From positions 1 to 54,545 of the forward strand of contig VXUF01000154.1 in the NCBI GenBank assembly GCA_009837085.1: a stretch of 54,545 bases of DNA. The letters run 5' to 3'. Source of the DNA: Holophagales bacterium. Its GTDB lineage: Bacteria; Acidobacteriota; Thermoanaerobaculia; Multivoradales; Multivoraceae. Under the pieces are notes generated by a model. It saw only the letters and a program-made list of their open reading frames with translations, made no database searches and was not told the DNA's origin. Made by a program: the position numbers and the translations under genes. This document shows positions 1 through 54,545 of this stretch, one piece after another; position 1 is the stretch's first letter; every line of letters begins with the position of its first letter.

Positions 1-975
1 TTCCTGGAGCACGTCGAGCTCCTCGATGCTGACGTCGTAGTCGTTGCGGGAGCTGCGGTGCGACTGGGCCATCAGGTCGCCGAGCGCGTGCAGGTCGCCT
101 TGCCGCAGCGCTTCGGCGCCATCCAGGACGCGGCGGCACTCGGTGACGACGTGGCGAGTGCGGCGGTCGAGCGGCGGTTCGAGCACGTGTCGCAGGCGGT
201 CGAGGTCGGCCGGTTCCAGGTCGCGCAGCGTCGAGAGCGCCGGCAGGTGGGGCCGTAGCAGGTCGGCGGCGCGGAAGCACTCGGACTTCCGGTCGTTGAA
301 GCCGGTGCCGAAGGCGAGGGCGCGGCGAACGCCGCTGTCCGCGACCAGGAAGACGAGGTCTTCAGGGGTCGGGATCAGCTCGTGCTCGAGCGACCGGCAG
401 TCGAGCAGCAGGGCGTGTTGTTCCCGGCCGTGCACGGAGGCGAACTGGTCCATGATCCCGGACTGAACGCCGACGTACTCGTTTTCGACTTGCCGGCCGA
501 TGCCCGCGCGCTCGATCCCATCCAGTTCGAAACCGCCGATTCGCTCCCAGGCGACAAGGAACGCCATCTCGACGGCCGCCGAAGAACTGACGCCGGCCCC
601 GATCGGCAGGTCGCCGCCGAAGACGGCTTCGATCGGCGGCACCTCGATCCCGCGCCGGCCGAGCGTCCAGGCCAGTCCCTGCGGATAGTCGATCCAGGAC
701 GACGGTTCGCCGCGTTCCGCGACCGGCGGCGCGGGTGCGGCGGTGTCGAAGGCGGCCTCCTCGCCGAGGTCTAGCGCCGCAAGCCTGGTCTCCGCGCCGC
801 GTGCCGGTCGAGCCGCGACCCACACGGCGCGGTCGATCGCCGCCGGCAGCACCCAGCCCTCGCTGTAGTCGACGTGTGCACCCAGCAGGTTGGCCCTGCC
901 GGGCGCGCGGGCGATGACGCCGGGCTCGGTGCCGAAGCGTTTCCGGAACGCGTCGACGAGATCGCCGACCTTCAC
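1..975 (-). CDS. galK: Galactokinase, C-terminus cut off by window edge
   Basis: GHMP-family sugar kinase predicted to phosphorylate galactose at C1 with ATP (Leloir pathway, cytoplasm). The visible 325 codons open with the galactokinase signature region APGRANLLGAHVDYSEG (about residues 22-38) and carry the GHMP ATP-binding glycine/serine loop LPIGAGVSSSAAVEMA. The family is usually about 350-390 residues, so roughly the last 40-60, including the third GHMP motif, lie outside the window. I chose the GTG at 973-975, with a GGAAGAG-like ribosome site about 10 nt upstream; it lies 17 nt after the stop of the GyrI-like gene, so the two are probably co-transcribed. The sugar could be another hexose: the HVDY replaces the commoner HTDY, and substrate residues cannot be read with certainty. 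Confidence 0.88.
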   Translation of the reverse strand, partial: MKVGDLVDAFRKRFGTEPGVIARAPGRANLLGAHVDYSEGWVLPAAIDRAVWVAARPARGAETRLAALDLGEEAAFDTAAPAPPVAERGEPSSWIDYPQGLAWTLGRRGIEVPPIEAVFGGDLPIGAGVSSSAAVEMAFLVAWERIGGFELDGIERAGIGRQVENEYVGVQSGIMDQFASVHGREQHALLLDCRSLEHELIPTPEDLVFLVADSGVRRALAFGTGFNDRKSECFRAADLLRPHLPALSTLRDLEPADLDRLRHVLEPPLDRRTRHVVTECRRVLDGAEALRQGDLHALGDLMAQSHRSSRNDYDVSIEELDVLQE

Positions 976-991
976 TCGGGCGTCTCTTCCG

Positions 992-1441
992 TCAGGCCAG
1001 GAGGTGGTACATGTCGGTGCGGCGCTTCGCCGGGTCGTCGTGCCAGTCGCCGTAGAGTTCCCAGCAGGGACCGGCGAGGACGAGGTTCTGCTCGGCGCAC
1101 CATTGGTGGATCGCCTGGTGGACGCCCGGGATCTCGCTGTAGTCGCCGTGGAGCACGGCGTGGGCGCACCGGCCTGCCGGCGTCGCCGAGCGGACGAGGC
1201 CCTCCGCCGCCTGGGTCGAGGCGGGCACCTGGACGCCGACGTCGACTTCCATCCGGTCGCCGCTGACCTCGCGGTAGAACCAGACGTCCTGACCGGCGCC
1301 TTCGACGCCGTGTTCCCGCACGAAGGCGCCGACCCGCTCCATCAGGGGCAGGAGCTTGGCGGGAACCTCGGTGAAGGTGGCGCTGGTGCGCGCGGCCAGC
1401 AGGGGCTTTTCCTCGACGGTGACGATCGAGATCTCGGTCAT
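992..1441 (-). CDS. GyrI-like / AraC effector-binding domain protein
   Basis: 149 residues forming one GyrI-like small-molecule-binding domain. Visible family features are the N-terminal strand with IVTVEEKPLLAART, the central YREVSGDRMEVDVGVQV and the C-terminal WELYGDWHDDPAKRRTDMYHLL, which is the usual end of this fold. Such domains occur as effector-binding parts of AraC/MerR regulators and as stand-alone proteins that bind or hydrolyse small ligands; there is no DNA-binding domain here. Its ATG overlaps the stop codon of the PIN toxin gene by 4 nt (ATGA at 1438-1441), so translation is likely coupled to the toxin. The ligand is unknown. Confidence 0.85.
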   Translation of the reverse strand: MTEISIVTVEEKPLLAARTSATFTEVPAKLLPLMERVGAFVREHGVEGAGQDVWFYREVSGDRMEVDVGVQVPASTQAAEGLVRSATPAGRCAHAVLHGDYSEIPGVHQAIHQWCAEQNLVLAGPCWELYGDWHDDPAKRRTDMYHLLA

Positions 1442-1905
1442 TGGTTGTCCTCGCCAGGCGGCCAGGGATTGACGAGGTGAACGTCGGCCAGCTTGAAGTC
1501 CTGGACGTTTCGTGTTGCCAACATGGCGTCGCGAGAGTGGGCCATAGCCGCAATCTGGCCGTCCGCCTGCGAGATCGGCCGTCCTGCCCTTCGGCAGCGG
1601 GCCGCGATCCTTGCGTAGGCCCTCGCGGCTTCCGTGTCGAAGGGAAGGATGCGGCCCGCGAACAAGTCGCCGAATGCCTGATCGGCGGCTCGGGCGAGTA
1701 GCCGGCGTCGCCGGCCTTCAGGCAGGAACGCTATTCCCGCGCGGATCTCGGCTTCGGTCACGGCGGTCACGAACAGGCTGCGCCTGAACTGGCTGTCCAG
1801 CCAGGCGAGGACAATCGGCTGCGGCTTGTGCCGCATGAACTCCGACACGACGTTCGTGTCCACGATGACCGTCGTGGGGGAGTCAGTCGAAGCGGGGTGG
1901 TTCAC
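1438..1905 (-). CDS. vapC: PIN-domain toxin, VapC/FitB type
   Basis: Predicted metal-dependent ribonuclease toxin of a type II toxin-antitoxin pair. The 155-residue protein has the PIN acidic residues in VDTNVVSEFM (first Asp), TEAEIRAGI (Glu) and ISQADGQIAAMA (Asp), and ends with the ATRNVQDF...LVNPW tail typical of FitB-like members. I chose GTG at 1903-1905, which lies inside the 3' end of the antitoxin gene (23-nt overlap); the PIN fold then begins about 12 residues in. Toxins of this class cleave tRNA or other structured RNA and are neutralised by the upstream RHH partner. The gene also overlaps the downstream GyrI-like gene. Confidence 0.9.
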   Translation of the reverse strand: MNHPASTDSPTTVIVDTNVVSEFMRHKPQPIVLAWLDSQFRRSLFVTAVTEAEIRAGIAFLPEGRRRRLLARAADQAFGDLFAGRILPFDTEAARAYARIAARCRRAGRPISQADGQIAAMAHSRDAMLATRNVQDFKLADVHLVNPWPPGEDNQ

Positions 1906-2128
1906 GCATGGGCTCCCTTGGCGGCAGCTCCAGCTCCACGCCGCCAAGGGGCTTGAAGAGCTCGTGGATCGCCGTCCCCAGTCCCTTCTCGGGCTCGGCG
2001 TCTCGCCGAACGGCCTCGCGCAGAATCAACCGGACCTCTTCTTCCATCGACCGGCCGTTGTCGGCCGCGCGCACGCGGAGGCGCCTCTTCACTCCTTCGT
2101 CGAGTTTCCTGACGGTGATGCTCGCCAC
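1883..2128 (-). CDS. vapB: Ribbon-helix-helix antitoxin, FitA-like
   Basis: 81-residue antitoxin partner of the PIN toxin. The N-terminus (ASITVRKLDEGVKRRLRVRA, then ADNGRSMEEEVRLILREAV) is the classic RHH fold of FitA-type antitoxins: one DNA-contacting strand followed by two helices. The rest, about residues 45-81, should wrap the toxin. The GTG at 2126-2128 was chosen because the RHH strand starts immediately after it and a strong purine-rich ribosome site (AGGGGAGGG) sits about 8-9 nt upstream. RHH antitoxins repress their own operon, so the operator probably lies in the 50 bp between this gene and the GH20 gene, which reads in the same direction from further upstream. Confidence 0.88.
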   Translation of the reverse strand: MASITVRKLDEGVKRRLRVRAADNGRSMEEEVRLILREAVRRDAEPEKGLGTAIHELFKPLGGVELELPPREPMREPPRFD

Positions 2129-2180
2129 GATTCGATGCCCTCCCCTTGACCCCGGAGAGTACATGGCGATTGCATTGCAA

Positions 2181-4112
2181 TCAAGAACGGTCAGAATCGA
2201 GGACGGCCGCCGCTCGCAGCAGAAGGTCCTGCGACTCTCGCAGGCCGCCCTCGCGGCTGGTGGCGAGCCAGACGTCGCGGAGGTCGGTGGCGAGGGTGGC
2301 GCGCACTTTCGTTGGGAGCTGGCCGGCCAGCAAGCCGCGACCGGCGGCGAGGCGCGCGACACCCAACTGGCAGCACCACGTCATCATCCGGCAGGTCCAG
2401 TCCAGCGCGGCATGGTTCGGATCGCCCTCGACCCGGTTCAACCGGTCTCTGATAGCGGCCAGCCGGGCGTACGTCCGCTGCAGTGTGGCGATGCTCAGCC
2501 GCCGGAAGCGCCGGTGGGTGAGGTCGTCGTCGATGAACCGAAGCAGGTAGAAGAGTGCGGTGCCATTGATCACCGGGCCACCGCAGTCGAGGTCAATGGC
2601 GCCGAGGTCGATGACGGTGCGCGCCAGCGTCTCGTCTCCGTCGTAGACCAGGCGGACGGCGTGGTCGAGCCAGGCTTCCTCGTTCCGCTCGGGGCCGCCT
2701 GCCGCCTCGCGCGCCGCCTCGACCGACCAGGCGAAACCGGCGCCAATGGAAAGCGGCAGCTCGGCGATCGCCGGCGGCTGCAGGTGTCCGTGGTCGCCCC
2801 AGTCGGTGATGAGGTAGCCCTGAGCGCCTGCCGCCGAACCAGCGGTCGCGGCGAGGGCCAGATTGCCGACGGCGTTCTGCAGCCGACCGCCGAAACTGTG
2901 CCAGCTGCTGGTCCCCGGGCACACCCAGAACTCTCTCCCCGAGGCGGCCAGCCGGGCGCACTGGTCCTCGAACGGGTGATTCGCGTCGTAGCCCCAGCAC
3001 AGCGCGACCGCGTCTTCCGGGACTTGGTCGATCACTTCGGGGTGCTCGAGGATGATGTCGCCCCAGAACAGCATTTGCCGGCCGCGCTCGGTGACGAGAT
3101 CGTGGACCTGGCGCAGGAAGTCGAGGTACACGGCTGGCTTGCCCCGCTCCTCGCACGCCTCGGCGGAGCGCCCGCGCCCCAGGTCGAACGTCTCGTCCAG
3201 GCCGACGTTGAAGCGTCGGCTGCCGAAGTGGGGAAGCAGTTCGTCGTAGAGGTCCGTGAGCAACTCAAGGACGCGTGGGTCGGTGGCGCACAGGCTGAAC
3301 GGCTCCGGGTCGATGGAGAAGGGATGCTGGAAGCCCTCGGGTACCTCGGCCAGCGGCCGGTACCGATCGTGGATCAGCCAGCGGTGGAAGTGGCCGAAGC
3401 TGTTCTGGTTCGGCGTCAGCTCGATGAACCGCTCCCGGCAGCAGGCGTCGAGCTTGCGGATCTCCGCGGCGGTGAACGGCGAGGCGTTGCGCCAGACCTC
3501 CTCGTGGTCCGCATAGGCGTAGGTGTGTTCGACATAGAGCTGGAGGTGGTTGATCTTCCAGTCCGCGAGCCGGTCGACGAGCCGTTCGAGGTACTCCAGC
3601 CGTGGCACCCGGTTCCGGCTGACGTCGAGCATCGCGCCGCGGATGGGGAAGTCCGGCCGGTCCTCGATCTCGACGGCCGGCGCCTCGAAACCGGCGGCTG
3701 CCGGCCGGCCGCGCAAGGCGAGCCACTGCCTCAGAGTGGACGCTGCCCGGAACACGCCCGTCGGCGTCGCAGCCTGGATGGCGATGCCGTTCCGGCCGGT
3801 CCGCAGGCGATAGCTCTCATCGGTCGGAAGGTCAACGCCGGTGGCTCCCTCCTCGCCGGGTGAGTCGACCGTGACCTGACAGGACACGGCGGTGCCCGGC
3901 CCGTTTGCGGCGTGGCCAGGGAGGAGATCCGACCCCGTGGTTGCCAGCGCGCGCCGCAGGCCCGCGAGCGCGAACTCCAGTTCCTCAGAGGTCTCCGCCT
4001 GTTCCGCCCCCGCCTCGGTCACCTGGAGCGCAACAGGTGCGTCCGGCGGCAGGACCAGGGGATCGGCGGCGTCAAGGACCTCGACCCGCCGCGGCGACGG
4101 CCAGAGACTCAC
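2181..4112 (-). CDS. Glycoside hydrolase family 20-type beta-N-acetylhexosaminidase
   Basis: Predicted to remove terminal N-acetylhexosamine from glycans. 643 residues from the GTG at 4110-4112, which lies 11 nt after the stop of the VOC gene; the longer open frame upstream only shadows that gene. Residues about 1-150 resemble the GH20b-type alpha/beta N-terminal domain; the catalytic barrel starts at DRPDFPIRGAMLDVSRNRVP (about 151-170). The adjacent acid pair is in RFNVGLDETFDLG (Asp306-Glu307), matching the GH20 substrate-assisted Asp-Glu dyad. Aromatic residues are frequent in the C-terminal half (LITDWGDHGH, around 490). No clear signal peptide is visible, so it may act in the cytoplasm or periplasm on imported sugars. 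The exact linkage cannot be read. Confidence 0.85.
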   Translation of the reverse strand: MSLWPSPRRVEVLDAADPLVLPPDAPVALQVTEAGAEQAETSEELEFALAGLRRALATTGSDLLPGHAANGPGTAVSCQVTVDSPGEEGATGVDLPTDESYRLRTGRNGIAIQAATPTGVFRAASTLRQWLALRGRPAAAGFEAPAVEIEDRPDFPIRGAMLDVSRNRVPRLEYLERLVDRLADWKINHLQLYVEHTYAYADHEEVWRNASPFTAAEIRKLDACCRERFIELTPNQNSFGHFHRWLIHDRYRPLAEVPEGFQHPFSIDPEPFSLCATDPRVLELLTDLYDELLPHFGSRRFNVGLDETFDLGRGRSAEACEERGKPAVYLDFLRQVHDLVTERGRQMLFWGDIILEHPEVIDQVPEDAVALCWGYDANHPFEDQCARLAASGREFWVCPGTSSWHSFGGRLQNAVGNLALAATAGSAAGAQGYLITDWGDHGHLQPPAIAELPLSIGAGFAWSVEAAREAAGGPERNEEAWLDHAVRLVYDGDETLARTVIDLGAIDLDCGGPVINGTALFYLLRFIDDDLTHRRFRRLSIATLQRTYARLAAIRDRLNRVEGDPNHAALDWTCRMMTWCCQLGVARLAAGRGLLAGQLPTKVRATLATDLRDVWLATSREGGLRESQDLLLRAAAVLDSDRS

Positions 4113-4123
4113 GGGCCGGCGGC

Positions 4124-4768
4124 TCAGGTCGCCCGCACCCGGATGTTGACGCCGGTCGGTCTGGTGTGGCGTCCGCCGCCGCCGGCCGACGTCCAGGCGA
4201 GATGGTCGATGGCTCGGCCCGCCGTCGGTTCCAGTGCGTCGTCCGTCTGGCGAAACAGCACCCGCATTGTGCCGTAGTTGACGGCGAGCAGGATGTCCTT
4301 GAAGGTCTCGGCCGGGCCGGGCGCGTGCTCCCGCAGCCACGCCCGGTCCTGCTCGCAGTCCGGTCCGAGGATGTGGACGTGGTGGAAGCCGGGGTGATTC
4401 GCGTCCTCGAGGAGTTCGATCTTCGCGCCCCAGGGATCCGTCACGAAGGAGATGTAGAGCTTCGCCGGCCCGAAGTGCCGCGGTTCCCAGAACTCCGTAG
4501 CTCCGTCGGCGAGCATCGCGGCGTGAAGTTCATCCAGGTTGTCGACGGACCAGCCCGAGTGATCGAGTCCGGTGCCGATGCTGGGCCCGGGGGCCTCGGC
4601 GCCGCGCCAGTGGAGGTCCGCCGTCCCGCTGCCGGCGCGGAAACGGGCGCCGGCGCCGGCGAAGCCCTCCAGGACTTCACCGCCGAAGTGCCGCGCATAC
4701 CAGTCGGCCGCGGCGGCGGGATCGGAAGCGTTCAGCGCGAGGCAGTCGAATCGGCAGGTAGCGGTCAT
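4124..4768 (-). CDS. VOC (glyoxalase/dioxygenase-fold) family protein, two-module
   Basis: 214-residue protein built of two paired beta-alpha-beta-beta-beta modules. Module one (about 1-125) starts with CRFDCLALNASDPAAAADWYARHFGG and includes GLDHSGWSVDNLDEL and FVTDPWGAKIELLED; module two begins at HHVHILGPDCEQDRAWLREH (about 129) and ends at IDHLAWTSAGG. Histidines and glutamates in both modules could bind a metal. VOC proteins include lyases, isomerases, dioxygenases and resistance proteins, so the reaction cannot be assigned. It precedes the GH20 gene by 11 nt on the same strand, making an operon likely, though no functional link is obvious. Confidence 0.8.
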   Translation of the reverse strand: MTATCRFDCLALNASDPAAAADWYARHFGGEVLEGFAGAGARFRAGSGTADLHWRGAEAPGPSIGTGLDHSGWSVDNLDELHAAMLADGATEFWEPRHFGPAKLYISFVTDPWGAKIELLEDANHPGFHHVHILGPDCEQDRAWLREHAPGPAETFKDILLAVNYGTMRVLFRQTDDALEPTAGRAIDHLAWTSAGGGGRHTRPTGVNIRVRAT

Positions 4769-4907
4769 GTGCGGAGGCTCCTCGGGCTTGGGTGACGGCG
4801 GAGGGGGAAGGGCGGTGATTGTGTCACCGATCGGCGGTGCCGAGCGGGTCTCGACCGATCAGGCGTAAGCTGTGTCCCGTGAGAGGGATGCGGGGCGGCA
4901 GTCCGTC

Positions 4908-7109
4908 ATGACCACGCCGGCCGAAGATCGCGAGGCGCTCTCCGGGGTCGTCGAGCGGGTCGTCTTCCACAATGAGGAGAACGGATTCGCGGTGCTCCGC
5001 GTCCGGGTACGGGGCAGTTTCCAGCCGGCGACGGTGGTGGGGCGACTGCCCCTCGTTTCGCAGGGGGAGACGATCCGGGCCTCCGGCGCCTGGAAGAACG
5101 ACCCCAACCACGGCGTCCAGTTTCGGGCCGACCGGCTCGCCGTGTCGCCGCCGGACTCACTCGACGGAATCCGGCGCTATCTCGGATCGGGAAGGGTGCA
5201 TGGCGTCGGGCCCAAGATGGCGAAACGCCTGGTGAAGGCGTTTGGCGAAGACGTCTTCGAGGTCATCGAGAACGAGCCGGAGCGCCTGAAGGAGGTTCCC
5301 GGCATCGGCCCGAAGCGCGCGAAGCGCCTGAGCGAGGGCTTCAAGGATCAGAAGGCGGTGCGGGAGATCATGGTCTTCCTGCAGACTCACGGTCTCGGCT
5401 CCTCGCGGGCCGCTCGCATCTACCGGACCTACGGAGCTGACGCCCCGACCTTGCTCACCGAGGACCCGTACCGACTGGCGAGGGACATTCGGGGGATCGG
5501 TTTCCGGATCGCCGACAGCATCGGCGCGAGTCTGGGCAAGGACCGGGAGGGTCTGCCGCGGGCGCGCGCCGGCCTCGGCTACACGCTGGAGCAGGCGCGA
5601 GGCGCCGGACACTGCGGCCTGCCGCGCGGCGAGCTCCTCGAGCAGGCGCAGGAGCTGTTGAAGATCCCGGAAGAGATCCTGGTCACCGCGCTTTCGGATG
5701 AGCTGCAGGCAGGGAGGCTGGTCGCCACGGGTCTGAACGGCGAGGAGGCGGTCTTCCTGCCGCCGCTGCTCTTGGCCGAGCGCGCCATCACCCGTCGGCT
5801 GGGCGAACTTCTCCAGGCCGAGGCGCCGCCCTGGGCGGACATCGATGCAGTCAAGGCTCTGGCCTGGGTGGAGAAGCGCCTCGACGTAACGCTCGCGCCG
5901 ACCCAGCGAGCGGCGGTCGAGACGAGCCTGCGCTCGCGCGTCGCCGTCATCACCGGCGGCCCGGGAGTCGGCAAGACCACCCTGGTCAACGCTTTGCTGC
6001 GGATCCTGAAGGCCCGCAATGTAAGTTGCGCGCTCTGTGCCCCAACCGGCCGCGCGGCGAAGAGGCTGGCCGAAAGCACCGGCCATTCCGCGAAGACGAT
6101 CCACCGGCTGCTCGAGATCGACCCGTCGAGCGGCGCGTTCCGTCGCGGCCGCCTGCGTCCGCTCGATTGCGGCCTGCTGGTCGTCGACGAGTCCTCGATG
6201 GTCGATGTCGAGCTGATGGCGGCCCTGCTTCAGGGACTGCCGCTGGAGGGGTCGCTGCTGCTGATCGGCGACGCGGACCAGTTGCCGTCGGTCGGCCCGG
6301 GCCAGGTGCTGCGGGACCTGATCGACTCAGGCGCCATCCCGGTGGCGCGTCTCCGGGAGATCTTCCGGCAGGCCGACAACAGCCGGATCGTCCGCAATGC
6401 CCACCGGGTGAACCAGGGCTACCTGCCCGAGCTGGAGTCCGCGAGGGACGAACTGAGCGACTTCTACTTCGTGCCCGCCGACGATGCCGAGGACGGTCAG
6501 CGCAAGGTCGTGGAAATCGTCGCCGGGCGGATCGGCCGGCGCTTCGGTCTCGATCCGGTCCGGGACGTCCAGGTGCTGTCGCCGATGAACCGCGGCCCCC
6601 TCGGCGTGCGCACGCTGAACGTCACCTTGCAGTCGGTGCTGAACCCCGCGCCGGAGTCTGGCGTCGTCGAGGTCGAGCGTTACGGCTGGAAGTACCGCGC
6701 CGGCGACAAGGTGATGCAGACCGAGAACGACTACGACAAGGACGTCTTCAACGGCGACCTCGGCCGCATCCTGTCGATCGACCCGGGCACCGAGAGGATG
6801 ACGATCGTCTTCGACGGCCGACCCGTCGAGTACCGCTTCAGCGACCTGGACCGACTCATGCTGGCCTATGCGGTCACCGTCCACAAATCGCAGGGCTCGG
6901 AGTATCCGGCGGTCGTCGTGCCCATTTCGACCCACCACTACGTCATGCTCCGCCGCAACCTGCTCTACACGGCGATCACCAGGGGCCGGCAGCTCGTCGT
7001 CATCGTCGGCCAGAAGTGGGCGCTCCAGAAGGCGGTCGAGGAAGCCTCTGACCTGCGGCGCTACTCGACCCTGCGCGAACGCTTGGCGGCGCTGGCGTCC
7101 GGGCCCTAG
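4908..7109 (+). CDS. recD2: RecD2-type ATP-dependent DNA helicase
   Basis: SF1B 5'-3' helicase found in bacteria without RecBCD and involved in DNA repair. N-terminal OB-like region (LSGVVERVVFHNEENGFAVLRV, residues 11-32) and tandem helix-hairpin-helix motifs (GVGPKMAKRL and GIGPKRAKRL, about 100-145) are followed by the motor: Walker A GGPGVGKTT (about residue 350), Walker B VVDESSMVD, and C-terminal motifs VTVHKSQGSEYPAVVVP and YTAITRGR. 733 residues from the ATG at 4908; a GTG at 4872 would add 12 residues, but the family normally begins just before the OB strand. The stop (7107-7109) overlaps the stop of the convergent symporter gene within one CTAG. Confidence 0.95.
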   Translation: MTTPAEDREALSGVVERVVFHNEENGFAVLRVRVRGSFQPATVVGRLPLVSQGETIRASGAWKNDPNHGVQFRADRLAVSPPDSLDGIRRYLGSGRVHGVGPKMAKRLVKAFGEDVFEVIENEPERLKEVPGIGPKRAKRLSEGFKDQKAVREIMVFLQTHGLGSSRAARIYRTYGADAPTLLTEDPYRLARDIRGIGFRIADSIGASLGKDREGLPRARAGLGYTLEQARGAGHCGLPRGELLEQAQELLKIPEEILVTALSDELQAGRLVATGLNGEEAVFLPPLLLAERAITRRLGELLQAEAPPWADIDAVKALAWVEKRLDVTLAPTQRAAVETSLRSRVAVITGGPGVGKTTLVNALLRILKARNVSCALCAPTGRAAKRLAESTGHSAKTIHRLLEIDPSSGAFRRGRLRPLDCGLLVVDESSMVDVELMAALLQGLPLEGSLLLIGDADQLPSVGPGQVLRDLIDSGAIPVARLREIFRQADNSRIVRNAHRVNQGYLPELESARDELSDFYFVPADDAEDGQRKVVEIVAGRIGRRFGLDPVRDVQVLSPMNRGPLGVRTLNVTLQSVLNPAPESGVVEVERYGWKYRAGDKVMQTENDYDKDVFNGDLGRILSIDPGTERMTIVFDGRPVEYRFSDLDRLMLAYAVTVHKSQGSEYPAVVVPISTHHYVMLRRNLLYTAITRGRQLVVIVGQKWALQKAVEEASDLRRYSTLRERLAALASGP

Positions 7110-8803
7110 CTATCCGCCGCTCGCTCGCGCGGGAGCCGGATCTCGCTCACCAGCTGCTGCACCTCGTCCGGCGGAGGCTTCGTGAAGCGGCTGACGATGA
7201 TGGCCAGGGCAAAGTTGATCATCATGCCGACGGCGCCGATGCCTTCGGGGCTGATGCCGAACAGCCAGTCCTCCGCGGTTGCTTCGGGGCGAATCAGGCG
7301 GAAGTAGACGATGTAGGCGCCGGTGAACAGGATGCCGCTGCTCATGCCGGCGATCGCTCCCTCCTTCGTCGTGGTGCGGGTGAAGATGCCGAGCACGAGC
7401 ACGGGGAAGAAGCTGGACGCGGCGAGGCCGAAGGCGAAGGCGACCACCTGGGCGACGAAGCCGGGCGGCGAGATGCCGAAGTAGGCGGCGACGACCACGG
7501 CGACGGAAGCGGTGACGCGCGCGAGCAGGAGTTCCCGGCGTGAACTCATGTCCTTCCACAGGATCGACTTTCCGATGTCGTGGGAGATGGCCGATGCGAT
7601 GACCAGCAGGAGGCCGGCAGCGGTCGACAGCGCCGCCGCGAGTCCGCCGGCGGCGACCAGGGCGACGACCCAGGCCGGCAACTCGGCGATCTCCGGGTTG
7701 GCGAGGACCATGATGTCCTGGTCGACGGTCAGCTCGTTGGCCCCGTCGGACATGTCGATGACTCCGTCTCCGTCCTGGTCGTCGAAGGAGATCAGCCCGG
7801 TCGTTTCCCAGCTCTTGAACCACTCCGGCACCTCGCTGTAGCTCGTGTTGTGGAGGGTTGAGATCAGGTTGACCCGGGCGAAGGCGGCCACCGCGGGCGC
7901 CGTGGTGTAGAGCAGGCCGATGAAGACCAGCGCCCATAGCGCGCTCCAGCGGGCCGCGCGGGCGCTGCGCACGGTGTAGAAGCGGACGAGCACATGGGGG
8001 AGTCCGGCGGTGCCGACCATCAGCGCCAGCGCGATCGCGGTGACGTCGATCATGCTCTTCTTGCCCGGCACGAAGGCTGCCGTGTACTCCGGCAGGCGGA
8101 GTTCCCGGTGCAGCGCGTCCAGCGCCTCGAGCAGGAAGACGCCGGCCTGCTGGCCTTCCTGGACCGTACCGCCGAATCCGAACTGCGGAATCGGATTCCC
8201 GGTGATCTTCCAGGAGATGGCCGCGGCCGGTATGAGAAACGCGACGATGAGGACGCAGTACTGGGCGACCTGGGTGTAGGTGATGCCTCTCATGCCGCCG
8301 AGCACGGCGTAGAAGAAGACGATGACCACGCCGATGATCACGCCCCAGTGGACCTCGACCTCCAGGAAGCGCGAGAAGACGACCCCGACGCCGCGCATCT
8401 GCCCAGCGATGTAGGTGAACGAGACGAAGATCGTGCAGGCGGCCGCCACCAGTCGGGCGGCGTCGGAGTAGTAGCGGTCGCCGACGAACTCGGAGGTCGT
8501 GAACTTGCCGTACTTGCGGAGGTACGGGGCGAGCAGGAGCGCCAGCAGGACGTAGCCGCCGGTCCAGCCCATCAGGTAGATGGTGCCGGTGTAGCCCATG
8601 AAGGAGATGAGGCCCGCCATTGAGATGAAAGAGGCCGCGCTCATCCAGTCGGCGCCCGTTGCCATGCCGTTGGCCACGGCCGGCACGCCGCGGCCGGCGA
8701 CGTAGAAGCCCGATGTCGTCCTGACGCGGCTCCACCAGGCGATGCCGATGTAGAGCGCGAAGGTCGCGGTGACGATCAGGTAGGTCCAGGCCTGAACGTT
8801 CAT
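7106..8803 (-). CDS. Sodium:solute symporter, VC_2705-like large subunit
   Basis: 565-residue SSS-family integral membrane transporter with about 13-14 hydrophobic segments, using a sodium gradient to import a small carboxylate or similar solute. Core family stretches are visible: GMATGADWMSAASFISMAG (about 46-64), YVLLALLLAPYLRKYGKFTTSEF (84-106) and GGLAAALSTAAGLLLVIASAISHDIGKS. It follows a DUF4212 small subunit by 43 nt, the pairing that defines this subfamily. The loop at about residues 341-353 contains an EF-hand-like DDQDGDGVIDMSD, discussed in the findings. ActP-like acetate transport is a possible alternative, but the DUF4212 partner favours the VC_2705 group, whose substrate is not settled. 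Confidence 0.92.
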   Translation of the reverse strand: MNVQAWTYLIVTATFALYIGIAWWSRVRTTSGFYVAGRGVPAVANGMATGADWMSAASFISMAGLISFMGYTGTIYLMGWTGGYVLLALLLAPYLRKYGKFTTSEFVGDRYYSDAARLVAAACTIFVSFTYIAGQMRGVGVVFSRFLEVEVHWGVIIGVVIVFFYAVLGGMRGITYTQVAQYCVLIVAFLIPAAAISWKITGNPIPQFGFGGTVQEGQQAGVFLLEALDALHRELRLPEYTAAFVPGKKSMIDVTAIALALMVGTAGLPHVLVRFYTVRSARAARWSALWALVFIGLLYTTAPAVAAFARVNLISTLHNTSYSEVPEWFKSWETTGLISFDDQDGDGVIDMSDGANELTVDQDIMVLANPEIAELPAWVVALVAAGGLAAALSTAAGLLLVIASAISHDIGKSILWKDMSSRRELLLARVTASVAVVVAAYFGISPPGFVAQVVAFAFGLAASSFFPVLVLGIFTRTTTKEGAIAGMSSGILFTGAYIVYFRLIRPEATAEDWLFGISPEGIGAVGMMINFALAIIVSRFTKPPPDEVQQLVSEIRLPRERAADS

Positions 8804-8846
8804 CGCGGGAGTCGGCGGGCGTCAGAGTCGGGCGTCTGCGACCGGC

Positions 8847-9128
8847 TCAGTCGACGCCGTAGCGGCGGTCGAGCCGGTCCATCGTCGCCGCGTAGACGAG
8901 GATCAGAACGATGAAGACGTAGATCGACCCCTGGTGAGCGAACCAGAACCCGAGCGGGAAGCCGCCGAGTTGGGCGCCGTTCAGCGGCTCGACCAGGAAG
9001 ATGCCGAGGACGTAGGAGCAGACGAACCAGATGGAGAGCAGGATCGCCATCAACCGCAGGTTTGCCCGCCAGTAGGCCGAAGGGTCCGCCGGAGGCGGCG
9101 AGGAAGAAGAACCGGGTTGTTCGCTCAA
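8847..9128 (-). CDS. DUF4212 small subunit of sodium:solute symporter
   Basis: About 93 residues with two hydrophobic helices (NLRLMAILLSIWFVCSYVLGI and GSIYVFIVLILVYAATM) and the family-typical FPLGFWFAHQGSIYVFI; it ends in DRLDRRYGVD. DUF4212 proteins are always encoded next to an SSS large subunit and are thought to form its small membrane partner. I chose the TTG at 9126-9128 (LSEQPGSSSSPPPADPSAYW...) because the open frame upstream runs into the start of the divergent acyltransferase gene; there is no nearer ATG or GTG. Start codon is therefore uncertain, product is not. Confidence 0.85.
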   Translation of the reverse strand: MSEQPGSSSSPPPADPSAYWRANLRLMAILLSIWFVCSYVLGIFLVEPLNGAQLGGFPLGFWFAHQGSIYVFIVLILVYAATMDRLDRRYGVD

Positions 9129-9172
9129 GAGCCGGCATAGTACACCGTCGCCATCTACACTCTTGCACCCAC

Positions 9173-10078
9173 ATGACCGATCGCACCACCGGGGCCTTTC
9201 TCCATGCCGTTTCCTGGCTGATCCGCCTGCTGCCGGCGGCATTCTTCGGTCCAGCCTCCGGATTGCTGGCGCATCTTCGGGGAGTGACGCCGCGTGATGT
9301 CCGGCTGATGCGGCAGAACCTGGCGGTCGTGCTGGGGCTGGCTCCGGGGTCGCGGGAGGCGCGCGATCTGGAGTGGCGCTGCGTGCGGCACCAGATCGTC
9401 GCGGCGCTCGAGACGGTGCGGATCAGCTTCGACCGGAAGCGGCTCGATGTCACGGCGATGGAAGGCTTCGACGAGCTGCGGCAACTGATGGCCGAAGTCG
9501 AGGGTCATGGCCGCGGTCAGATCCTGGTCACCGGCCATCTGGGCGCCTGGGAACTGCTGGCCCAGAGCACCGTCCGCGCCTCCTTGTCCCCGGTCTGCGC
9601 GGTGGCCAAGCCATCGCGCGCCAGGGCCGCGTCCGCGTTCGTGGAGCGGATGCGCGCCCGGGCCGGAGTCCGGGTGATCTGGAGCGGCCGGACCTCCCTC
9701 CTGCGGGACATGCTGAGCTGTCTCAGGCGGCGGGAGACCCTGATCATGGTCGTCGACCAGCGGCCGGACCAGCGGCGCGGGCCGGAGGTCGACTTCCTGG
9801 GCCGCCGCACCGAGTTCGTCGGCGGCCCCGCGGCGCTGGCGGCCAAGCGCGACTGCCCGCTGATCGCCGCCTTCTGCATGCGCGAAGGACCCTTCAGCTA
9901 CCGCCTGGAGAGCGAGATGTTGCGCCGGCCCGGCGGCTCGCGGGATCCGGTGGAGTTGTCGCAGCGGATTGCCTCGGCGATCGAACGAAGGGTACGGGCG
10001 CAGCCGGAGCAGTGGATGTGGAACTACCGGCGCTGGAACTACGATCCGGAGGAATTGGCCGAGGTCGGCCTGGGATAG
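9173..10078 (+). CDS. Lipid A biosynthesis-type (LpxL/HtrB-like) acyltransferase
   Basis: 301-residue membrane-associated acyltransferase predicted to add an acyl chain to a lipid A precursor or another envelope lipid on the inner face of the cytoplasmic membrane. The catalytic HX4E motif is visible as GHLGAWELL (about residues 121-129), followed by the conserved VVDQRPDQRRGPEVDFLGR (about 193-211) and the C-terminal EQWMWNYRRWNYDPEE. One hydrophobic N-terminal segment (FLHAVSWLIRLLPAAFFG) fits the family anchor. The ATG at 9173 was chosen since the longer frame upstream encodes no homologous sequence and crosses the divergent DUF4212 gene. It points to a Gram-negative envelope. Confidence 0.88.
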   Translation: MTDRTTGAFLHAVSWLIRLLPAAFFGPASGLLAHLRGVTPRDVRLMRQNLAVVLGLAPGSREARDLEWRCVRHQIVAALETVRISFDRKRLDVTAMEGFDELRQLMAEVEGHGRGQILVTGHLGAWELLAQSTVRASLSPVCAVAKPSRARAASAFVERMRARAGVRVIWSGRTSLLRDMLSCLRRRETLIMVVDQRPDQRRGPEVDFLGRRTEFVGGPAALAAKRDCPLIAAFCMREGPFSYRLESEMLRRPGGSRDPVELSQRIASAIERRVRAQPEQWMWNYRRWNYDPEELAEVGLG

Positions 10079-10098
10079 ATCCGGTCAAGGGAACTGGG

Positions 10099-11709
10099 AT
10101 GAAGGGGAACACGATGACGACGAACCGACGAAGACGGGGACCTGCCAGACGTCCTCGAGCGAACCTGGCGCCTCGAGCGAGTCTGAGCCTCGGAGCGGTT
10201 CTGCTCGGGGTGTGTGGAGCGATCCTGCCGGCGACGGAGCCTGCGCGGGCGGCCGAGCGGCCGAACATCGTCTTCATCCTGATCGACGACCAGCGCTTCG
10301 ACGCCGCGGCCGCGCTCGGCCACGCGTTCCTTGAGACGCCTCACCTGGACCGCCTGATCGAACGCGGCGTGCTGTTCGAGAACGCGTTCGTGACGACGTC
10401 GTTGTGTTCACCGAGCCGCGCCTCGATCCTCACCGGCCAGTACGCCCACCGGCACGGCGTGCTGGACAACCGCACCCGGCTCGATCCGGAGACGCCGACG
10501 TTCCCGCAGGAACTCCAGCGCGCCGGCTACCGGACCGCCTTCGTCGGCAAGTGGCACATGGGCGGCACGTCGGACGAGCCCCGGCCCGGATTCGACCGCT
10601 GGGTCTCGTTCCCAGGCCAGGGTCTCTACTACAACCAGACCTTCAACATCGACGGCGAGCGGGTGCCGCGGCAGGGCTACACCACGGACCTGATCACGGA
10701 CTACGCGCTGGACTTCCTGGCGGCTCGCGCGGGATCCGAAGAGCCCTTCCTGCTCTACGTGTCGCACAAGGCTGTCCACGCGCCGTTCCGGCCCGCGGAA
10801 CGCCACCTCGGCAGCTACGCCGGCCAGCGCTATCCGCCCCCGGCGACGATGCCGAACCGGCACGACAACTACGAGGGCAAGCCGAACTGGGTCGAGGCGC
10901 AGCGACGGAGCTGGCACGGCGTCGACGGCTTGTACGACAACTCGGTCGACTTCCAGCAGTTCGCGCTCGACTACGCGGAGACGATGCGCGGCGTCGACGA
11001 CAGCGTGGGCCGGATCGTCGAAGCGCTGGAAGAGCGGGACCTGCTGGAAGAGACGCTGCTCGTGTTCACGTCGGACAACGGCTTCCAGTTCGGCGAGCAC
11101 GGCCTGATCGACAAGCGCACGATGTACGAGGCGTCGATCCGGGTGCCACTGATGGTGATGGCGCCCTGGCTCGATGGCGGCGCCGGGGGCCTCAGGCGCT
11201 CCGAGATGATCGTGAACCTCGACTTCGCACCCACCTTCCTCGAGGCGGCGGGGGTGGACGTTCCGGACACGGTCCAGGGCCGGTCCTTCTTCGGCTTGCT
11301 CGAGACCGGCCCGGGCGAGGAGCCGCCGCCGTGGCGGGACGCGTTCCTCTACGAGTACTTCTGGGAGAGGGCTTTTCCCCAGACACCGACGGTGCTGGGC
11401 GTGCGCACCGATCGCTACAAGTTCATGCGCTTCCACGGCGTGTGGGATCGCTACGAGCTCTACGACGTGCAGGCCGACCCGGAGGAGCGGCGCAATCTCC
11501 TGGCCGGCTTCATCACCCGTCACGGCGCCGGCAACGTCGAAGCCCGGCTTCGGGTGGCTGCCGCTTCCGCCTCCCGGAATCCTCGGGACGACTGGGCACG
11601 CGAGGTGCTGGAACTCAAGGCGCTCTTCGACCGGCTGTCGGGGCGGCTCGACGAACTCCTGGACGAAACCGGGGCCTTGCGCGAGCCGAGCTGGCTGCCG
11701 TCCCGCTAG
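10099..11709 (+). CDS. Secreted arylsulfatase-family sulfatase
   Basis: 536-residue sulfatase for sulfate ester hydrolysis outside the cytoplasm. After a twin-arginine-rich or basic N-terminus and a hydrophobic stretch (LSLGAVLLGVCGAILPA) a cleavage site near ARAAERP is plausible. The metal-binding start NIVFILIDDQRFD (about 56-68) is followed by the formylglycine motif SLCSPSRASILTG with Cys103 (C-x-P-S-R), which needs a maturation enzyme not seen in this window. VGKWHMGG and FTSDNGFQFGEHGL supply other active-site residues. ATG at 10099 and ATG at 10114 both have purine-rich sites upstream; I used the first. It starts 20 nt after the acyltransferase stop. Confidence 0.92.
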   Translation: MKGNTMTTNRRRRGPARRPRANLAPRASLSLGAVLLGVCGAILPATEPARAAERPNIVFILIDDQRFDAAAALGHAFLETPHLDRLIERGVLFENAFVTTSLCSPSRASILTGQYAHRHGVLDNRTRLDPETPTFPQELQRAGYRTAFVGKWHMGGTSDEPRPGFDRWVSFPGQGLYYNQTFNIDGERVPRQGYTTDLITDYALDFLAARAGSEEPFLLYVSHKAVHAPFRPAERHLGSYAGQRYPPPATMPNRHDNYEGKPNWVEAQRRSWHGVDGLYDNSVDFQQFALDYAETMRGVDDSVGRIVEALEERDLLEETLLVFTSDNGFQFGEHGLIDKRTMYEASIRVPLMVMAPWLDGGAGGLRRSEMIVNLDFAPTFLEAAGVDVPDTVQGRSFFGLLETGPGEEPPPWRDAFLYEYFWERAFPQTPTVLGVRTDRYKFMRFHGVWDRYELYDVQADPEERRNLLAGFITRHGAGNVEARLRVAAASASRNPRDDWAREVLELKALFDRLSGRLDELLDETGALREPSWLPSR

Positions 11710-11729
11710 ACGCGGCAGAAGCCCAGAAG

Positions 11730-11771
11730 CCGGCGCTACGCGCCGGATGCCGGCGGGGACGCCGGCGCACC
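11730..11771. repeat. Two tandem hairpins, REP-like palindromic element
   Basis: The 77-bp gap between the sulfatase and the convergent coaA gene holds two perfect 7-bp-stem hairpins in a row: CCGGCGC-tac-GCGCCGG (11730-11746) and GCCGGCG-ggga-CGCCGGC (11749-11766). The second is part of a 27-bp unit (11745-11771), GGATGCCGGC then six bases then GCCGGCGCACC, that recurs at 25647-25673 with identical ends. No T-run follows, so it resembles a REP-type dispersed repeat more than an intrinsic terminator, though it may stop or stabilise both converging transcripts. Confidence 0.65.
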
Positions 11772-11786
11772 CAGTGTGTGGCGCTG

Positions 11787-12746
11787 CTAGAGCTTGCGCA
11801 GCCGGATCCGCCGCACGGCGTGGTCGGGCGCCTTCTCCAGGATCAGGTCCGCGCGCTCGCGGGTCGGCATGATGTTCTGGACCAGGTTCGGTTCATTGAT
11901 CGTCTTCCAGATGCCCCGGGCGGTGTCGATCGCGTCCTTCTCGCTCAGGCTGGCATAGCGGTGGAAGTAGGCGTCCGGATCCCGGAACGCGGTGTCGCGG
12001 AAGGTCAGGAACCGCTCGACGTACCAGCGCTCGATGACCTCCGTCTCGGCGTCGACATAGATCGAGAAGTCGAAGAGGTCGGAGAGCATGAGCCGACTGT
12101 TTCGCGACGGCGACTGCGAGCGCGCCTGCAGGACGTTGAGGCCCTCGAGAATCAGGATGTCGGGCTGGTCGACGATCTCGGTGGCGCCGGACACGATGTC
12201 GTACGAATGGTGCGAGTACACCGGATGCGCGACCTTCCGCTCCCCCGACTTGACCTGGAGCACGAAGTTCACCAGCGTGCGCAGGTCGAAGCTCTCCGGA
12301 AAGCCCTTCCGCTCCATCAGGTCGCGCTCTTCCAGCACCGCGTTGGGATGGAGGAAGCCGTCGGTCGTCACCAGGTCGACCTGCGGGTGGTTCGGCCAGC
12401 GGGCGAGCAGCTCGCGGAGGATGCGGCCGGTCGTGCTCTTGCCTACCGCGACGCTGCCGCCGATCCCGATGATGTAGGGCACCTTGGCCGTCAGACCTCC
12501 CAGGAACGTGCTGCTGGCCCGGTAGAGATCCTGGGTGGCGCCGACGTAGAGGTTGAGCAGCCGGGACATCGGCAGGTAGATCTGCGCGACCTCTTCGAGC
12601 GAGACCTGCTCGTTGATGCCGCGCAGCCGCTCCAGTTCCTGCTCAGAGAGCGGCAGGGGCGTCTCGGCTCGCAGCCGTCCCCACGCCTCCTCGTCGAAAG
12701 GAACGTAGATCGAATCGGTGAGGCTGTCGACCCTGTGGTTGGTCAA
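11787..12746 (-). CDS. coaA: Type I pantothenate kinase
   Basis: Phosphorylates pantothenate, the first step of coenzyme A synthesis. The 319-residue product has the P-loop [17 protein letters not shown], the [13 protein letters not shown] segment, the [10 protein letters not shown] motif and the substrate-side LEGLNVLQ, all characteristic of the bacterial CoaA (PanK-I) family. The start is uncertain: TTG at 12744-12746 gives an N-terminus ([21 protein letters not shown]) similar in length to the E. coli enzyme, while a GTG at 12812 would overlap the peroxiredoxin gene by 35 nt. It is the second gene after the peroxiredoxin on the minus strand. Confidence 0.94.
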
Positions 12747-12777
12747 GAGACCCCCAGGCTGAGGACTGCCGGGTGAT

Positions 12778-13263
12778 TCAGCCGAGCTGTTCGAGGACTG
12801 CGTCGGCGCCACTGACGCCGACTTCGCCCGCCGGCTCGACGCCGAGGTAGGTCAAGACGCCGTCGTCGACGATCGCGGCGTAGCGTCGCGAGCGGGTGCC
12901 CATGCCGAAACGCGAAGCGTCGAGTTCGAGCCCGACCTTCGACGTGAAGTCGCCATTGCCGTCGGAAAGCAGGACGATGTCGTCGGGGATGCTCCGCGCC
13001 TTGCGCCACTCGTTGATGACGAAGACGTCGTTGACGGCGAGGCAGGCCACCGTATCGACGTTGCCCGACTTGATCGCCTCGAGGTTCTCGATGAACCCCG
13101 GCATGTGGACCTCCGAGCAGGTCGGGGTCATCGCGCCCGGCACGGCGAAGAGGACGACCTTCTTGCCTTCGAACAGCTCGCGGGTCGAGATGTCGACGAT
13201 GCCGTCCGGGGTCATCTGCTTGAAACTAGCTTCCGGGATCGCGTCCCCGGTCTTGATGCTCAT
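12778..13263 (-). CDS. Peroxiredoxin, Prx5 type
   Basis: 161-residue thiol peroxidase reducing hydrogen peroxide and organic hydroperoxides. The peroxidatic site is [17 protein letters not shown] with Cys49; the Prx5 group typically has PGAFTPTC. Another cysteine (VACLAVND, about residue 77) lies where some family members have a non-resolving cysteine, so the reductant (glutaredoxin, glutathione or thioredoxin) is unknown. No fused glutaredoxin domain. The start [14 protein letters not shown] was chosen over an upstream in-frame start since the fold begins there. It probably heads an operon with coaA (about 31-nt gap with the TTG start used). Confidence 0.93.
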
Positions 13264-13322
13264 CGAAGTTGGCTCCCTGGCTTTCTTTGTCCTGAGGGGG
13301 CGGCAGTATAGCTTCGATCCCG

Positions 13323-14384
13323 ATGCTCGGGCCGCCCCCAACGTTCGGTGCCCGGACGGCGCTTAGTCTGGCGATCGTCGCGGCGATCGCGGTCTTCGCC
13401 TGCGGCCGCGCTCCCGATGGGGGCGTCGAGGGCGCTGGTGGCGCGCCTCTCGACCTGGAGGGCGACCATGAGCACTACCTCCGGAGCGTGGAAGGCGCCC
13501 GGCTCGAACTCGTCGAACCGGGCACGGACGGCGCCTGGCGCGAGATCAGGGGCGCCGGCAGGGTGGTCCGGTTGGCGGCGCCGCCCGAGCGCATCGCCTC
13601 GCGAACGCTGGCGACCGACGAGATCCTGCTTGAGATCGCCGAGCCGGAGCGGATCGTGCTGCTATCGCCCTTCGCCGGCGACCCGCAGTTCAGCGCCAGC
13701 GCCGACAAGGCAAAGCGCCTGGGACGGGTCGGCGGTTTCAGCACGGAGGAGCTCCTGGCGGCTTCGCCCGACCTGGTGTTCGCGGCGGGCTTCAACACCC
13801 AGGAGACGCTGGCTCAGTTGGAGGCGGCCGGTGTGCCCGTTGTCGTCCTGCTCAATCACGAGGATCTTGCGGCGATCGAGCGGAACATCCGGACCGTCGG
13901 TTTCGCGACCGGTCGGGACCGCGAGGCGGAACGGCTCATCGAGTCGATGTGGCTGCGTCTGGATGAGGCGCGTGTGCGGGCCGGTTCGAAGGCAGAGGGT
14001 CTCCGCGTCGTCCACTGGAGCGGCGGCGTGGTGCTGGGCAGTCGGACCGTGTTCGACGATGCGCTCCGCTACCTGGGCGCCGTGAACCTGGCGGCGGAGA
14101 ACGGTCTTGAAGGATGGCCGCGGATCAGTGCCGAGCAGGTCGTCATCTGGGACCCGGACGTCATCTTCACGGATTCCTATGCGGCCGGCGATGTCGCGCC
14201 GGGTGCGTTGGACGGCACGCGCGCCGCCAGGCTCGGTAACCTGGAGTCGCTCGATGGGCGGGACATGGCGGCCATCTCGCACCATGTCGCGGGCATGGTC
14301 GAACGGCTCGCCGACGCGCTAGTGCGCGCTTCCGAACGGATCGAAACCGCGGGCCGCCAGAACCCGGTGACCGCAACGGAATGA
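13323..14384 (+). CDS. ABC importer substrate-binding lipoprotein (cobalamin/siderophore class)
   Basis: 353-residue periplasmic binding protein of the PF01497 (BtuF/FepB/FhuD) fold. The N-terminus is a lipoprotein signal (LSLAIVAAIAVFAC, lipid Cys27). Conserved stretches are PPERIASRTLATDEILLEI, RVGGFSTEELLAASPDLVFA (about 139-158) and GWPRISAEQVVIWDPDVIF. It starts the three-gene import operon: its stop overlaps the permease start by 4 nt (ATGA, 14381-14384). Cobalamin, haem or ferric siderophore are all possible ligands; no riboswitch fits in the 59-bp upstream gap, which is mild evidence against B12-riboswitch control. Confidence 0.92.
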   Translation: MLGPPPTFGARTALSLAIVAAIAVFACGRAPDGGVEGAGGAPLDLEGDHEHYLRSVEGARLELVEPGTDGAWREIRGAGRVVRLAAPPERIASRTLATDEILLEIAEPERIVLLSPFAGDPQFSASADKAKRLGRVGGFSTEELLAASPDLVFAAGFNTQETLAQLEAAGVPVVVLLNHEDLAAIERNIRTVGFATGRDREAERLIESMWLRLDEARVRAGSKAEGLRVVHWSGGVVLGSRTVFDDALRYLGAVNLAAENGLEGWPRISAEQVVIWDPDVIFTDSYAAGDVAPGALDGTRAARLGNLESLDGRDMAAISHHVAGMVERLADALVRASERIETAGRQNPVTATE

Positions 14385-15439
14385 GGGTCGCGTTCGGCGG
14401 CTACCGGGCCGGCTTCTGGTGGTACATGGCCGCCGGCCTGGCGCTGCTGCTGGCGTTCGCCGGGATCGGTCTGTTCCGCGGATCGGTGCCGCTGGATGGA
14501 CGCGACGTGCTGGCCGTGCTGGCGCGGCATCTTCTGCCCGGCGAGCACGACCCCGCGGACCCGAGAGTGGACGCGATCGTCTGGTCGCTCCGGGCGCCGA
14601 GGGTGGTGGTGGCGGCGATGGTCGGCGGCTGCCTGGCCCTGGCCGGCGCCCAGATGCAGGGCCTGTTCCGTAACCCGCTGGCCTCGCCAGGGATAGTCGG
14701 CACCAGCACCGGCGCCGCGACCGGCGCCGTCTTCGCGCTGACCTTCGGACTGGCCGGCGGCTTCCTGCTCGCCGCCCCGCTGTTCGCAGTGGCCGGTGCC
14801 ATCCTGTCCCTTCTGATCGTGACCCGGATCGCCACACGCGACGGCTACACGCCGGTCACCACGCTGCTGCTTGCCGGCGTCGCGCTGAACGCGCTGCTCG
14901 CCGCCGTGAACTCCTGGCTCATCGCTCGCTCCTGGGAGCAGTACGAGGCGGCGCGAAGGATCGCCTACTGGATGATGGGCGGCGTTACCGACCGCGGCTG
15001 GGTCCACGCCGGGATGCTGTTGCCGGGAATGGTCATCGGCTGCGCGATCGCGGTCTGGTTCGCGCGCGACCTGGACCTGCTGCTCGAGGGCGAGGAGGTG
15101 GCCGCGTCGCTCGGGGTCGACATCGAGCGGGCGAAACGGGCCGTGCTCTGGAGCGCGGCGATCCTCACCGGCAGCGCGGTCGCGGTGAGCGGTGTCGTCG
15201 GCTTCGTCGGGCTCGTCGTGCCGCACCTCGTGCGCCTGCTGCTGGGGCCGGTCCATCGGCGGTTGCTGCCGGCCGCGTTCCTGACCGGCGCCTGGTTCGT
15301 GGTCGGCGCCGATCTCCTGGCCCGTACCGTGGCGGCCCCCCAGGAGGTCTTCCTGGGCGTCGTGACGGCGTTCGTCGGTGCTCCGTTCTTCCTGTTCCTG
15401 CTCGTGCGCCACGAAGGCGAAGTGGCGGTGTCCCGATGA
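14381..15439 (+). CDS. FecCD-family ABC permease
   Basis: 352-residue inner-membrane permease with about nine to ten helices, forming the homodimeric channel of the importer. The family signatures are LRAPRVVVAAMVGGCLALAGAQMQGLFRNPLASPGIVG (about residues 66-103, quoted in parts: LRAPRVVVAAMVGG and AGAQMQGLFRNPLASPGI) and the ATPase-coupling GFVGLVVPHLVRLLLG. It overlaps its neighbours by 4 nt at both ends (ATGA at 14381 and at 15436), which fits strict co-translation of binding protein, permease and ATPase in this order. Confidence 0.94.
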   Translation: MRVAFGGYRAGFWWYMAAGLALLLAFAGIGLFRGSVPLDGRDVLAVLARHLLPGEHDPADPRVDAIVWSLRAPRVVVAAMVGGCLALAGAQMQGLFRNPLASPGIVGTSTGAATGAVFALTFGLAGGFLLAAPLFAVAGAILSLLIVTRIATRDGYTPVTTLLLAGVALNALLAAVNSWLIARSWEQYEAARRIAYWMMGGVTDRGWVHAGMLLPGMVIGCAIAVWFARDLDLLLEGEEVAASLGVDIERAKRAVLWSAAILTGSAVAVSGVVGFVGLVVPHLVRLLLGPVHRRLLPAAFLTGAWFVVGADLLARTVAAPQEVFLGVVTAFVGAPFFLFLLVRHEGEVAVSR

Positions 15440-16236
15440 CGGCGGCGTCGGCCGTGACCGCCGCGCCTCGGCTCGAGCTTGTGGGCGGCGGCGTCGAGCG
15501 GCGGGGACGGTGGCTCCTGCGTGGTGTCGATCTCGTCATCGAGCCGGCCACGCTGATCTCGGTCGTGGGCCCGAACGGCGCCGGCAAGTCGACCCTGCTG
15601 CGGCTTCTGAGCGGCGCGTGGCGGCTGACCGAAGGCCGGGCCCTGCTGGGCGGCTTCGACCTGGCGGCCCTGCCGCGGCGTCAGGCGGCCAGACGGGTGG
15701 CCTACGTGCCGCAGACCGTGCGCCCGACCTTTGAGTTCACGGTGCGGGAGTTCGTCACCCTCGGCCGCTACCCGCACGAAAGCCGTCTGTTCGGCACCCG
15801 TTCAGCCGACCGCGGATGGATCGACCGCTGTCTGGACGACACGGACTTGCTGGCGCTCGCGGAACGACGGGTGACGACACTGTCGGGAGGTGAGTTGCAG
15901 CGCGTGCTGATGGCTCGCTGTCTGGCTACCGAGGCGGAGGTTCTCCTGCTCGACGAACCGACCTCGAACCTCGATCTCGCCCACGGTCTCGACCTCCTGG
16001 GGCTGGCGCGCAACCTGGTTGACGAGGGTCGCTCCGTCGTGCTGGTCCTCCACGACCTCAACGCCGCCGCGCGTTTCGCTGACCGGGTGGCCGTGCTCGA
16101 CGCGGGTGCCCTGGTCGCCGAGGGACCCCCGGCGGAGGTCCTCAGTCCGGATCTGTTACGCCGGGTGTTCCGCGTCCGCGCCGTGCCCCTGGCCGGATCC
16201 GCGGCTCCGGTGTTCGACTTCGAGCCGCTGTCCTGA
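15436..16236 (+). CDS. ABC importer ATPase (BtuD/FecE-like)
   Basis: 266-residue nucleotide-binding subunit energising the importer. Walker A GPNGAGKSTLLRLL (about residues 46-59), Q-loop YVPQTVRPTFEFTV, signature TLSGGELQRVLMAR, Walker B VLLLDEPTSNLDLAH and switch histidine VLVLHDLNAA are all intact. The downstream gene is on the opposite strand, so the operon ends here, 15 bp before the convergent MaoC gene; that short gap shows no clear terminator hairpin. Confidence 0.95.
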   Translation: MTAASAVTAAPRLELVGGGVERRGRWLLRGVDLVIEPATLISVVGPNGAGKSTLLRLLSGAWRLTEGRALLGGFDLAALPRRQAARRVAYVPQTVRPTFEFTVREFVTLGRYPHESRLFGTRSADRGWIDRCLDDTDLLALAERRVTTLSGGELQRVLMARCLATEAEVLLLDEPTSNLDLAHGLDLLGLARNLVDEGRSVVLVLHDLNAAARFADRVAVLDAGALVAEGPPAEVLSPDLLRRVFRVRAVPLAGSAAPVFDFEPLS

Positions 16237-16251
16237 CGCGGAGTTGCCCGC

Positions 16252-16707
16252 CTACAGTCGCACCAGGTAGCTCTGCCGGCCCTCCAGCACCCGTTCGCCC
16301 CGCTGGTTGTCGATCTCGCTCTCCAGCACGATCACGCCGGTCGTCCGCTGGCGCTTCAGCTCCGCGATGCGCAGCATCGGGTACAGCGTGTCGCCAGGGT
16401 ACACCGGCTTCAGGAAGCGGCATGACTGGTCGATGTACCCGATCATGGCGCGGCCGACCACGTCGGCGAACGTGCCTGCGCCGGCGGCGCTGTAGCAGAG
16501 GACCTGGAGGCCATGGGCGAGCATGCCGGCGTGGCCGAGCGACTTGCAGTACTCGATGTCGTAGTGGATCGGGTGGTTGTCGCCCGAGATCGCCTGGAAG
16601 GCGGCGAAGTGGGCTTCGGTCACCGTGCGGCTGGGCAGCGGGAAGGTCTCTCCCACCCGTAGCTCGTCGAACGGCCTGGCCGGGACCAGGCCGCGTTCGC
16701 TACCCAC
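16252..16707 (-). CDS. MaoC-like acyl dehydratase (hotdog fold)
   Basis: 151-residue single-domain hotdog protein predicted to hydrate or dehydrate an enoyl/hydroxyacyl thioester. The MaoC signature is visible: VTEAHFAAFQAISGDNHPIHYD with the catalytic Asp/His pair (about residues 41-49), then GHAGMLAHGLQVL and FLKPVYPGDTLYP. The GTG start at 16705-16707 overlaps the end of the upstream threonine aldolase gene by 8 nt, so the two are coupled. The acyl substrate is unknown; PaaZ-like or general (R)-hydratase roles are possible. Confidence 0.9.
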   Translation of the reverse strand: MGSERGLVPARPFDELRVGETFPLPSRTVTEAHFAAFQAISGDNHPIHYDIEYCKSLGHAGMLAHGLQVLCYSAAGAGTFADVVGRAMIGYIDQSCRFLKPVYPGDTLYPMLRIAELKRQRTTGVIVLESEIDNQRGERVLEGRQSYLVRL

Positions 16708-17734
16708 CGAACACCCGGACCAGCGCTTGGGCCGCCTGCGCCGTCTCCTCGGGGCTCACGTCGCGGTGGGTGACGAGACGGATGTGGACCGGGCTTACGT
16801 CCAGGCACAGGACGTTTTCCTTCCGGAGCGCCTCGACGCACTCCGGGGCGCTGCGGCCCGTGCCCTCGACCGAGAAGATGAGGATGTTCGTCCTCTGTTC
16901 GGCGATCAGTGCGACGCCGGGAAGGTCGTTGAGAGTGTCCGCGAGCAGGCGGGCGTTCTCGTGATCCTGGACCAGCAGCGGCGGGCTCTCGTCGAGGGCG
17001 ACCTCGGCCGCCGCGGCGAGCACGCCGACCTGCCGCATCTGGCCGCCGCACATCTGGCGGTAACGGCGGACGTTGCGGATGAAGTCGCGGGAGCCGACGA
17101 CGATGGAACCGACGGGCGCGCCCAGACCCTTCGAGAAGCAGAAGGAGAGCGAGTCGACGGGCCCCGCGGCCTCGGCCGGCGTGCAGCCGAGAGCGGTCGC
17201 GGCGTTGAAGAGGCGGGCGCCGTCGAGGTGGACGCGCAGACCGCGGCGGTGCGCCAGATCGCAGAGCGCGCGTGTGCGCTCCGGTTCGTAGACGGTCCCG
17301 CCGGCGTGGTTGCAACTGTTCTCCAGGCAGAGCAGCCGGGTCGGAGCCGCGGTCGGGTGGTCGGGCTGAATCGCCGCCTCTACCTGTTCCGGCGCCAGGA
17401 TGCCGTCGACCTCGGCCTTCACCGCACGCGGCAGGAGTCCGCCGATGCCGGTGATCCCGTTGTTCTCGTGGTTGATGATGTGCGCGTTCGACTCGAGCAA
17501 GACCTCGCTGCCGCGGGGCAGCTCGTGCCCGAGCAGAGAGGAGAGATTGCCCTGGGTGCCGGAAGGGACGAACAGGGCCGCCTCCCGTCCGAGCATGTCC
17601 GCCACGCGTTCCTGCAGGCGGTTCACCGTCGGGTCCTCATGGAAGACGTCATCGCCGACTTCCGCTGCGGCCATCGCCCTGCGCATGGCGGGAGATGGCC
17701 GGGTCATCGTGTCGGAGCGAAGTTCCACCGGCAT
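16700..17734 (-). CDS. ltaE: Low-specificity L-threonine aldolase family, PLP-dependent
   Basis: Predicted to cleave L-threonine/allo-threonine to glycine and acetaldehyde. 344 residues with the start LRSDTMTRPSPAMRRAM typical of the family, the aromatic/His stretch ESNAHIINHE (81-90), aspartate in VHLDGARLFNA (about 168-178), and the PLP-binding lysine in SFCFSKGLGAPVGS (Lys202). All key residues are present and length is normal. A related beta-eliminating lyase is the main alternative. It is divergent from the Ppx/GppA gene with only 25 bp between the chosen starts, and its last bases overlap the MaoC gene. Confidence 0.92.
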   Translation of the reverse strand: MPVELRSDTMTRPSPAMRRAMAAAEVGDDVFHEDPTVNRLQERVADMLGREAALFVPSGTQGNLSSLLGHELPRGSEVLLESNAHIINHENNGITGIGGLLPRAVKAEVDGILAPEQVEAAIQPDHPTAAPTRLLCLENSCNHAGGTVYEPERTRALCDLAHRRGLRVHLDGARLFNAATALGCTPAEAAGPVDSLSFCFSKGLGAPVGSIVVGSRDFIRNVRRYRQMCGGQMRQVGVLAAAAEVALDESPPLLVQDHENARLLADTLNDLPGVALIAEQRTNILIFSVEGTGRSAPECVEALRKENVLCLDVSPVHIRLVTHRDVSPEETAQAAQALVRVFGG

Positions 17735-17759
17735 GGCGAGGGATCATACTTGCGCGCGA

Positions 17760-19289
17760 ATGGCCGACTCGCAGCACTCGCTCCCTCTGCCCCCGACGGA
17801 TCCGGAGGTGGTCGCCGCCGCCGACCTGGGCTCCAACAGCTTTCATCTGGTCGTGGCCGAAGTGCGGGGTGGCCAGCTCGTGTTCGTCGATCGGCGAAAG
17901 GAGTTCGTGCGGCTCGCCGGCGGTCTCGACGAGCGGAAACGCCTGACCCCGGAGGCGACGTCGCGGGCGCTCGACTGTCTCGGCCGCTTCGGCGAACGCG
18001 TGCGCTCGTTTCCTCCGGGAACGGTTCGGGTCGTGGGCACGAACACGCTGCGACAGGCGCGAAACGCCCGCGATCTGCTGGAAGCGGCGCAACGGTCGCT
18101 GGGCCATCCGGTGGAGATCGTGTCGGGCCTCGAGGAGGCGCGGCTGATCTACCTGGGCGTGTCGAGGAGTCTGGCCGGCGACGAACGGCGACTGGTGGTC
18201 GACATCGGCGGCGGCTCGACCGAGCTGATTGTCGGCGAGGGCTCGCGGCCGCTCGATCTCGAGAGCCTGTACATGGGTTGCGTCAGCTTCAGCCTGCGGC
18301 ATTTTCCGAACGGCCGGGTGAAGGAGAAGCGGTGGCAACGGGCGGAGATCGCGGCCCTGCAGGAGCTGGAGCCGGTCGAGCGCCGTTTCCGGAACGGCGC
18401 CGGCTGGCTCGTGGCGGTGGGCTCGTCGGGGACCGTTCGTTCGGTGGCGGAGGTCGTGCAGGCGGCGGGCTGGTGCGAGCAGGGAATCACGCACGAGGCC
18501 CTGCTGCGCCTTCGCGAACTGCTGCTCGAACAGGGAACCACGGTGCAGGGTGGCATCAAGGGCCTCAGCGACGGGCGGGCGCCGGTGTTCGCCGGCGGTG
18601 TCGCCGTGCTGCTGGCGGTGTTCAAGGCACTGGGCATCGAGCAGATGCGGGTTGCCGGCGGCGCCCTGCGGGAGGGCGCGCTGTACGACCTGCTCGGCCG
18701 TCTGCACCACGAAGACACCCGGCACGCGGCCGTCGAATCGATGGCGAGGCGCTACCACGTGCAGCCGGAGCAGGCGGAGAGAGTTCGGGAAACCGCGCTG
18801 CAGCTCCTCGAGCAGTGCGCCGAATCGTGGAATCTCACCGGAGAACTTCCGTGGCTCATGCTCTCCTGGGGGGCCCAGTTGCATGAGGTCGGCCTGGACA
18901 TCAACCACGCCGGTTTCCACAAGCACGGCGCGTACATCGTCGAGAACGCGGAGATGCACGGGTTCTCGCTCCAGGAACACCTGCTGCTGGCTTCTCTCGT
19001 CCGCAGCCACCGCCGCAAGTTCCCGCGCCAGATCTTCGATCGCCTTCCCTCGGGGTGGCGGCAACCGGCGCGACGCGGCGCCGTCCTGTTGCGGCTCGCG
19101 GCGGTGCTTCACCGCAGCCGGCGGGACGAACCACTGGCGGTCAGGCTCGAGGTCGACGGCCGCGACCTGCGCCTCATCCTCCCGGCGGCCTGGCTCGAGA
19201 AGTCGCCCTTGACGAGGGCCGACCTGCGTCAGGAGGCGAGGTACCTCGCTGCGGCAAGGTACCGGCTGACGGTCGAGGAGGACGGCTGA
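17760..19289 (+). CDS. ppx: Ppx/GppA exopolyphosphatase/pppGpp phosphatase
   Basis: 509-residue enzyme of the ASKHA fold, hydrolysing terminal phosphates from polyphosphate and possibly pppGpp. Phosphate loops are AAADLGSNSFHLVVAE (about 19-34) and VVDIGGGSTELIVGEG; the C-terminal part (from about 310) has the HD-like helical domain with LMLSWGAQLHEVGLDINHAGFHKHGAYIVEN region (in pieces: LHEVGLDINHAG). The length matches long Ppx proteins rather than the short two-domain form. ATG at 17760 is used; an in-frame ATG at 17733 would overlap the divergent ltaE start. No ribosome site is clear for either. Confidence 0.92.
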   Translation: MADSQHSLPLPPTDPEVVAAADLGSNSFHLVVAEVRGGQLVFVDRRKEFVRLAGGLDERKRLTPEATSRALDCLGRFGERVRSFPPGTVRVVGTNTLRQARNARDLLEAAQRSLGHPVEIVSGLEEARLIYLGVSRSLAGDERRLVVDIGGGSTELIVGEGSRPLDLESLYMGCVSFSLRHFPNGRVKEKRWQRAEIAALQELEPVERRFRNGAGWLVAVGSSGTVRSVAEVVQAAGWCEQGITHEALLRLRELLLEQGTTVQGGIKGLSDGRAPVFAGGVAVLLAVFKALGIEQMRVAGGALREGALYDLLGRLHHEDTRHAAVESMARRYHVQPEQAERVRETALQLLEQCAESWNLTGELPWLMLSWGAQLHEVGLDINHAGFHKHGAYIVENAEMHGFSLQEHLLLASLVRSHRRKFPRQIFDRLPSGWRQPARRGAVLLRLAAVLHRSRRDEPLAVRLEVDGRDLRLILPAAWLEKSPLTRADLRQEARYLAAARYRLTVEEDG

Positions 19290-19314
19290 GAAGTGGCGCC
19301 CGCGATTCGGACCG

Positions 19315-20058
19315 CTAGGCCCCGGTGCTCGCGCACGCCGCCACCGCCGCTGCCATCTCGCCCATCGAGAAGAACACGAAGTCGGTGGTCGGCATCGTCT
19401 CGACGCGTTCGGTAGCACCCCAGCTTCCGCCCTCGGAGAGCCGTTGCCGGTCGACCCAGGCGTTGGCGAGCCCGAACCGGTTCGCCGGCACATGGTCGTG
19501 GTGGAGGCTCTGCGCGGTGTGCAGGATGTCGGACCGGTCGAGTCCGAAGTCGGATTGGAGATGCGCGACCAGGTACTCGAAGTTCCGGTCGGCAGGTTTG
19601 TAGGAACCGATGTCTTCGGCTGTGTAGATCGCGTCGAACTCGACCCCGAGCTTGCGGTTCGAGCCGGCGATGCCGGCCTTGTGAACGTTGGAGAGAATGA
19701 CGAGCCGAAAATGGCGCTTGAGGACGCGCAAGGCGTCCGCCGTATCCGGGAACGCCGGCCAGTCAGGAACCGAGGCGCCGAAGGCCTCGTCGAGTTCCGG
19801 GACCGTTTGCATGCCCAGGCGGTCGGCGATGCGTCCATGCACGCGGCCCAACAGGTCGGAGTAGAGCAGGTCGGGCGTCTCCTGCTCCTGAAGGCTCTCG
19901 CACTGCCCGAAGGCGAGCAGCGCGTCGTCGCGGGTCACCTCGGCGTCGCGGTTCCGCATGATCAGCGGCTGCAGCGCGTCCCAGATGCCCGTCTCCCAGT
20001 CGATCAGGGTGCCGTAGCAGTCGAAGGTCAGGACGCGGTAGTCGGTGAGTCGTCGCAC
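19315..20058 (-). CDS. HAD hydrolase, haloacid dehalogenase type II-like
   Basis: 247-residue HAD-superfamily enzyme. The nucleophile motif is VLTFDCYGTLIDWE (Asp13 as nucleophile), motif II LVILSNVHKAG and motif III/IV IGSYKPADRNFEY with Lys, then SDILHTAQSLHHDHVPA. The TLIDWE and SLHHDH segments are typical of type II (S)-2-haloacid dehalogenases and related phosphatases. Whether it acts on haloacids is unproven. The GTG at 20056-20058 gives the normal N-terminus; the frame upstream of it has no homologous sequence. It is divergent from the HigBA operon. Confidence 0.87.
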   Translation of the reverse strand: MRRLTDYRVLTFDCYGTLIDWETGIWDALQPLIMRNRDAEVTRDDALLAFGQCESLQEQETPDLLYSDLLGRVHGRIADRLGMQTVPELDEAFGASVPDWPAFPDTADALRVLKRHFRLVILSNVHKAGIAGSNRKLGVEFDAIYTAEDIGSYKPADRNFEYLVAHLQSDFGLDRSDILHTAQSLHHDHVPANRFGLANAWVDRQRLSEGGSWGATERVETMPTTDFVFFSMGEMAAAVAACASTGA

Positions 20059-20139
20059 GGTCGGCCTCTTCGGGCGCGCCAGCGTATCGGCTGCTCCACA
20101 CCGCGCCGAATGGCCCGAGTGGGAAGTGTGACGTCTGGC

Positions 20140-20163
20140 GTAGTACGCGTCTTGTACTACAAT
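20140..20163 (+). promoter_or_regulatory. Putative HigA operator and -10 of higBA
   Basis: A perfect dyad GTAGTAC-n7-GTACTAC (20140-20160) lies directly before higB. Its right arm merges with a -10-like TACAAT (20158-20163); the GTG of higB is only 7 nt beyond, so the mRNA may be leaderless. HigA proteins usually repress their own promoter through such palindromes. The 9-mer TTGTACTAC found here also occurs in the hipB promoter region (35624-35632). Confidence 0.55.
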
Positions 20164-20169
20164 CCGGCG

Positions 20170-20457
20170 GTGATTCGGTCCTTCGCTGACAGCAAGACCC
20201 GGCGGCTGTTCGAGGAGGATCGCCGACGAGGATTCCGTGGCTTGGACTATGACCGCGCCTTGCTCTTGCTGGACACGCTCGATGCGGCCCCTTCGCTCGA
20301 TTCGCTGCGCGCGCTCCGGTCGGTCCGGCTGCACGCTCTCAGCGGAAAGCGGAAGGGAACGAGTTCCATGACGATCAACGCGCGATGGCGACTGACTTTC
20401 CGTTTCGCCGGCGGGGATGTCGCGGACGTTGCGATCGAGGACTACCACAAGGGGTGA
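20170..20457 (+). CDS. higB: HigB-type toxin (RelE fold)
   Basis: 95-residue ribosome-dependent mRNA interferase of a type II toxin-antitoxin pair. The sequence matches the HigB/plasmid maintenance family: IRSFADSKTRRLFEED at the N-terminus, LRSVRLHALSGKRKGTSSM in the middle, and INARWRLTFRFAGGDVADVAIEDYH at the end (quoted in parts: ARWRLTFRF, DVAIEDYH). GTG at 20170 follows the operator palindrome and gives the usual length. The toxin gene comes before the antitoxin, as normal for HigBA; the antitoxin ATG is 2 nt past the stop. Confidence 0.93.
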   Translation: MIRSFADSKTRRLFEEDRRRGFRGLDYDRALLLLDTLDAAPSLDSLRALRSVRLHALSGKRKGTSSMTINARWRLTFRFAGGDVADVAIEDYHKG

Positions 20458-20459
20458 CG

Positions 20460-20783
20460 ATGACCAGACTGAGAAGCCATCCGGGACAGATTCTCAAGGC
20501 AGAACTCGAAGCTCGAGGATTGACGGCCAACCAACTGGCGCTCGCGCTCCGGGTTCCAGCGAATCGAATCACGGCTATTCTCCGCGGGGAGCGGGCTGTC
20601 ACCGCGGAGACGGCGGTTCGCCTTGGTCGTTACATGGGCACGGGTGCGGTGCTGTGGATGAACCTCCAGGCTGCGTACGACGTGTCCGTTGTCGAGGCGA
20701 GGCAAGGGGCTGCGATCGACCGCGAAGTACTGCCTGCTTCGGCGGTCTCCTCCGAGAGCAGATTGGCCGGGGCCAATCGCTAG
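20460..20783 (+). CDS. higA: HigA-type antitoxin (XRE helix-turn-helix)
   Basis: 107-residue antitoxin and autorepressor. After SHPGQILKAELEARGLTANQ, the helix-turn-helix is visible as ANQLALALRVPANRITAILRG (about residues 24-44, in two pieces LALALRVPANRI and TAILRGERAVT). The GAVLWMNLQAAYDVSVVE tail is typical of the HigA family. ATG at 20460 is used with the purine-rich end of higB (AAGGGG) as ribosome site; a GTG at 20454 would overlap higB. It is convergent with mcrC, 32 bp away. Confidence 0.93.
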   Translation: MTRLRSHPGQILKAELEARGLTANQLALALRVPANRITAILRGERAVTAETAVRLGRYMGTGAVLWMNLQAAYDVSVVEARQGAAIDREVLPASAVSSESRLAGANR

Positions 20784-20815
20784 CAGGCCCGCACGCCCGT
20801 CGAAGTCCAGGATCT

Positions 20816-22033
20816 TCAGGCGGCTCGGCGGAGCTCGATGGCGCTACGGCGAAGCGCGCGGACTCGTTCAGCCAGCCTGCCGACCTCGCTTCTCAGGCTC
20901 TCGATGCTGCCTGACAGGTCGAGTGTGGCGATTTCGAGTTGCTTCCCGGCGTGGCGAACTCGATGCTCGACGTCGTCGGCCTCTCCCTCGGCGTAGACCA
21001 GCAGGCCTCCGGGCAGGTCGAGGGCGGTGGTGTAGGCGAGGAGCTGGTAGAGGTCGGCGTTGGGCACGTGGGCGTGCTTGACGCGCTTGTACTTTGCGTC
21101 GCCGACGAAGGTGCAGGTCAGGCCGTTCCACCAGGAGAGGTCCGGCTTGAGTCGCACCCGTCCTGCTGTATCGAGGTGGATTGGCGGCAATCGACGGTCT
21201 GACCGGAACGCGCGTTCGGATAGGCGGAGCTCCTCGCGTAGCGCCCGCGTCACGAACTCCTGGAAGACGTCGTTCATGTCCATCAGGAAGCCGTTCGCCC
21301 GCACGGCGCCGCGCGCGGCTTCAAAGGACGTGTGGCGAAGGATGAGCCGCGCGAGGGTGACCACCTCCCGGTAGTGCGCGTTCAGGCGGTCGAACTTCAC
21401 TTCGGGGACGGTGGTCGGCGGGAACTCCACAAGGCTCACGTTGTCCAGGGTCGCGGCGACCCACGCGAGATCGAGGCGCGACTGTGCCGAGCGGATGCGG
21501 AGTTTCCCGAGGCGGTCGGCCGCGGCCTTCACCAGCCGGTTCGCGAGTACGTCGTCGGTGAAGTCGTCGTAGCGGATCTCGACCGGTAGCGGCACTCCGA
21601 ACCTGCGTCGGATCTGGTCGGCGACGCGGATGCGTCCGCGGACCGTGTGCAACGCTTCTTCTTCCGTGCGATAGCCGTGGAGGAGTCCGCGAGCGAAGGC
21701 CCGGCGCGCGGCGCGTGTGAGCGCGGGCACGAGAGCTTCGATGAGCGTCTGTCGCCGAGCGAAGTCGAAACTCTCCTCCCGGAAGTCGACGCCCATGGCG
21801 TAAGACGCCAGGTAGAGCAGACGGCCGATGGGCAGCTTGGGTTCGATGGCGACGGAAAGGTCGCCGATCTCGAGCGCGCCGATCGTGGAACCGGGCCTGA
21901 GGTAGTACGCGTCGCTAGTCCCGGCCGCGGGTTCGATGCTCGCGAGGAGGGGCTTCAGTCTGTCGCGTTCCCTGACCGAGAGCGCCACCGGCTCTTCAGT
22001 TGCGGTCCACTCGCGGAGGTCAAGATTCCGCAT
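20816..22033 (-). CDS. mcrC: McrC-type nuclease subunit of modification-dependent restriction system
   Basis: 405-residue partner of the McrB-type ATPase, providing the PD-(D/E)xK nuclease. The N-terminal half has IGALEIGDLSVAIEPKLPIGRLLYLASYA (in parts: VAIEPKLPIGRLLYLASYA), which is the usual McrC N-terminal region; the nuclease core is LKPDLSWWNG with Asp298 and VGDAKYK with Asp312 and Lys314, then DLYQLLAYTTAL. All catalytic residues are intact. ATG at 22031-22033 overlaps the end of mcrB by 14 nt. It is last in the CBS-HEPN/mcrB/mcrC operon. In LlaI/McrBC systems this subunit cuts DNA (or possibly RNA in relatives). Confidence 0.92.
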   Translation of the reverse strand: MRNLDLREWTATEEPVALSVRERDRLKPLLASIEPAAGTSDAYYLRPGSTIGALEIGDLSVAIEPKLPIGRLLYLASYAMGVDFREESFDFARRQTLIEALVPALTRAARRAFARGLLHGYRTEEEALHTVRGRIRVADQIRRRFGVPLPVEIRYDDFTDDVLANRLVKAAADRLGKLRIRSAQSRLDLAWVAATLDNVSLVEFPPTTVPEVKFDRLNAHYREVVTLARLILRHTSFEAARGAVRANGFLMDMNDVFQEFVTRALREELRLSERAFRSDRRLPPIHLDTAGRVRLKPDLSWWNGLTCTFVGDAKYKRVKHAHVPNADLYQLLAYTTALDLPGGLLVYAEGEADDVEHRVRHAGKQLEIATLDLSGSIESLRSEVGRLAERVRALRRSAIELRRAA

Positions 22034-24467
22034 CGCCAGTCGAACCGTTCTCTTCGTTGCCTTCCGCGTCGCCGTTGCCGTCGGCCGCTTCGTTCGCGTT
22101 CGGATCGCCGTCGGCGGCGTGGTCGGTGCCGACGCCGCCAGCCGCACGGCGCAGCTTGTCGAGATCGAACTCGGCAAGCCGGTCCGTCTCACCGTAGAGG
22201 TGCTCCTCGACGTACGGCAGGACGTTGTGTTCCCAGATCAGCCGGACCTTCTCCTCGTCGAGGTCTTCCTTGATGAAGTAGCTCGGTCCGATGGCCGCCT
22301 GCCGGTCGTTTAGCTTGCTGTTCGCGCGCTTCATGACGTCGGCCACCCAGGCCATGTCGGGTGCGTTCCTTTCAAGCCAGCGACCGAGCAGTCCTTTGAT
22401 CGGCGGTTTGTCGGGGTGGAACTCGACGAAGTGGAATCGGCGGCGCAGCGCCAGGTCGACCAGCGCGATCGAGCGGTCGGCGGTGTTCATCGTGCCGATG
22501 ATGTAGAGGTTCTCCGGCAGACTGAACGGTTCATCGTCGGCCGAGGCGTACTGGAGCCTCATGTCTTCGTCGCGGTACTCAAGCAGGAAGTACAGCTCGC
22601 CGAAGACCTTGGCCAGGTTGCCCCGGTTGATCTCGTCGATGATCAGGAAGTGGGGGCTCTTCGGCGCGTCTCGGGCCGCTCTTGCCGCGGTGAGGAGTGG
22701 GCCATCTCGCAGTTCGAAGCCAGCCTGGCCCTCCTCAGTCAGGGTCGGCCGGTATCCCTGAACGAAGTCCTCGTAGGCGTAGGACGGGTGAAACTGTACG
22801 AGCTCGACCCGATTGTCGGACCCCGCGAGGTGTCGCGCCAGTTTTCGGGCAGCGTACGTCTTGCCGGTGCCCGGCGGCCCCTGGAAGATGACCTGTCGCT
22901 TGTCGTTAAGCAGGCGGGCTATCGTGTCGAGATCGGCCTCGTCGTAGAGCAGGTCGCTTGCGAGATCCGAGAGCTCGGCTTCCCCAAGTGGCTTGCCTGC
23001 GTCTCCATACCAGTGGTGCAGGAACCTGTCGTAGTCCTGGTCGGTTCCCTTGAGCGTGAAGTCGATCAGGGCGTTCGCGGCCCAAGGCAACGTGCCCGAA
23101 TCGCGAGCAACTTTCCACACCGTCCCCCGATAGGTGTAGAAGTACCACTCGCGGGGTTCCTCCTCCGGCGTCCAGTTAACGCGTAGATTGCGGCCATCTC
23201 CCATGTTCTCGGTCACGACACCTGTGGCCTTGATCGCCATGGTGGAGATACCTCTGCCCTTGCTGTCGAAGGGGAGGTCGTGCTTCTTCACCGTGGTGGT
23301 CTTGATGGCGATTCGGTCCCCGGGCTGTATCGCCTTCACAAGGTCCAGGTACTTGTCCTCGTAGCCGTTCTGCCAGGTTCCTTCCTGGACGAAGCGATCC
23401 GTGTGATCGTCTGGGTCCCAGAAGGCGCCGACGAACCAGCACGATCGCGCTGGTGGCTCATCCCCACTTCCCGCGTGTTGCGTGTGTCTGAGTGCCCAGA
23501 CGACGGATTGTGCTTCGAGTCGTGTGCTTGGGCGGCTGTGGTCATGCCCGGTCGTCTGACGGATCAACTCGTCGAGAAAGCCCAGTGCGTGTTCGTACTG
23601 AGCTTCTTCGGCCGCTTCCCCCGACAGAACCTCGATGCCCAGGCGCCGGTAGGTTGAATCGAACACCGATCGCATGAACGGTGGGTACCCGGAGGGGTCG
23701 AGCGCCATCAACAGGACGGAGATCGTTCTGAGTCGCGTGCCTCTGCCGTTCGTGCCGTACTCGGAGTGGCGTACGGCCCCTGGCGGTACATTCCCGCCCT
23801 TCGACTCCCACGGGTAGAGATTGGAGAAGCCGCGAATGCGCTCGCTGATTGACCGGTCGGCTTCGGTCCAGAGAGCGCGAAGCGCCCGGAGCACGGCCTC
23901 GGGCTGGTCGTCGATCCACTGGCGAAGTTTGGCGGCATCTCGCCAATCCATCGGGTGGTACTGGCCTTGCGTTGCAGCCTTCAAGAGGTTCTGCCAATCG
24001 CTTCGGCGCGCCAATGCCGCTCGTCGGGCCTTCCGCAGAGCGTCGCCGATCCTCAGCTTGTAGTGGACTTCTTCGCTATCCAGCTTGCCGCTCTCGACGT
24101 AGCGCTGCACGTCTTCGAGGTACCGGTTCCATCGCTCGCGATCGTCGGCGGAGTCTTCGGCCTTCTTGGTGTCTTGTGCGTCGAGGAACTCGCGATAGAG
24201 GCCAATGGCCTGCTTGAGAGTTTGGGTTCCGGTGTAGGGGTTGCCGTCTATCCGGATGCCGTGCTTGGGAGGTCTGGCGCTTCGCTGATCTTCCTTGGAG
24301 TACTCGAACTGGCGGAGCAACGCGTTGAGACCGTCTTTGTTCCAGTGCGTATCGAGATCGCCCTTGTGTTGCTCAACTCTCCGGCAGTTGGATAGCCGCG
24401 AGGCGACAACGGTCTCCTTCTGTCTCTTGACATCCCTCAACCACTTCCGAAACGCCTGATCCTGCAT
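22020..24467 (-). CDS. mcrB: McrB-type AAA+ GTPase/ATPase with EVE-like domain
   Basis: 815-residue motor of a type IV-like restriction system. Layout: helical N-terminal region rich in basic residues (about 1-245); a second region (about 246-310) with ISVLLMALDPSGYPPFM; an EVE/PUA-like domain (about 343-452) with SCWFVGAFWD, YLDLVKAIQPGDRIAIK and EWYFYTYRGTVWKV; and an AAA+ core with Walker A GPPGTGKT (530-537), Walker B FLIIDEINRG (607-616) and the McrB signature GTMNTADRSI (658-667). An acidic, low-complexity tail (about 776-815) ends the protein. EVE-like domains bind modified bases, suggesting modified-nucleic-acid recognition. ATG at 24467 follows the CBS-HEPN stop by 30 nt. Confidence 0.93.
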   Translation of the reverse strand: MQDQAFRKWLRDVKRQKETVVASRLSNCRRVEQHKGDLDTHWNKDGLNALLRQFEYSKEDQRSARPPKHGIRIDGNPYTGTQTLKQAIGLYREFLDAQDTKKAEDSADDRERWNRYLEDVQRYVESGKLDSEEVHYKLRIGDALRKARRAALARRSDWQNLLKAATQGQYHPMDWRDAAKLRQWIDDQPEAVLRALRALWTEADRSISERIRGFSNLYPWESKGGNVPPGAVRHSEYGTNGRGTRLRTISVLLMALDPSGYPPFMRSVFDSTYRRLGIEVLSGEAAEEAQYEHALGFLDELIRQTTGHDHSRPSTRLEAQSVVWALRHTQHAGSGDEPPARSCWFVGAFWDPDDHTDRFVQEGTWQNGYEDKYLDLVKAIQPGDRIAIKTTTVKKHDLPFDSKGRGISTMAIKATGVVTENMGDGRNLRVNWTPEEEPREWYFYTYRGTVWKVARDSGTLPWAANALIDFTLKGTDQDYDRFLHHWYGDAGKPLGEAELSDLASDLLYDEADLDTIARLLNDKRQVIFQGPPGTGKTYAARKLARHLAGSDNRVELVQFHPSYAYEDFVQGYRPTLTEEGQAGFELRDGPLLTAARAARDAPKSPHFLIIDEINRGNLAKVFGELYFLLEYRDEDMRLQYASADDEPFSLPENLYIIGTMNTADRSIALVDLALRRRFHFVEFHPDKPPIKGLLGRWLERNAPDMAWVADVMKRANSKLNDRQAAIGPSYFIKEDLDEEKVRLIWEHNVLPYVEEHLYGETDRLAEFDLDKLRRAAGGVGTDHAADGDPNANEAADGNGDAEGNEENGSTGDAES

Positions 24468-24497
24468 CTCCGCCTTCCTCCTTCGTTCTTCGCTTGG

Positions 24498-25553
24498 TCA
24501 GTTCGAGTTGCCTGACCCAGCGCCTCCGGCGGCCGTCTCCACGACGCCCATCCGCGCGAGGTGGCGGAAGAACCCGACGAGGCCTTGCAGAGCGTCCTGC
24601 TGCTTCGGTTCCAGGCCGTCGGGGCGGAAGTGCATTACCTCGTTCCGAAACTGCCGGATGGCCTCCATGCGCGCCACGAACTCCTTGCGGCTGAACTCCA
24701 CGCCCAGCCTTTCCCAATTCTCCGGTTTCTGGAGAAGCCGACAGTAGCCGCCAAGCGTGAGGTCGGCGGTACCGGTTGCGGTGAGCCCCTCCGGCAACGC
24801 CGCCTGGATTTCTTCGACCCTGAAGTGACCATGCACGAGCGTGTGCAGGTACTTCTCGATCTCTCCGATCAGGAGGAACGGGCTGGCCAGTTCCTGGAAC
24901 TCCAGGCTCAGGTCGCTCGTCGTGACGATGCCGACGATCTCGTCAGTGGAGCTTCGGACCAGCGTGTAGCCGTGGCTTGCGACGGCGGAAACGGCGTCGA
25001 GGAGTGGGGTTCCCAGACGGACTTCCTGCACATGCGGGTTCATGCAGTGCCTGACGAGGCTGCACTCGACGCCGGATGACAGCCGTGAGCCGATCGACTT
25101 CCAAGTGATCATGCCCCAGATCTTCCGGCGGTTCTTCGTGACCGGCAGTTGGGAATAGTCGTTGAGCAGCATGACGGTGGTTGCGTCATGAAGGGGCTTG
25201 TCCGGATCGACCACTTTCGGGCGATGGTGGGCGGCAGCCAGTGCGTCGATGCGGACAGTTGGATCATCGATCGCCACGGGTGCTACGGACCCGTTGGCGC
25301 TCTCGTGGTCGAGTTCGATGGAGATCTCGTGGTCGATCCAGACGCTCTCGAAGTCCGGGCTCGTTCGGAGTCCGCTTTCTTCAAGAGCGTTGCGGATCTT
25401 GGAGTTCACCAGACGCCCCCTCTTCGCGTAGCCGAAGAGTTCCAGAAGGTGTCGAACGCTCAGCTTCTGTTGATTCGGCGCCGTGCCGCGCTTGACGGCT
25501 TCCCGGGCCTCCCGCCCTACACGTTGCAGGAAGGTCTGTGCTTCGGAACTCAT
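24498..25553 (-). CDS. CBS-pair protein with C-terminal HEPN-like domain, first gene of McrBC operon
   Basis: 351 residues. Residues about 28-82 look like a small helical/winged domain (KLSVRHLLELFGYAKRGRLV). About 112-220 form a CBS pair, with DATTVMLLNDYSQLPVTKNRRKIWGMIT and DAVSAVASHGYTLVRSS...IVGIVTTSDL (quoted in parts: YSQLPVTKNRRKIWGMIT; EIVGIVTTSDL). The C-terminal part (about 221-335) resembles Swt1-like HEPN domains: FLLIGEIEKYLHTLV, DLTLGGYCRLL and the motif RNEVMH (303-308), an RX4H site as in active HEPN RNases. CBS pairs bind adenosine nucleotides, so an alarmone-gated RNase is a reasonable guess. It sits 30 nt before mcrB on the same strand. HEPN assignment is from motif and helix pattern only. 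Confidence 0.75.
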   Translation of the reverse strand: MSSEAQTFLQRVGREAREAVKRGTAPNQQKLSVRHLLELFGYAKRGRLVNSKIRNALEESGLRTSPDFESVWIDHEISIELDHESANGSVAPVAIDDPTVRIDALAAAHHRPKVVDPDKPLHDATTVMLLNDYSQLPVTKNRRKIWGMITWKSIGSRLSSGVECSLVRHCMNPHVQEVRLGTPLLDAVSAVASHGYTLVRSSTDEIVGIVTTSDLSLEFQELASPFLLIGEIEKYLHTLVHGHFRVEEIQAALPEGLTATGTADLTLGGYCRLLQKPENWERLGVEFSRKEFVARMEAIRQFRNEVMHFRPDGLEPKQQDALQGLVGFFRHLARMGVVETAAGGAGSGNSN

Positions 25554-25646
25554 GGGGCTGCTCCTCGGCTGTCGTGTTTTGAGTAAACGAAGCCGCGGAG
25601 TTTACGGCAACTGGACTTGTGCGCGCGCGCCAACGGTGCTCCACAC

Positions 25647-25673
25647 GGATGCCGGCCAGAAGGCCGGCGCACC
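25647..25673. repeat. Second copy of the 27-bp REP-like unit
   Basis: GGATGCCGGC (25647-25656), six variable bases, then GCCGGCGCACC (25663-25673), identical at both ends to the unit at 11745-11771. The centre folds as GCCGGCC-agaa-GGCCGGC (25651-25668), a perfect 7-bp stem. The variable six bases keep the stem paired, i.e. they covary with the first copy, which supports selection on the hairpin. Confidence 0.65.
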
Positions 25674-25713
25674 GGCACGTGGCGCGTCGTGGCGCTGAGC
25701 TGAAGTTGTCCAG

Positions 25714-25887
25714 CCTGAACCGGGCCGAGGGGGAGGGTCCCAGGGGGCTGGAGGCGAGCGACTGCCGATGTGCTCCCAGTAGCTGAGGTCGTACCGGAGC
25801 GAAGCCGACCGAAGCGAACCCCACCCTCACATCCCCTCAAGCGGGGGTGAGCGTCCCCTGGGACCCTCCCCCTCGGTCCGGTTCAGG
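25714..25887. repeat. 174-bp element bounded by 33-bp near-perfect inverted repeats
   Basis: Left arm 25714-25746 begins CCTGAACCGG and ends TCCCAGGGG; the right arm 25855-25887 is its reverse complement with one mismatch at arm position 11. The 108-bp centre has an extra hairpin (CTCAC...GTGAG enclosing CCCC...GGGG, about 25826-25850). No transposase is encoded and no flanking duplication is evident. It could be a MITE-like remnant, a large hairpin attenuator/terminator between the carboxylase and the restriction operon, or a structured RNA. Confidence 0.7.
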
Positions 25888-25925
25888 CGGGTGTAGTCAT
25901 CACCGTCCCGTCCGCGCCGTCGTCG

Positions 25926-28900
25926 TCAGGGCCGGAACTGCGTCGCCCGCGGCTTGAGCCGTGCCGGCTGCGAGACGATGCTCCACGCCATGTCGAGCCA
26001 CTCGCAGATGAGGGCGCGGGTGTCGCGCGGGTCGATCATCTCTTCGACCTGGAAGCGGGAGAGGGGGCCGACGGGACCGCGGGCGCTCTCGATGCGGGCC
26101 ATCAGTTCCTCCCGGAAGGCCTTTGGGTCCTCGGCCTGGGCGAGCTGGCGCTTGTAGGCGGCTTCGATGCCGCCCTCGGGCGGGATGCCGCCGGTGTCGG
26201 CGGCCGGCCAGACGACGCGCATGGAGGGTTGGGCACGCGGGGTCGCGTAGTTGTTGCCGGCGACGCCGAAGCTGCGGCGCATGATGACGGTGAAGACGGG
26301 GACGGTGGCCTGTGCGAAGGCGATCATCCACTGGCCGCCCCAACGGATCGTGCCGGTGATCTCGTGTTCGAGGCCCACGGCGAAGCCGGGGTTGTCGACC
26401 AGGTTGAGGACCGGCAGGTGGAAGAGGTCGCAGAGGTCGAGGTGACGGATCAGCTTGCGGCAGCCGTCGGCGGTGAGCGCGCCGCCGTTGGCGTGCTGGC
26501 TGTCGGAGGCGATGACCCCCATCGGGCGGCCGGCGAATCTCACGAAGCCGGTGACCTGATCGGTGCCCCAGAGGGGGCCGATCTCGAAGAACGAGCCCCG
26601 GTCCGCCATCAGACGGATCGCGCGGCGGACGTCGAAGGTCGCCGTGCGCTTGCGGGGGATCAGGTTGAACAGCTCTTCGTCGCGCCGCTCGGGCGGTTCG
26701 TTCGGATCCGGCGTCGCGGTGGGAGGCGTCTCGAAGACTGAGGAGGGCAGGTAGGAAAGGAAGCGCCGGGTGAGGAGCATCGCTTTCTCCTCGGTCTCTG
26801 CCAGGTTGTCCACCGAGCCGTTGCGGCAGTGGATGTGCCAGCCGCCCAGGTCCTCCTTGGTGATGTCGTAGCCCATCGCGGGGCGTACTACCGGCGGACC
26901 GGCGACGAAGAGTTGGGCGATGTCGCGCACCATGACCGAGAAGTGGCCGAGCACCGCCTTGGCGGCGCCGATGCCGACAACGCTGCCGAGCAGCACGTTG
27001 ACGACCGGCACCGTGCCCAGTTGCTCGGTGTACATCGTGCTGCCGAGGTGCCCGGGCAGGAAGGAGCCGCCGCCGCCCGCGACCCGGGGCCGCCCGGCCT
27101 TGATCGCGCCGCGGCTCTCCTTCGCCTTGCTCTCGCCCTCCTTCTGTTGCTGCGGCACCATCGCGGCGACGCTGCCGCCGCCCGACGAGCCGTCGAGCAG
27201 ACGGATCGAGGGCGCGCGCATCTCGAGGGCCAGACGGTCGAGGTAGCTGCTCTTGGCACCGATCGCGCCGTCCGCGTGGCCGCCCCGGGAAGTGAAGTCG
27301 TCGGCGCAGACGACCGCGGTGCGGCCTTCGATCCGGCCCCATCCGCCGACGTGGTTGGCCGGCGTGAACGCCGTGATCGCGCCGGCCTCGTCGTAGGACG
27401 CGAAACCGGCGATGCTGCCGATCTCGTGGAAGGAGTCCTCGTCGAGCAGAAGGTCGATTCGTTCCCGGCAGGTCAGCTTGCCGCGGCTGCGCTGGCGAAC
27501 GACCCCGGGATCGTCGGAGCCCGGGGCCAGACGCTCGTGGGCCAGGGCCTGCATCGTGGCCACGTCCTCGAGCATCGGCGCCCAGGTGTCGTCCCGAGGC
27601 CCGGCGACTGCTTCCGTCGCGTCCCCGGCGGGTGCGATTACCGCGACGACCTGGCCTGCTTCCACCGTGTCGCCCGGTTGCAGCGGTTGCAGCGCGGCCA
27701 CCCGGCCCTCGCAGGGGGACGCGACGGCGGACTCCATCTTCATCGCGCTGACGACGAGCAGGGTCTCGCCGGCGGCCATCTGTTCGCCCTCGGTCGCGCG
27801 CACCTCGAGAATCGAGCCGGCCATCGGGCAGGCCACGGCTCGCTGGCCGGGTTCGATGTCGAGTACCGCGGAGGTCGTCCTCGTCGCCGGCTGGGTGCCC
27901 GCGCCGCTCGCGACCGAGAGACCCATCACGGTCGCCTGTTGCCGCAAGAGGGTCATCGCGCCGTTGGCGGCCGCGATGCCGGTGTCGGCCGAGAGTAGCT
28001 CCGGGTTCTCCTCCAGGAGCGTCGTCCGGGCGTCGCCGGTGCGGACGGAGGGATCGGCGAGGATGGCCTTGAGCTGGTCGAGGTTGGTGGCGAGTCCGCC
28101 GACGTGGAACTCAGAAACCGCACGCCGCACGCGCTCGACGGCGGCGGTGAAGGACGCGGCGCCGGGGCCGAACGAGGAAGAGCTGGTGGCCGTCACCTTG
28201 GCGAGCAGGGGGTCGAACTGGGGCGGCGGCGAGTAGCCGACGTAGCCGCAGCCGTCGACTCGCACGCCGGGGCCGGCAGGTTCCTTGTACGCGCTCAGCG
28301 TTCCGGCGCCGCGGGCGACCACCCGGGCCTGGACCGCGAAACCCCGTGGTTCTCCGACCGCCGTTTGGTCGCCGAGGCCCAGAGAGTCCAGGCTGGCGCC
28401 GGCGGCGAGCCGGAACTGCGCCTCCACGAGATCGAATCCGGTGACCTGCTCGGTGACGGTGTGCTCGACCTGGATGCGGGCATTGCACTCGATGAAGAAG
28501 TGCTCGCCGGTCTCGGGGACGACCAGGAACTCGACCGTGCCGGCGTTGAGGTAGCCGGCCGCCTCCATCAGTCTGACCGCGTCGGCGAGGAGACGCTCAC
28601 GCAGTTCGTTGTCCAGGCCGGGCGCGGGGGCCGTCTCGATCACCTTCTGGTTGCGCAACTGAACGGAGCAGTCCCGCTCGTGCAGGTGGACGGCGTTGCC
28701 GTTCGCGTCGGCCAGGACCTGCACCTCGATGTGCCGCGGCCGTTCGATCAGCTTCTCGACGAACAGCGCGCCGTCGCCGAACGCGGCCTCCGCCTCGCTC
28801 CGGCACCGCTCGAAAGCCGCGGCCATCGCATCCCCGGACCGCACCGTGCGCATGCCGCGGCCGCCCCCTCCGGCTGAGGCCTTCAGCATCACGGGATAGC

Positions 28901-29402
28901 CGAGCAGGCCCGCTAGCGACACGGCCTCGTTCGCGGATTCGACCGGTCCGTCGCTGCCGGGAGCGACCGGGATGTCGAGGGAAGCGGCGAGCTGGCGCGC
29001 GCGCACCTTGTCGCCGAACAGGGAGAGGACGGCCGGCGGCGGGCCGACGAAGACGAGGCCGGCCGCGGCGCAGCGCTCTGCGAAGCCCGCGTTCTCGGCC
29101 AGGAATCCGTAGCCGGGATGGACGCAGTCGCAGCCGCTGGCGAGGGCGGTGGCGACCAGACCCTCGACGTCGAGATAGGCGGCGACGGGATCGTCGGGGA
29201 TGCCGTTGCCGATCTCTAGCGCCTCGGTCGTCAGCCGCGTGTGGAGCGACAGGGAGTCGGCGGCCGGATAGACGCCGACCGACTTGATGCCCAGGGCCTC
29301 CGCCGCCTTGGCGATGCGGATGGCGATCTCGCCACGGTTGCTGATGAGGACCTTCTGGAGTCCGGATGTGCTGCCGAGGTTCGGCATTTGAGCTGATCCC
29401 AT
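25926..29402 (-). CDS. Single-chain acyl-CoA carboxylase (BC-BCCP-CT fusion)
   Basis: 1158 residues combining all functions of a biotin-dependent acyl-CoA carboxylase. Biotin carboxylase domain about 16-460: KVLISNRGEIAIRI, the glycine-rich ATP loop KASAGGGGRGMR and ECNARIQVEHTVTE. Biotinyl domain about 520-592 with VVSAMKMESAV, Lys555 being biotinylated. Carboxyltransferase about 640-1150 with both halves (SYDEAGAITAF..., FVRFAGRPMGVIASDSQHANGG in part, LVDNPGFAVGLEHE). It resembles the single-chain long-chain/propionyl-type carboxylases known from some actinobacteria and proteobacteria. Substrate (acetyl-, propionyl- or longer acyl-CoA) cannot be read. A second ATG at residue 6 is an alternative start. 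Confidence 0.92.
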   Translation of the reverse strand: MGSAQMPNLGSTSGLQKVLISNRGEIAIRIAKAAEALGIKSVGVYPAADSLSLHTRLTTEALEIGNGIPDDPVAAYLDVEGLVATALASGCDCVHPGYGFLAENAGFAERCAAAGLVFVGPPPAVLSLFGDKVRARQLAASLDIPVAPGSDGPVESANEAVSLAGLLGYPVMLKASAGGGGRGMRTVRSGDAMAAAFERCRSEAEAAFGDGALFVEKLIERPRHIEVQVLADANGNAVHLHERDCSVQLRNQKVIETAPAPGLDNELRERLLADAVRLMEAAGYLNAGTVEFLVVPETGEHFFIECNARIQVEHTVTEQVTGFDLVEAQFRLAAGASLDSLGLGDQTAVGEPRGFAVQARVVARGAGTLSAYKEPAGPGVRVDGCGYVGYSPPPQFDPLLAKVTATSSSSFGPGAASFTAAVERVRRAVSEFHVGGLATNLDQLKAILADPSVRTGDARTTLLEENPELLSADTGIAAANGAMTLLRQQATVMGLSVASGAGTQPATRTTSAVLDIEPGQRAVACPMAGSILEVRATEGEQMAAGETLLVVSAMKMESAVASPCEGRVAALQPLQPGDTVEAGQVVAVIAPAGDATEAVAGPRDDTWAPMLEDVATMQALAHERLAPGSDDPGVVRQRSRGKLTCRERIDLLLDEDSFHEIGSIAGFASYDEAGAITAFTPANHVGGWGRIEGRTAVVCADDFTSRGGHADGAIGAKSSYLDRLALEMRAPSIRLLDGSSGGGSVAAMVPQQQKEGESKAKESRGAIKAGRPRVAGGGGSFLPGHLGSTMYTEQLGTVPVVNVLLGSVVGIGAAKAVLGHFSVMVRDIAQLFVAGPPVVRPAMGYDITKEDLGGWHIHCRNGSVDNLAETEEKAMLLTRRFLSYLPSSVFETPPTATPDPNEPPERRDEELFNLIPRKRTATFDVRRAIRLMADRGSFFEIGPLWGTDQVTGFVRFAGRPMGVIASDSQHANGGALTADGCRKLIRHLDLCDLFHLPVLNLVDNPGFAVGLEHEITGTIRWGGQWMIAFAQATVPVFTVIMRRSFGVAGNNYATPRAQPSMRVVWPAADTGGIPPEGGIEAAYKRQLAQAEDPKAFREELMARIESARGPVGPLSRFQVEEMIDPRDTRALICEWLDMAWSIVSQPARLKPRATQFRP

Positions 29403-29453
29403 GGTGGTAAGGAGGGACAGGAGGATACAGGCGGGGCGCTAGCATCTCGCGCC

Positions 29454-29969
29454 ATGGCATTCACCTGGCGCTACGCCACGACCGCCGACGCACCGGCGAT
29501 CGTCCAACTCGTCAACGACGCCTTCGAGGTGGAGGCGGATGTGCTGACCGGCGAGAGGATCGCACTCCCGGACGTGATGGGCCGTCTCGAGCGCGGTTCG
29601 TTCCTCGTGTGCGACGCGGAAGCGGACGGGCTGGCCGGCTGCGTCTACGTCGAGTTACGCGGCGAGACCGGCTACCTCGGCCTGGTGTCCGTCGCATCGT
29701 CCCGGCAGAGCCTGGGTCTGGGCCGCGACCTGATGGCCGCGGCCGAGGGCTGGTTGCAGGAAGCGGGCTGCAGCGTTTGCCAGCTCTGGGTGCTCAACAG
29801 CCGGCCGGAGCTGCTGGCCTGGTACGGCCGGCGGGGCTACCGGGTGGTCCGGAGGGAACCGTTCGAGGCGGTCAACCCGCCGCCGACGAGAAAGCCCCTG
29901 CGCCCGGTCCACTTCGAGATCATGGAGCGCGATCTGACGCGCCTGGAAGGGGCCGTTACGGTTCCCTGA
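29454..29969 (+). CDS. GNAT-family N-acetyltransferase
   Basis: 171-residue acetyl-CoA-dependent acetyltransferase of unknown acceptor. The N-terminus WRYATTADAPAIVQLVNDAF is typical of the fold; motif A is LGLVSVASSRQSLGLGRDLM, with the pyrophosphate-binding Q-x-x-G-x-G in QSLGLG; motif B is ELLAWYGRRGYRVVRREPFE. It is divergent from the carboxylase gene, with 51 bp between starts, and its 3' end overlaps that of the convergent secreted-protein gene by 14 nt. The pattern suits small-molecule or amino-group donors, not ribosomal proteins specifically. Confidence 0.87.
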   Translation: MAFTWRYATTADAPAIVQLVNDAFEVEADVLTGERIALPDVMGRLERGSFLVCDAEADGLAGCVYVELRGETGYLGLVSVASSRQSLGLGRDLMAAAEGWLQEAGCSVCQLWVLNSRPELLAWYGRRGYRVVRREPFEAVNPPPTRKPLRPVHFEIMERDLTRLEGAVTVP

Positions 29970-30585
29970 GCGCGTCGTAGAGATCGAGCAACTGGCGCCG
30001 GAAGCGCCGCTCCTGGATCTGCTCCTCGAGCAGCCGCCTGAAGTCGTCCCTCGAAGGCAGGTAGCGGCCCATCTGCGAGACGAGCGAGAACTTCTCGGTG
30101 TCGGCGAAGCGAGCGTCGAGCTCCAGCAGGGCGTCGTAGTAGTCGAAGTCGTTCTTGATCAGGTCGCTCTCTCCGGCTTCGGCCATGACCAGGGCGACCC
30201 GGTGGTAGGGGGCCACCAGCCATCGCGTCGATCCGGGAGCCTCGTGGGCGACGATCTTCACTTCGTCGCCCACGGCGAAGCGGTCGCGCAGCTCGCGCGC
30301 CGTGAGCGGCCGCTTTGCGCAGCTCTCGTCCGTCGTCTCGACGGTCACCGCGTAGCGCGAGCGGGGTCGGGGCAGGTGAACGGCCCCTTCGACCTGGACT
30401 TCGAGCTGGAAGGCGCCGCCGTCTTCCAGCGGTAGCGCGGCGGCTTCGGTCACGAAGCCGCGAAAGACGTAGATGTCCTGGGGAAAGAGGCCGTGGAACT
30501 CGGGGCCGGGGCAGTCCTGGGCGGTCGCGGTGCTAGCGGTCAGGGCCGCGCACAGCGTGGCAACACGGAGCAGGGCTCGACTCAT
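29956..30585 (-). CDS. Secreted protein of unknown function
   Basis: 209 residues starting with a clear signal peptide (LLRVATLCAALTASTATAQ, cleavage likely after TAQ). The mature part is mixed, with FHGLFPQDIYVFRGFVTEA, a beta-rich middle (FQLEVQVEGAVHLPRP), a conserved-looking pair of cysteines (CPGPEF; ESCAKRP), and a helical charged C-terminus (RRLLEEQIQERRFRRQLLDLYDAL). I do not recognise a family. Its ATG overlaps the upstream MATE gene stop by 4 nt (30582-30585), so it is co-translated with that exporter. Confidence 0.8.
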   Translation of the reverse strand: MSRALLRVATLCAALTASTATAQDCPGPEFHGLFPQDIYVFRGFVTEAAALPLEDGGAFQLEVQVEGAVHLPRPRSRYAVTVETTDESCAKRPLTARELRDRFAVGDEVKIVAHEAPGSTRWLVAPYHRVALVMAEAGESDLIKNDFDYYDALLELDARFADTEKFSLVSQMGRYLPSRDDFRRLLEEQIQERRFRRQLLDLYDALREP

Positions 30586-32024
30586 GCGGGTTCAGGCGCC
30601 TCAGCGGCGGCATCCACCGACAGTTCGCCGCCGCTGGCGGGAGCACCGAGCGGGGACTCGCCGCGGCCTATGCTGGCGATCGCCTGGCGCAGTCCCGCCG
30701 CGAGCCAGGCGAGCGCGACCGAGGCTGAAATGACGGTGCCGATCAGGGACGAGTACCAGACCCACTGTACCGGTCCGCGCAGCCAGAAGGTCGCAGCCCA
30801 GGCCAGGGGAGCGCTGATCAGGATGACCCGCAGCAGCGACAGCCAGAGCTCTGGAGAACCGCGGCCCAGGCCCTGAAGGCTGCGGCCGGTGAGGATGGAA
30901 ACCCCGATGAAGGGGTAGGCGAAGACGACCACTCGCAGGTAGTCGACGCCCAGTGTGTGGATCCCGGGACTGTCGGTGAAGAAGGCGACGAGGGCGGGCG
31001 CCAGAACATAGAACGCCGCGGCGATCGCGATGCTGAGCAGGATCGTCCGCACCATCGCGTAGCGGACGATCTCCCGCAGCAGATCGCCGCGGCGCGCACC
31101 GTAGAACATGCCGACCAGGGTCACCAGGCCGGAAGCGACGGCGACCTGAGGCAGGATGACGACGTGGTCGAGACGGCTGCCGATCTGAAGCGCGGCCACC
31201 GCGTCCGGCGTGTGCTCGACCAGGATGCGGTTCAGTACGCCGCCGCCGAGCGACATGACCAGGAACGACAGCGAGGCGGGCAGGCCGATGACGCAGATGC
31301 TGCGGATGATCGCGCTGTCGTAGCGGAAGTTCGCGAGGTCGAAGCGGACGTAGGAGAGCTTGGCCACGAACAGCAGGTAGACGAAGACCAGGGCGGCCGC
31401 CGCCTGGCTGACGATCGTCGCCAGGGCGGCGCCGGCCACGCCCATGCCGAAGGTGAAGATGAACAGCGGGTCGAGGGCGATGTTCAGCACGGTGGCGGCG
31501 CCCTGGACGATCACCGGCGTCTTCACGTTGCCTTCGCCCGAGAGGATCGAACGGAAGAAGACGGCCAGAATCATGAAGGGGTAGCCGCAGGCCAGCACGC
31601 GGAAGTAGCTCCAGGCCTGGGGGACGAGTTCGGCCGGTACGCCGAGCGCGTGGAGCAGGGGGATACCGAACACGAGCGCCGAACCGGTCGTCAGTGCGGC
31701 GACCAGGGCGCCGATCAGTACCGAGTGCTCGGCGGCGCGGTCGGCGCGCACACGGTCGCGGGCGCCGATCGCCTGAGCGATCACCGCCGTGATGCCGGTG
31801 CCCAGGCCGAAGGTCACGCCCATCGCCAGGAACACGAGCGGCATGTTGAAGGCGAGAGCGGTCAGGGCCTCCGGGCTCACGCGGCCGACGAAGAACATGT
31901 CGACGATCATGTAGAGCGTCTGGATCGACATGCCGATCAGGATCGGCATCGCCAATAGCCACAGCGCTCGCCGCGGATTCTCGGCGAAGCGGTCGAGACG
32001 GTCGGCCCCCGGACGCTCCTGCAT
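30582..32024 (-). CDS. MATE-family efflux transporter
   Basis: 480-residue multidrug/toxin exporter with 12 predicted helices in two repeats, moving substrates out against a sodium or proton gradient. Typical stretches are LWLLAMPILIGMSIQTLYMIVDMFFVG (in parts: PILIGMSIQTLYMIVDMFF), LGTGITAVIAQAIGARD and NIALDPLFIFTFGMGVAGAA; repeat two begins near ICVIGLPASLSFLVMSLGGG. The NorM/DinF branch cannot be separated by eye. It heads a two-gene unit with the secreted unknown protein. Confidence 0.93.
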   Translation of the reverse strand: MQERPGADRLDRFAENPRRALWLLAMPILIGMSIQTLYMIVDMFFVGRVSPEALTALAFNMPLVFLAMGVTFGLGTGITAVIAQAIGARDRVRADRAAEHSVLIGALVAALTTGSALVFGIPLLHALGVPAELVPQAWSYFRVLACGYPFMILAVFFRSILSGEGNVKTPVIVQGAATVLNIALDPLFIFTFGMGVAGAALATIVSQAAAALVFVYLLFVAKLSYVRFDLANFRYDSAIIRSICVIGLPASLSFLVMSLGGGVLNRILVEHTPDAVAALQIGSRLDHVVILPQVAVASGLVTLVGMFYGARRGDLLREIVRYAMVRTILLSIAIAAAFYVLAPALVAFFTDSPGIHTLGVDYLRVVVFAYPFIGVSILTGRSLQGLGRGSPELWLSLLRVILISAPLAWAATFWLRGPVQWVWYSSLIGTVISASVALAWLAAGLRQAIASIGRGESPLGAPASGGELSVDAAAEAPEPA

Positions 32025-32141
32025 CGGCGGAGACTACATCGGGGTCCCGGCACTGCCGCCTCGAGGATCCGGATGGGGTTTCTTCTTGTATAGTCCGGCC
32101 CAACTGCACCCCAAGCCACCCAAGAAGGCACAGGAGGTCCC

Positions 32142-33878
32142 ATGTTCCGACCCGCTCCGTCCCTGGTCGCAATGACCAGCTTCGCAGTCCTCGCGCTCGT
32201 CGCGTCCGCGACCGTCGCGGCGGCCCCGAACGCGAACAACCTCGACGCACCGCTGACCGTCTACACGGGATCGGTCGTCGGCAACGACGGCTCTCCGATC
32301 CGCGGCGCCACCGTGTCGCTGTTCTCGACCGACGAACAGCGCAGCATCTCGGTGTACAGCCAGCCGGACGGCACCTACAAGCTGCCCGCCGTTCCCGCCG
32401 GCAAGTACAAGCTCCGCGTCCGCCTGACCGGCTGGCTGGACGAGTGGAAGGACCTCAAGGAAACGACCGAGCCGACCCCGATCCAGGTCCGGCTGCGTCA
32501 GGCCGAGGGTTGGGCCCTGCAGTCGCAGCGCCCGGCGCACGACCTGATGAACATGCTCGAGTGGGAGGACGAGGCGGACGCGCTGAACTTCAAGATGATG
32601 TGCGCCTACTGCCACCAGGTCGGCACCGTCGGCTTCCGTTCGCCCGAGGAGCCGGTCGACTGGGAAGTCATGCTGACCCGAATGGACGGCTTCCAGGGCC
32701 TGTACAAGCACACCCAGGACGTCCTCGTCGACAAGATCGTGGACGTCTATGGCCGCGACGCGGAAGAGAACTGGACGAACTTCGATCCGCCTGAGCCCCC
32801 GTCCGGCGAGTCGCTCAAGGGCGAGGTTCGGGAGTGGCTGATGGGCGACCAGGCCGGCGCCGTGATCCACGACCTCGAGTTGGGCGACGACGGTCTCGTC
32901 TACACCGTCGACATGGCCCAGGACGTGATCGAGACGCTCGACCCGGCCACCGGCGAGCGGGCCTTCTACACGGTTCCCGGCGGCAAGGACTACCTCTCGC
33001 CGTCCAGTCCGACGACCGGCATCCACTCCATCGAGAAGGCCGAGGACGGCAACATGTGGGTCACCCTCGCCTACTCGGGCCAGATGGGTGAGTTCGACGT
33101 CGAAACGAAGGAATGGCGGCTCGGCTCCGGCCGCACCGCTCCACGCCCGCGCGGCGGCTACCCGCACACCCTGCGCTTCGCGCCTGACGGGATCCTCTGG
33201 TGGACCGATGCCGGCAGCCCGAACGGCGTCGGCGTCATGTCGCTCGATCCCGAGACCTGGGACGGCAAGCGCTGGGAAGTCACCGAGTACAAGCTGCCGA
33301 CCAAGGACCAGGTCCGCGGCGGCGGCGCCCGCGGTGAGTCCCGCGGCGTGACTCCGTACGGCATCGACGTGGCGCCGAACGGCCATGTCTTCTACAGCAA
33401 GCTGAACGGCCAGCGCGTCGGCCGGATCCGCCCGCAGCTCGATGCCGACGATCCGGAGCGGATCGTCGAGTGGAAGCCGCCGGTCCACGGCCCGCGCCGC
33501 CTGCACGTGGCCCCCGACGGCATCGTCTGGGTGCCGGGCTGGGCCTCGGGCGACGTCGCGTCGTTCGACGAGAATCTGGAAGAGTGGACGGTCTACGACC
33601 TGCCGCACGGCCCGAACTCGCTGCCCTACGCGCTGAACATCAACCCGACCAACGGCGAGGTCTGGATCACCGGCACCGGCACAGACTCGATGCTCCGCTT
33701 CGATCCGAAGACGGAGAAGTTCGTCGAGTACCGGATGCCGATGATGGTCACCTACACCCGCGAGATCGAGTTCGACGAGGCCGGCAACGCCTGGACCACG
33801 AACTCGAACGCTCCGTCCCGTCACGCCGAGCACCGTCAGGGCTCGGTGCTGATGATCTCGTCGGGCGGCGGCGAGTAG
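32142..33878 (+). CDS. Secreted carboxypeptidase-regulatory-like/cytochrome c/beta-propeller protein
   Basis: 578 residues with four parts in order: signal peptide (about 1-28, cleavage near TVAAAPN); a carboxypeptidase-regulatory-like beta-sandwich (about 38-118; GNDGSPIRGATVSLF, PDGTYKLPAVPAGKYKLRVR); a short c-type haem segment with CAYCH at 154-158 (about 125-250); and a Vgb/SMP-30-like beta-propeller (about 255-575) with repeats such as DDGLVYTVDMAQDVIETLDPATGE and APDGIVWVPGWASGDVASFDE. A strong ribosome site (GGAGG) precedes ATG 32142. The propeller family includes virginiamycin B lyase, but the haem segment suggests an oxidoreductase or electron-transfer role in the periplasm. Followed by a terminator at 33889. 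Confidence 0.85.
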   Translation: MFRPAPSLVAMTSFAVLALVASATVAAAPNANNLDAPLTVYTGSVVGNDGSPIRGATVSLFSTDEQRSISVYSQPDGTYKLPAVPAGKYKLRVRLTGWLDEWKDLKETTEPTPIQVRLRQAEGWALQSQRPAHDLMNMLEWEDEADALNFKMMCAYCHQVGTVGFRSPEEPVDWEVMLTRMDGFQGLYKHTQDVLVDKIVDVYGRDAEENWTNFDPPEPPSGESLKGEVREWLMGDQAGAVIHDLELGDDGLVYTVDMAQDVIETLDPATGERAFYTVPGGKDYLSPSSPTTGIHSIEKAEDGNMWVTLAYSGQMGEFDVETKEWRLGSGRTAPRPRGGYPHTLRFAPDGILWWTDAGSPNGVGVMSLDPETWDGKRWEVTEYKLPTKDQVRGGGARGESRGVTPYGIDVAPNGHVFYSKLNGQRVGRIRPQLDADDPERIVEWKPPVHGPRRLHVAPDGIVWVPGWASGDVASFDENLEEWTVYDLPHGPNSLPYALNINPTNGEVWITGTGTDSMLRFDPKTEKFVEYRMPMMVTYTREIEFDEAGNAWTTNSNAPSRHAEHRQGSVLMISSGGGE

Positions 33879-33883
33879 GCGGC

Positions 33884-35266
33884 TCAGTCAGACGCAGTTC
33901 GACGGCCGGTCCTTAGGGGCCGGCCGTTTGCGTCTGGTGCCTCCTTGGCCGCCCGGCGACCGCGCGCTCGCGCGGGCGGCGCGAATGGCCGGCGTAGCGA
34001 CACTGCCCGTCTGAGGTCATCGTGCTCGAAGGCGCTGGCCATGCGATCGGTTTCTCTGGGCGAAGCGCCGGTCTCTTCGGCTACTGTGCGCCACTGCTGG
34101 ACGGCTTCGCCCACGCTCCGAACGATGCTGCGGGCGCCGGAGAGCGAGAGCCCGAAGTACTCGCAGGCACTGAGAACAAGGTCCAGGGAACAGGTTGCAT
34201 CATCGAGATCGATGCGAGTCGTCAGTACGCGCGCCCTTACATCAACGGGCGTCGGATTCAGGTCGTAGACCGGGGACAGTGACCAGCCCGCCCGGTCCAG
34301 GCGCAGGAAACCGTGATTGCGCAGGTGGTCGTCGACGTTGGAGATCAGGACGTTGAACGCGACGCGGCGGTACAGGGCCATCGAGTCGGCCCTTGCGCGG
34401 GCGCCGTAGCGGGTGATCTCGTCGACGATCTCCGGATAGCTGCCGGGCTCGCCATCGACGGAGCCGGTGAGAGACATGGCGGAGAGGAACGGAATCCGGT
34501 CGGTGCCGTCCCGGTCGAAACGACGGGACAGGAGGATCGCCCGGTCGCCGAACCGGACGAGTTCGTGATGTGGGATGACGATGCCGACGCGCGCTGCCAA
34601 CCGAAGAGCTATCGCTTCCCACGTTTCGAGGCTGTACTCGTCGGTTGGCCTGGGGAACTTGGCGATTGCCAGCCGACCTTCCTGATCGACGATCGCGGCC
34701 TTGGGCCGCGCACCGCCGAGTGAAGAGCCGGGAGCGAGTATGAGCTCCAGATCTTCGTCCGACTCGTCGCCCTCTTCCAACCGGTCAACGATGCCCTGGA
34801 GGCGGCGCAGGGCGACGACGGTCGGGACACCGGTTGCTGGATGGGCCCGGAACCCGGTGCCGCCACTGGGCCGAAAACGGAGCGCGCCTGTCCTGACCTC
34901 GTCCGTCACGCCGAGCAGGTAGTCGAGTTCGTGCAGACTCCTGACCCGCCTGCCTTCGTTCCTGGCCCGGCGTTGCTCGGCGCGCCGCATCAGTTGACGC
35001 CCCCAGGTGTCCGGCGCCGCGTCGCTCAGGGCGCCGGTCAGTCGTCGCCTGCGTGTCGCTTCGAACAGGCCGGGTGTGAGCGGCAGGCCCTGGTCGAGTT
35101 CGAACGAGGCCTCGCTGGCAAGCCAGTCGCGGTCGTACTCGAAGGTCAGGGTGTCGGCTGGTTGCCTGCTTGAATGCCGGCGCAGGAGTCCCACTCGGTG
35201 CGGACGGCCGTTCAGGTCCAGATGGACCTCGACTTCCCGGGTCTCGTCCAGATCGGACACGGGCAC
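33884..35266 (-). CDS. hipA: HipA-family serine/threonine kinase toxin
   Basis: 460-residue kinase toxin of a HipBA-type pair; E. coli HipA phosphorylates glutamyl-tRNA synthetase. The N-terminal subdomain is present (RVGLLRRHSSRQPADTLTFEYDRDWL in parts: LTFEYDRDWL, SFELDQGLPLTPG), then SSLGGARPKAAIVDQEGRLAIAKFP (lysine in the AIAKFP strand), and the catalytic HipA loop NVLISNVDDHLRNHGFL with the Asp/Asn residues, then SLSPVYDLNPTP. Length and motifs are normal. The last ~25 residues are basic and encoded across the terminator, so the C-terminal tail may be a read-through extension. Stop of hipB is 2 nt before the start. Confidence 0.92.
   Translation of the reverse strand: MPVSDLDETREVEVHLDLNGRPHRVGLLRRHSSRQPADTLTFEYDRDWLASEASFELDQGLPLTPGLFEATRRRRLTGALSDAAPDTWGRQLMRRAEQRRARNEGRRVRSLHELDYLLGVTDEVRTGALRFRPSGGTGFRAHPATGVPTVVALRRLQGIVDRLEEGDESDEDLELILAPGSSLGGARPKAAIVDQEGRLAIAKFPRPTDEYSLETWEAIALRLAARVGIVIPHHELVRFGDRAILLSRRFDRDGTDRIPFLSAMSLTGSVDGEPGSYPEIVDEITRYGARARADSMALYRRVAFNVLISNVDDHLRNHGFLRLDRAGWSLSPVYDLNPTPVDVRARVLTTRIDLDDATCSLDLVLSACEYFGLSLSGARSIVRSVGEAVQQWRTVAEETGASPRETDRMASAFEHDDLRRAVSLRRPFAPPARARGRRAAKEAPDANGRPLRTGRRTASD
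33889..33936. terminator. Intrinsic terminator after the cytochrome-propeller gene
   Basis: Two nested stems: ACGGCCGG (33902-33909) with CCGGCCGT (33920-33927), then a T-run start (GTTT), and an outer pair CAGACGCA (33889-33896) with TGCGTCTG (33929-33936). It starts 10 bp after the stop at 33878. It lies within the last codons of the convergent hipA gene. Confidence 0.75.
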
Positions 35267-35268
35267 CG

Positions 35269-35586
35269 CTACCGGTGCCGGCGACCGCGCGCCCGGCGGG
35301 GAAGCGAGGCCGTCAGCAGTGAATGCCCGAACTCGTCGCGCCGCCAGTCCGCGGTGTCGGCGAGCTCGTCCAGGAACCCGAGGGCGTGGACCACCGCTGC
35401 CAGAATCCCCAGGCTGACCCGATGGTCGCCTGCTTCGATCCGCTGCAGAGTCGCCCGGGTCGTGAACGCGCGATCGGCCACTACCTGCATCGACAGGCCT
35501 CGTCGCCGGCGCGCATCCCGGAGATCGGCGCCGAGCTTCTGGAGCGCCCTTCGGACCGCGGCGGGTGGATGGTGTGGTGTGGGCAT
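35269..35586 (-). CDS. hipB: HipB-family antitoxin/transcriptional repressor
   Basis: 105-residue XRE helix-turn-helix protein that should bind HipA and repress the operon. The HTH is LGADLRDARRRRGLSMQVVADRAFTTRATLQRIEAG (in parts: RRGLSMQVVADRAF and TTRATLQRIEAG, about residues 28-53). An AGGAAGG ribosome site lies about 11 nt before the ATG at 35584-35586. It directly precedes hipA with the usual order. The tail is basic (LPRRARGRRHR). Confidence 0.9.
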   Translation of the reverse strand: MPTPHHPPAAVRRALQKLGADLRDARRRRGLSMQVVADRAFTTRATLQRIEAGDHRVSLGILAAVVHALGFLDELADTADWRRDEFGHSLLTASLPRRARGRRHR

Positions 35587-35604
35587 GAGTGGGGTGTCCT
35601 TCCT

Positions 35605-35632
35605 AATACGCTAATGAAGTGTATTGTACTAC
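35605..35632 (-). promoter_or_regulatory. Putative hipBA promoter/operator
   Basis: Read on the minus strand, GTAGTACAAT (35632-35623) gives a -10-like TACAAT about 37 nt before hipB. It overlaps a dyad AATAC-n11-GTATT (35605-35625), a spacing and arm size reminiscent of HipB operators. The complement contains TTGTACTAC, which is also in the higBA operator. No good -35 is seen. Confidence 0.45.
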
Positions 35633-35715
35633 GAAGATGACACCTCTCTGGAACGAGTATCTGGACCGAGTTCGACAGCGCTCTTGGGCGGATCTCGGGT
35701 GCTACCGTAGCCGTC

Positions 35716-36264
35716 GTGACTTGGGAGAACACCAGAGTGTCTTCGGAGTACCAGGATCCGGGGTTCACTCTACGGGTGACACGGAACGTGCTTCCCAGGC
35801 TGGCCTCATGGCGACGAACCCGGCAGAGGTCACGCGAGATGTCGCCGGCCAAGCAGTGGGCGATGGTCGTCCTCATGCTCTTCGGGACGGCCGTGTGGAC
35901 CGTGAACTCGGCTATGTCGCTAGGCGACTGGCGCCCGCCGTTCCTTGCTTTGGTCGGCGTCGGCATCCTGTTTGGCGGTGCCGCGGTCCTGGCCCGTGTG
36001 AACCGGCAACCTGGACAGCAGCGATCAAGCGGCCACGCAGCGTGGCTCGACGGTTGCCCGGGCTGGGTCGAAGGCGTTGTGCTTGGCCTGATCGTTGTGG
36101 CCTTGGGGACCGCCCTTTTCCGGTCTCTACGGAGCCTTAGTGAAACGGCTGCAGCTGCGCGTGGCTGGGCGTTTGACCCGCTGCTGGTCTTCCTGTTCGG
36201 TGGCCTTACACTCGTGTTTCTGCTTCAGATGCGGCAGGTCTGTTCGGCGGAAGACGAACAGTGA
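35716..36264 (+). CDS. Four-helix membrane protein, unit A of paralogous array
   Basis: 182 residues with four hydrophobic segments (about 46-68, 76-94, 119-138, 154-171). The motif CPGWVEGVVLGL (114-125) at the third helix recurs in the proteins encoded downstream (CPAWFEYAVLGL and CPALFGYLVLGL in the 37461 gene), indicating a shared origin. GTG at 35716 is one start; an ATG at 35839 with an AGAGGT site would remove the first 41 charged residues and may be the true start. The stop overlaps the next small gene (GTGA at 36261). Function unknown; no known family recognised. Confidence 0.68.
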   Translation: MTWENTRVSSEYQDPGFTLRVTRNVLPRLASWRRTRQRSREMSPAKQWAMVVLMLFGTAVWTVNSAMSLGDWRPPFLALVGVGILFGGAAVLARVNRQPGQQRSSGHAAWLDGCPGWVEGVVLGLIVVALGTALFRSLRSLSETAAAARGWAFDPLLVFLFGGLTLVFLLQMRQVCSAEDEQ

Positions 36265-36422
36265 CCGGCTTGGTCGTTCTGGTCGGTTCGCTGGTCGCTG
36301 TCTGGTCCGGAGGAACGCGGATGACGCAGCTTGAGGCGACCGGGATGCTCGCGGGCATGGGCCTCTTGATACTGGTCATGTGCTGCGGACCGCGGCCTTT
36401 TCGTCTTCGCCGACGGCGCTGA
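36261..36422 (+). CDS. Small two-helix membrane protein, half-unit of the paralogous array
   Basis: 53 residues from the GTG overlapping the stop of unit A (GTGA). It has two hydrophobic segments (GLVVLVGSLVAVW and MLAGMGLLILVMCC) and ends GPRPFRLRRRR, matching the C-terminus of the 36990 gene (AGPRPFRFRGR). It corresponds to helices 3-4 of a full unit, so it is either a real small subunit or a truncated relic. The overlap start and the shared ending favour translation. Confidence 0.55.
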   Translation: MTGLVVLVGSLVAVWSGGTRMTQLEATGMLAGMGLLILVMCCGPRPFRLRRRR

Positions 36423-36498
36423 AGGTCGGGTTGATAGCCTTTTCGCGTCCGACGGGTAGCGGACGTGTACGGTGCCCTGCGACGAGGCGAATCAAGCC

Positions 36499-36993
36499 AT
36501 GAAGGTCGTACGACAGCCGAAAGCCGGAGCTGTTCGCGAGGATGCACCGCCCGACATGAGGTGGGCCATGTTCTGGCTCTTTTGGCTGGTCTACGTTGTC
36601 TCGGTGTTGGAGATGATCCTGTCGTTGCGAGGGTTGAGCGAGGGGTTGGGGCTCTCGATAGGCGCCTTCGCGGCACTGACGTTTCTCGCAGGTGGGCTCG
36701 CGACGGCTGGCTGGAGCGCACGGCGTGACGGCGTTTCGTTCTTGGTCTGGGTCGAGCGGCTTCCTGACCGGCTGATCCAGTCGGCACAGTTGGTGGGGCT
36801 TTCGCTGATGCTCGCCGCTCTCGCTTTGAAGTGGGGTATGGGGATAGAGGAACCGTATGAGGCTGCCTTCACGGTCGGAATCGCTCTAACGGTTCTTGCG
36901 ATCTTCTGCAACGTCAGACCTCTCTTCGGAGGTCGCTGGACTTGGAAGATCGGCGCCAGGAAGAGCGAAGATCGGGCGGGCGGTTCAAGTTGA
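36499..36993 (+). CDS. Four-helix membrane protein, unit B of paralogous array
   Basis: 164 residues from ATG 36499 with a GAGG ribosome site; an in-frame GTG at 36472 would add nine residues. Four hydrophobic segments: WAMFWLFWLVYVVSVLEMIL, LSIGAFAALTFLAGGLATAG, SAQLVGLSLMLAALAL and AAFTVGIALTVLAIF. It keeps the spacing of unit A, with ERLPDRLIQSAQLVGL in place of the CPxW motif, and a VRPLFGGRW ending. Its stop overlaps the next gene (TTGA). Function unknown. Confidence 0.72.
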   Translation: MKVVRQPKAGAVREDAPPDMRWAMFWLFWLVYVVSVLEMILSLRGLSEGLGLSIGAFAALTFLAGGLATAGWSARRDGVSFLVWVERLPDRLIQSAQLVGLSLMLAALALKWGMGIEEPYEAAFTVGIALTVLAIFCNVRPLFGGRWTWKIGARKSEDRAGGSS

Positions 36994-37412
36994 GGGACGC
37001 ACCGGCCTGGAGAGGAGAGAACCCGAGCTCTGTCATGTGGCGGGGCCTGTTCTGGCTATGCAGCGTCAACGCCGCGCTCATGACGGCCATCGCTTGGGGG
37101 TCGGGCGGGCGGCGGTGGCTTGTCCTCGCCATTGCCGTCGGGCTGAGCGCCTACCTCGGCGTCTTGGCGACGGCCCGCAAGACCGAAGGTGGGCCTGTTG
37201 CACGATCGAGGACCCTGTCGGAGCGATTTCGGGCGGCCCCTGACTGGCCCGTTCGGCTGGTTGGGTTTGGTGGAGCGGCCGTTCTGCTGACGGCGTCCTT
37301 TCTAGGCTGGGAGCGACAGGAGATCTTCGCCCCGGCCGCAATCGTTGGTTGGGCCTGGATCGGCCTGATGTGCCTCGCAGGCCCCCGGCCGTTCCGCTTC
37401 CGCGGTCGCTAG
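36990..37412 (+). CDS. Four-helix membrane protein, unit C of paralogous array
   Basis: 140 residues from the TTG at 36990, which overlaps the unit B stop (TTGA); ATG at 37035 is an alternative start. Hydrophobic segments: LFWLCSVNAALMTAIAW, WLVLAIAVGLSAYLGVLA, LVGFGGAAVLLTASFLG and IVGWAWIGLMCLAG. The end AGPRPFRFRGR is nearly the same as in the 53-residue gene upstream. Residues before helix 3 read AAPDWPVRLVGF. Function unknown. Confidence 0.68.
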   Translation: MRDAPAWRGENPSSVMWRGLFWLCSVNAALMTAIAWGSGGRRWLVLAIAVGLSAYLGVLATARKTEGGPVARSRTLSERFRAAPDWPVRLVGFGGAAVLLTASFLGWERQEIFAPAAIVGWAWIGLMCLAGPRPFRFRGR

Positions 37413-37460
37413 TTCGAACAGGCCGGAACGACCGCGAGAGGCGACTCCTGGACTGGTTGG

Positions 37461-38438
37461 ATGGGATCCGGAGATCGCAGAAGGACGCAGGAGCGCACCA
37501 AGCCGCCGCAGACCCAGGGGCCAACCTGGATCAGGCTGTGGTGCGTCGCCGTGTGGGGTCTGCTTTGCGTCGAGTTCATCTGGGGCGGCTTCCCTGATCG
37601 TCCCGAGGGTGTCACCTGGCTGGAGGCCAGAGGTCCGCTGATCCCCGTCGGAGCTGCCCTGCTCGCGCTCTTGGTCGTGGCGGCCGTTCAGGCCAAATGG
37701 AGCAAGAGGAGAGCGTGGGAGAGTGCAGGGGTCGGGAGGCTGGGGCTCGGTCGCTGCCCGGCGTGGTTCGAGTACGCGGTCCTCGGCCTGTTGACCGTCG
37801 GCTCTGTCCTCTACGCCTACGCCGGCTTCCGGTCTCTGGGCGGGGACGCGTCGCTCTTTGCCTTGCAGCGGCGGGCTGCGATTCTGCTGCTGCTCGGTGC
37901 CTACCTGTTCGTCGAGCTGATTTCGTGGTTGTCCGACCGAGGTCGCCGAGAGGAAGCCTGCAAGGACGATGAAGCGCTGGAGAGCCCAAGCGATCTCGAG
38001 CCCTTCAGGCGGGCTCTTGCCGTTGCCTTCATGGTGTTGCCCCTGGGAGCGTTCATCGCCCTGGCGCTTGCTGGGGGGCGCGCCAGCGCTCTGGCTGTAG
38101 CTCTGGCAGCCGTGGCGGGTCTGTTCGCGGTGGCGCACCTTCTGGCGTGGTGGAACCGAGGTGCGGGTCGTGCTCCGTCTGGTGCCGTCCTGCCCTCGCT
38201 CCAGTCGTGTCCGGCGCTGTTCGGCTACCTGGTGTTGGGCCTGACGATGGTCTTGATCATTTACTTCCTGTACGTCGCCTTCTGGACGCCGAACGAACAC
38301 GTAGGAGACGCTCCCCACGTTGTGGTCCGGTTGGCGCCGCTGGCCGTCTTCCTGATCGGCTCCGTGTGCCTGCTGCTGCTGCTGCCGATCCGGAGACCGT
38401 TTGCGAAGGCGAAACGCCGGGCTAGCCTGGAACCCTAG
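37461..38438 (+). CDS. Eight-helix membrane protein, two fused array units
   Basis: 325 residues composed of two internal repeats of the four-helix unit: repeat 1 about 22-160 with CPAWFEYAVLGL at 99-110, repeat 2 about 180-312 with CPALFGYLVLGL at 250-261. Each repeat is two helices, a charged linker, the CP motif and two more helices. A hydrophilic linker (GRREEACKDDEALESPSDLE) separates them. It appears to be a tandem fusion within the local paralogous family. Its stop (38436-38438) shares CTAG with the convergent DUF481 gene. Function unknown. Confidence 0.8.
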   Translation: MGSGDRRRTQERTKPPQTQGPTWIRLWCVAVWGLLCVEFIWGGFPDRPEGVTWLEARGPLIPVGAALLALLVVAAVQAKWSKRRAWESAGVGRLGLGRCPAWFEYAVLGLLTVGSVLYAYAGFRSLGGDASLFALQRRAAILLLLGAYLFVELISWLSDRGRREEACKDDEALESPSDLEPFRRALAVAFMVLPLGAFIALALAGGRASALAVALAAVAGLFAVAHLLAWWNRGAGRAPSGAVLPSLQSCPALFGYLVLGLTMVLIIYFLYVAFWTPNEHVGDAPHVVVRLAPLAVFLIGSVCLLLLLPIRRPFAKAKRRASLEP

Positions 38439-39298
38439 AACGAGTACCGGAGCGAGTTCGAAAGCACCACATCCGTCTCCTTGACGCCGGTGGGCGGCTC
38501 GCTGTCGTGGGCGATGTTCAGGTTGATCGCGAGGGCGAGGCGGCGGAGGAGTTGGATCTCGAACGAGGTCTCGGAGAGTACGCGGTAGTCCTCGGCGCGG
38601 TCGAACCGGGTCTGGAAGTAGAGAGTCTCGACCAGGCGGAGGCGTTCGTCCCTGCTGTTGTAGCGAATGGTCAGGTAGTTGGTGGACCGGTGGTGTTCGC
38701 TGCGGCGCGTATCGGCGAGTTCCGCGGGGAGATCCAGGGTCTCCCGCTCGAGCATGTAGCCGGTGCCGAGGAACACTTCGGCGCGCGGCGCCTGGAGCAC
38801 ACGGAAGCGGCCGCCGCCGCCGAACAGGAGCCGCTGTTCGAGCCGGGTGAACTCGTTGAACTGGTGCTGGCCGAAGACCTCGTAAGAGAACCGGCCACTG
38901 TGTTCGCGGATGAACCGCAAGTGGCTGAGCGCGTTGTTGACGAAACGGCTCTCGTTCAGCCGGGTGAAGGAGTAGTTCGACGTCAGGAAGATGACGTTGG
39001 TAGGACGTTGCGGGGCGTCCTCGCCGTCCGTCGACTCCGCCTCGCTCGGGTTGGATGTTCCGTTAGCGTGCAGCCAGGCGTACTGGACGCGGGCGCCGGC
39101 GCCGAGGATTTCTCGCTCCGTGTTGCCGCGCTGGAGTGAGGAACTGAGGTCGATCGTGCTGGCCCATCCCGGCTCCTCGGCGCCGACGCGCATGCTTTCC
39201 GTGTTCACCTGGGCTGCGGCGGGCAGCGTCAGTGCGGTCGCCGCTCCCAGGGCGGCGAGCAGGCGTACGGCAGCGGCGCATCGGCGTGTGAGTCTCAT
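38435..39298 (-). CDS. DUF481 outer-membrane beta-barrel protein
   Basis: 287 residues with a signal peptide (AALGAATALTLPAAAQ, cleavage near PAAAQ). The DUF481 pattern is seen in WASTIDLSSSLQRGNTEREIL (in parts: DLSSSLQRGNTE), NVIFLTSNYSFTRLNESRFVN (part), FGQHQFNEFTRLEQRLLFGGG and the alternating hydrophobic/polar strands to the end. It terminates SLRYSF, the C-terminal aromatic that directs barrel assembly. Members (YdiY-like) are salt- or pH-induced outer-membrane proteins with no known cargo. ATG at 39296-39298 chosen; TTG upstream is weaker. Confidence 0.88.
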   Translation of the reverse strand: MRLTRRCAAAVRLLAALGAATALTLPAAAQVNTESMRVGAEEPGWASTIDLSSSLQRGNTEREILGAGARVQYAWLHANGTSNPSEAESTDGEDAPQRPTNVIFLTSNYSFTRLNESRFVNNALSHLRFIREHSGRFSYEVFGQHQFNEFTRLEQRLLFGGGGRFRVLQAPRAEVFLGTGYMLERETLDLPAELADTRRSEHHRSTNYLTIRYNSRDERLRLVETLYFQTRFDRAEDYRVLSETSFEIQLLRRLALAINLNIAHDSEPPTGVKETDVVLSNSLRYSF

Positions 39299-39310
39299 GC
39301 GGCGCAAACC

Positions 39311-41848
39311 CTACCGGGGCCCTGTCGCCCGGGTTGTCCCGCTCCGCGGGAACGCCGACGTGTCGGCGAGGCCGCAGAAGGCGCGGCTCGGGTTCGAGTA
39401 CGTCCTCGACATGCCGGCCACGGTGTCGGTGACGGTCAGCCGGTAGTCGACGTCAGTGAGACCCGCGGCGAAGAGCCAGAAGGCGTTGTTGTGCGCCCTG
39501 CCGTCCAGCACCTTCACCGCGAGTTCGATGTTGCCGGGCGAGAAGAACGACATGTAGCCGGTGGCGTCGGTTCCCGGGAAAGGCGAGGCCGCGCCGGTCT
39601 CGCCGCCGGCTTTCGTCCAGACGGCGGTGATCTCGAAGCGGCCGTCGAGCAGGCAGAGCGCGCCGGGCGCGCAGTCGCCCTGCGTCTCGCTCGCTCGAGC
39701 CTGGACGTCGGCGACCTCGCCCGCCACCGAGGCGACGACTGCGCCCGCGGGTTCGGCAAAGGCCGTCGTGTCTCCTCGGCCGCACACCTCGCCGGGAGGG
39801 TTTCGGTAGACCACGACCCGGTCCCGCAGCGTGTCGGTCACGGTCAACCAGTACTCGACGTCGGAGAGGGCGCCGTAGAACACCCAGCGGTGACCGTTGA
39901 TCGTGCTGCCGTCGAGGATCTTCAGGACCAGTTCCACGTTGTCAGGGGAGAAGAAGGTGGCGATGCCGCTCTCGTCGCTCAGCCGGCTCAGCGAGCCGGT
40001 ACCGCGCTCGCCGTCGTGCTGGGACTCCCACTCGACCTCGACGCGGAAGCGACCGCCGGCAAGACAGAGAGCGTCCTCGCTCTCGTTGCAGCCGGGACCG
40101 GCGGTCGTGTCCTGGATGACGCCCACGGCGCGGGCCTCCGGCAGGTCGGCGCCGCCGTCGATGTCGCTCAGCGCGAAATCGAACAGTTCGCTTCGCTCGA
40201 CCTCGTCGTCCACCATCAGGGGCACTGTGACGTCCCGCGGACCCGTTTCGCCGTGCCGCCAGGTCAGCCGGCCGGAGACGGCGGCGTAGTCCGTTTCTTC
40301 GGCCGAACGGGGCGCCGTGCGGTAGTCGACCGCGACGTCACCTTCCGCGCCGCCCCGCCGCTCGACCGTCACAGTGGCCAGGCCGCCCTCCTGGCCGACG
40401 AATGCCGGAGCGGTGAACTCGATCGAACCGGCGGGGTTCACGGGCGCGCCGCCGGGATCGATCCAGATTCTCATGCCTCGGGGCGCGTCGATGCCGGCGC
40501 TCATCGCTTCAAATTCGAAGCGGAGGTCGCGCGGCTCGATGTTCGTGGCGTTCGGGAGCAGCGGCACGCGGATGGAGCGGGGTGACGCGTCACCGTGCTC
40601 CCAGCGGATCTCGCCCTCGGCAGGCCGGAAGTCGCGGCCGGCGCGGGCGCTGCCGTTGCGGGTGCGGTAGGCGAGAGTCGCCGCTCCGTCACTGCCGCCT
40701 TCCCGCCTGATCTCGATCGTGATCGCTCCCGGATCGCCGCCCCCGGTCGCGGACGAGGCCGCGGCGGTCCACCGGCCTCGCCGTTCCGGCCTGATCGCTG
40801 CCCGGGCCAGATCCTGCAGTTCCTCAAAGTAGCTGCGGAACGTCTCCTGGGGTCGTGGCGAGCGCTCCGAGAGCGTGATCATCGTCATCACGACATCGGC
40901 CTCGGGATCGACACCGATGTACTGCCCGTTGTACCCGTGGGCGAGGTACCTGCCGCGCGGCCGTATCCACCACTGGTAGCCGTAGTCCGGCGCGTCGGCG
41001 ATGCCCCCCGTCCGGTTGCTTGTGGACTCCGCGATCCACTCGCGGGAGACGAGGCGCCGGCCCTCCCAGAGGCCTTCCTGCAGGGCGAACTGGCCGATCT
41101 TCGCCATGTCGCGGGGCCTGATGCGGAGACCGGTGCCACCCCAGTGGCGGCCGCTCAGGTCGGGGTCCCAGGTCGCGCTGTGGATGCCCAGCGGTTCGAA
41201 CAGGTGCCTCCGGACGAAGGCGAGGTGGGTCTGCCCGGACGCGCGGTTGTTCACTTCCGCGATCACGTGGGAGAGGCCGCTCGAGTAGAAGAACTCGGCT
41301 CCGGGCTGTGCCACGACGTCCCGGGTCAGCACGTAGTCGACGCTGTCGGGGTTGTTCCAGAACGCCTGGTCGGTGTCGTTCCATGCCAGGCCGGCGGTCA
41401 TCGTCAGGGCGTGGCGCAGCGTCAGCCGGTTCTTCGGCGCCTCCGAGAGGCGGTGGGCGTAGTGCGGAATGAGGTCCGCCAGCCTGGCGTCGACAGAGGG
41501 GATGAGGCCGCGGTCGAGCGCGACTCCGGTCGCTAGCGAGGTGACACTCTTGCTGACGGAGTGGACGTTCTTGAGCGTCGTGTTCGTGAAGCCGCCGAAG
41601 TAGGTCTCGGCGACCAGGGTTCCGTGGCGGACGATGACGATCCCGCGCACGGTCTGGAACTCGGGGCGGGAGCCGACGCGGTCGAGGATGTCCTGGACGG
41701 CGCCCCGGTCCAGACCCTGGTGCGCCGGCACGGAGCGAGGCCAGCCGTCGCCGATGTCCGGCGGCTGGGCCAGACCGGATTGGGCCGTCACGGCGAGCAG
41801 GACGACGAAAGCCGCGGCTGCTCCTCGACTTGGTTCAATACTCGACAT
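39311..41848 (-). CDS. Secreted serine hydrolase (beta-lactamase class C fold) with Calx-beta and repeated C-terminal modules
   Basis: 845 residues. Signal peptide (AAAFVVLLAVTAQSGLAQ), then a class C beta-lactamase/penicillin-binding-type hydrolase (about 45-350): HSVSKSVTS with Ser97 and Lys100 as the SxxK pair, FFYSSGLSHV with the tyrosine, and a late LAHGYNGQYIGVDP as third motif region. Two Calx-beta-like sandwiches follow (about 365-465 and 478-585; ITIEIRREGGSDGAATLAYRT and VTVERRGGAEGDVAVDYRT in part). At the end are two copies of a module starting CLAGGRFRVEVEW (about 600) and CLLDGRFEITAVW (about 735), each with LKILDGSTINGHRWVFYGALSDVEYWLTVTDT (in part). The latter module is common in this type of bacterium but unnamed to me. 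Probably an extracellular esterase or peptidase. Confidence 0.85.
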   Translation of the reverse strand: MSSIEPSRGAAAAFVVLLAVTAQSGLAQPPDIGDGWPRSVPAHQGLDRGAVQDILDRVGSRPEFQTVRGIVIVRHGTLVAETYFGGFTNTTLKNVHSVSKSVTSLATGVALDRGLIPSVDARLADLIPHYAHRLSEAPKNRLTLRHALTMTAGLAWNDTDQAFWNNPDSVDYVLTRDVVAQPGAEFFYSSGLSHVIAEVNNRASGQTHLAFVRRHLFEPLGIHSATWDPDLSGRHWGGTGLRIRPRDMAKIGQFALQEGLWEGRRLVSREWIAESTSNRTGGIADAPDYGYQWWIRPRGRYLAHGYNGQYIGVDPEADVVMTMITLSERSPRPQETFRSYFEELQDLARAAIRPERRGRWTAAASSATGGGDPGAITIEIRREGGSDGAATLAYRTRNGSARAGRDFRPAEGEIRWEHGDASPRSIRVPLLPNATNIEPRDLRFEFEAMSAGIDAPRGMRIWIDPGGAPVNPAGSIEFTAPAFVGQEGGLATVTVERRGGAEGDVAVDYRTAPRSAEETDYAAVSGRLTWRHGETGPRDVTVPLMVDDEVERSELFDFALSDIDGGADLPEARAVGVIQDTTAGPGCNESEDALCLAGGRFRVEVEWESQHDGERGTGSLSRLSDESGIATFFSPDNVELVLKILDGSTINGHRWVFYGALSDVEYWLTVTDTLRDRVVVYRNPPGEVCGRGDTTAFAEPAGAVVASVAGEVADVQARASETQGDCAPGALCLLDGRFEITAVWTKAGGETGAASPFPGTDATGYMSFFSPGNIELAVKVLDGRAHNNAFWLFAAGLTDVDYRLTVTDTVAGMSRTYSNPSRAFCGLADTSAFPRSGTTRATGPR

Positions 41849-41950
41849 GGGGTTCGGAATGGGCGCTATTCTTGGGCACTGAGCTTAGTCACAGGTGGAG
41901 CAACCGGGTCCGTATCGCCGGCGTGCGCGGAGCCGGCTGGAAGGAGTTCC

Positions 41951-43588
41951 ATGATGAACCGAAGAGAGTCTCTTGTCGCAGCCCTCATCGTAGTTCCGAC
42001 GGTCTGGCTGGCGGCAGCGGGTTGTGCCGTCAGCGGTGGTTCGGAGGCGGAAGCCGCGACCGACGTGTCCGACTTTGACGCCTCGGTCGATGTCGGATCG
42101 ATCGACTTCCCGAGCTCGGCGGGCGAGGAGGCGCAGAGACACTTCATCCGCGGCGTCGCGATCCTCCACAGCTTCGGGTACGAACAGGCGCGGGAGCAGT
42201 TTCACGCCGCGCAGGAGATCGAGCCTGACTTCGCGCTCGCCTACTGGGGTGAGACGCTGACCTACAACCACCCGCTGCTGCCGGAGCGTGATCTCGAGTC
42301 ACCCCGCGCCGCACTGGAGCGGCTGGGCGCCACGCGCGAGGAACGGGCGGCCAAGGCCGGTGACGAGCGCGAACGGGGCTTCCTGACCGCGGTCGAGAAC
42401 CTGTTCGACGAGGGGGAGCTCGCCGACCGCCGGATCGCCTACATGGAAGCGATGGAGCGGCTCTACGAGCAGTATCCGGACGACGACGAGGTGGCCGCGT
42501 TCTACGCGCTGTCCCTGTTGCAGGCTGTGGGCCCGCTCGGCGACGACTCCTTCCGCCTGAACGTCCTGGCCGGATCGATCGCGCTCGGCGTCTTCGAGCG
42601 CAACCCGTATCACCCCGGTGCGGCCCACTACATCATCCATGCCTTCGACGATCCGGTGCACGCGCCCCTGGCGCTGCCGGCGGCCTATCGATTCGCCGAC
42701 ATCGCGGCCGCCGTCTCCCACGCCCGGCACATGCCGTCGCACATCTTCATCCAGCGCGGCATGTGGGACCGGGTGTCGAAGTCGAACGACTCGGCGTACG
42801 AGGCGGCGGTGGCCCTGTGGGATCCGGGGGAGCGAGTCGGCGACATGGTCCACTCCCTGGACTGGGGGCAGTACGGCGACCTGCAGCGCGGCGACTACGG
42901 GAAGGCACGGGAGTGGATCGCGGAGCTCGACGATCTGGTGGAGCGCACCGGCGACGAGGGCCGGGGGAAGAGCACGGTGCCCCTGGTGCGCGCCCGCTAC
43001 ATCGTGGAGACGGAGGAGTGGGAGACGCGCGAGATCACGGACGACACATCCACTTCGGAGTTGCTGGCGACCGGTATCTCGGCTGTCCACACCGGCGAAC
43101 TCGACCTGGCCCGTGAAGCCGCCGCGCGGCTCAAGAAGGCGGGCGAGCGCCAGAGCGGCGACAGCTCGACGTTCCAGCGCGGTCCCAAGCCCGCCCAGGT
43201 CATGCACCACGAGGTCGCCGGCCTGATCCGTCTCGCCGAGGGCGACGCCGACGGCGCCGTCGAACTGTTCGACAAGGGGCTGGCGATCGCGTCGACCATG
43301 GGGCCGCCGCGCGGCGCGGCGTCGCCGATCAAGCCGATCCGGGAACTCTACGGCGAGGTGCTGCTGCAGCTCGACCGCCCAGAAGACGCGATCGCGCAGT
43401 TTGAAGACCAGTTGCTCTACACCCCCAACCGGCCACGTACCTTGCTGGGGCTGGCCCGCGCGCAGTCCGCCGCGGGCGACGAGGCGGCCGCCTCCGCGTC
43501 GTACGAGAGCCTGCTCGAGATGTGGTCGGGCGCGACCGAGCCGGAGGAGCTTGTCGAGGCGCGGGAGTTCGTCGCCGCCTCCGGGTGA
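41951..43588 (+). CDS. TPR-repeat lipoprotein
   Basis: 545 residues. N-terminal lipoprotein signal (LVAALIVVPTVWLAAAGC, lipid Cys near residue 25). The rest is mostly helical TPR-like repeats: HFIRGVAILHSFGYEQAREQFHAAQEIEPDFALAYWG (in part: FGYEQAREQFHAAQEIEPDF), YGKAREWIAELDDLVER and PEDAIAQFEDQLLYTPNRPRTL. The HYIIHAFDDP stretch (about 217) with PSHIF (about 258) recurs in a family of TPR proteins annotated only as hypothetical. Ribosome site AAGGAG before the two adjacent ATGs (41951, 41954). It leads a plus-strand run with the thioesterase and carboxylesterase. Confidence 0.86.
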   Translation: MMNRRESLVAALIVVPTVWLAAAGCAVSGGSEAEAATDVSDFDASVDVGSIDFPSSAGEEAQRHFIRGVAILHSFGYEQAREQFHAAQEIEPDFALAYWGETLTYNHPLLPERDLESPRAALERLGATREERAAKAGDERERGFLTAVENLFDEGELADRRIAYMEAMERLYEQYPDDDEVAAFYALSLLQAVGPLGDDSFRLNVLAGSIALGVFERNPYHPGAAHYIIHAFDDPVHAPLALPAAYRFADIAAAVSHARHMPSHIFIQRGMWDRVSKSNDSAYEAAVALWDPGERVGDMVHSLDWGQYGDLQRGDYGKAREWIAELDDLVERTGDEGRGKSTVPLVRARYIVETEEWETREITDDTSTSELLATGISAVHTGELDLAREAAARLKKAGERQSGDSSTFQRGPKPAQVMHHEVAGLIRLAEGDADGAVELFDKGLAIASTMGPPRGAASPIKPIRELYGEVLLQLDRPEDAIAQFEDQLLYTPNRPRTLLGLARAQSAAGDEAAASASYESLLEMWSGATEPEELVEAREFVAASG

Positions 43589-43598
43589 GGTCGGCAGC

Positions 43599-44003
43599 TT
43601 GATCTTCGAGACCGAGTTCGAGACCAGACACAGCGACTGCTTCGCCGCCACCGGCTTTGTCCACGCCGGTGTGTTGCTCGCGCTGACCGAGATGGCCTAT
43701 GCGCGGTTCGAGCAGCATTGCGGCATCGATGCCGGACTGAAGCCCGAGCACGTCTACGCGGTGCAGCGGTCGACGACGGCGACGTACTACTCGCCGCTCC
43801 GCTGGCAGGAAGGAGCGCGGATTCGGATCCGCACGACGGAGGCGACGGAGCGCGGGTTCGATCAGGACTTTGAGATTCTCTCGGCCGCCGACGGCCGTGA
43901 GGTCGCCCGGTTCACCCATCGCTGGGTACTGCTCGATACACGGGCCGGACGCCCGGTGGCTCTGTCCGAGGACCTTCGACAGCGCCTGATGGGCGCAGAT
44001 TGA
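43599..44003 (+). CDS. Thioesterase, 4HBT hotdog family
   Basis: 134 residues from the TTG at 43599 with a GAGG site 8 nt upstream, 10 nt after the TPR gene stop. Hotdog pattern: ETRHSDCFAATGFVHAGVLLALTEMAYARF (in parts: FVHAGVLLALTEMAYARFEQ) and VQRSTTATYYSPLRWQEGARIRIRT (in part), with AADGREVARFTHRWVLLD as the last strand. Predicted to hydrolyse acyl-CoA or an aryl-CoA. No ATG lies near; upstream frame is inside the TPR gene. Confidence 0.82.
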   Translation: MIFETEFETRHSDCFAATGFVHAGVLLALTEMAYARFEQHCGIDAGLKPEHVYAVQRSTTATYYSPLRWQEGARIRIRTTEATERGFDQDFEILSAADGREVARFTHRWVLLDTRAGRPVALSEDLRQRLMGAD

Positions 44004-44027
44004 TTACGGCCTGGAAGGGAGTAGTCC

Positions 44028-45662
44028 ATGAATCGCAGACCGCCTTTTCGTGTCATGGCCGCGATCGTCATCGCGGCAGCCGCCTGCGTCGGGTCAGAAC
44101 CCGAGGGTCCGGGCCTCGTTGTCGAGACTGCGTCAGGTCTGGTCGAGGGGGCGCCGGTCGACGACGGCCGCGGCCCAGCCGGCGACGTGCTCGCCTTCCG
44201 CGGCATTCCCTACGCCGCGCCGCCGGTGGGCGACCTGCGCTGGAGGCCGCCGCAACCGCCGGCGTCCTGGGACGGCGTGCGTGCGGCCCTGGAGTCCGGC
44301 GCGCCGTGCTGGCAGCGGATCAGTCCCGACACCTCGATCTGGAGCCGCGGCGAACTCGACCGCAGCGAGGACTGCCTCTATCTCGATCTGTGGACGGCGG
44401 CCGCCGGCGACGCTGGTCCGCGGCCGGTCATGGTCTGGTTCCACGGCGGCAGCCACGAGGTGGGGCATGGGTCTTCGCTCATCTTCGACGGCGCGGCGCT
44501 TGCTCGGAAGGGCGTCGTCCTGGTGTCGATCAACTACCGGCTGGGCTCGTTCGGCTTCCTGGCCCACAAGGCGCTGACCGCCGAGTCGGAGCACGGGTCG
44601 TCCGGCAACTACGGCCTGCTCGACAAGATCGCGGCGCTCGAGTGGGTGCGGGACAACGCCGCGGCGTTCGGTGGCGACCCGGAGCGAGTGACGATCTTCG
44701 GCCAGTCGGCGGGCTCCATGAGCGTCTGCAGCCTGGTCGCGTCGCCGCTGGCGGCTGGTCTGTTCCATCGCGCGATCGGTCAGTCCGCCGGTTGCTTCAC
44801 TCCGCTCGAGGGCCTGGAGCAGGCGGAGCGGCGCGGCGTGCTGCTGGCCGACGAGTTGGGCGTCGCGGAGGATGCCGCCGTCACTGAAATCGCCACCGCA
44901 ATGCGGGCCGCTGCGGCCGAGGACGTGCTGGCCGCGGCCGGCAGCTCCGGGTGGTCCGACGGTTCGAAGACCGTGGTCGACGGCTGGTACCTGCCCGACC
45001 AACCGTGGGAGATCTACGCCCGTGGCGAGCACAACCGGGTGTCGATGATGGTGGGCTTCATGGGCGACGAGTCGCGTGCGCTGTTCGCGCCCGGTCCGCC
45101 GCTCGAGCGCCTGGAGCTCGAACGGCAACTGGAGGAGCAGTACGGCGAGGCGGCCACGGGGCTCCTGGCCGCCTACGCCGCTGAGGCGGATATGGCGCCC
45201 GGGGCGGTTCCGAGCCTGATCTTCTCCGACACGATCTTCGGCTGGGGCAGCCGGACCTGGGTTCGGCACGTCGCGGCCGCCGACGGCGACGCGTACCTCT
45301 ACTACATCCCGCACCCGCCGCCCGTGTTCCGCCTCTACCTGCCGGACCGGCCGGATCTGGGCGGCGAAGGCGGTCCGCGCCGGATGGGCGCCTACCATTC
45401 CGGCGATCTGGCCTACGTCTTCGGCAACACGGACCTGGTGGGCATCAACTGGGAGGACTGGGACCACGAGATCGCCGATCTGCTGTCGAGCTACTGGACG
45501 AACTTCGCGAAGGCCGGCGATCCGAACGGCGGCGGGTTGCCGGAGTGGCCGAGATACCAGCCCGAAACCGATCTGGCGCTCGTCGTTGGGGACACGGTCG
45601 GCGCCGAATCGGGTGTGCTGAGAGAGAAGCTCGACGCCCTGGATCGGGCCCTCGGCAGCTAG
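44028..45662 (+). CDS. Type B carboxylesterase, lipoprotein
   Basis: 544-residue alpha/beta-hydrolase of the carboxylesterase/lipase family. N-terminal signal with a possible lipobox (IVIAAAAC near residue 20). Features: FRGIPYAAPPVGDLRWRPP, EDCLYLDLW, oxyanion HGGS in MVWFHGGSHEVGHG, the nucleophile in FGQSAGSMSVC (GxSxG) and a catalytic histidine in GAYHSGDLAYVFGN. An acid residue is likely in GFMGDESRALF. It follows the thioesterase by 24 nt and precedes the acyl-CoA dehydrogenase by 9, so it belongs to the same operon; a catabolic role for esters is plausible. Confidence 0.9.
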   Translation: MNRRPPFRVMAAIVIAAAACVGSEPEGPGLVVETASGLVEGAPVDDGRGPAGDVLAFRGIPYAAPPVGDLRWRPPQPPASWDGVRAALESGAPCWQRISPDTSIWSRGELDRSEDCLYLDLWTAAAGDAGPRPVMVWFHGGSHEVGHGSSLIFDGAALARKGVVLVSINYRLGSFGFLAHKALTAESEHGSSGNYGLLDKIAALEWVRDNAAAFGGDPERVTIFGQSAGSMSVCSLVASPLAAGLFHRAIGQSAGCFTPLEGLEQAERRGVLLADELGVAEDAAVTEIATAMRAAAAEDVLAAAGSSGWSDGSKTVVDGWYLPDQPWEIYARGEHNRVSMMVGFMGDESRALFAPGPPLERLELERQLEEQYGEAATGLLAAYAAEADMAPGAVPSLIFSDTIFGWGSRTWVRHVAAADGDAYLYYIPHPPPVFRLYLPDRPDLGGEGGPRRMGAYHSGDLAYVFGNTDLVGINWEDWDHEIADLLSSYWTNFAKAGDPNGGGLPEWPRYQPETDLALVVGDTVGAESGVLREKLDALDRALGS

Positions 45663-45671
45663 TTTCGCGCC

Positions 45672-46886
45672 ATGACCGCGATTGCCGAGCCACTACCGCC
45701 GGAGGTCGACGACTTCCGGCAGCGAGCGCTGGAGTTCGCCGAGCGCGAGGTGTTACCGCGGCACGAGCGGCATGGCGCACTGCTCGACGATCCGCGCGAG
45801 CGCTACGACGCCGGCGGGCGACTCCAACCCGCTGTCGTCGACCTGATCAGGGAAGTGCGCACGGCGTCTGCCCGCGAAGGGATCTTCACCGCGTGCGTAC
45901 CCGAGGAGCTCGGTGGCGGCGGCTACGGTCATCTGGCCTACTACGCCGGTTGGCAGACGCTCTTTCACCGCCTGGGACCGCGGCCGTGGCTCCTGCTGCA
46001 CGTCATGGCGCACTGGGCGTTCGGTCCCAGCCGACTCCTGTCACAGCTTTCCGAACGGGCGCGCGAGCGCTTCCTGCCGGGGTTGATGGATGGCTCGAAG
46101 ATCATGTGCTTCGGGCTCTCGGAGCCGGGCGCCGGTTCCGATCTGTCGGCGCTGGCGACGAGAGCGGAGCGGGACGGCGACGGCTGGCGGATCACCGGTC
46201 GCAAGATCTGGACCACGCACGGGCCGATCGCCGACTACTGCGTGCTGTTCGCGCGGACGGGCGAGCAGGGGATCACCGCCTTCATCGTTCCGACCGATGC
46301 GCAGGGCTTCAGGCGGGTTCGTGTCGTCGAACTCTTCGGCGACATCGGCGGCGACGAGGCCGAGATCGCGCTGGAGGGTCTCTACGTCGAGTCGTGGCAG
46401 GTCATCGGCGAAGTCGACCGCGGTCTTGCCGCCGCGCTCTACGGTGTGTCGCTCGGCCGCGTCTACAACTCGGCGCGGGCGGTGGGGACCGGTCGCTGGG
46501 CGATCGAGACGGCGCTCGCCTACGCGCAGGAGCGTGAAGCGTTCGGGGCCCCGATCGCCGAGTACCAGGGCGTGAGCTTTCCCCTGGCAGAGTCCGCAAC
46601 GGAACTCCATGCCGCGCATCTCATGGGGAGAAACGCCGCCCGGTTGCTCGATGGCGGCAGCCGGGCGATCAAGGAGCTGAGCATGACGAAGGCCTACTCG
46701 GTCCAGGTCGGGCTCCGGGCCGTCGACCGGGCGATGCAGACCCACGGCGCCCTGGGCTTCACCAACGACCTCGGCTTCACCGAGGCCTGGAAGGCGTTGC
46801 GCGTCGTGAACGTCGCCGACGGCTCGAACGAGATCATGAACCGCATGATCGCCCGCCAGCTACTCCGGGGGGACACCGATCTCTGA
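45672..46886 (+). CDS. Acyl-CoA dehydrogenase family flavoprotein
   Basis: 404 residues, FAD-dependent alpha,beta-dehydrogenation of an acyl-CoA. CFGLSEPGAGSDLSALATRA (about 145-164) is the flavin-site signature, with WRITGRKIWTTHG and GRWAIETALAYAQEREAFGAPIAEYQ (in parts: YAQEREAFGAPI) following. At the position of the usual catalytic Glu (YEGTS in medium-chain enzymes) the sequence reads VADGSNEIM, giving Asp383; the ACAD11-like group also has aspartate there. The likely substrate is therefore not a plain fatty acyl-CoA. Last gene of the operon started at 41951. Confidence 0.9.
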   Translation: MTAIAEPLPPEVDDFRQRALEFAEREVLPRHERHGALLDDPRERYDAGGRLQPAVVDLIREVRTASAREGIFTACVPEELGGGGYGHLAYYAGWQTLFHRLGPRPWLLLHVMAHWAFGPSRLLSQLSERARERFLPGLMDGSKIMCFGLSEPGAGSDLSALATRAERDGDGWRITGRKIWTTHGPIADYCVLFARTGEQGITAFIVPTDAQGFRRVRVVELFGDIGGDEAEIALEGLYVESWQVIGEVDRGLAAALYGVSLGRVYNSARAVGTGRWAIETALAYAQEREAFGAPIAEYQGVSFPLAESATELHAAHLMGRNAARLLDGGSRAIKELSMTKAYSVQVGLRAVDRAMQTHGALGFTNDLGFTEAWKALRVVNVADGSNEIMNRMIARQLLRGDTDL

Positions 46887-46899
46887 GGCTTGCCCCTCG

Positions 46900-47442
46900 T
46901 CAGTACTTTCCCATCTCCAGCGTCCCTGACGCCAGTTCATGGGTTTCCTCGCCCGTGCGGTGGACCGCCTTGACGGTCAGGTAGTAGCTGTTGCCGCGGC
47001 CGCCGGAGCAGGGCGGCAGGTAGGCGCCGGCCTTGTCCCATGTCGGCGCCTTGTGCTCTTCGACGACGAAGAAGCCGGCCGGCAGGTCGGTGGTGTGACC
47101 GGGCACGGAACCGACGTCGATGCTCGCCGTCCCGGGCTCGATCTCGAAACCGAACTTGCCGTGGCCGCCGTTGTCCATCGGCGGGAAGTCGCGGTCGCTG
47201 AACTCGACGATCAGAGCGTTCGCCTGCTCGGGGATGCCGGCGACGTGAATGGCGGGAGACCCGGTCTCTCCTCCGAACTTCTGGCACTGGCTGCCCTCGG
47301 GTACGGTCTCGCCGTTCCACGCTTCGTCAAGGAAACGGAGCTTGAGGTCCTCCGCCGCGGAGACGGCGGCGCCGGTTGTGCCGATCGCGACGATGACGAA
47401 TGCGGCGGCTGCGAGGTGTACGACGAACGATCGATGCGGCAT
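46900..47442 (-). CDS. Secreted PEBP-like protein
   Basis: 180 residues with a signal peptide (VVHLAAAAFVIVAIGTTGAAVSAA, quoted in part). The mature part resembles phosphatidylethanolamine-binding/YbhB-type proteins: SPAIHVAGIPEQANALIVEF, DRDFPPMDNGGHGKFGFEI and PPCSGGRGNSYYLTVKAVH map to the usual PEBP strands. The conserved DPDxP and GxHR motifs are weak, so the ligand site may have diverged. ATG at 47440-47442 was picked because the signal peptide starts there. Bidirectional with the aminotransferase gene, 53 bp apart. Confidence 0.65.
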   Translation of the reverse strand: MPHRSFVVHLAAAAFVIVAIGTTGAAVSAAEDLKLRFLDEAWNGETVPEGSQCQKFGGETGSPAIHVAGIPEQANALIVEFSDRDFPPMDNGGHGKFGFEIEPGTASIDVGSVPGHTTDLPAGFFVVEEHKAPTWDKAGAYLPPCSGGRGNSYYLTVKAVHRTGEETHELASGTLEMGKY

Positions 47443-47495
47443 AGACTGCTTGCTCCTGTTCCTACGTTGTGACTGAGCCCGATCCGGGAGTTGAC

Positions 47496-48899
47496 ATGAG
47501 CCTACCTGCCGAGGCGACGACGTTCGCCTCTTCCACGTCAGATCGCGATCACCTGTCCGTCCTCCATCCGACGACGGATCTTCCGGCACTGCGGCGCGAC
47601 GGCCCGCTGGTCATCGAACGGGGGCTCGGAATCCGGGTTTGGGACGAAGACGGCAGGGAGTACATCGAGGGGCTGGCTGGCCTGTGGTGCACCGCCCTGG
47701 GCTACGGCGTGGAGGAACTCGCGGAAGCGGCCGCCGAGCAGATTCGGAAGCTCTCCTTCGCCCATCTCTTCGCCGGCCGCAGCCATGAACCGGCGGTCGC
47801 GCTGGCCGAGAAGCTGCGCGAGATCGGACCGATCGCGAACGCAAAGGCCTTCTTCGGCACCTCCGGTTCCGACGCGAACGACACCCAGGTCAAGCTCGTC
47901 TGGTACTACAACAACGCGCTCGGACGGCCGGAGAAGAAGAAGATCATCAGCCGCCGGCGCGGTTACCACGGAGTCTCCGTGGCCGCCGGCAGCATGACCG
48001 GGCTGCCGCCGTTCCACAAGAGCTTCGACCTGCCGCTGCCGCAGTTCCGCCATGTGACCTGCCCGCACCATTACCGAGAGGGCGAGCCGGGCGAGACGGA
48101 AGCGGAGTTCACGGCCCGGCTGGCGGCCGAACTCGACGAACTGATCCGCGCCGAGGGCCCCGAAACGGTCGCGGCGTTCATCGCCGAGCCCGTGCTGGGC
48201 GCCGGGGGCGTCGTCGTGCCGCCCGAGGGCTACTACCCGGCGATCCAGGCGGTCCTGGACGAGCACGATGTACTGCTGATCGACGACGAGGTGATCTGCG
48301 GTTTCGGCCGGCTCGGCACACCGTTCGGCGCCGAGGCGATGGAGATGAGGCCGGACACCGCCTCGGTCGCGAAGGCTCTGTCGTCCGCCTATCTCCCGAT
48401 CAGCGCGGTGCTCGTGCCGGACGAGATGGTCGACGTCTTCGTCGAAGCGGGGGAGCGGTGGGGCCTCTTCGGCCACGGCTTCACCTACACGGGCCATCCG
48501 GTCTGTGCGGCCGTAGCGCTCAAGGCGCTGGAACTGATGGAGGAGCGGGACCTCTTCGCTCACGCCGCCCGCGTGGGGCACTACTTTCAGGCCGGGCTGC
48601 GGCGCTTTGCCGATCATCCTCTGGTGGGGGAGACAAGGGGCAAGGGACTGCTCGGCGCCTGCGAGCTCGTGGCGGACAAGCGGAGCCGCGAGGCCTTTCC
48701 GATCCAGCGCGGCGTGGGTGCGTACTGCATGCAACGCTGCCTGGACCACGGTCTGATCGTGCGGGCTCTGGGCGACACGGTGGCGTTCTGCCCACCGTTG
48801 ATCGTCACCGAGTCGGATGTCGACGAGATCCTGGAGCGCTTCAGCCGCGGCCTGGACGAGACCCTTGCCTGGGTCGAGACCGGAGGCGGGGCGTCGTGA
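47496..48899 (+). CDS. Class III aminotransferase, PLP-dependent
   Basis: 467 residues of the omega-aminotransferase group, moving an amino group from an amine or amino acid to a keto acid. FEATURES: EYIEGLAGLWCTALGYGVEEL (in part), FFGTSGSDANDTQVKL, the aspartate in VLLIDDEVICGFGRLG, and the PLP lysine in ASVAKALSSAYLPISAV (Lys293). GHGFTYTGHPVCAAVALK closes the active site. ATG at 47496 is used as a GGGAG site lies 7 nt upstream; GTG at 47469 is weaker. Stop overlaps the SDR start (GTGA). Amine substrate is unknown. Confidence 0.93.
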   Translation: MSLPAEATTFASSTSDRDHLSVLHPTTDLPALRRDGPLVIERGLGIRVWDEDGREYIEGLAGLWCTALGYGVEELAEAAAEQIRKLSFAHLFAGRSHEPAVALAEKLREIGPIANAKAFFGTSGSDANDTQVKLVWYYNNALGRPEKKKIISRRRGYHGVSVAAGSMTGLPPFHKSFDLPLPQFRHVTCPHHYREGEPGETEAEFTARLAAELDELIRAEGPETVAAFIAEPVLGAGGVVVPPEGYYPAIQAVLDEHDVLLIDDEVICGFGRLGTPFGAEAMEMRPDTASVAKALSSAYLPISAVLVPDEMVDVFVEAGERWGLFGHGFTYTGHPVCAAVALKALELMEERDLFAHAARVGHYFQAGLRRFADHPLVGETRGKGLLGACELVADKRSREAFPIQRGVGAYCMQRCLDHGLIVRALGDTVAFCPPLIVTESDVDEILERFSRGLDETLAWVETGGGAS

Positions 48900-49675
48900 C
48901 GGAACTGAGCACGTTGAGCCGATCGGTGGCTGGAAGGACCGCGCTGATCACCGGCTGCGCTTCGGGCATGGGCAGGGCGACGGCACGGCTGTTCGCCGCG
49001 GAGGGCGCGCAGGTCGCGGCGACCGACATCAACGGTCCGGGCGTTGAAGCGGTGGTCGCCGAGATCCGCGCGGCGGGCCGCGAAGCCACTGCCTGGGCCC
49101 TCGACGTGGGCGACGGCGATGCGATCGAGCGCGTCGTGGGCGAGGTGGCCGACCGCTACGGCGGCCTCGACATCCTGGTGAACAACGCCGGCATCTCGCG
49201 CGGCGGGCCGATCGACGCGGACGAGTACGAGCAGCGCTGGCAGGAGACCGTGAACGTGCTCTTGACCGCCCACCAGCGGACAATCCGAGCGGCGCTGCCC
49301 CATCTCCGCAAGTCGGACTCGCCGCGGATCGTCAACATCGCCTCGACCGAAGGGCTGGGAGCGACGGCCATGAACAGCGCCTACTCGGCGGCCAAGACCG
49401 GAGTCATCGGGCTGACCCGGGGTTTGGCGGTGGAGCTCGGCAAGGAGGGCATCACGGTGAACTGCATCTGCCCCGGGCCGATCCGCACGGCGATGACGGA
49501 GCTGATCCCCGAGGAGCACAAGCAGATCTACGCGCGCCGGCGCACTGCCCTCCGCCGCTACGGGGATCCGGAGGAGGTGGCCCATGGCACGCTGCACCTC
49601 TGCCTGCCGGCGTCGTCCTTCATCACCGGCGTCGCGCTGCCGGTCGACGGTGGACTGACGGTTCGCCGCGCCTGA
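48896..49675 (+). CDS. Short-chain dehydrogenase/reductase
   Basis: 259-residue classical SDR. NAD(P)-binding TGCASGMGRATARL (about residues 18-31), NNAGIS in the substrate loop, Ser in NIASTEG and the catalytic YSAAK are all intact. The C-terminus VDGGLTVRRA is typical. GTG at 48896 overlaps the aminotransferase stop (GTGA), suggesting the two make a two-step conversion, e.g. an amino alcohol or keto intermediate; that is inference. A terminator-like hairpin at 49682-49703 follows. Confidence 0.92.
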   Translation: MTELSTLSRSVAGRTALITGCASGMGRATARLFAAEGAQVAATDINGPGVEAVVAEIRAAGREATAWALDVGDGDAIERVVGEVADRYGGLDILVNNAGISRGGPIDADEYEQRWQETVNVLLTAHQRTIRAALPHLRKSDSPRIVNIASTEGLGATAMNSAYSAAKTGVIGLTRGLAVELGKEGITVNCICPGPIRTAMTELIPEEHKQIYARRRTALRRYGDPEEVAHGTLHLCLPASSFITGVALPVDGGLTVRRA

Positions 49676-49681
49676 CTGTGG

Positions 49682-49703
49682 CCGCGGGTCTTCTGGCCCG
49701 CGG
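49682..49703. terminator. Hairpin between convergent SDR and sulfatase-fold genes
   Basis: CCGCGGG (49682-49688) and CCCGCGG (49697-49703) make a perfect 7-bp stem with an 8-nt loop in the 57-bp convergent gap. There is no T-run, so it may be a weak or Rho-assisted terminator for both strands. Confidence 0.45.
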
Positions 49704-49732
49704 AAGACAACGCGCCGCGTGGCGGCGACAAC

Positions 49733-52003
49733 TCAATCCAGGTAGCCGAGCGCTTCGAGCGCCCGGCGCTGCTCGGGCGGCATGTCCGGTTCCAGACCGG
49801 GTTCGAGTTGCTGTCGCGATCCACGGCGCATGAGTCTGCCGATCGCCCGGAGGTAGCCGGCCCAATGGGGCTCCCTCGCGCCCAGATTGCGCAGTTCGGC
49901 CGGGTCGCTGGTCGTGTCGAAGAGCTGGTGCGTCTCTCCGAACGAGGCGCTCCAGTAGTCGATCAGCTTGCGACGGGGCTCGTCGTCCTGCTCGAGCAGT
50001 AGCGCGTCGACGGCCTCTCCGTCGTTGCGGAGGTCGGACATGGCGATCCGGTGCTCTGCCCGGCTGCCTCGGGATCTCATCAGAGGCAGCAGCGACCGGC
50101 CATCGGCCTCGATCAGGTCGGGGCGGCCGATCGCTTCCAGAATCGTCGGCACGATGTCGATCTGTTGCACCTGTTCTTCGACCACCGAGCGTTCGACCTC
50201 CGCACGGAGCCGGGCCGGGAGCTGGACGATCAGGGGCACGTGGATCTGCTCACGGTAGAGGTTCGAACCGTGGCCGTGGTTTCCGTGGTCCTGGAACTCC
50301 TCGCCGTGGTCGGAAACGAACACGACCAGAGCGTCGTCGAGGAAGCCGCGTCTGTCGAGTTCCTCGAGCAGGCGGCCGAAGTGCTCGTCCACCGCGGCGA
50401 TCTCGGCGTCGTAGAGGTCGCTCAGGTGAGGGATCTCGAAGGGTTGCAGCTTGCCCATGTTCTTTCCCAGGGCGCCGGCGGGAGCGTCGGGCGCGAAGCG
50501 CGACCGGTGCGGCTCCGGGGGGTAGTAAGGCGCGTGCGGATCCATCGCGTGCATGTACACGAAGAAGGAGTCTTCGGGGCCGATGCGTTCAAGCCACTCC
50601 AGCGTCTCGTTGACCACCCGCCACACCGGAATGTGGATGCCGGGGCTCGAGAGGTTCTCCGGCAGTTGCTTGAAGTGGCTGAAGCCGCGGCGGAACCCGA
50701 AGGTCGGTCCGGCGATGCTGTTGCTGGACACGCCGAGCGCCCGATAGCCGATCGAGCGGAGAACCTCGGGCAGGTAGGCGACGTCGCGGGCCAGAACGTG
50801 GTTCCTGCTGCGGGCGCCGTGGTTGTGCGGATAGAGGCCGGTGAGGATGCTGGCCGTCGATGGCCGGGTCCAGGAGGACTGGGCCACCGTGTGCTCGAAC
50901 CGAACGGCTCCCGCCGCGAACCGGTCGATGTTCGGCGAGGTCGGGCGGTCGTAGCCGTAGCAGCCGAGTCGATCGGCCCGGAGCGTATCGACGAGGAAGA
51001 TGAGCACATGCGGGGGCTTCGCTCCGGGCCCGCTGGCGGCGCTCTCCGGTTCGGGACCGGCTGCCGGCGCCGCGGCGGTTGGCAAGGCGGCGTGCGGCCA
51101 CGGGTTGCTCACGCTGTTCACTACGCCGGAGAAGCGGAACCCGGCCTCGGCCTGGGGCAGTCGCGCGCCGGCTGCGGGCTCGATGCGGATCCGGATCGGG
51201 AGTTCGTGCGGCCGCAGCCGGACGCGCCGCCGCCCCTCCGTGATCGTCTCGCTCACCGCGGCCGGTGCCGCCGGGTAGCGATGGACGGAGACCAGGAGCG
51301 CGGGGACGGGCTCGGCGTTCCGCCAGGCACCCTGGGGACCGTAGAGCGCGACATCGTCCAGCGCCAGAGAGCCGCCGTCGGGCAGCATGACGAAGAAGTC
51401 GAGTGCCGTTCGGAAGGGCAGTTGCAGGCGGCCGTCGGCGCTCGCCGCCGGCCTGGCGCCGACGCCGGCCCCCTCGACCCGGATGCGACTCCAGGCGACC
51501 TCCGGCGGTGCCGGCGAGGACGCGCCCTCGGTTGAGTAGTCGAGGAGAATCGTGTTGGCGCCGATCCGCTGCACGTCAACCGGCACTTCCAGCCGGTGAT
51601 CCTGCATGCCGGCCCCCGCGGTCAGGTGGACGTCGCCGAGCAGTTCACCGTTCCAGGAGATCGCCACCTTCGTCGGCGCTTCGTTCGCGATCGTCATGGC
51701 ACGACCGGTCAGCACCAGCTCGAGCGGTCGGGTCCAGGCGAGCCGCCAGGCGATCTCCGACCGCGGTCCCTCGTTCGTGGCGAAGGCGCCCTCCGCGTCC
51801 TGCCGGGGCGGAGACCAGCCGGCCATCAGTTCCCGTCGCTGGTCGTAGTCGCTCGGGACGACCTCGCTCGACTCGGCTGTGAGGTCGGCAAGATCCAGGT
51901 AGGAGGCGAGATCGGTGACGATCGGCGGCGAGTCGCCGCCTCCGCAGGCGAGGAGCGTCAGGGCGACCGCGCCGAGGGCGCGGCGGGGCTTGCGTAGCGC
52001 CAT
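49733..52003 (-). CDS. Sulfatase-fold lipoprotein with Thr in place of the formylglycine Cys
   Basis: 756 residues. Lipoprotein signal (AVALTLLAC, Cys20); N-terminal beta-rich region (about 30-320) of unknown fold; then an alkaline-phosphatase-superfamily catalytic domain starting PHVLIFLVDTLRADRLGCYGY. The nucleophile region reads SSWTRPSTASILTG, so Thr379 stands where a formylglycine sulfatase has Cys (C-x-P-S-R). VFVSDHGEEFQDHGNHGHG gives the remaining metal ligands. Thr nucleophiles occur in phosphoglycerol/phosphoethanolamine transferase relatives, so a phosphoester or phosphonate role is possible. ATG at 52001-52003; GTG at 52009 would overlap the upstream SDR stop. Confidence 0.85.
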   Translation of the reverse strand: MALRKPRRALGAVALTLLACGGGDSPPIVTDLASYLDLADLTAESSEVVPSDYDQRRELMAGWSPPRQDAEGAFATNEGPRSEIAWRLAWTRPLELVLTGRAMTIANEAPTKVAISWNGELLGDVHLTAGAGMQDHRLEVPVDVQRIGANTILLDYSTEGASSPAPPEVAWSRIRVEGAGVGARPAASADGRLQLPFRTALDFFVMLPDGGSLALDDVALYGPQGAWRNAEPVPALLVSVHRYPAAPAAVSETITEGRRRVRLRPHELPIRIRIEPAAGARLPQAEAGFRFSGVVNSVSNPWPHAALPTAAAPAAGPEPESAASGPGAKPPHVLIFLVDTLRADRLGCYGYDRPTSPNIDRFAAGAVRFEHTVAQSSWTRPSTASILTGLYPHNHGARSRNHVLARDVAYLPEVLRSIGYRALGVSSNSIAGPTFGFRRGFSHFKQLPENLSSPGIHIPVWRVVNETLEWLERIGPEDSFFVYMHAMDPHAPYYPPEPHRSRFAPDAPAGALGKNMGKLQPFEIPHLSDLYDAEIAAVDEHFGRLLEELDRRGFLDDALVVFVSDHGEEFQDHGNHGHGSNLYREQIHVPLIVQLPARLRAEVERSVVEEQVQQIDIVPTILEAIGRPDLIEADGRSLLPLMRSRGSRAEHRIAMSDLRNDGEAVDALLLEQDDEPRRKLIDYWSASFGETHQLFDTTSDPAELRNLGAREPHWAGYLRAIGRLMRRGSRQQLEPGLEPDMPPEQRRALEALGYLD

Positions 52004-52005
52004 CG

Positions 52006-52773
52006 TCACCGGCTGCCGCCGTCGATCCGCAGGATCGCCCCCGTCGTGTAGCTCGAAGCGTCGGAGGCGAGGTAGAGCGCCGCGCCCACGACCTCGTCCG
52101 GCTCGCCGCCGCGGCCGAGCGCGATGGAGGTCTTCGCGCGCCGGTTGAACGCTTCCAGGTCCCACGCTTTGGAGATGTCGGTCAGGAACGGCCCGGGCAT
52201 GATCGCGTTGACGCGGACCTTGGGGCCGTAGGCGTGAGCGAGCGATTCGGTGAGGGCGTTCAGTCCCGCCTTGGCTGCGCCGTAGGGTTCGGCATTGGCG
52301 CTCGGGTGGATCGCGGCGGTGCTGGTCACGTTGATGATGCTGCCGCCCTCGCCTTCGGCCATCCGCGAGCCGATCACCGCGGCGAGTCGAAAGGGCCCCT
52401 TCAGGTTGACGCCGACGACCTTGTCGAACAGCTCTTCACTGACCTCGGAGAGGCTCGGGTAGAGCGGCGACATGCCGGCGTTGTTGACCAGGACGTCGAC
52501 CTTGCCGAAGCGTTCGTAGGCGGCATCGATCAGGGCGTCGACCTCGTTCCAGTGGCCGACGTGGCAGGCGTGGGCGAGCCCTTTCCCGCCCATCGCCTCG
52601 ATCTCCGAGACGACGGAGTGACAGGAGTCGATCTTCCGGCTGGTGACGACGACGTTCGCACCGGCGGCGGCGAAGGCGAGCGACATCTCGCGCCCGAGAC
52701 CGCGGCTGCCGCCGGTGACGAGGGCGGTGCGTCCGGACAGGTCGAAGATGCGGCGTGCGTCTCGGGTCGTCAT
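52006..52773 (-). CDS. Short-chain dehydrogenase/reductase
   Basis: 255-residue classical SDR: cofactor motif TGGSRGLGREMSLAF (about residues 20-34), NNAGMS, INVTSTAAIH with the serine, and YGAAK as catalytic Tyr-Lys. The end GAILRIDGGSR is typical of the FabG-like group, and the AEPYGAAKAGLNALTESLAHAYG region is intact (quoted in part). It precedes the sulfatase-fold gene, the start of which is within a few bases of this stop, so they are likely co-transcribed. Substrate unknown. Confidence 0.92.
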   Translation of the reverse strand: MTTRDARRIFDLSGRTALVTGGSRGLGREMSLAFAAAGANVVVTSRKIDSCHSVVSEIEAMGGKGLAHACHVGHWNEVDALIDAAYERFGKVDVLVNNAGMSPLYPSLSEVSEELFDKVVGVNLKGPFRLAAVIGSRMAEGEGGSIINVTSTAAIHPSANAEPYGAAKAGLNALTESLAHAYGPKVRVNAIMPGPFLTDISKAWDLEAFNRRAKTSIALGRGGEPDEVVGAALYLASDASSYTTGAILRIDGGSR

Positions 52774-52821
52774 GGCGCGAGATTACAACCGCGGCCGGGG
52801 CCGGGGTAGATTCCGCGGACG

Positions 52822-53505
52822 ATGAGCGCCGGAGAACCACGACTGATCCAGATCCAGGCCGGGCCGATGGCGAACTTCGTGTACGTTCTGGCCGATCCGT
52901 CGACCCGTTGCGCCTGGGTCGTCGATCCGGCCTGGGAGCCGATCGGCGTTGTCAGGATCGCCGAGGAGCAGGGCTACGAGGTGGTCGGCGTGCTGGCGAC
53001 TCACTTTCACCAAGATCACATCGGCGGCGATATCTTCGGCCAGCACGTACCAGGGGTGCGGGAGCTGCGCGCCGAGTTCGATCTGCCGATGTTGATTCAC
53101 GAGGCCGAGGCGGAGCGCGGGGCCGAGATCGCCGGTTGCCCGCCCCACCGCGTGGAATCGTTCGGGGATGGCGACGTCCTCGAACTGGGCGACCTCGTCG
53201 TCGAGGTGCTGCATACTCCGGGCCACTCGCCGGGCAGTTGCTGTTTCCGCTCCGGCAGCCACGTGCTGACGGCGGACACGCTGTTCGTGCAGGGGATCGG
53301 CCGGATCGACCTTCCGCACAGCGATGTCGACGCGATGTACCGTTCCCTGCAGAGGCTGAAGGCCCTGCCGCCGGAACTCACGATCTACCCGGGCCACGAC
53401 TACGGCCCCGAATCCAGTTCGACGATCGGCCGGGAACTCATGTGGAACGCCTACCTCCGACCGGACAGTCTCGAGCAGTGGCGGGCGATGCTGGGCTACC
53501 TTTGA
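52822..53505 (+). CDS. MBL-fold metallo-hydrolase, glyoxalase II-like
   Basis: 227-residue metallo-beta-lactamase-fold hydrolase. The metal motif THFHQDH is at 60-66 (His61, His63, Asp65, His66), with later ligands in HTPGHSPGSC, LTADTLF and YPGHDYG. Family members hydrolyse glutathione or other thioesters, or persulfides; length matches the short glyoxalase II-like group. Its start is 48 bp from the divergent SDR. Its stop overlaps a TTG of the next gene (TTGA at 53502-53505). Confidence 0.91.
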   Translation: MSAGEPRLIQIQAGPMANFVYVLADPSTRCAWVVDPAWEPIGVVRIAEEQGYEVVGVLATHFHQDHIGGDIFGQHVPGVRELRAEFDLPMLIHEAEAERGAEIAGCPPHRVESFGDGDVLELGDLVVEVLHTPGHSPGSCCFRSGSHVLTADTLFVQGIGRIDLPHSDVDAMYRSLQRLKALPPELTIYPGHDYGPESSSTIGRELMWNAYLRPDSLEQWRAMLGYL

Positions 53506-53516
53506 ACCCCGGGGAG

Positions 53517-54230
53517 GTGACCGGCTCACCGGCACCCGTATCCCAGGGGGCTCCGGCGTGTCTCGAGACCCGCGGGCTGCGTCGCGAACTGCGTTCAGGG
53601 GAACGCACCCTCGTCGTGGTCGACGACGTCGATCTTGAGGTGACCGCCGGCGAGTGCGTTTCCGTACGGGGCCCCTCCGGGGCCGGTAAGTCGACGCTCC
53701 TCGCGCTGCTTGCCGGACTCGACCGGCCGACCGCCGGGAGCGTCTTGATCGACGGCCAGCCGATCGAGCATCTGAGCGAGGACGAGCTGGCCCTGCTGCG
53801 GCGGGAGAAGATCGGCTTCGTCTTCCAGGCGTTCCAGTTGCTGCCAAACCTGACCGCGCGCGAGAACGTCCAGTTTCCGCTCGACCTGCTGGGGCGCAGG
53901 GGCTCCGGCCGGCGGGCGGAGGAACTCCTGGCGGAGGTCGGCCTGGCGGAACGCGTGCACCACTATCCGTCACAACTCTCGGGCGGGGAGCAGCAGCGCG
54001 TGGCTCTGGCCAGGGCGTTCGCGGCGGAGCCCCGGATCCTCCTCGGAGACGAGCCGACGGGCAATCTGGACTCGGTGACCGGCGCGGCGGTCCTCGATGT
54101 GATGATGGCGTTGCGGGATCGATTCGGGTCGACCCTCGTGCTGGTGACCCATGATCCGGCTGTCGCCGCCCGCGCCGACCGCGAGCTGGTCATGGTCGAC
54201 GGCCGCGTCGCGGAAGCAAGCGTCCGGTGA
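53517..54230 (+). CDS. ABC transporter ATPase, LolD/YbbA/MacB type
   Basis: 237 residues from GTG 53517; a TTG at 53502 overlapping the MBL stop is an alternative. Walker A GPSGAGKSTLLALLAG, Q-loop GFVFQAFQLLPNLTARENV, signature QLSGGEQQRVALARAF, Walker B ILLGDEPTGNLDS and the switch VTHDPAVAARAD are all present. The ENVQFPLDLLG and GNLDSVTG segments are typical of the MacB/LolD group that works with FtsX-like permeases; such a permease starts at 54227 with a GTGA overlap. The role is likely lipoprotein transport, efflux or envelope stress. Confidence 0.92.
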   Translation: MTGSPAPVSQGAPACLETRGLRRELRSGERTLVVVDDVDLEVTAGECVSVRGPSGAGKSTLLALLAGLDRPTAGSVLIDGQPIEHLSEDELALLRREKIGFVFQAFQLLPNLTARENVQFPLDLLGRRGSGRRAEELLAEVGLAERVHHYPSQLSGGEQQRVALARAFAAEPRILLGDEPTGNLDSVTGAAVLDVMMALRDRFGSTLVLVTHDPAVAARADRELVMVDGRVAEASVR

Positions 54231-54545
54231 GCCCGCGGGTCGCGCTCCGCTACTCGTTGCGGGAGCTCCGGGGTTCCCTGGGGCGGGTCTGGGTCTGGGT
54301 ATCGTGCCTCTCGGTCGGAGTCGGCGCCGTTGTGTCGGTGGCGGGACTTGCCTCGAGCGTCGATGGCGCGATCCGGGGGGAGGCCCGGAAGCTGCTGGCG
54401 GCTGACCTTGCGGTTCGCTCACGGAGCCCGATTCCGGAACACGTGCTGGAGACGATCGATGGCGTCCCCGGTGCCGTTCGCGCCGAAGTGCGCGAGATGG
54501 CGGCGATGGTGGGCCGCGCCTCGCCGCGGGCAGCGTCCCCTGGAG
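54227..54545 (+). CDS. FtsX/MacB-like ABC permease, cut by window end
   Basis: About 106 codons are visible. GTG at 54227 overlaps the ATPase stop (GTGA). The N-terminus RVALRYSLRELRGSLGR precedes one hydrophobic segment (VWVWVSCLSVGVGAVVSVAGL) and a periplasmic-type region beginning SSVDGAIRGEARKLLAADL. This matches YbbP-type permeases with large extracytoplasmic domains. The remaining helices lie outside the window. Confidence 0.85.
   Translation, partial: MSPRVALRYSLRELRGSLGRVWVWVSCLSVGVGAVVSVAGLASSVDGAIRGEARKLLAADLAVRSRSPIPEHVLETIDGVPGAVRAEVREMAAMVGRASPRAASPG

Follow-up and report, generated by a model that had tools for sequence, protein, structure and literature searches.

A predicted DS-11 family CBS-HEPN gene ahead of mcrBC in a Holophagales bacterium, and the repeated placement of DS-11 genes beside restriction genes

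Results

Layout of the locus

The DNA analysed here, called the window throughout, is a stretch of 54,545 nucleotides from a Holophagales bacterium of the phylum Acidobacteriota (contig VXUF01000154.1). Between positions 25553 and 20816, three genes follow one another on the minus strand, on which all genes and domains of the locus described below lie, in the order CBS-HEPN, mcrB and mcrC. The first gene encodes a CBS-HEPN protein of 351 amino acids (24498..25553), the second an 815-residue McrB (22020..24467) and the third a 405-residue McrC (20816..22033). Coordinates, strand and order are as the first-pass annotation had given them: 30 nt separate the CBS-HEPN gene from mcrB, and mcrB and mcrC overlap by 14 nt. 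In the first junction, the sequence AGGAGG precedes mcrB. The start of McrC was placed at the ATG at 22033, which overlaps mcrB and matches the start of relatives. A longer version of 458 amino acids beginning with GTG was considered and rejected because some relatives begin at the later ATG.

Upstream of the three genes, just past the 3' end of a carboxylase-type gene, the window carries a 37-nt inverted repeat (25710-25746 and 25855-25891) whose arms are 95% complementary and lie 108 nt apart. Five McrBC loci of the genus that have no CBS-HEPN gene retain both arms in the same position.

The CBS-HEPN protein and the DS-11 family

The 351-residue protein matched the NCBIfam profile NF053863.1 (DS11_antiphage) with an E-value of 1.2e-95 and 320 bits, above the curated cut-off of 260, and its residues 34-328 aligned with positions 1-304 of the 305 positions of the profile. 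By this match, the protein is a member of the DS-11 anti-phage family. DS-11 is a one-protein anti-phage system with CBS and HEPN domains; validation in E. coli showed that its one gene suffices without McrBC (DefensePredictor, Science 2026, PMC13092281), and the remark of the first-pass annotation that a CBS-HEPN fusion in defence had not been characterised is therefore out of date. Defence by the E. coli protein was abolished by the CBS exchange Y157A or by HEPN catalytic mutants, and the authors proposed control of the nuclease by an adenine derivative yet to be discovered (PMC13092281). The tyrosine in HDYSQLPV of the E. coli protein, its residue 157, corresponds in the alignment to Y133 of the window protein, while RNDVMH at residues 330-335 aligns with RNEVMH at 303-308 (R303/H308; 24630..24647). 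The two proteins have in common the N-terminal domain, the CBS pair, a HEPN-like domain, the essential tyrosine and the active-site residues. The ligand pocket and the catalytic residues, whose necessity was shown for the E. coli homologue, have equivalents in the window protein and may be needed there as well. The earlier idea that ligand binding by the CBS pair gates the RNase gains support, by analogy, from the E. coli mutants (PMC13092281) and the equivalent residues found here.

An AlphaFold2 model of the protein, made with 8 sequences (mean pLDDT 77, low pTM of 0.39), shows three parts: an alpha/beta domain at the N-terminus, then a CBS pair, and a C-terminal domain made of helices. The N-terminal domain (residues 1-82, 25308..25553) is confident in the model and, in an alignment of relatives, is kept in most DS-11 members; these 82 residues matched no Pfam family. 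A 131-aa protein of another genome (G108, L069:7300-7695) has the N-terminal domain of DS-11 fused to a different C-terminal part, with neither CBS nor HEPN. The CBS pair (residues 100-216, 24906..25256), which includes Y133, was recognised in two stretches by PF00571 (E 4.5e-11) as well as by alignment with E. coli DS-11, and model residues 96-224 matched solved CBS pairs with Z scores of up to 16. Both this assignment and the RNEVMH motif had been read correctly from the sequence at the outset.

The HEPN-like domain (residues 217-334, 24552..24905) is all-helical in the model, with the motif at a helix end. Across 16 relatives, the R and N of the RNxxxH motif are invariant and the H is nearly so. 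HEPN_Swt1 of Pfam was matched by four of these 16 relatives (best E-value 5e-4), and STY4199-HEPN or DUF4145 by single ones. The window segment itself gave no HEPN match in Pfam and no credible relative among PDB sequences. In the fold searches, matches to the CBS pair took up the lists; as the segment could not be searched apart from it, the HEPN assignment rests on sequence, the arrangement of helices, the motif and what has been published for the family.

McrB and McrC

McrB contains an AAA+ GTPase domain (AAA_5, PF07728, E 1e-23; residues 526-678, 22434..22892), matches the McrB domain PRK11331 with an E-value of 4e-51 and carries GPPGTGKT (Walker A), IIDEINR (Walker B) and the classical NxxD motif in the form MNTADRS. 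McrC matched PF10117 (E 7.5e-54), and its PD-(D/E)xK site (D298 ... D312-A-K314, 21092..21142) is intact in the translation, with PD at residues 297-298 and both D312 and K314 present. The McrB motor and the McrC nuclease named by the first-pass annotation are both borne out by these matches. The NxxD GTPase of McrB and the DUF2357-type region and PD-DxK nuclease of McrC are shared with McrBC Type IV restriction systems and, by analogy, we infer that McrBC of the window would cut modified DNA.

Residues 343-452 of McrB (approximate limits; 23112..23441) matched neither Pfam, including its EVE family, nor PDB sequences. A model of this region (pLDDT 60) matched almost only structures of the EVE/YTH/ASCH superfamily, among them 2eve, PH1033, VcaM4I and YTH proteins, with a best Z score of 7.3. 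The fold of this low-confidence model points, if weakly, to the EVE-like domain that had been proposed for the region, which is likely to be one. Fusion of an EVE-like reader to McrB is common (PMC11090510), and the window differs from EVE-containing McrBC Type IV restriction systems in having an additional CBS-HEPN gene upstream. The EVE region is missing from McrB of some species of the genus, and in some species the N-terminal region of McrB is seemingly duplicated, giving proteins of 981-1013 aa (L063:725-3766, L061:2415-5360). As judged from these protein sequences, different versions of the McrB reader replace one another within a single genus.

Pairing of DS-11 with McrBC within the genus

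In our sample of 21 genomes of the genus, McrBC was present at one locus in 10. Close McrC relatives (65-94% identity) were found in nine genomes besides that of the window, plus one fragment, and the McrBC loci that were fetched share the flanks of the window, a HAD-type hydrolase and a 1158-aa carboxylase-type protein, as far as the contigs reach. A DS-11 gene lies upstream of mcrB in three of the 10 loci, those of the window and of the genomes G400 and G402, and at the remaining seven McrBC occupies the same site without DS-11. A tblastn search of the McrBC loci that lack DS-11 revealed no remnant of it. Two further species of the genus have the same order of CBS-HEPN, mcrB and mcrC, which indicates that the arrangement is more than chance.

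The two further paired loci differ from the window in their parts. In G400, DS-11 and mcrB are joined by an ATGA overlap, and the McrB paired with DS-11 is without the EVE region. Taken together, the 30-nt spacing with AGGAGG in the window and the ATGA overlap in G400 suggest co-transcription of DS-11 and mcrBC. A deletion in the DS-11 gene of G402 (L061:1492-2325) takes out about 62 residues in frame; RNxxxH is lost with them and the CBS pair kept. The earlier proposal that base-modification reading is coupled to an RNase is therefore not supported as a rule, the EVE region being missing from McrB in one paired locus and the HEPN site from DS-11 in another. A PIN-like gene (L061:873-1337) lies just upstream of DS-11 in G402, and in a genome of the genus that lacks DS-11 at this site (G117), the slot upstream of mcrB holds a MunI-like Type II restriction gene (L067:5843-6742).

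On the McrC tree, the presence of DS-11 needs three changes. The closest relative of the window DS-11, with 79% identity, stands alone in genome G184 without McrBC, and the DS-11 tree joins the window copy and this lone copy as sisters (100/98 support), apart from the copies linked to McrBC in G400 and G402. A 471-aa open reading frame downstream of DS-11 in G184 was examined as a partner and rejected, for it starts with TTG, has no Pfam match and looks antisense-like. Because McrBC occurs without DS-11 at most loci and the closest DS-11 stands alone elsewhere, the two are separable. A survey of 149 genomes of the class detected DS-11 in no other genus.

DS-11 in other genomes

We examined 28 DS-11 loci. 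Of these, 20 came from Acidobacteriota and the other 8 from collections of E. coli, plasmid and viral sequences, which were the only source for other phyla. Outside the three loci of the genus, none of the loci examined had McrBC beside DS-11. Of the expectation that the CBS gene would be a conserved neighbour of mcrBC, what stands is its occurrence in three of ten McrBC loci of one genus; it does not extend to the other DS-11 loci examined. Of 5426 complete E. coli genomes, 127 carry DS-11; in the two records inspected the gene is a solitary one next to an integrase gene, whereas the window copy heads an McrBC operon.

Other restriction genes do adjoin DS-11. In G136 and G747, genomes of different classes, the gene lies within type I operons of the order hsdR-DS11-hsdM-hsdS, following hsdR with a 10-nt gap or a 4-nt overlap and followed by hsdM and hsdS (L035:7326-12526 and L097:5653-12281; the L097 protein is without the N-terminal domain). 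On contig QHZR01000410, a DS-11 gene begins 18 nt after a GmrSD-like gene (Pfam E 0.001, below the cut-off), and its catalytic His is replaced by Gln. In G223, DS-11 comes after an Eco57I/ResIII pair at a larger gap. DS-11 has accordingly joined restriction genes repeatedly, namely McrBC, HsdR-DS11-HsdM-HsdS twice, a GmrSD-like gene and an Eco57I/ResIII pair, and at least four changes are needed for the restriction-adjacent label on the DS-11 tree. A second DS-11 of G400 (L068:1473-9066) adjoins an ApeA-like HEPN protein and is divergent from a 1507-aa Mrr-ResIII-methylase protein.

Many DS-11 copies lie among housekeeping, integrase or prophage genes. The family was not found in phage records and was present on five distinct viral contigs (L071 and L081 being the same contig), on four of which no restriction neighbour was seen among the genes examined. 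Of the copies on IMG/VR contigs (L077, L078, L079, L080), some are next to phage structural or ParB-type genes, which indicates that the family travels on prophages.

As a control for adjacency, 23 neighbours of 14 other CBS genes were inspected, and no restriction family was present among the 25 of 48 families listed, a comparison that is small and yields no enrichment figure. ResIII-type domains number 7-40 per genome. From these figures and the control neighbours, chance adjacency of DS-11 and restriction genes should be rare; clustering in defence islands alone would still yield some.

Discussion

Fusion of CBS and HEPN domains in a defence protein, linkage of HEPN proteins to restriction and EVE-containing McrB are already known. 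CBS-HEPN and CBS-HEPN-HD proteins had been predicted to cleave RNA under nucleotide gating (Anantharaman 2013, PMC3710099); the window protein has the CBS-HEPN fusion in common with them, and they were described without reported restriction genes. The gene of PrrC is embedded in an hsdMSR operon, and links to R-M systems are known for at least 16 HEPN clades (PMC3710099). What is apparently new, to our knowledge, is that DS-11 has repeatedly been joined to restriction genes. In a literature search that took in few subscription journals, we found no paper on a CBS-HEPN protein with McrBC or on DS-11 in restriction operons.

We consider it somewhat more probable than all alternatives taken together that DS-11 was set before a resident McrBC operon, and that the two form co-transcribed layers of defence in which an autonomous, nucleotide-gated DS-11 takes part in a loose but repeated partnership. 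McrBC would read modified DNA through the N-terminus of McrB and its EVE-like domain, McrB would translocate with GTP and McrC would cut, as in the systems to which they are related. The CBS pair of DS-11 would bind an adenine nucleotide or a derivative that changes during infection, and binding would make the HEPN dimer act as an RNase, halting the cell or the phage independently of McrBC. On such a scheme McrBC would act first, with DS-11 as a nucleotide-gated backup RNase. A shared transcript of DS-11 and mcrBC is probable from the spacing of the genes. That the partnership is loose is evident from the loci themselves, in which DS-11 stands beside McrBC, in type I operons, beside other restriction genes or alone. 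The placement between hsdR and hsdM in two genomes speaks against two separate layers, as it is closer than a neighbourhood within a defence island and could reflect a physical link.

A bolder reading, which we regard as tentative and rather unlikely, takes DS-11 for a portable RNase that senses nucleotides and has entered DNA-restriction operons (McrBC, type I and others) over and over as a fail-safe; its activity would depend on an adenine-type ligand as well as on the state of the restriction enzyme. A rival explanation does without autonomy: the restriction complex would hold the CBS-HEPN RNase inactive, or report its own failure, and the RNase would fire when a phage blocks restriction, with the CBS pair adding a nucleotide check. 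PrrC, which accompanies EcoprrI (hsdMSR), and the R-M-linked HEPN clades (PMC3710099) provide precedent, and such a role would explain the positions that DS-11 takes up in restriction operons: in two genomes it lies between hsdR and hsdM, in two it adjoins mcrB and in one a GmrSD-like gene. In both PrrC and the window, a gene for a HEPN RNase lies inside or beside a restriction operon; however, the sensor of PrrC is an ABC NTPase in place of which DS-11 has a CBS pair, and control by the restriction enzyme was shown for PrrC, whereas the likeness of the window to it is one of gene placement. Against a guard of this kind, E. coli DS-11 defends alone (PMC13092281), the closest relative of the window copy has no partner, the HEPN active site is deleted in G402 with McrBC kept, and the catalytic His is Gln on QHZR01000410. 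In addition, the partners of DS-11 are unrelated restriction systems, which makes one conserved interface unlikely. Unrelated partners, lone copies and the decay of HEPN sites all speak against DS-11 being tied to restriction in an obligate way, and we hold the guard role to be unlikely.

Alternatively, DS-11 could be a bare neighbour that occupies a tolerated slot between the carboxylase gene and mcrB with no functional or regulatory tie. Its patchy presence (three of 10 loci, with three changes on the McrC tree), its decay in one of the three paired loci and the fact that the slot elsewhere holds a MunI-like restriction gene or nothing are in keeping with this. The orientation is the same and the spacing tight in each intact case, however, and DS-11 is placed similarly tightly in other restriction operons, so that we judge the absence of any tie to be quite unlikely. 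Finally, an integrated RNA-targeting system akin to CoCoNuTs, in which the EVE-containing McrB would find modified RNA and the HEPN protein would cut it, is highly improbable in spite of a similar list of domains (a reader of the YTH/EVE superfamily, an McrB motor and HEPN), because CoCoNuTs are defined by an NxD GTPase motif (PMC11090510) and have coiled coils and no CBS protein, whereas McrB of the window has the classical NxxD motif and its McrBC is for that reason not a CoCoNuT, the PD-DxK site of McrC appears active and the EVE region is missing from one paired McrB. The likeness to RNA-targeting McrBC variants noted in the first-pass annotation is given up on the same motif.

DS-11 was published as a lone gene. 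For its trigger, the natural pairings with McrBC and with type I restriction offer a concrete place to look, and candidates are shifts in nucleotides while DNA is being destroyed, or the failure of restriction. The same DS-11 lineage occurs with and without a partner inside one genus, and these loci form ready test pairs.
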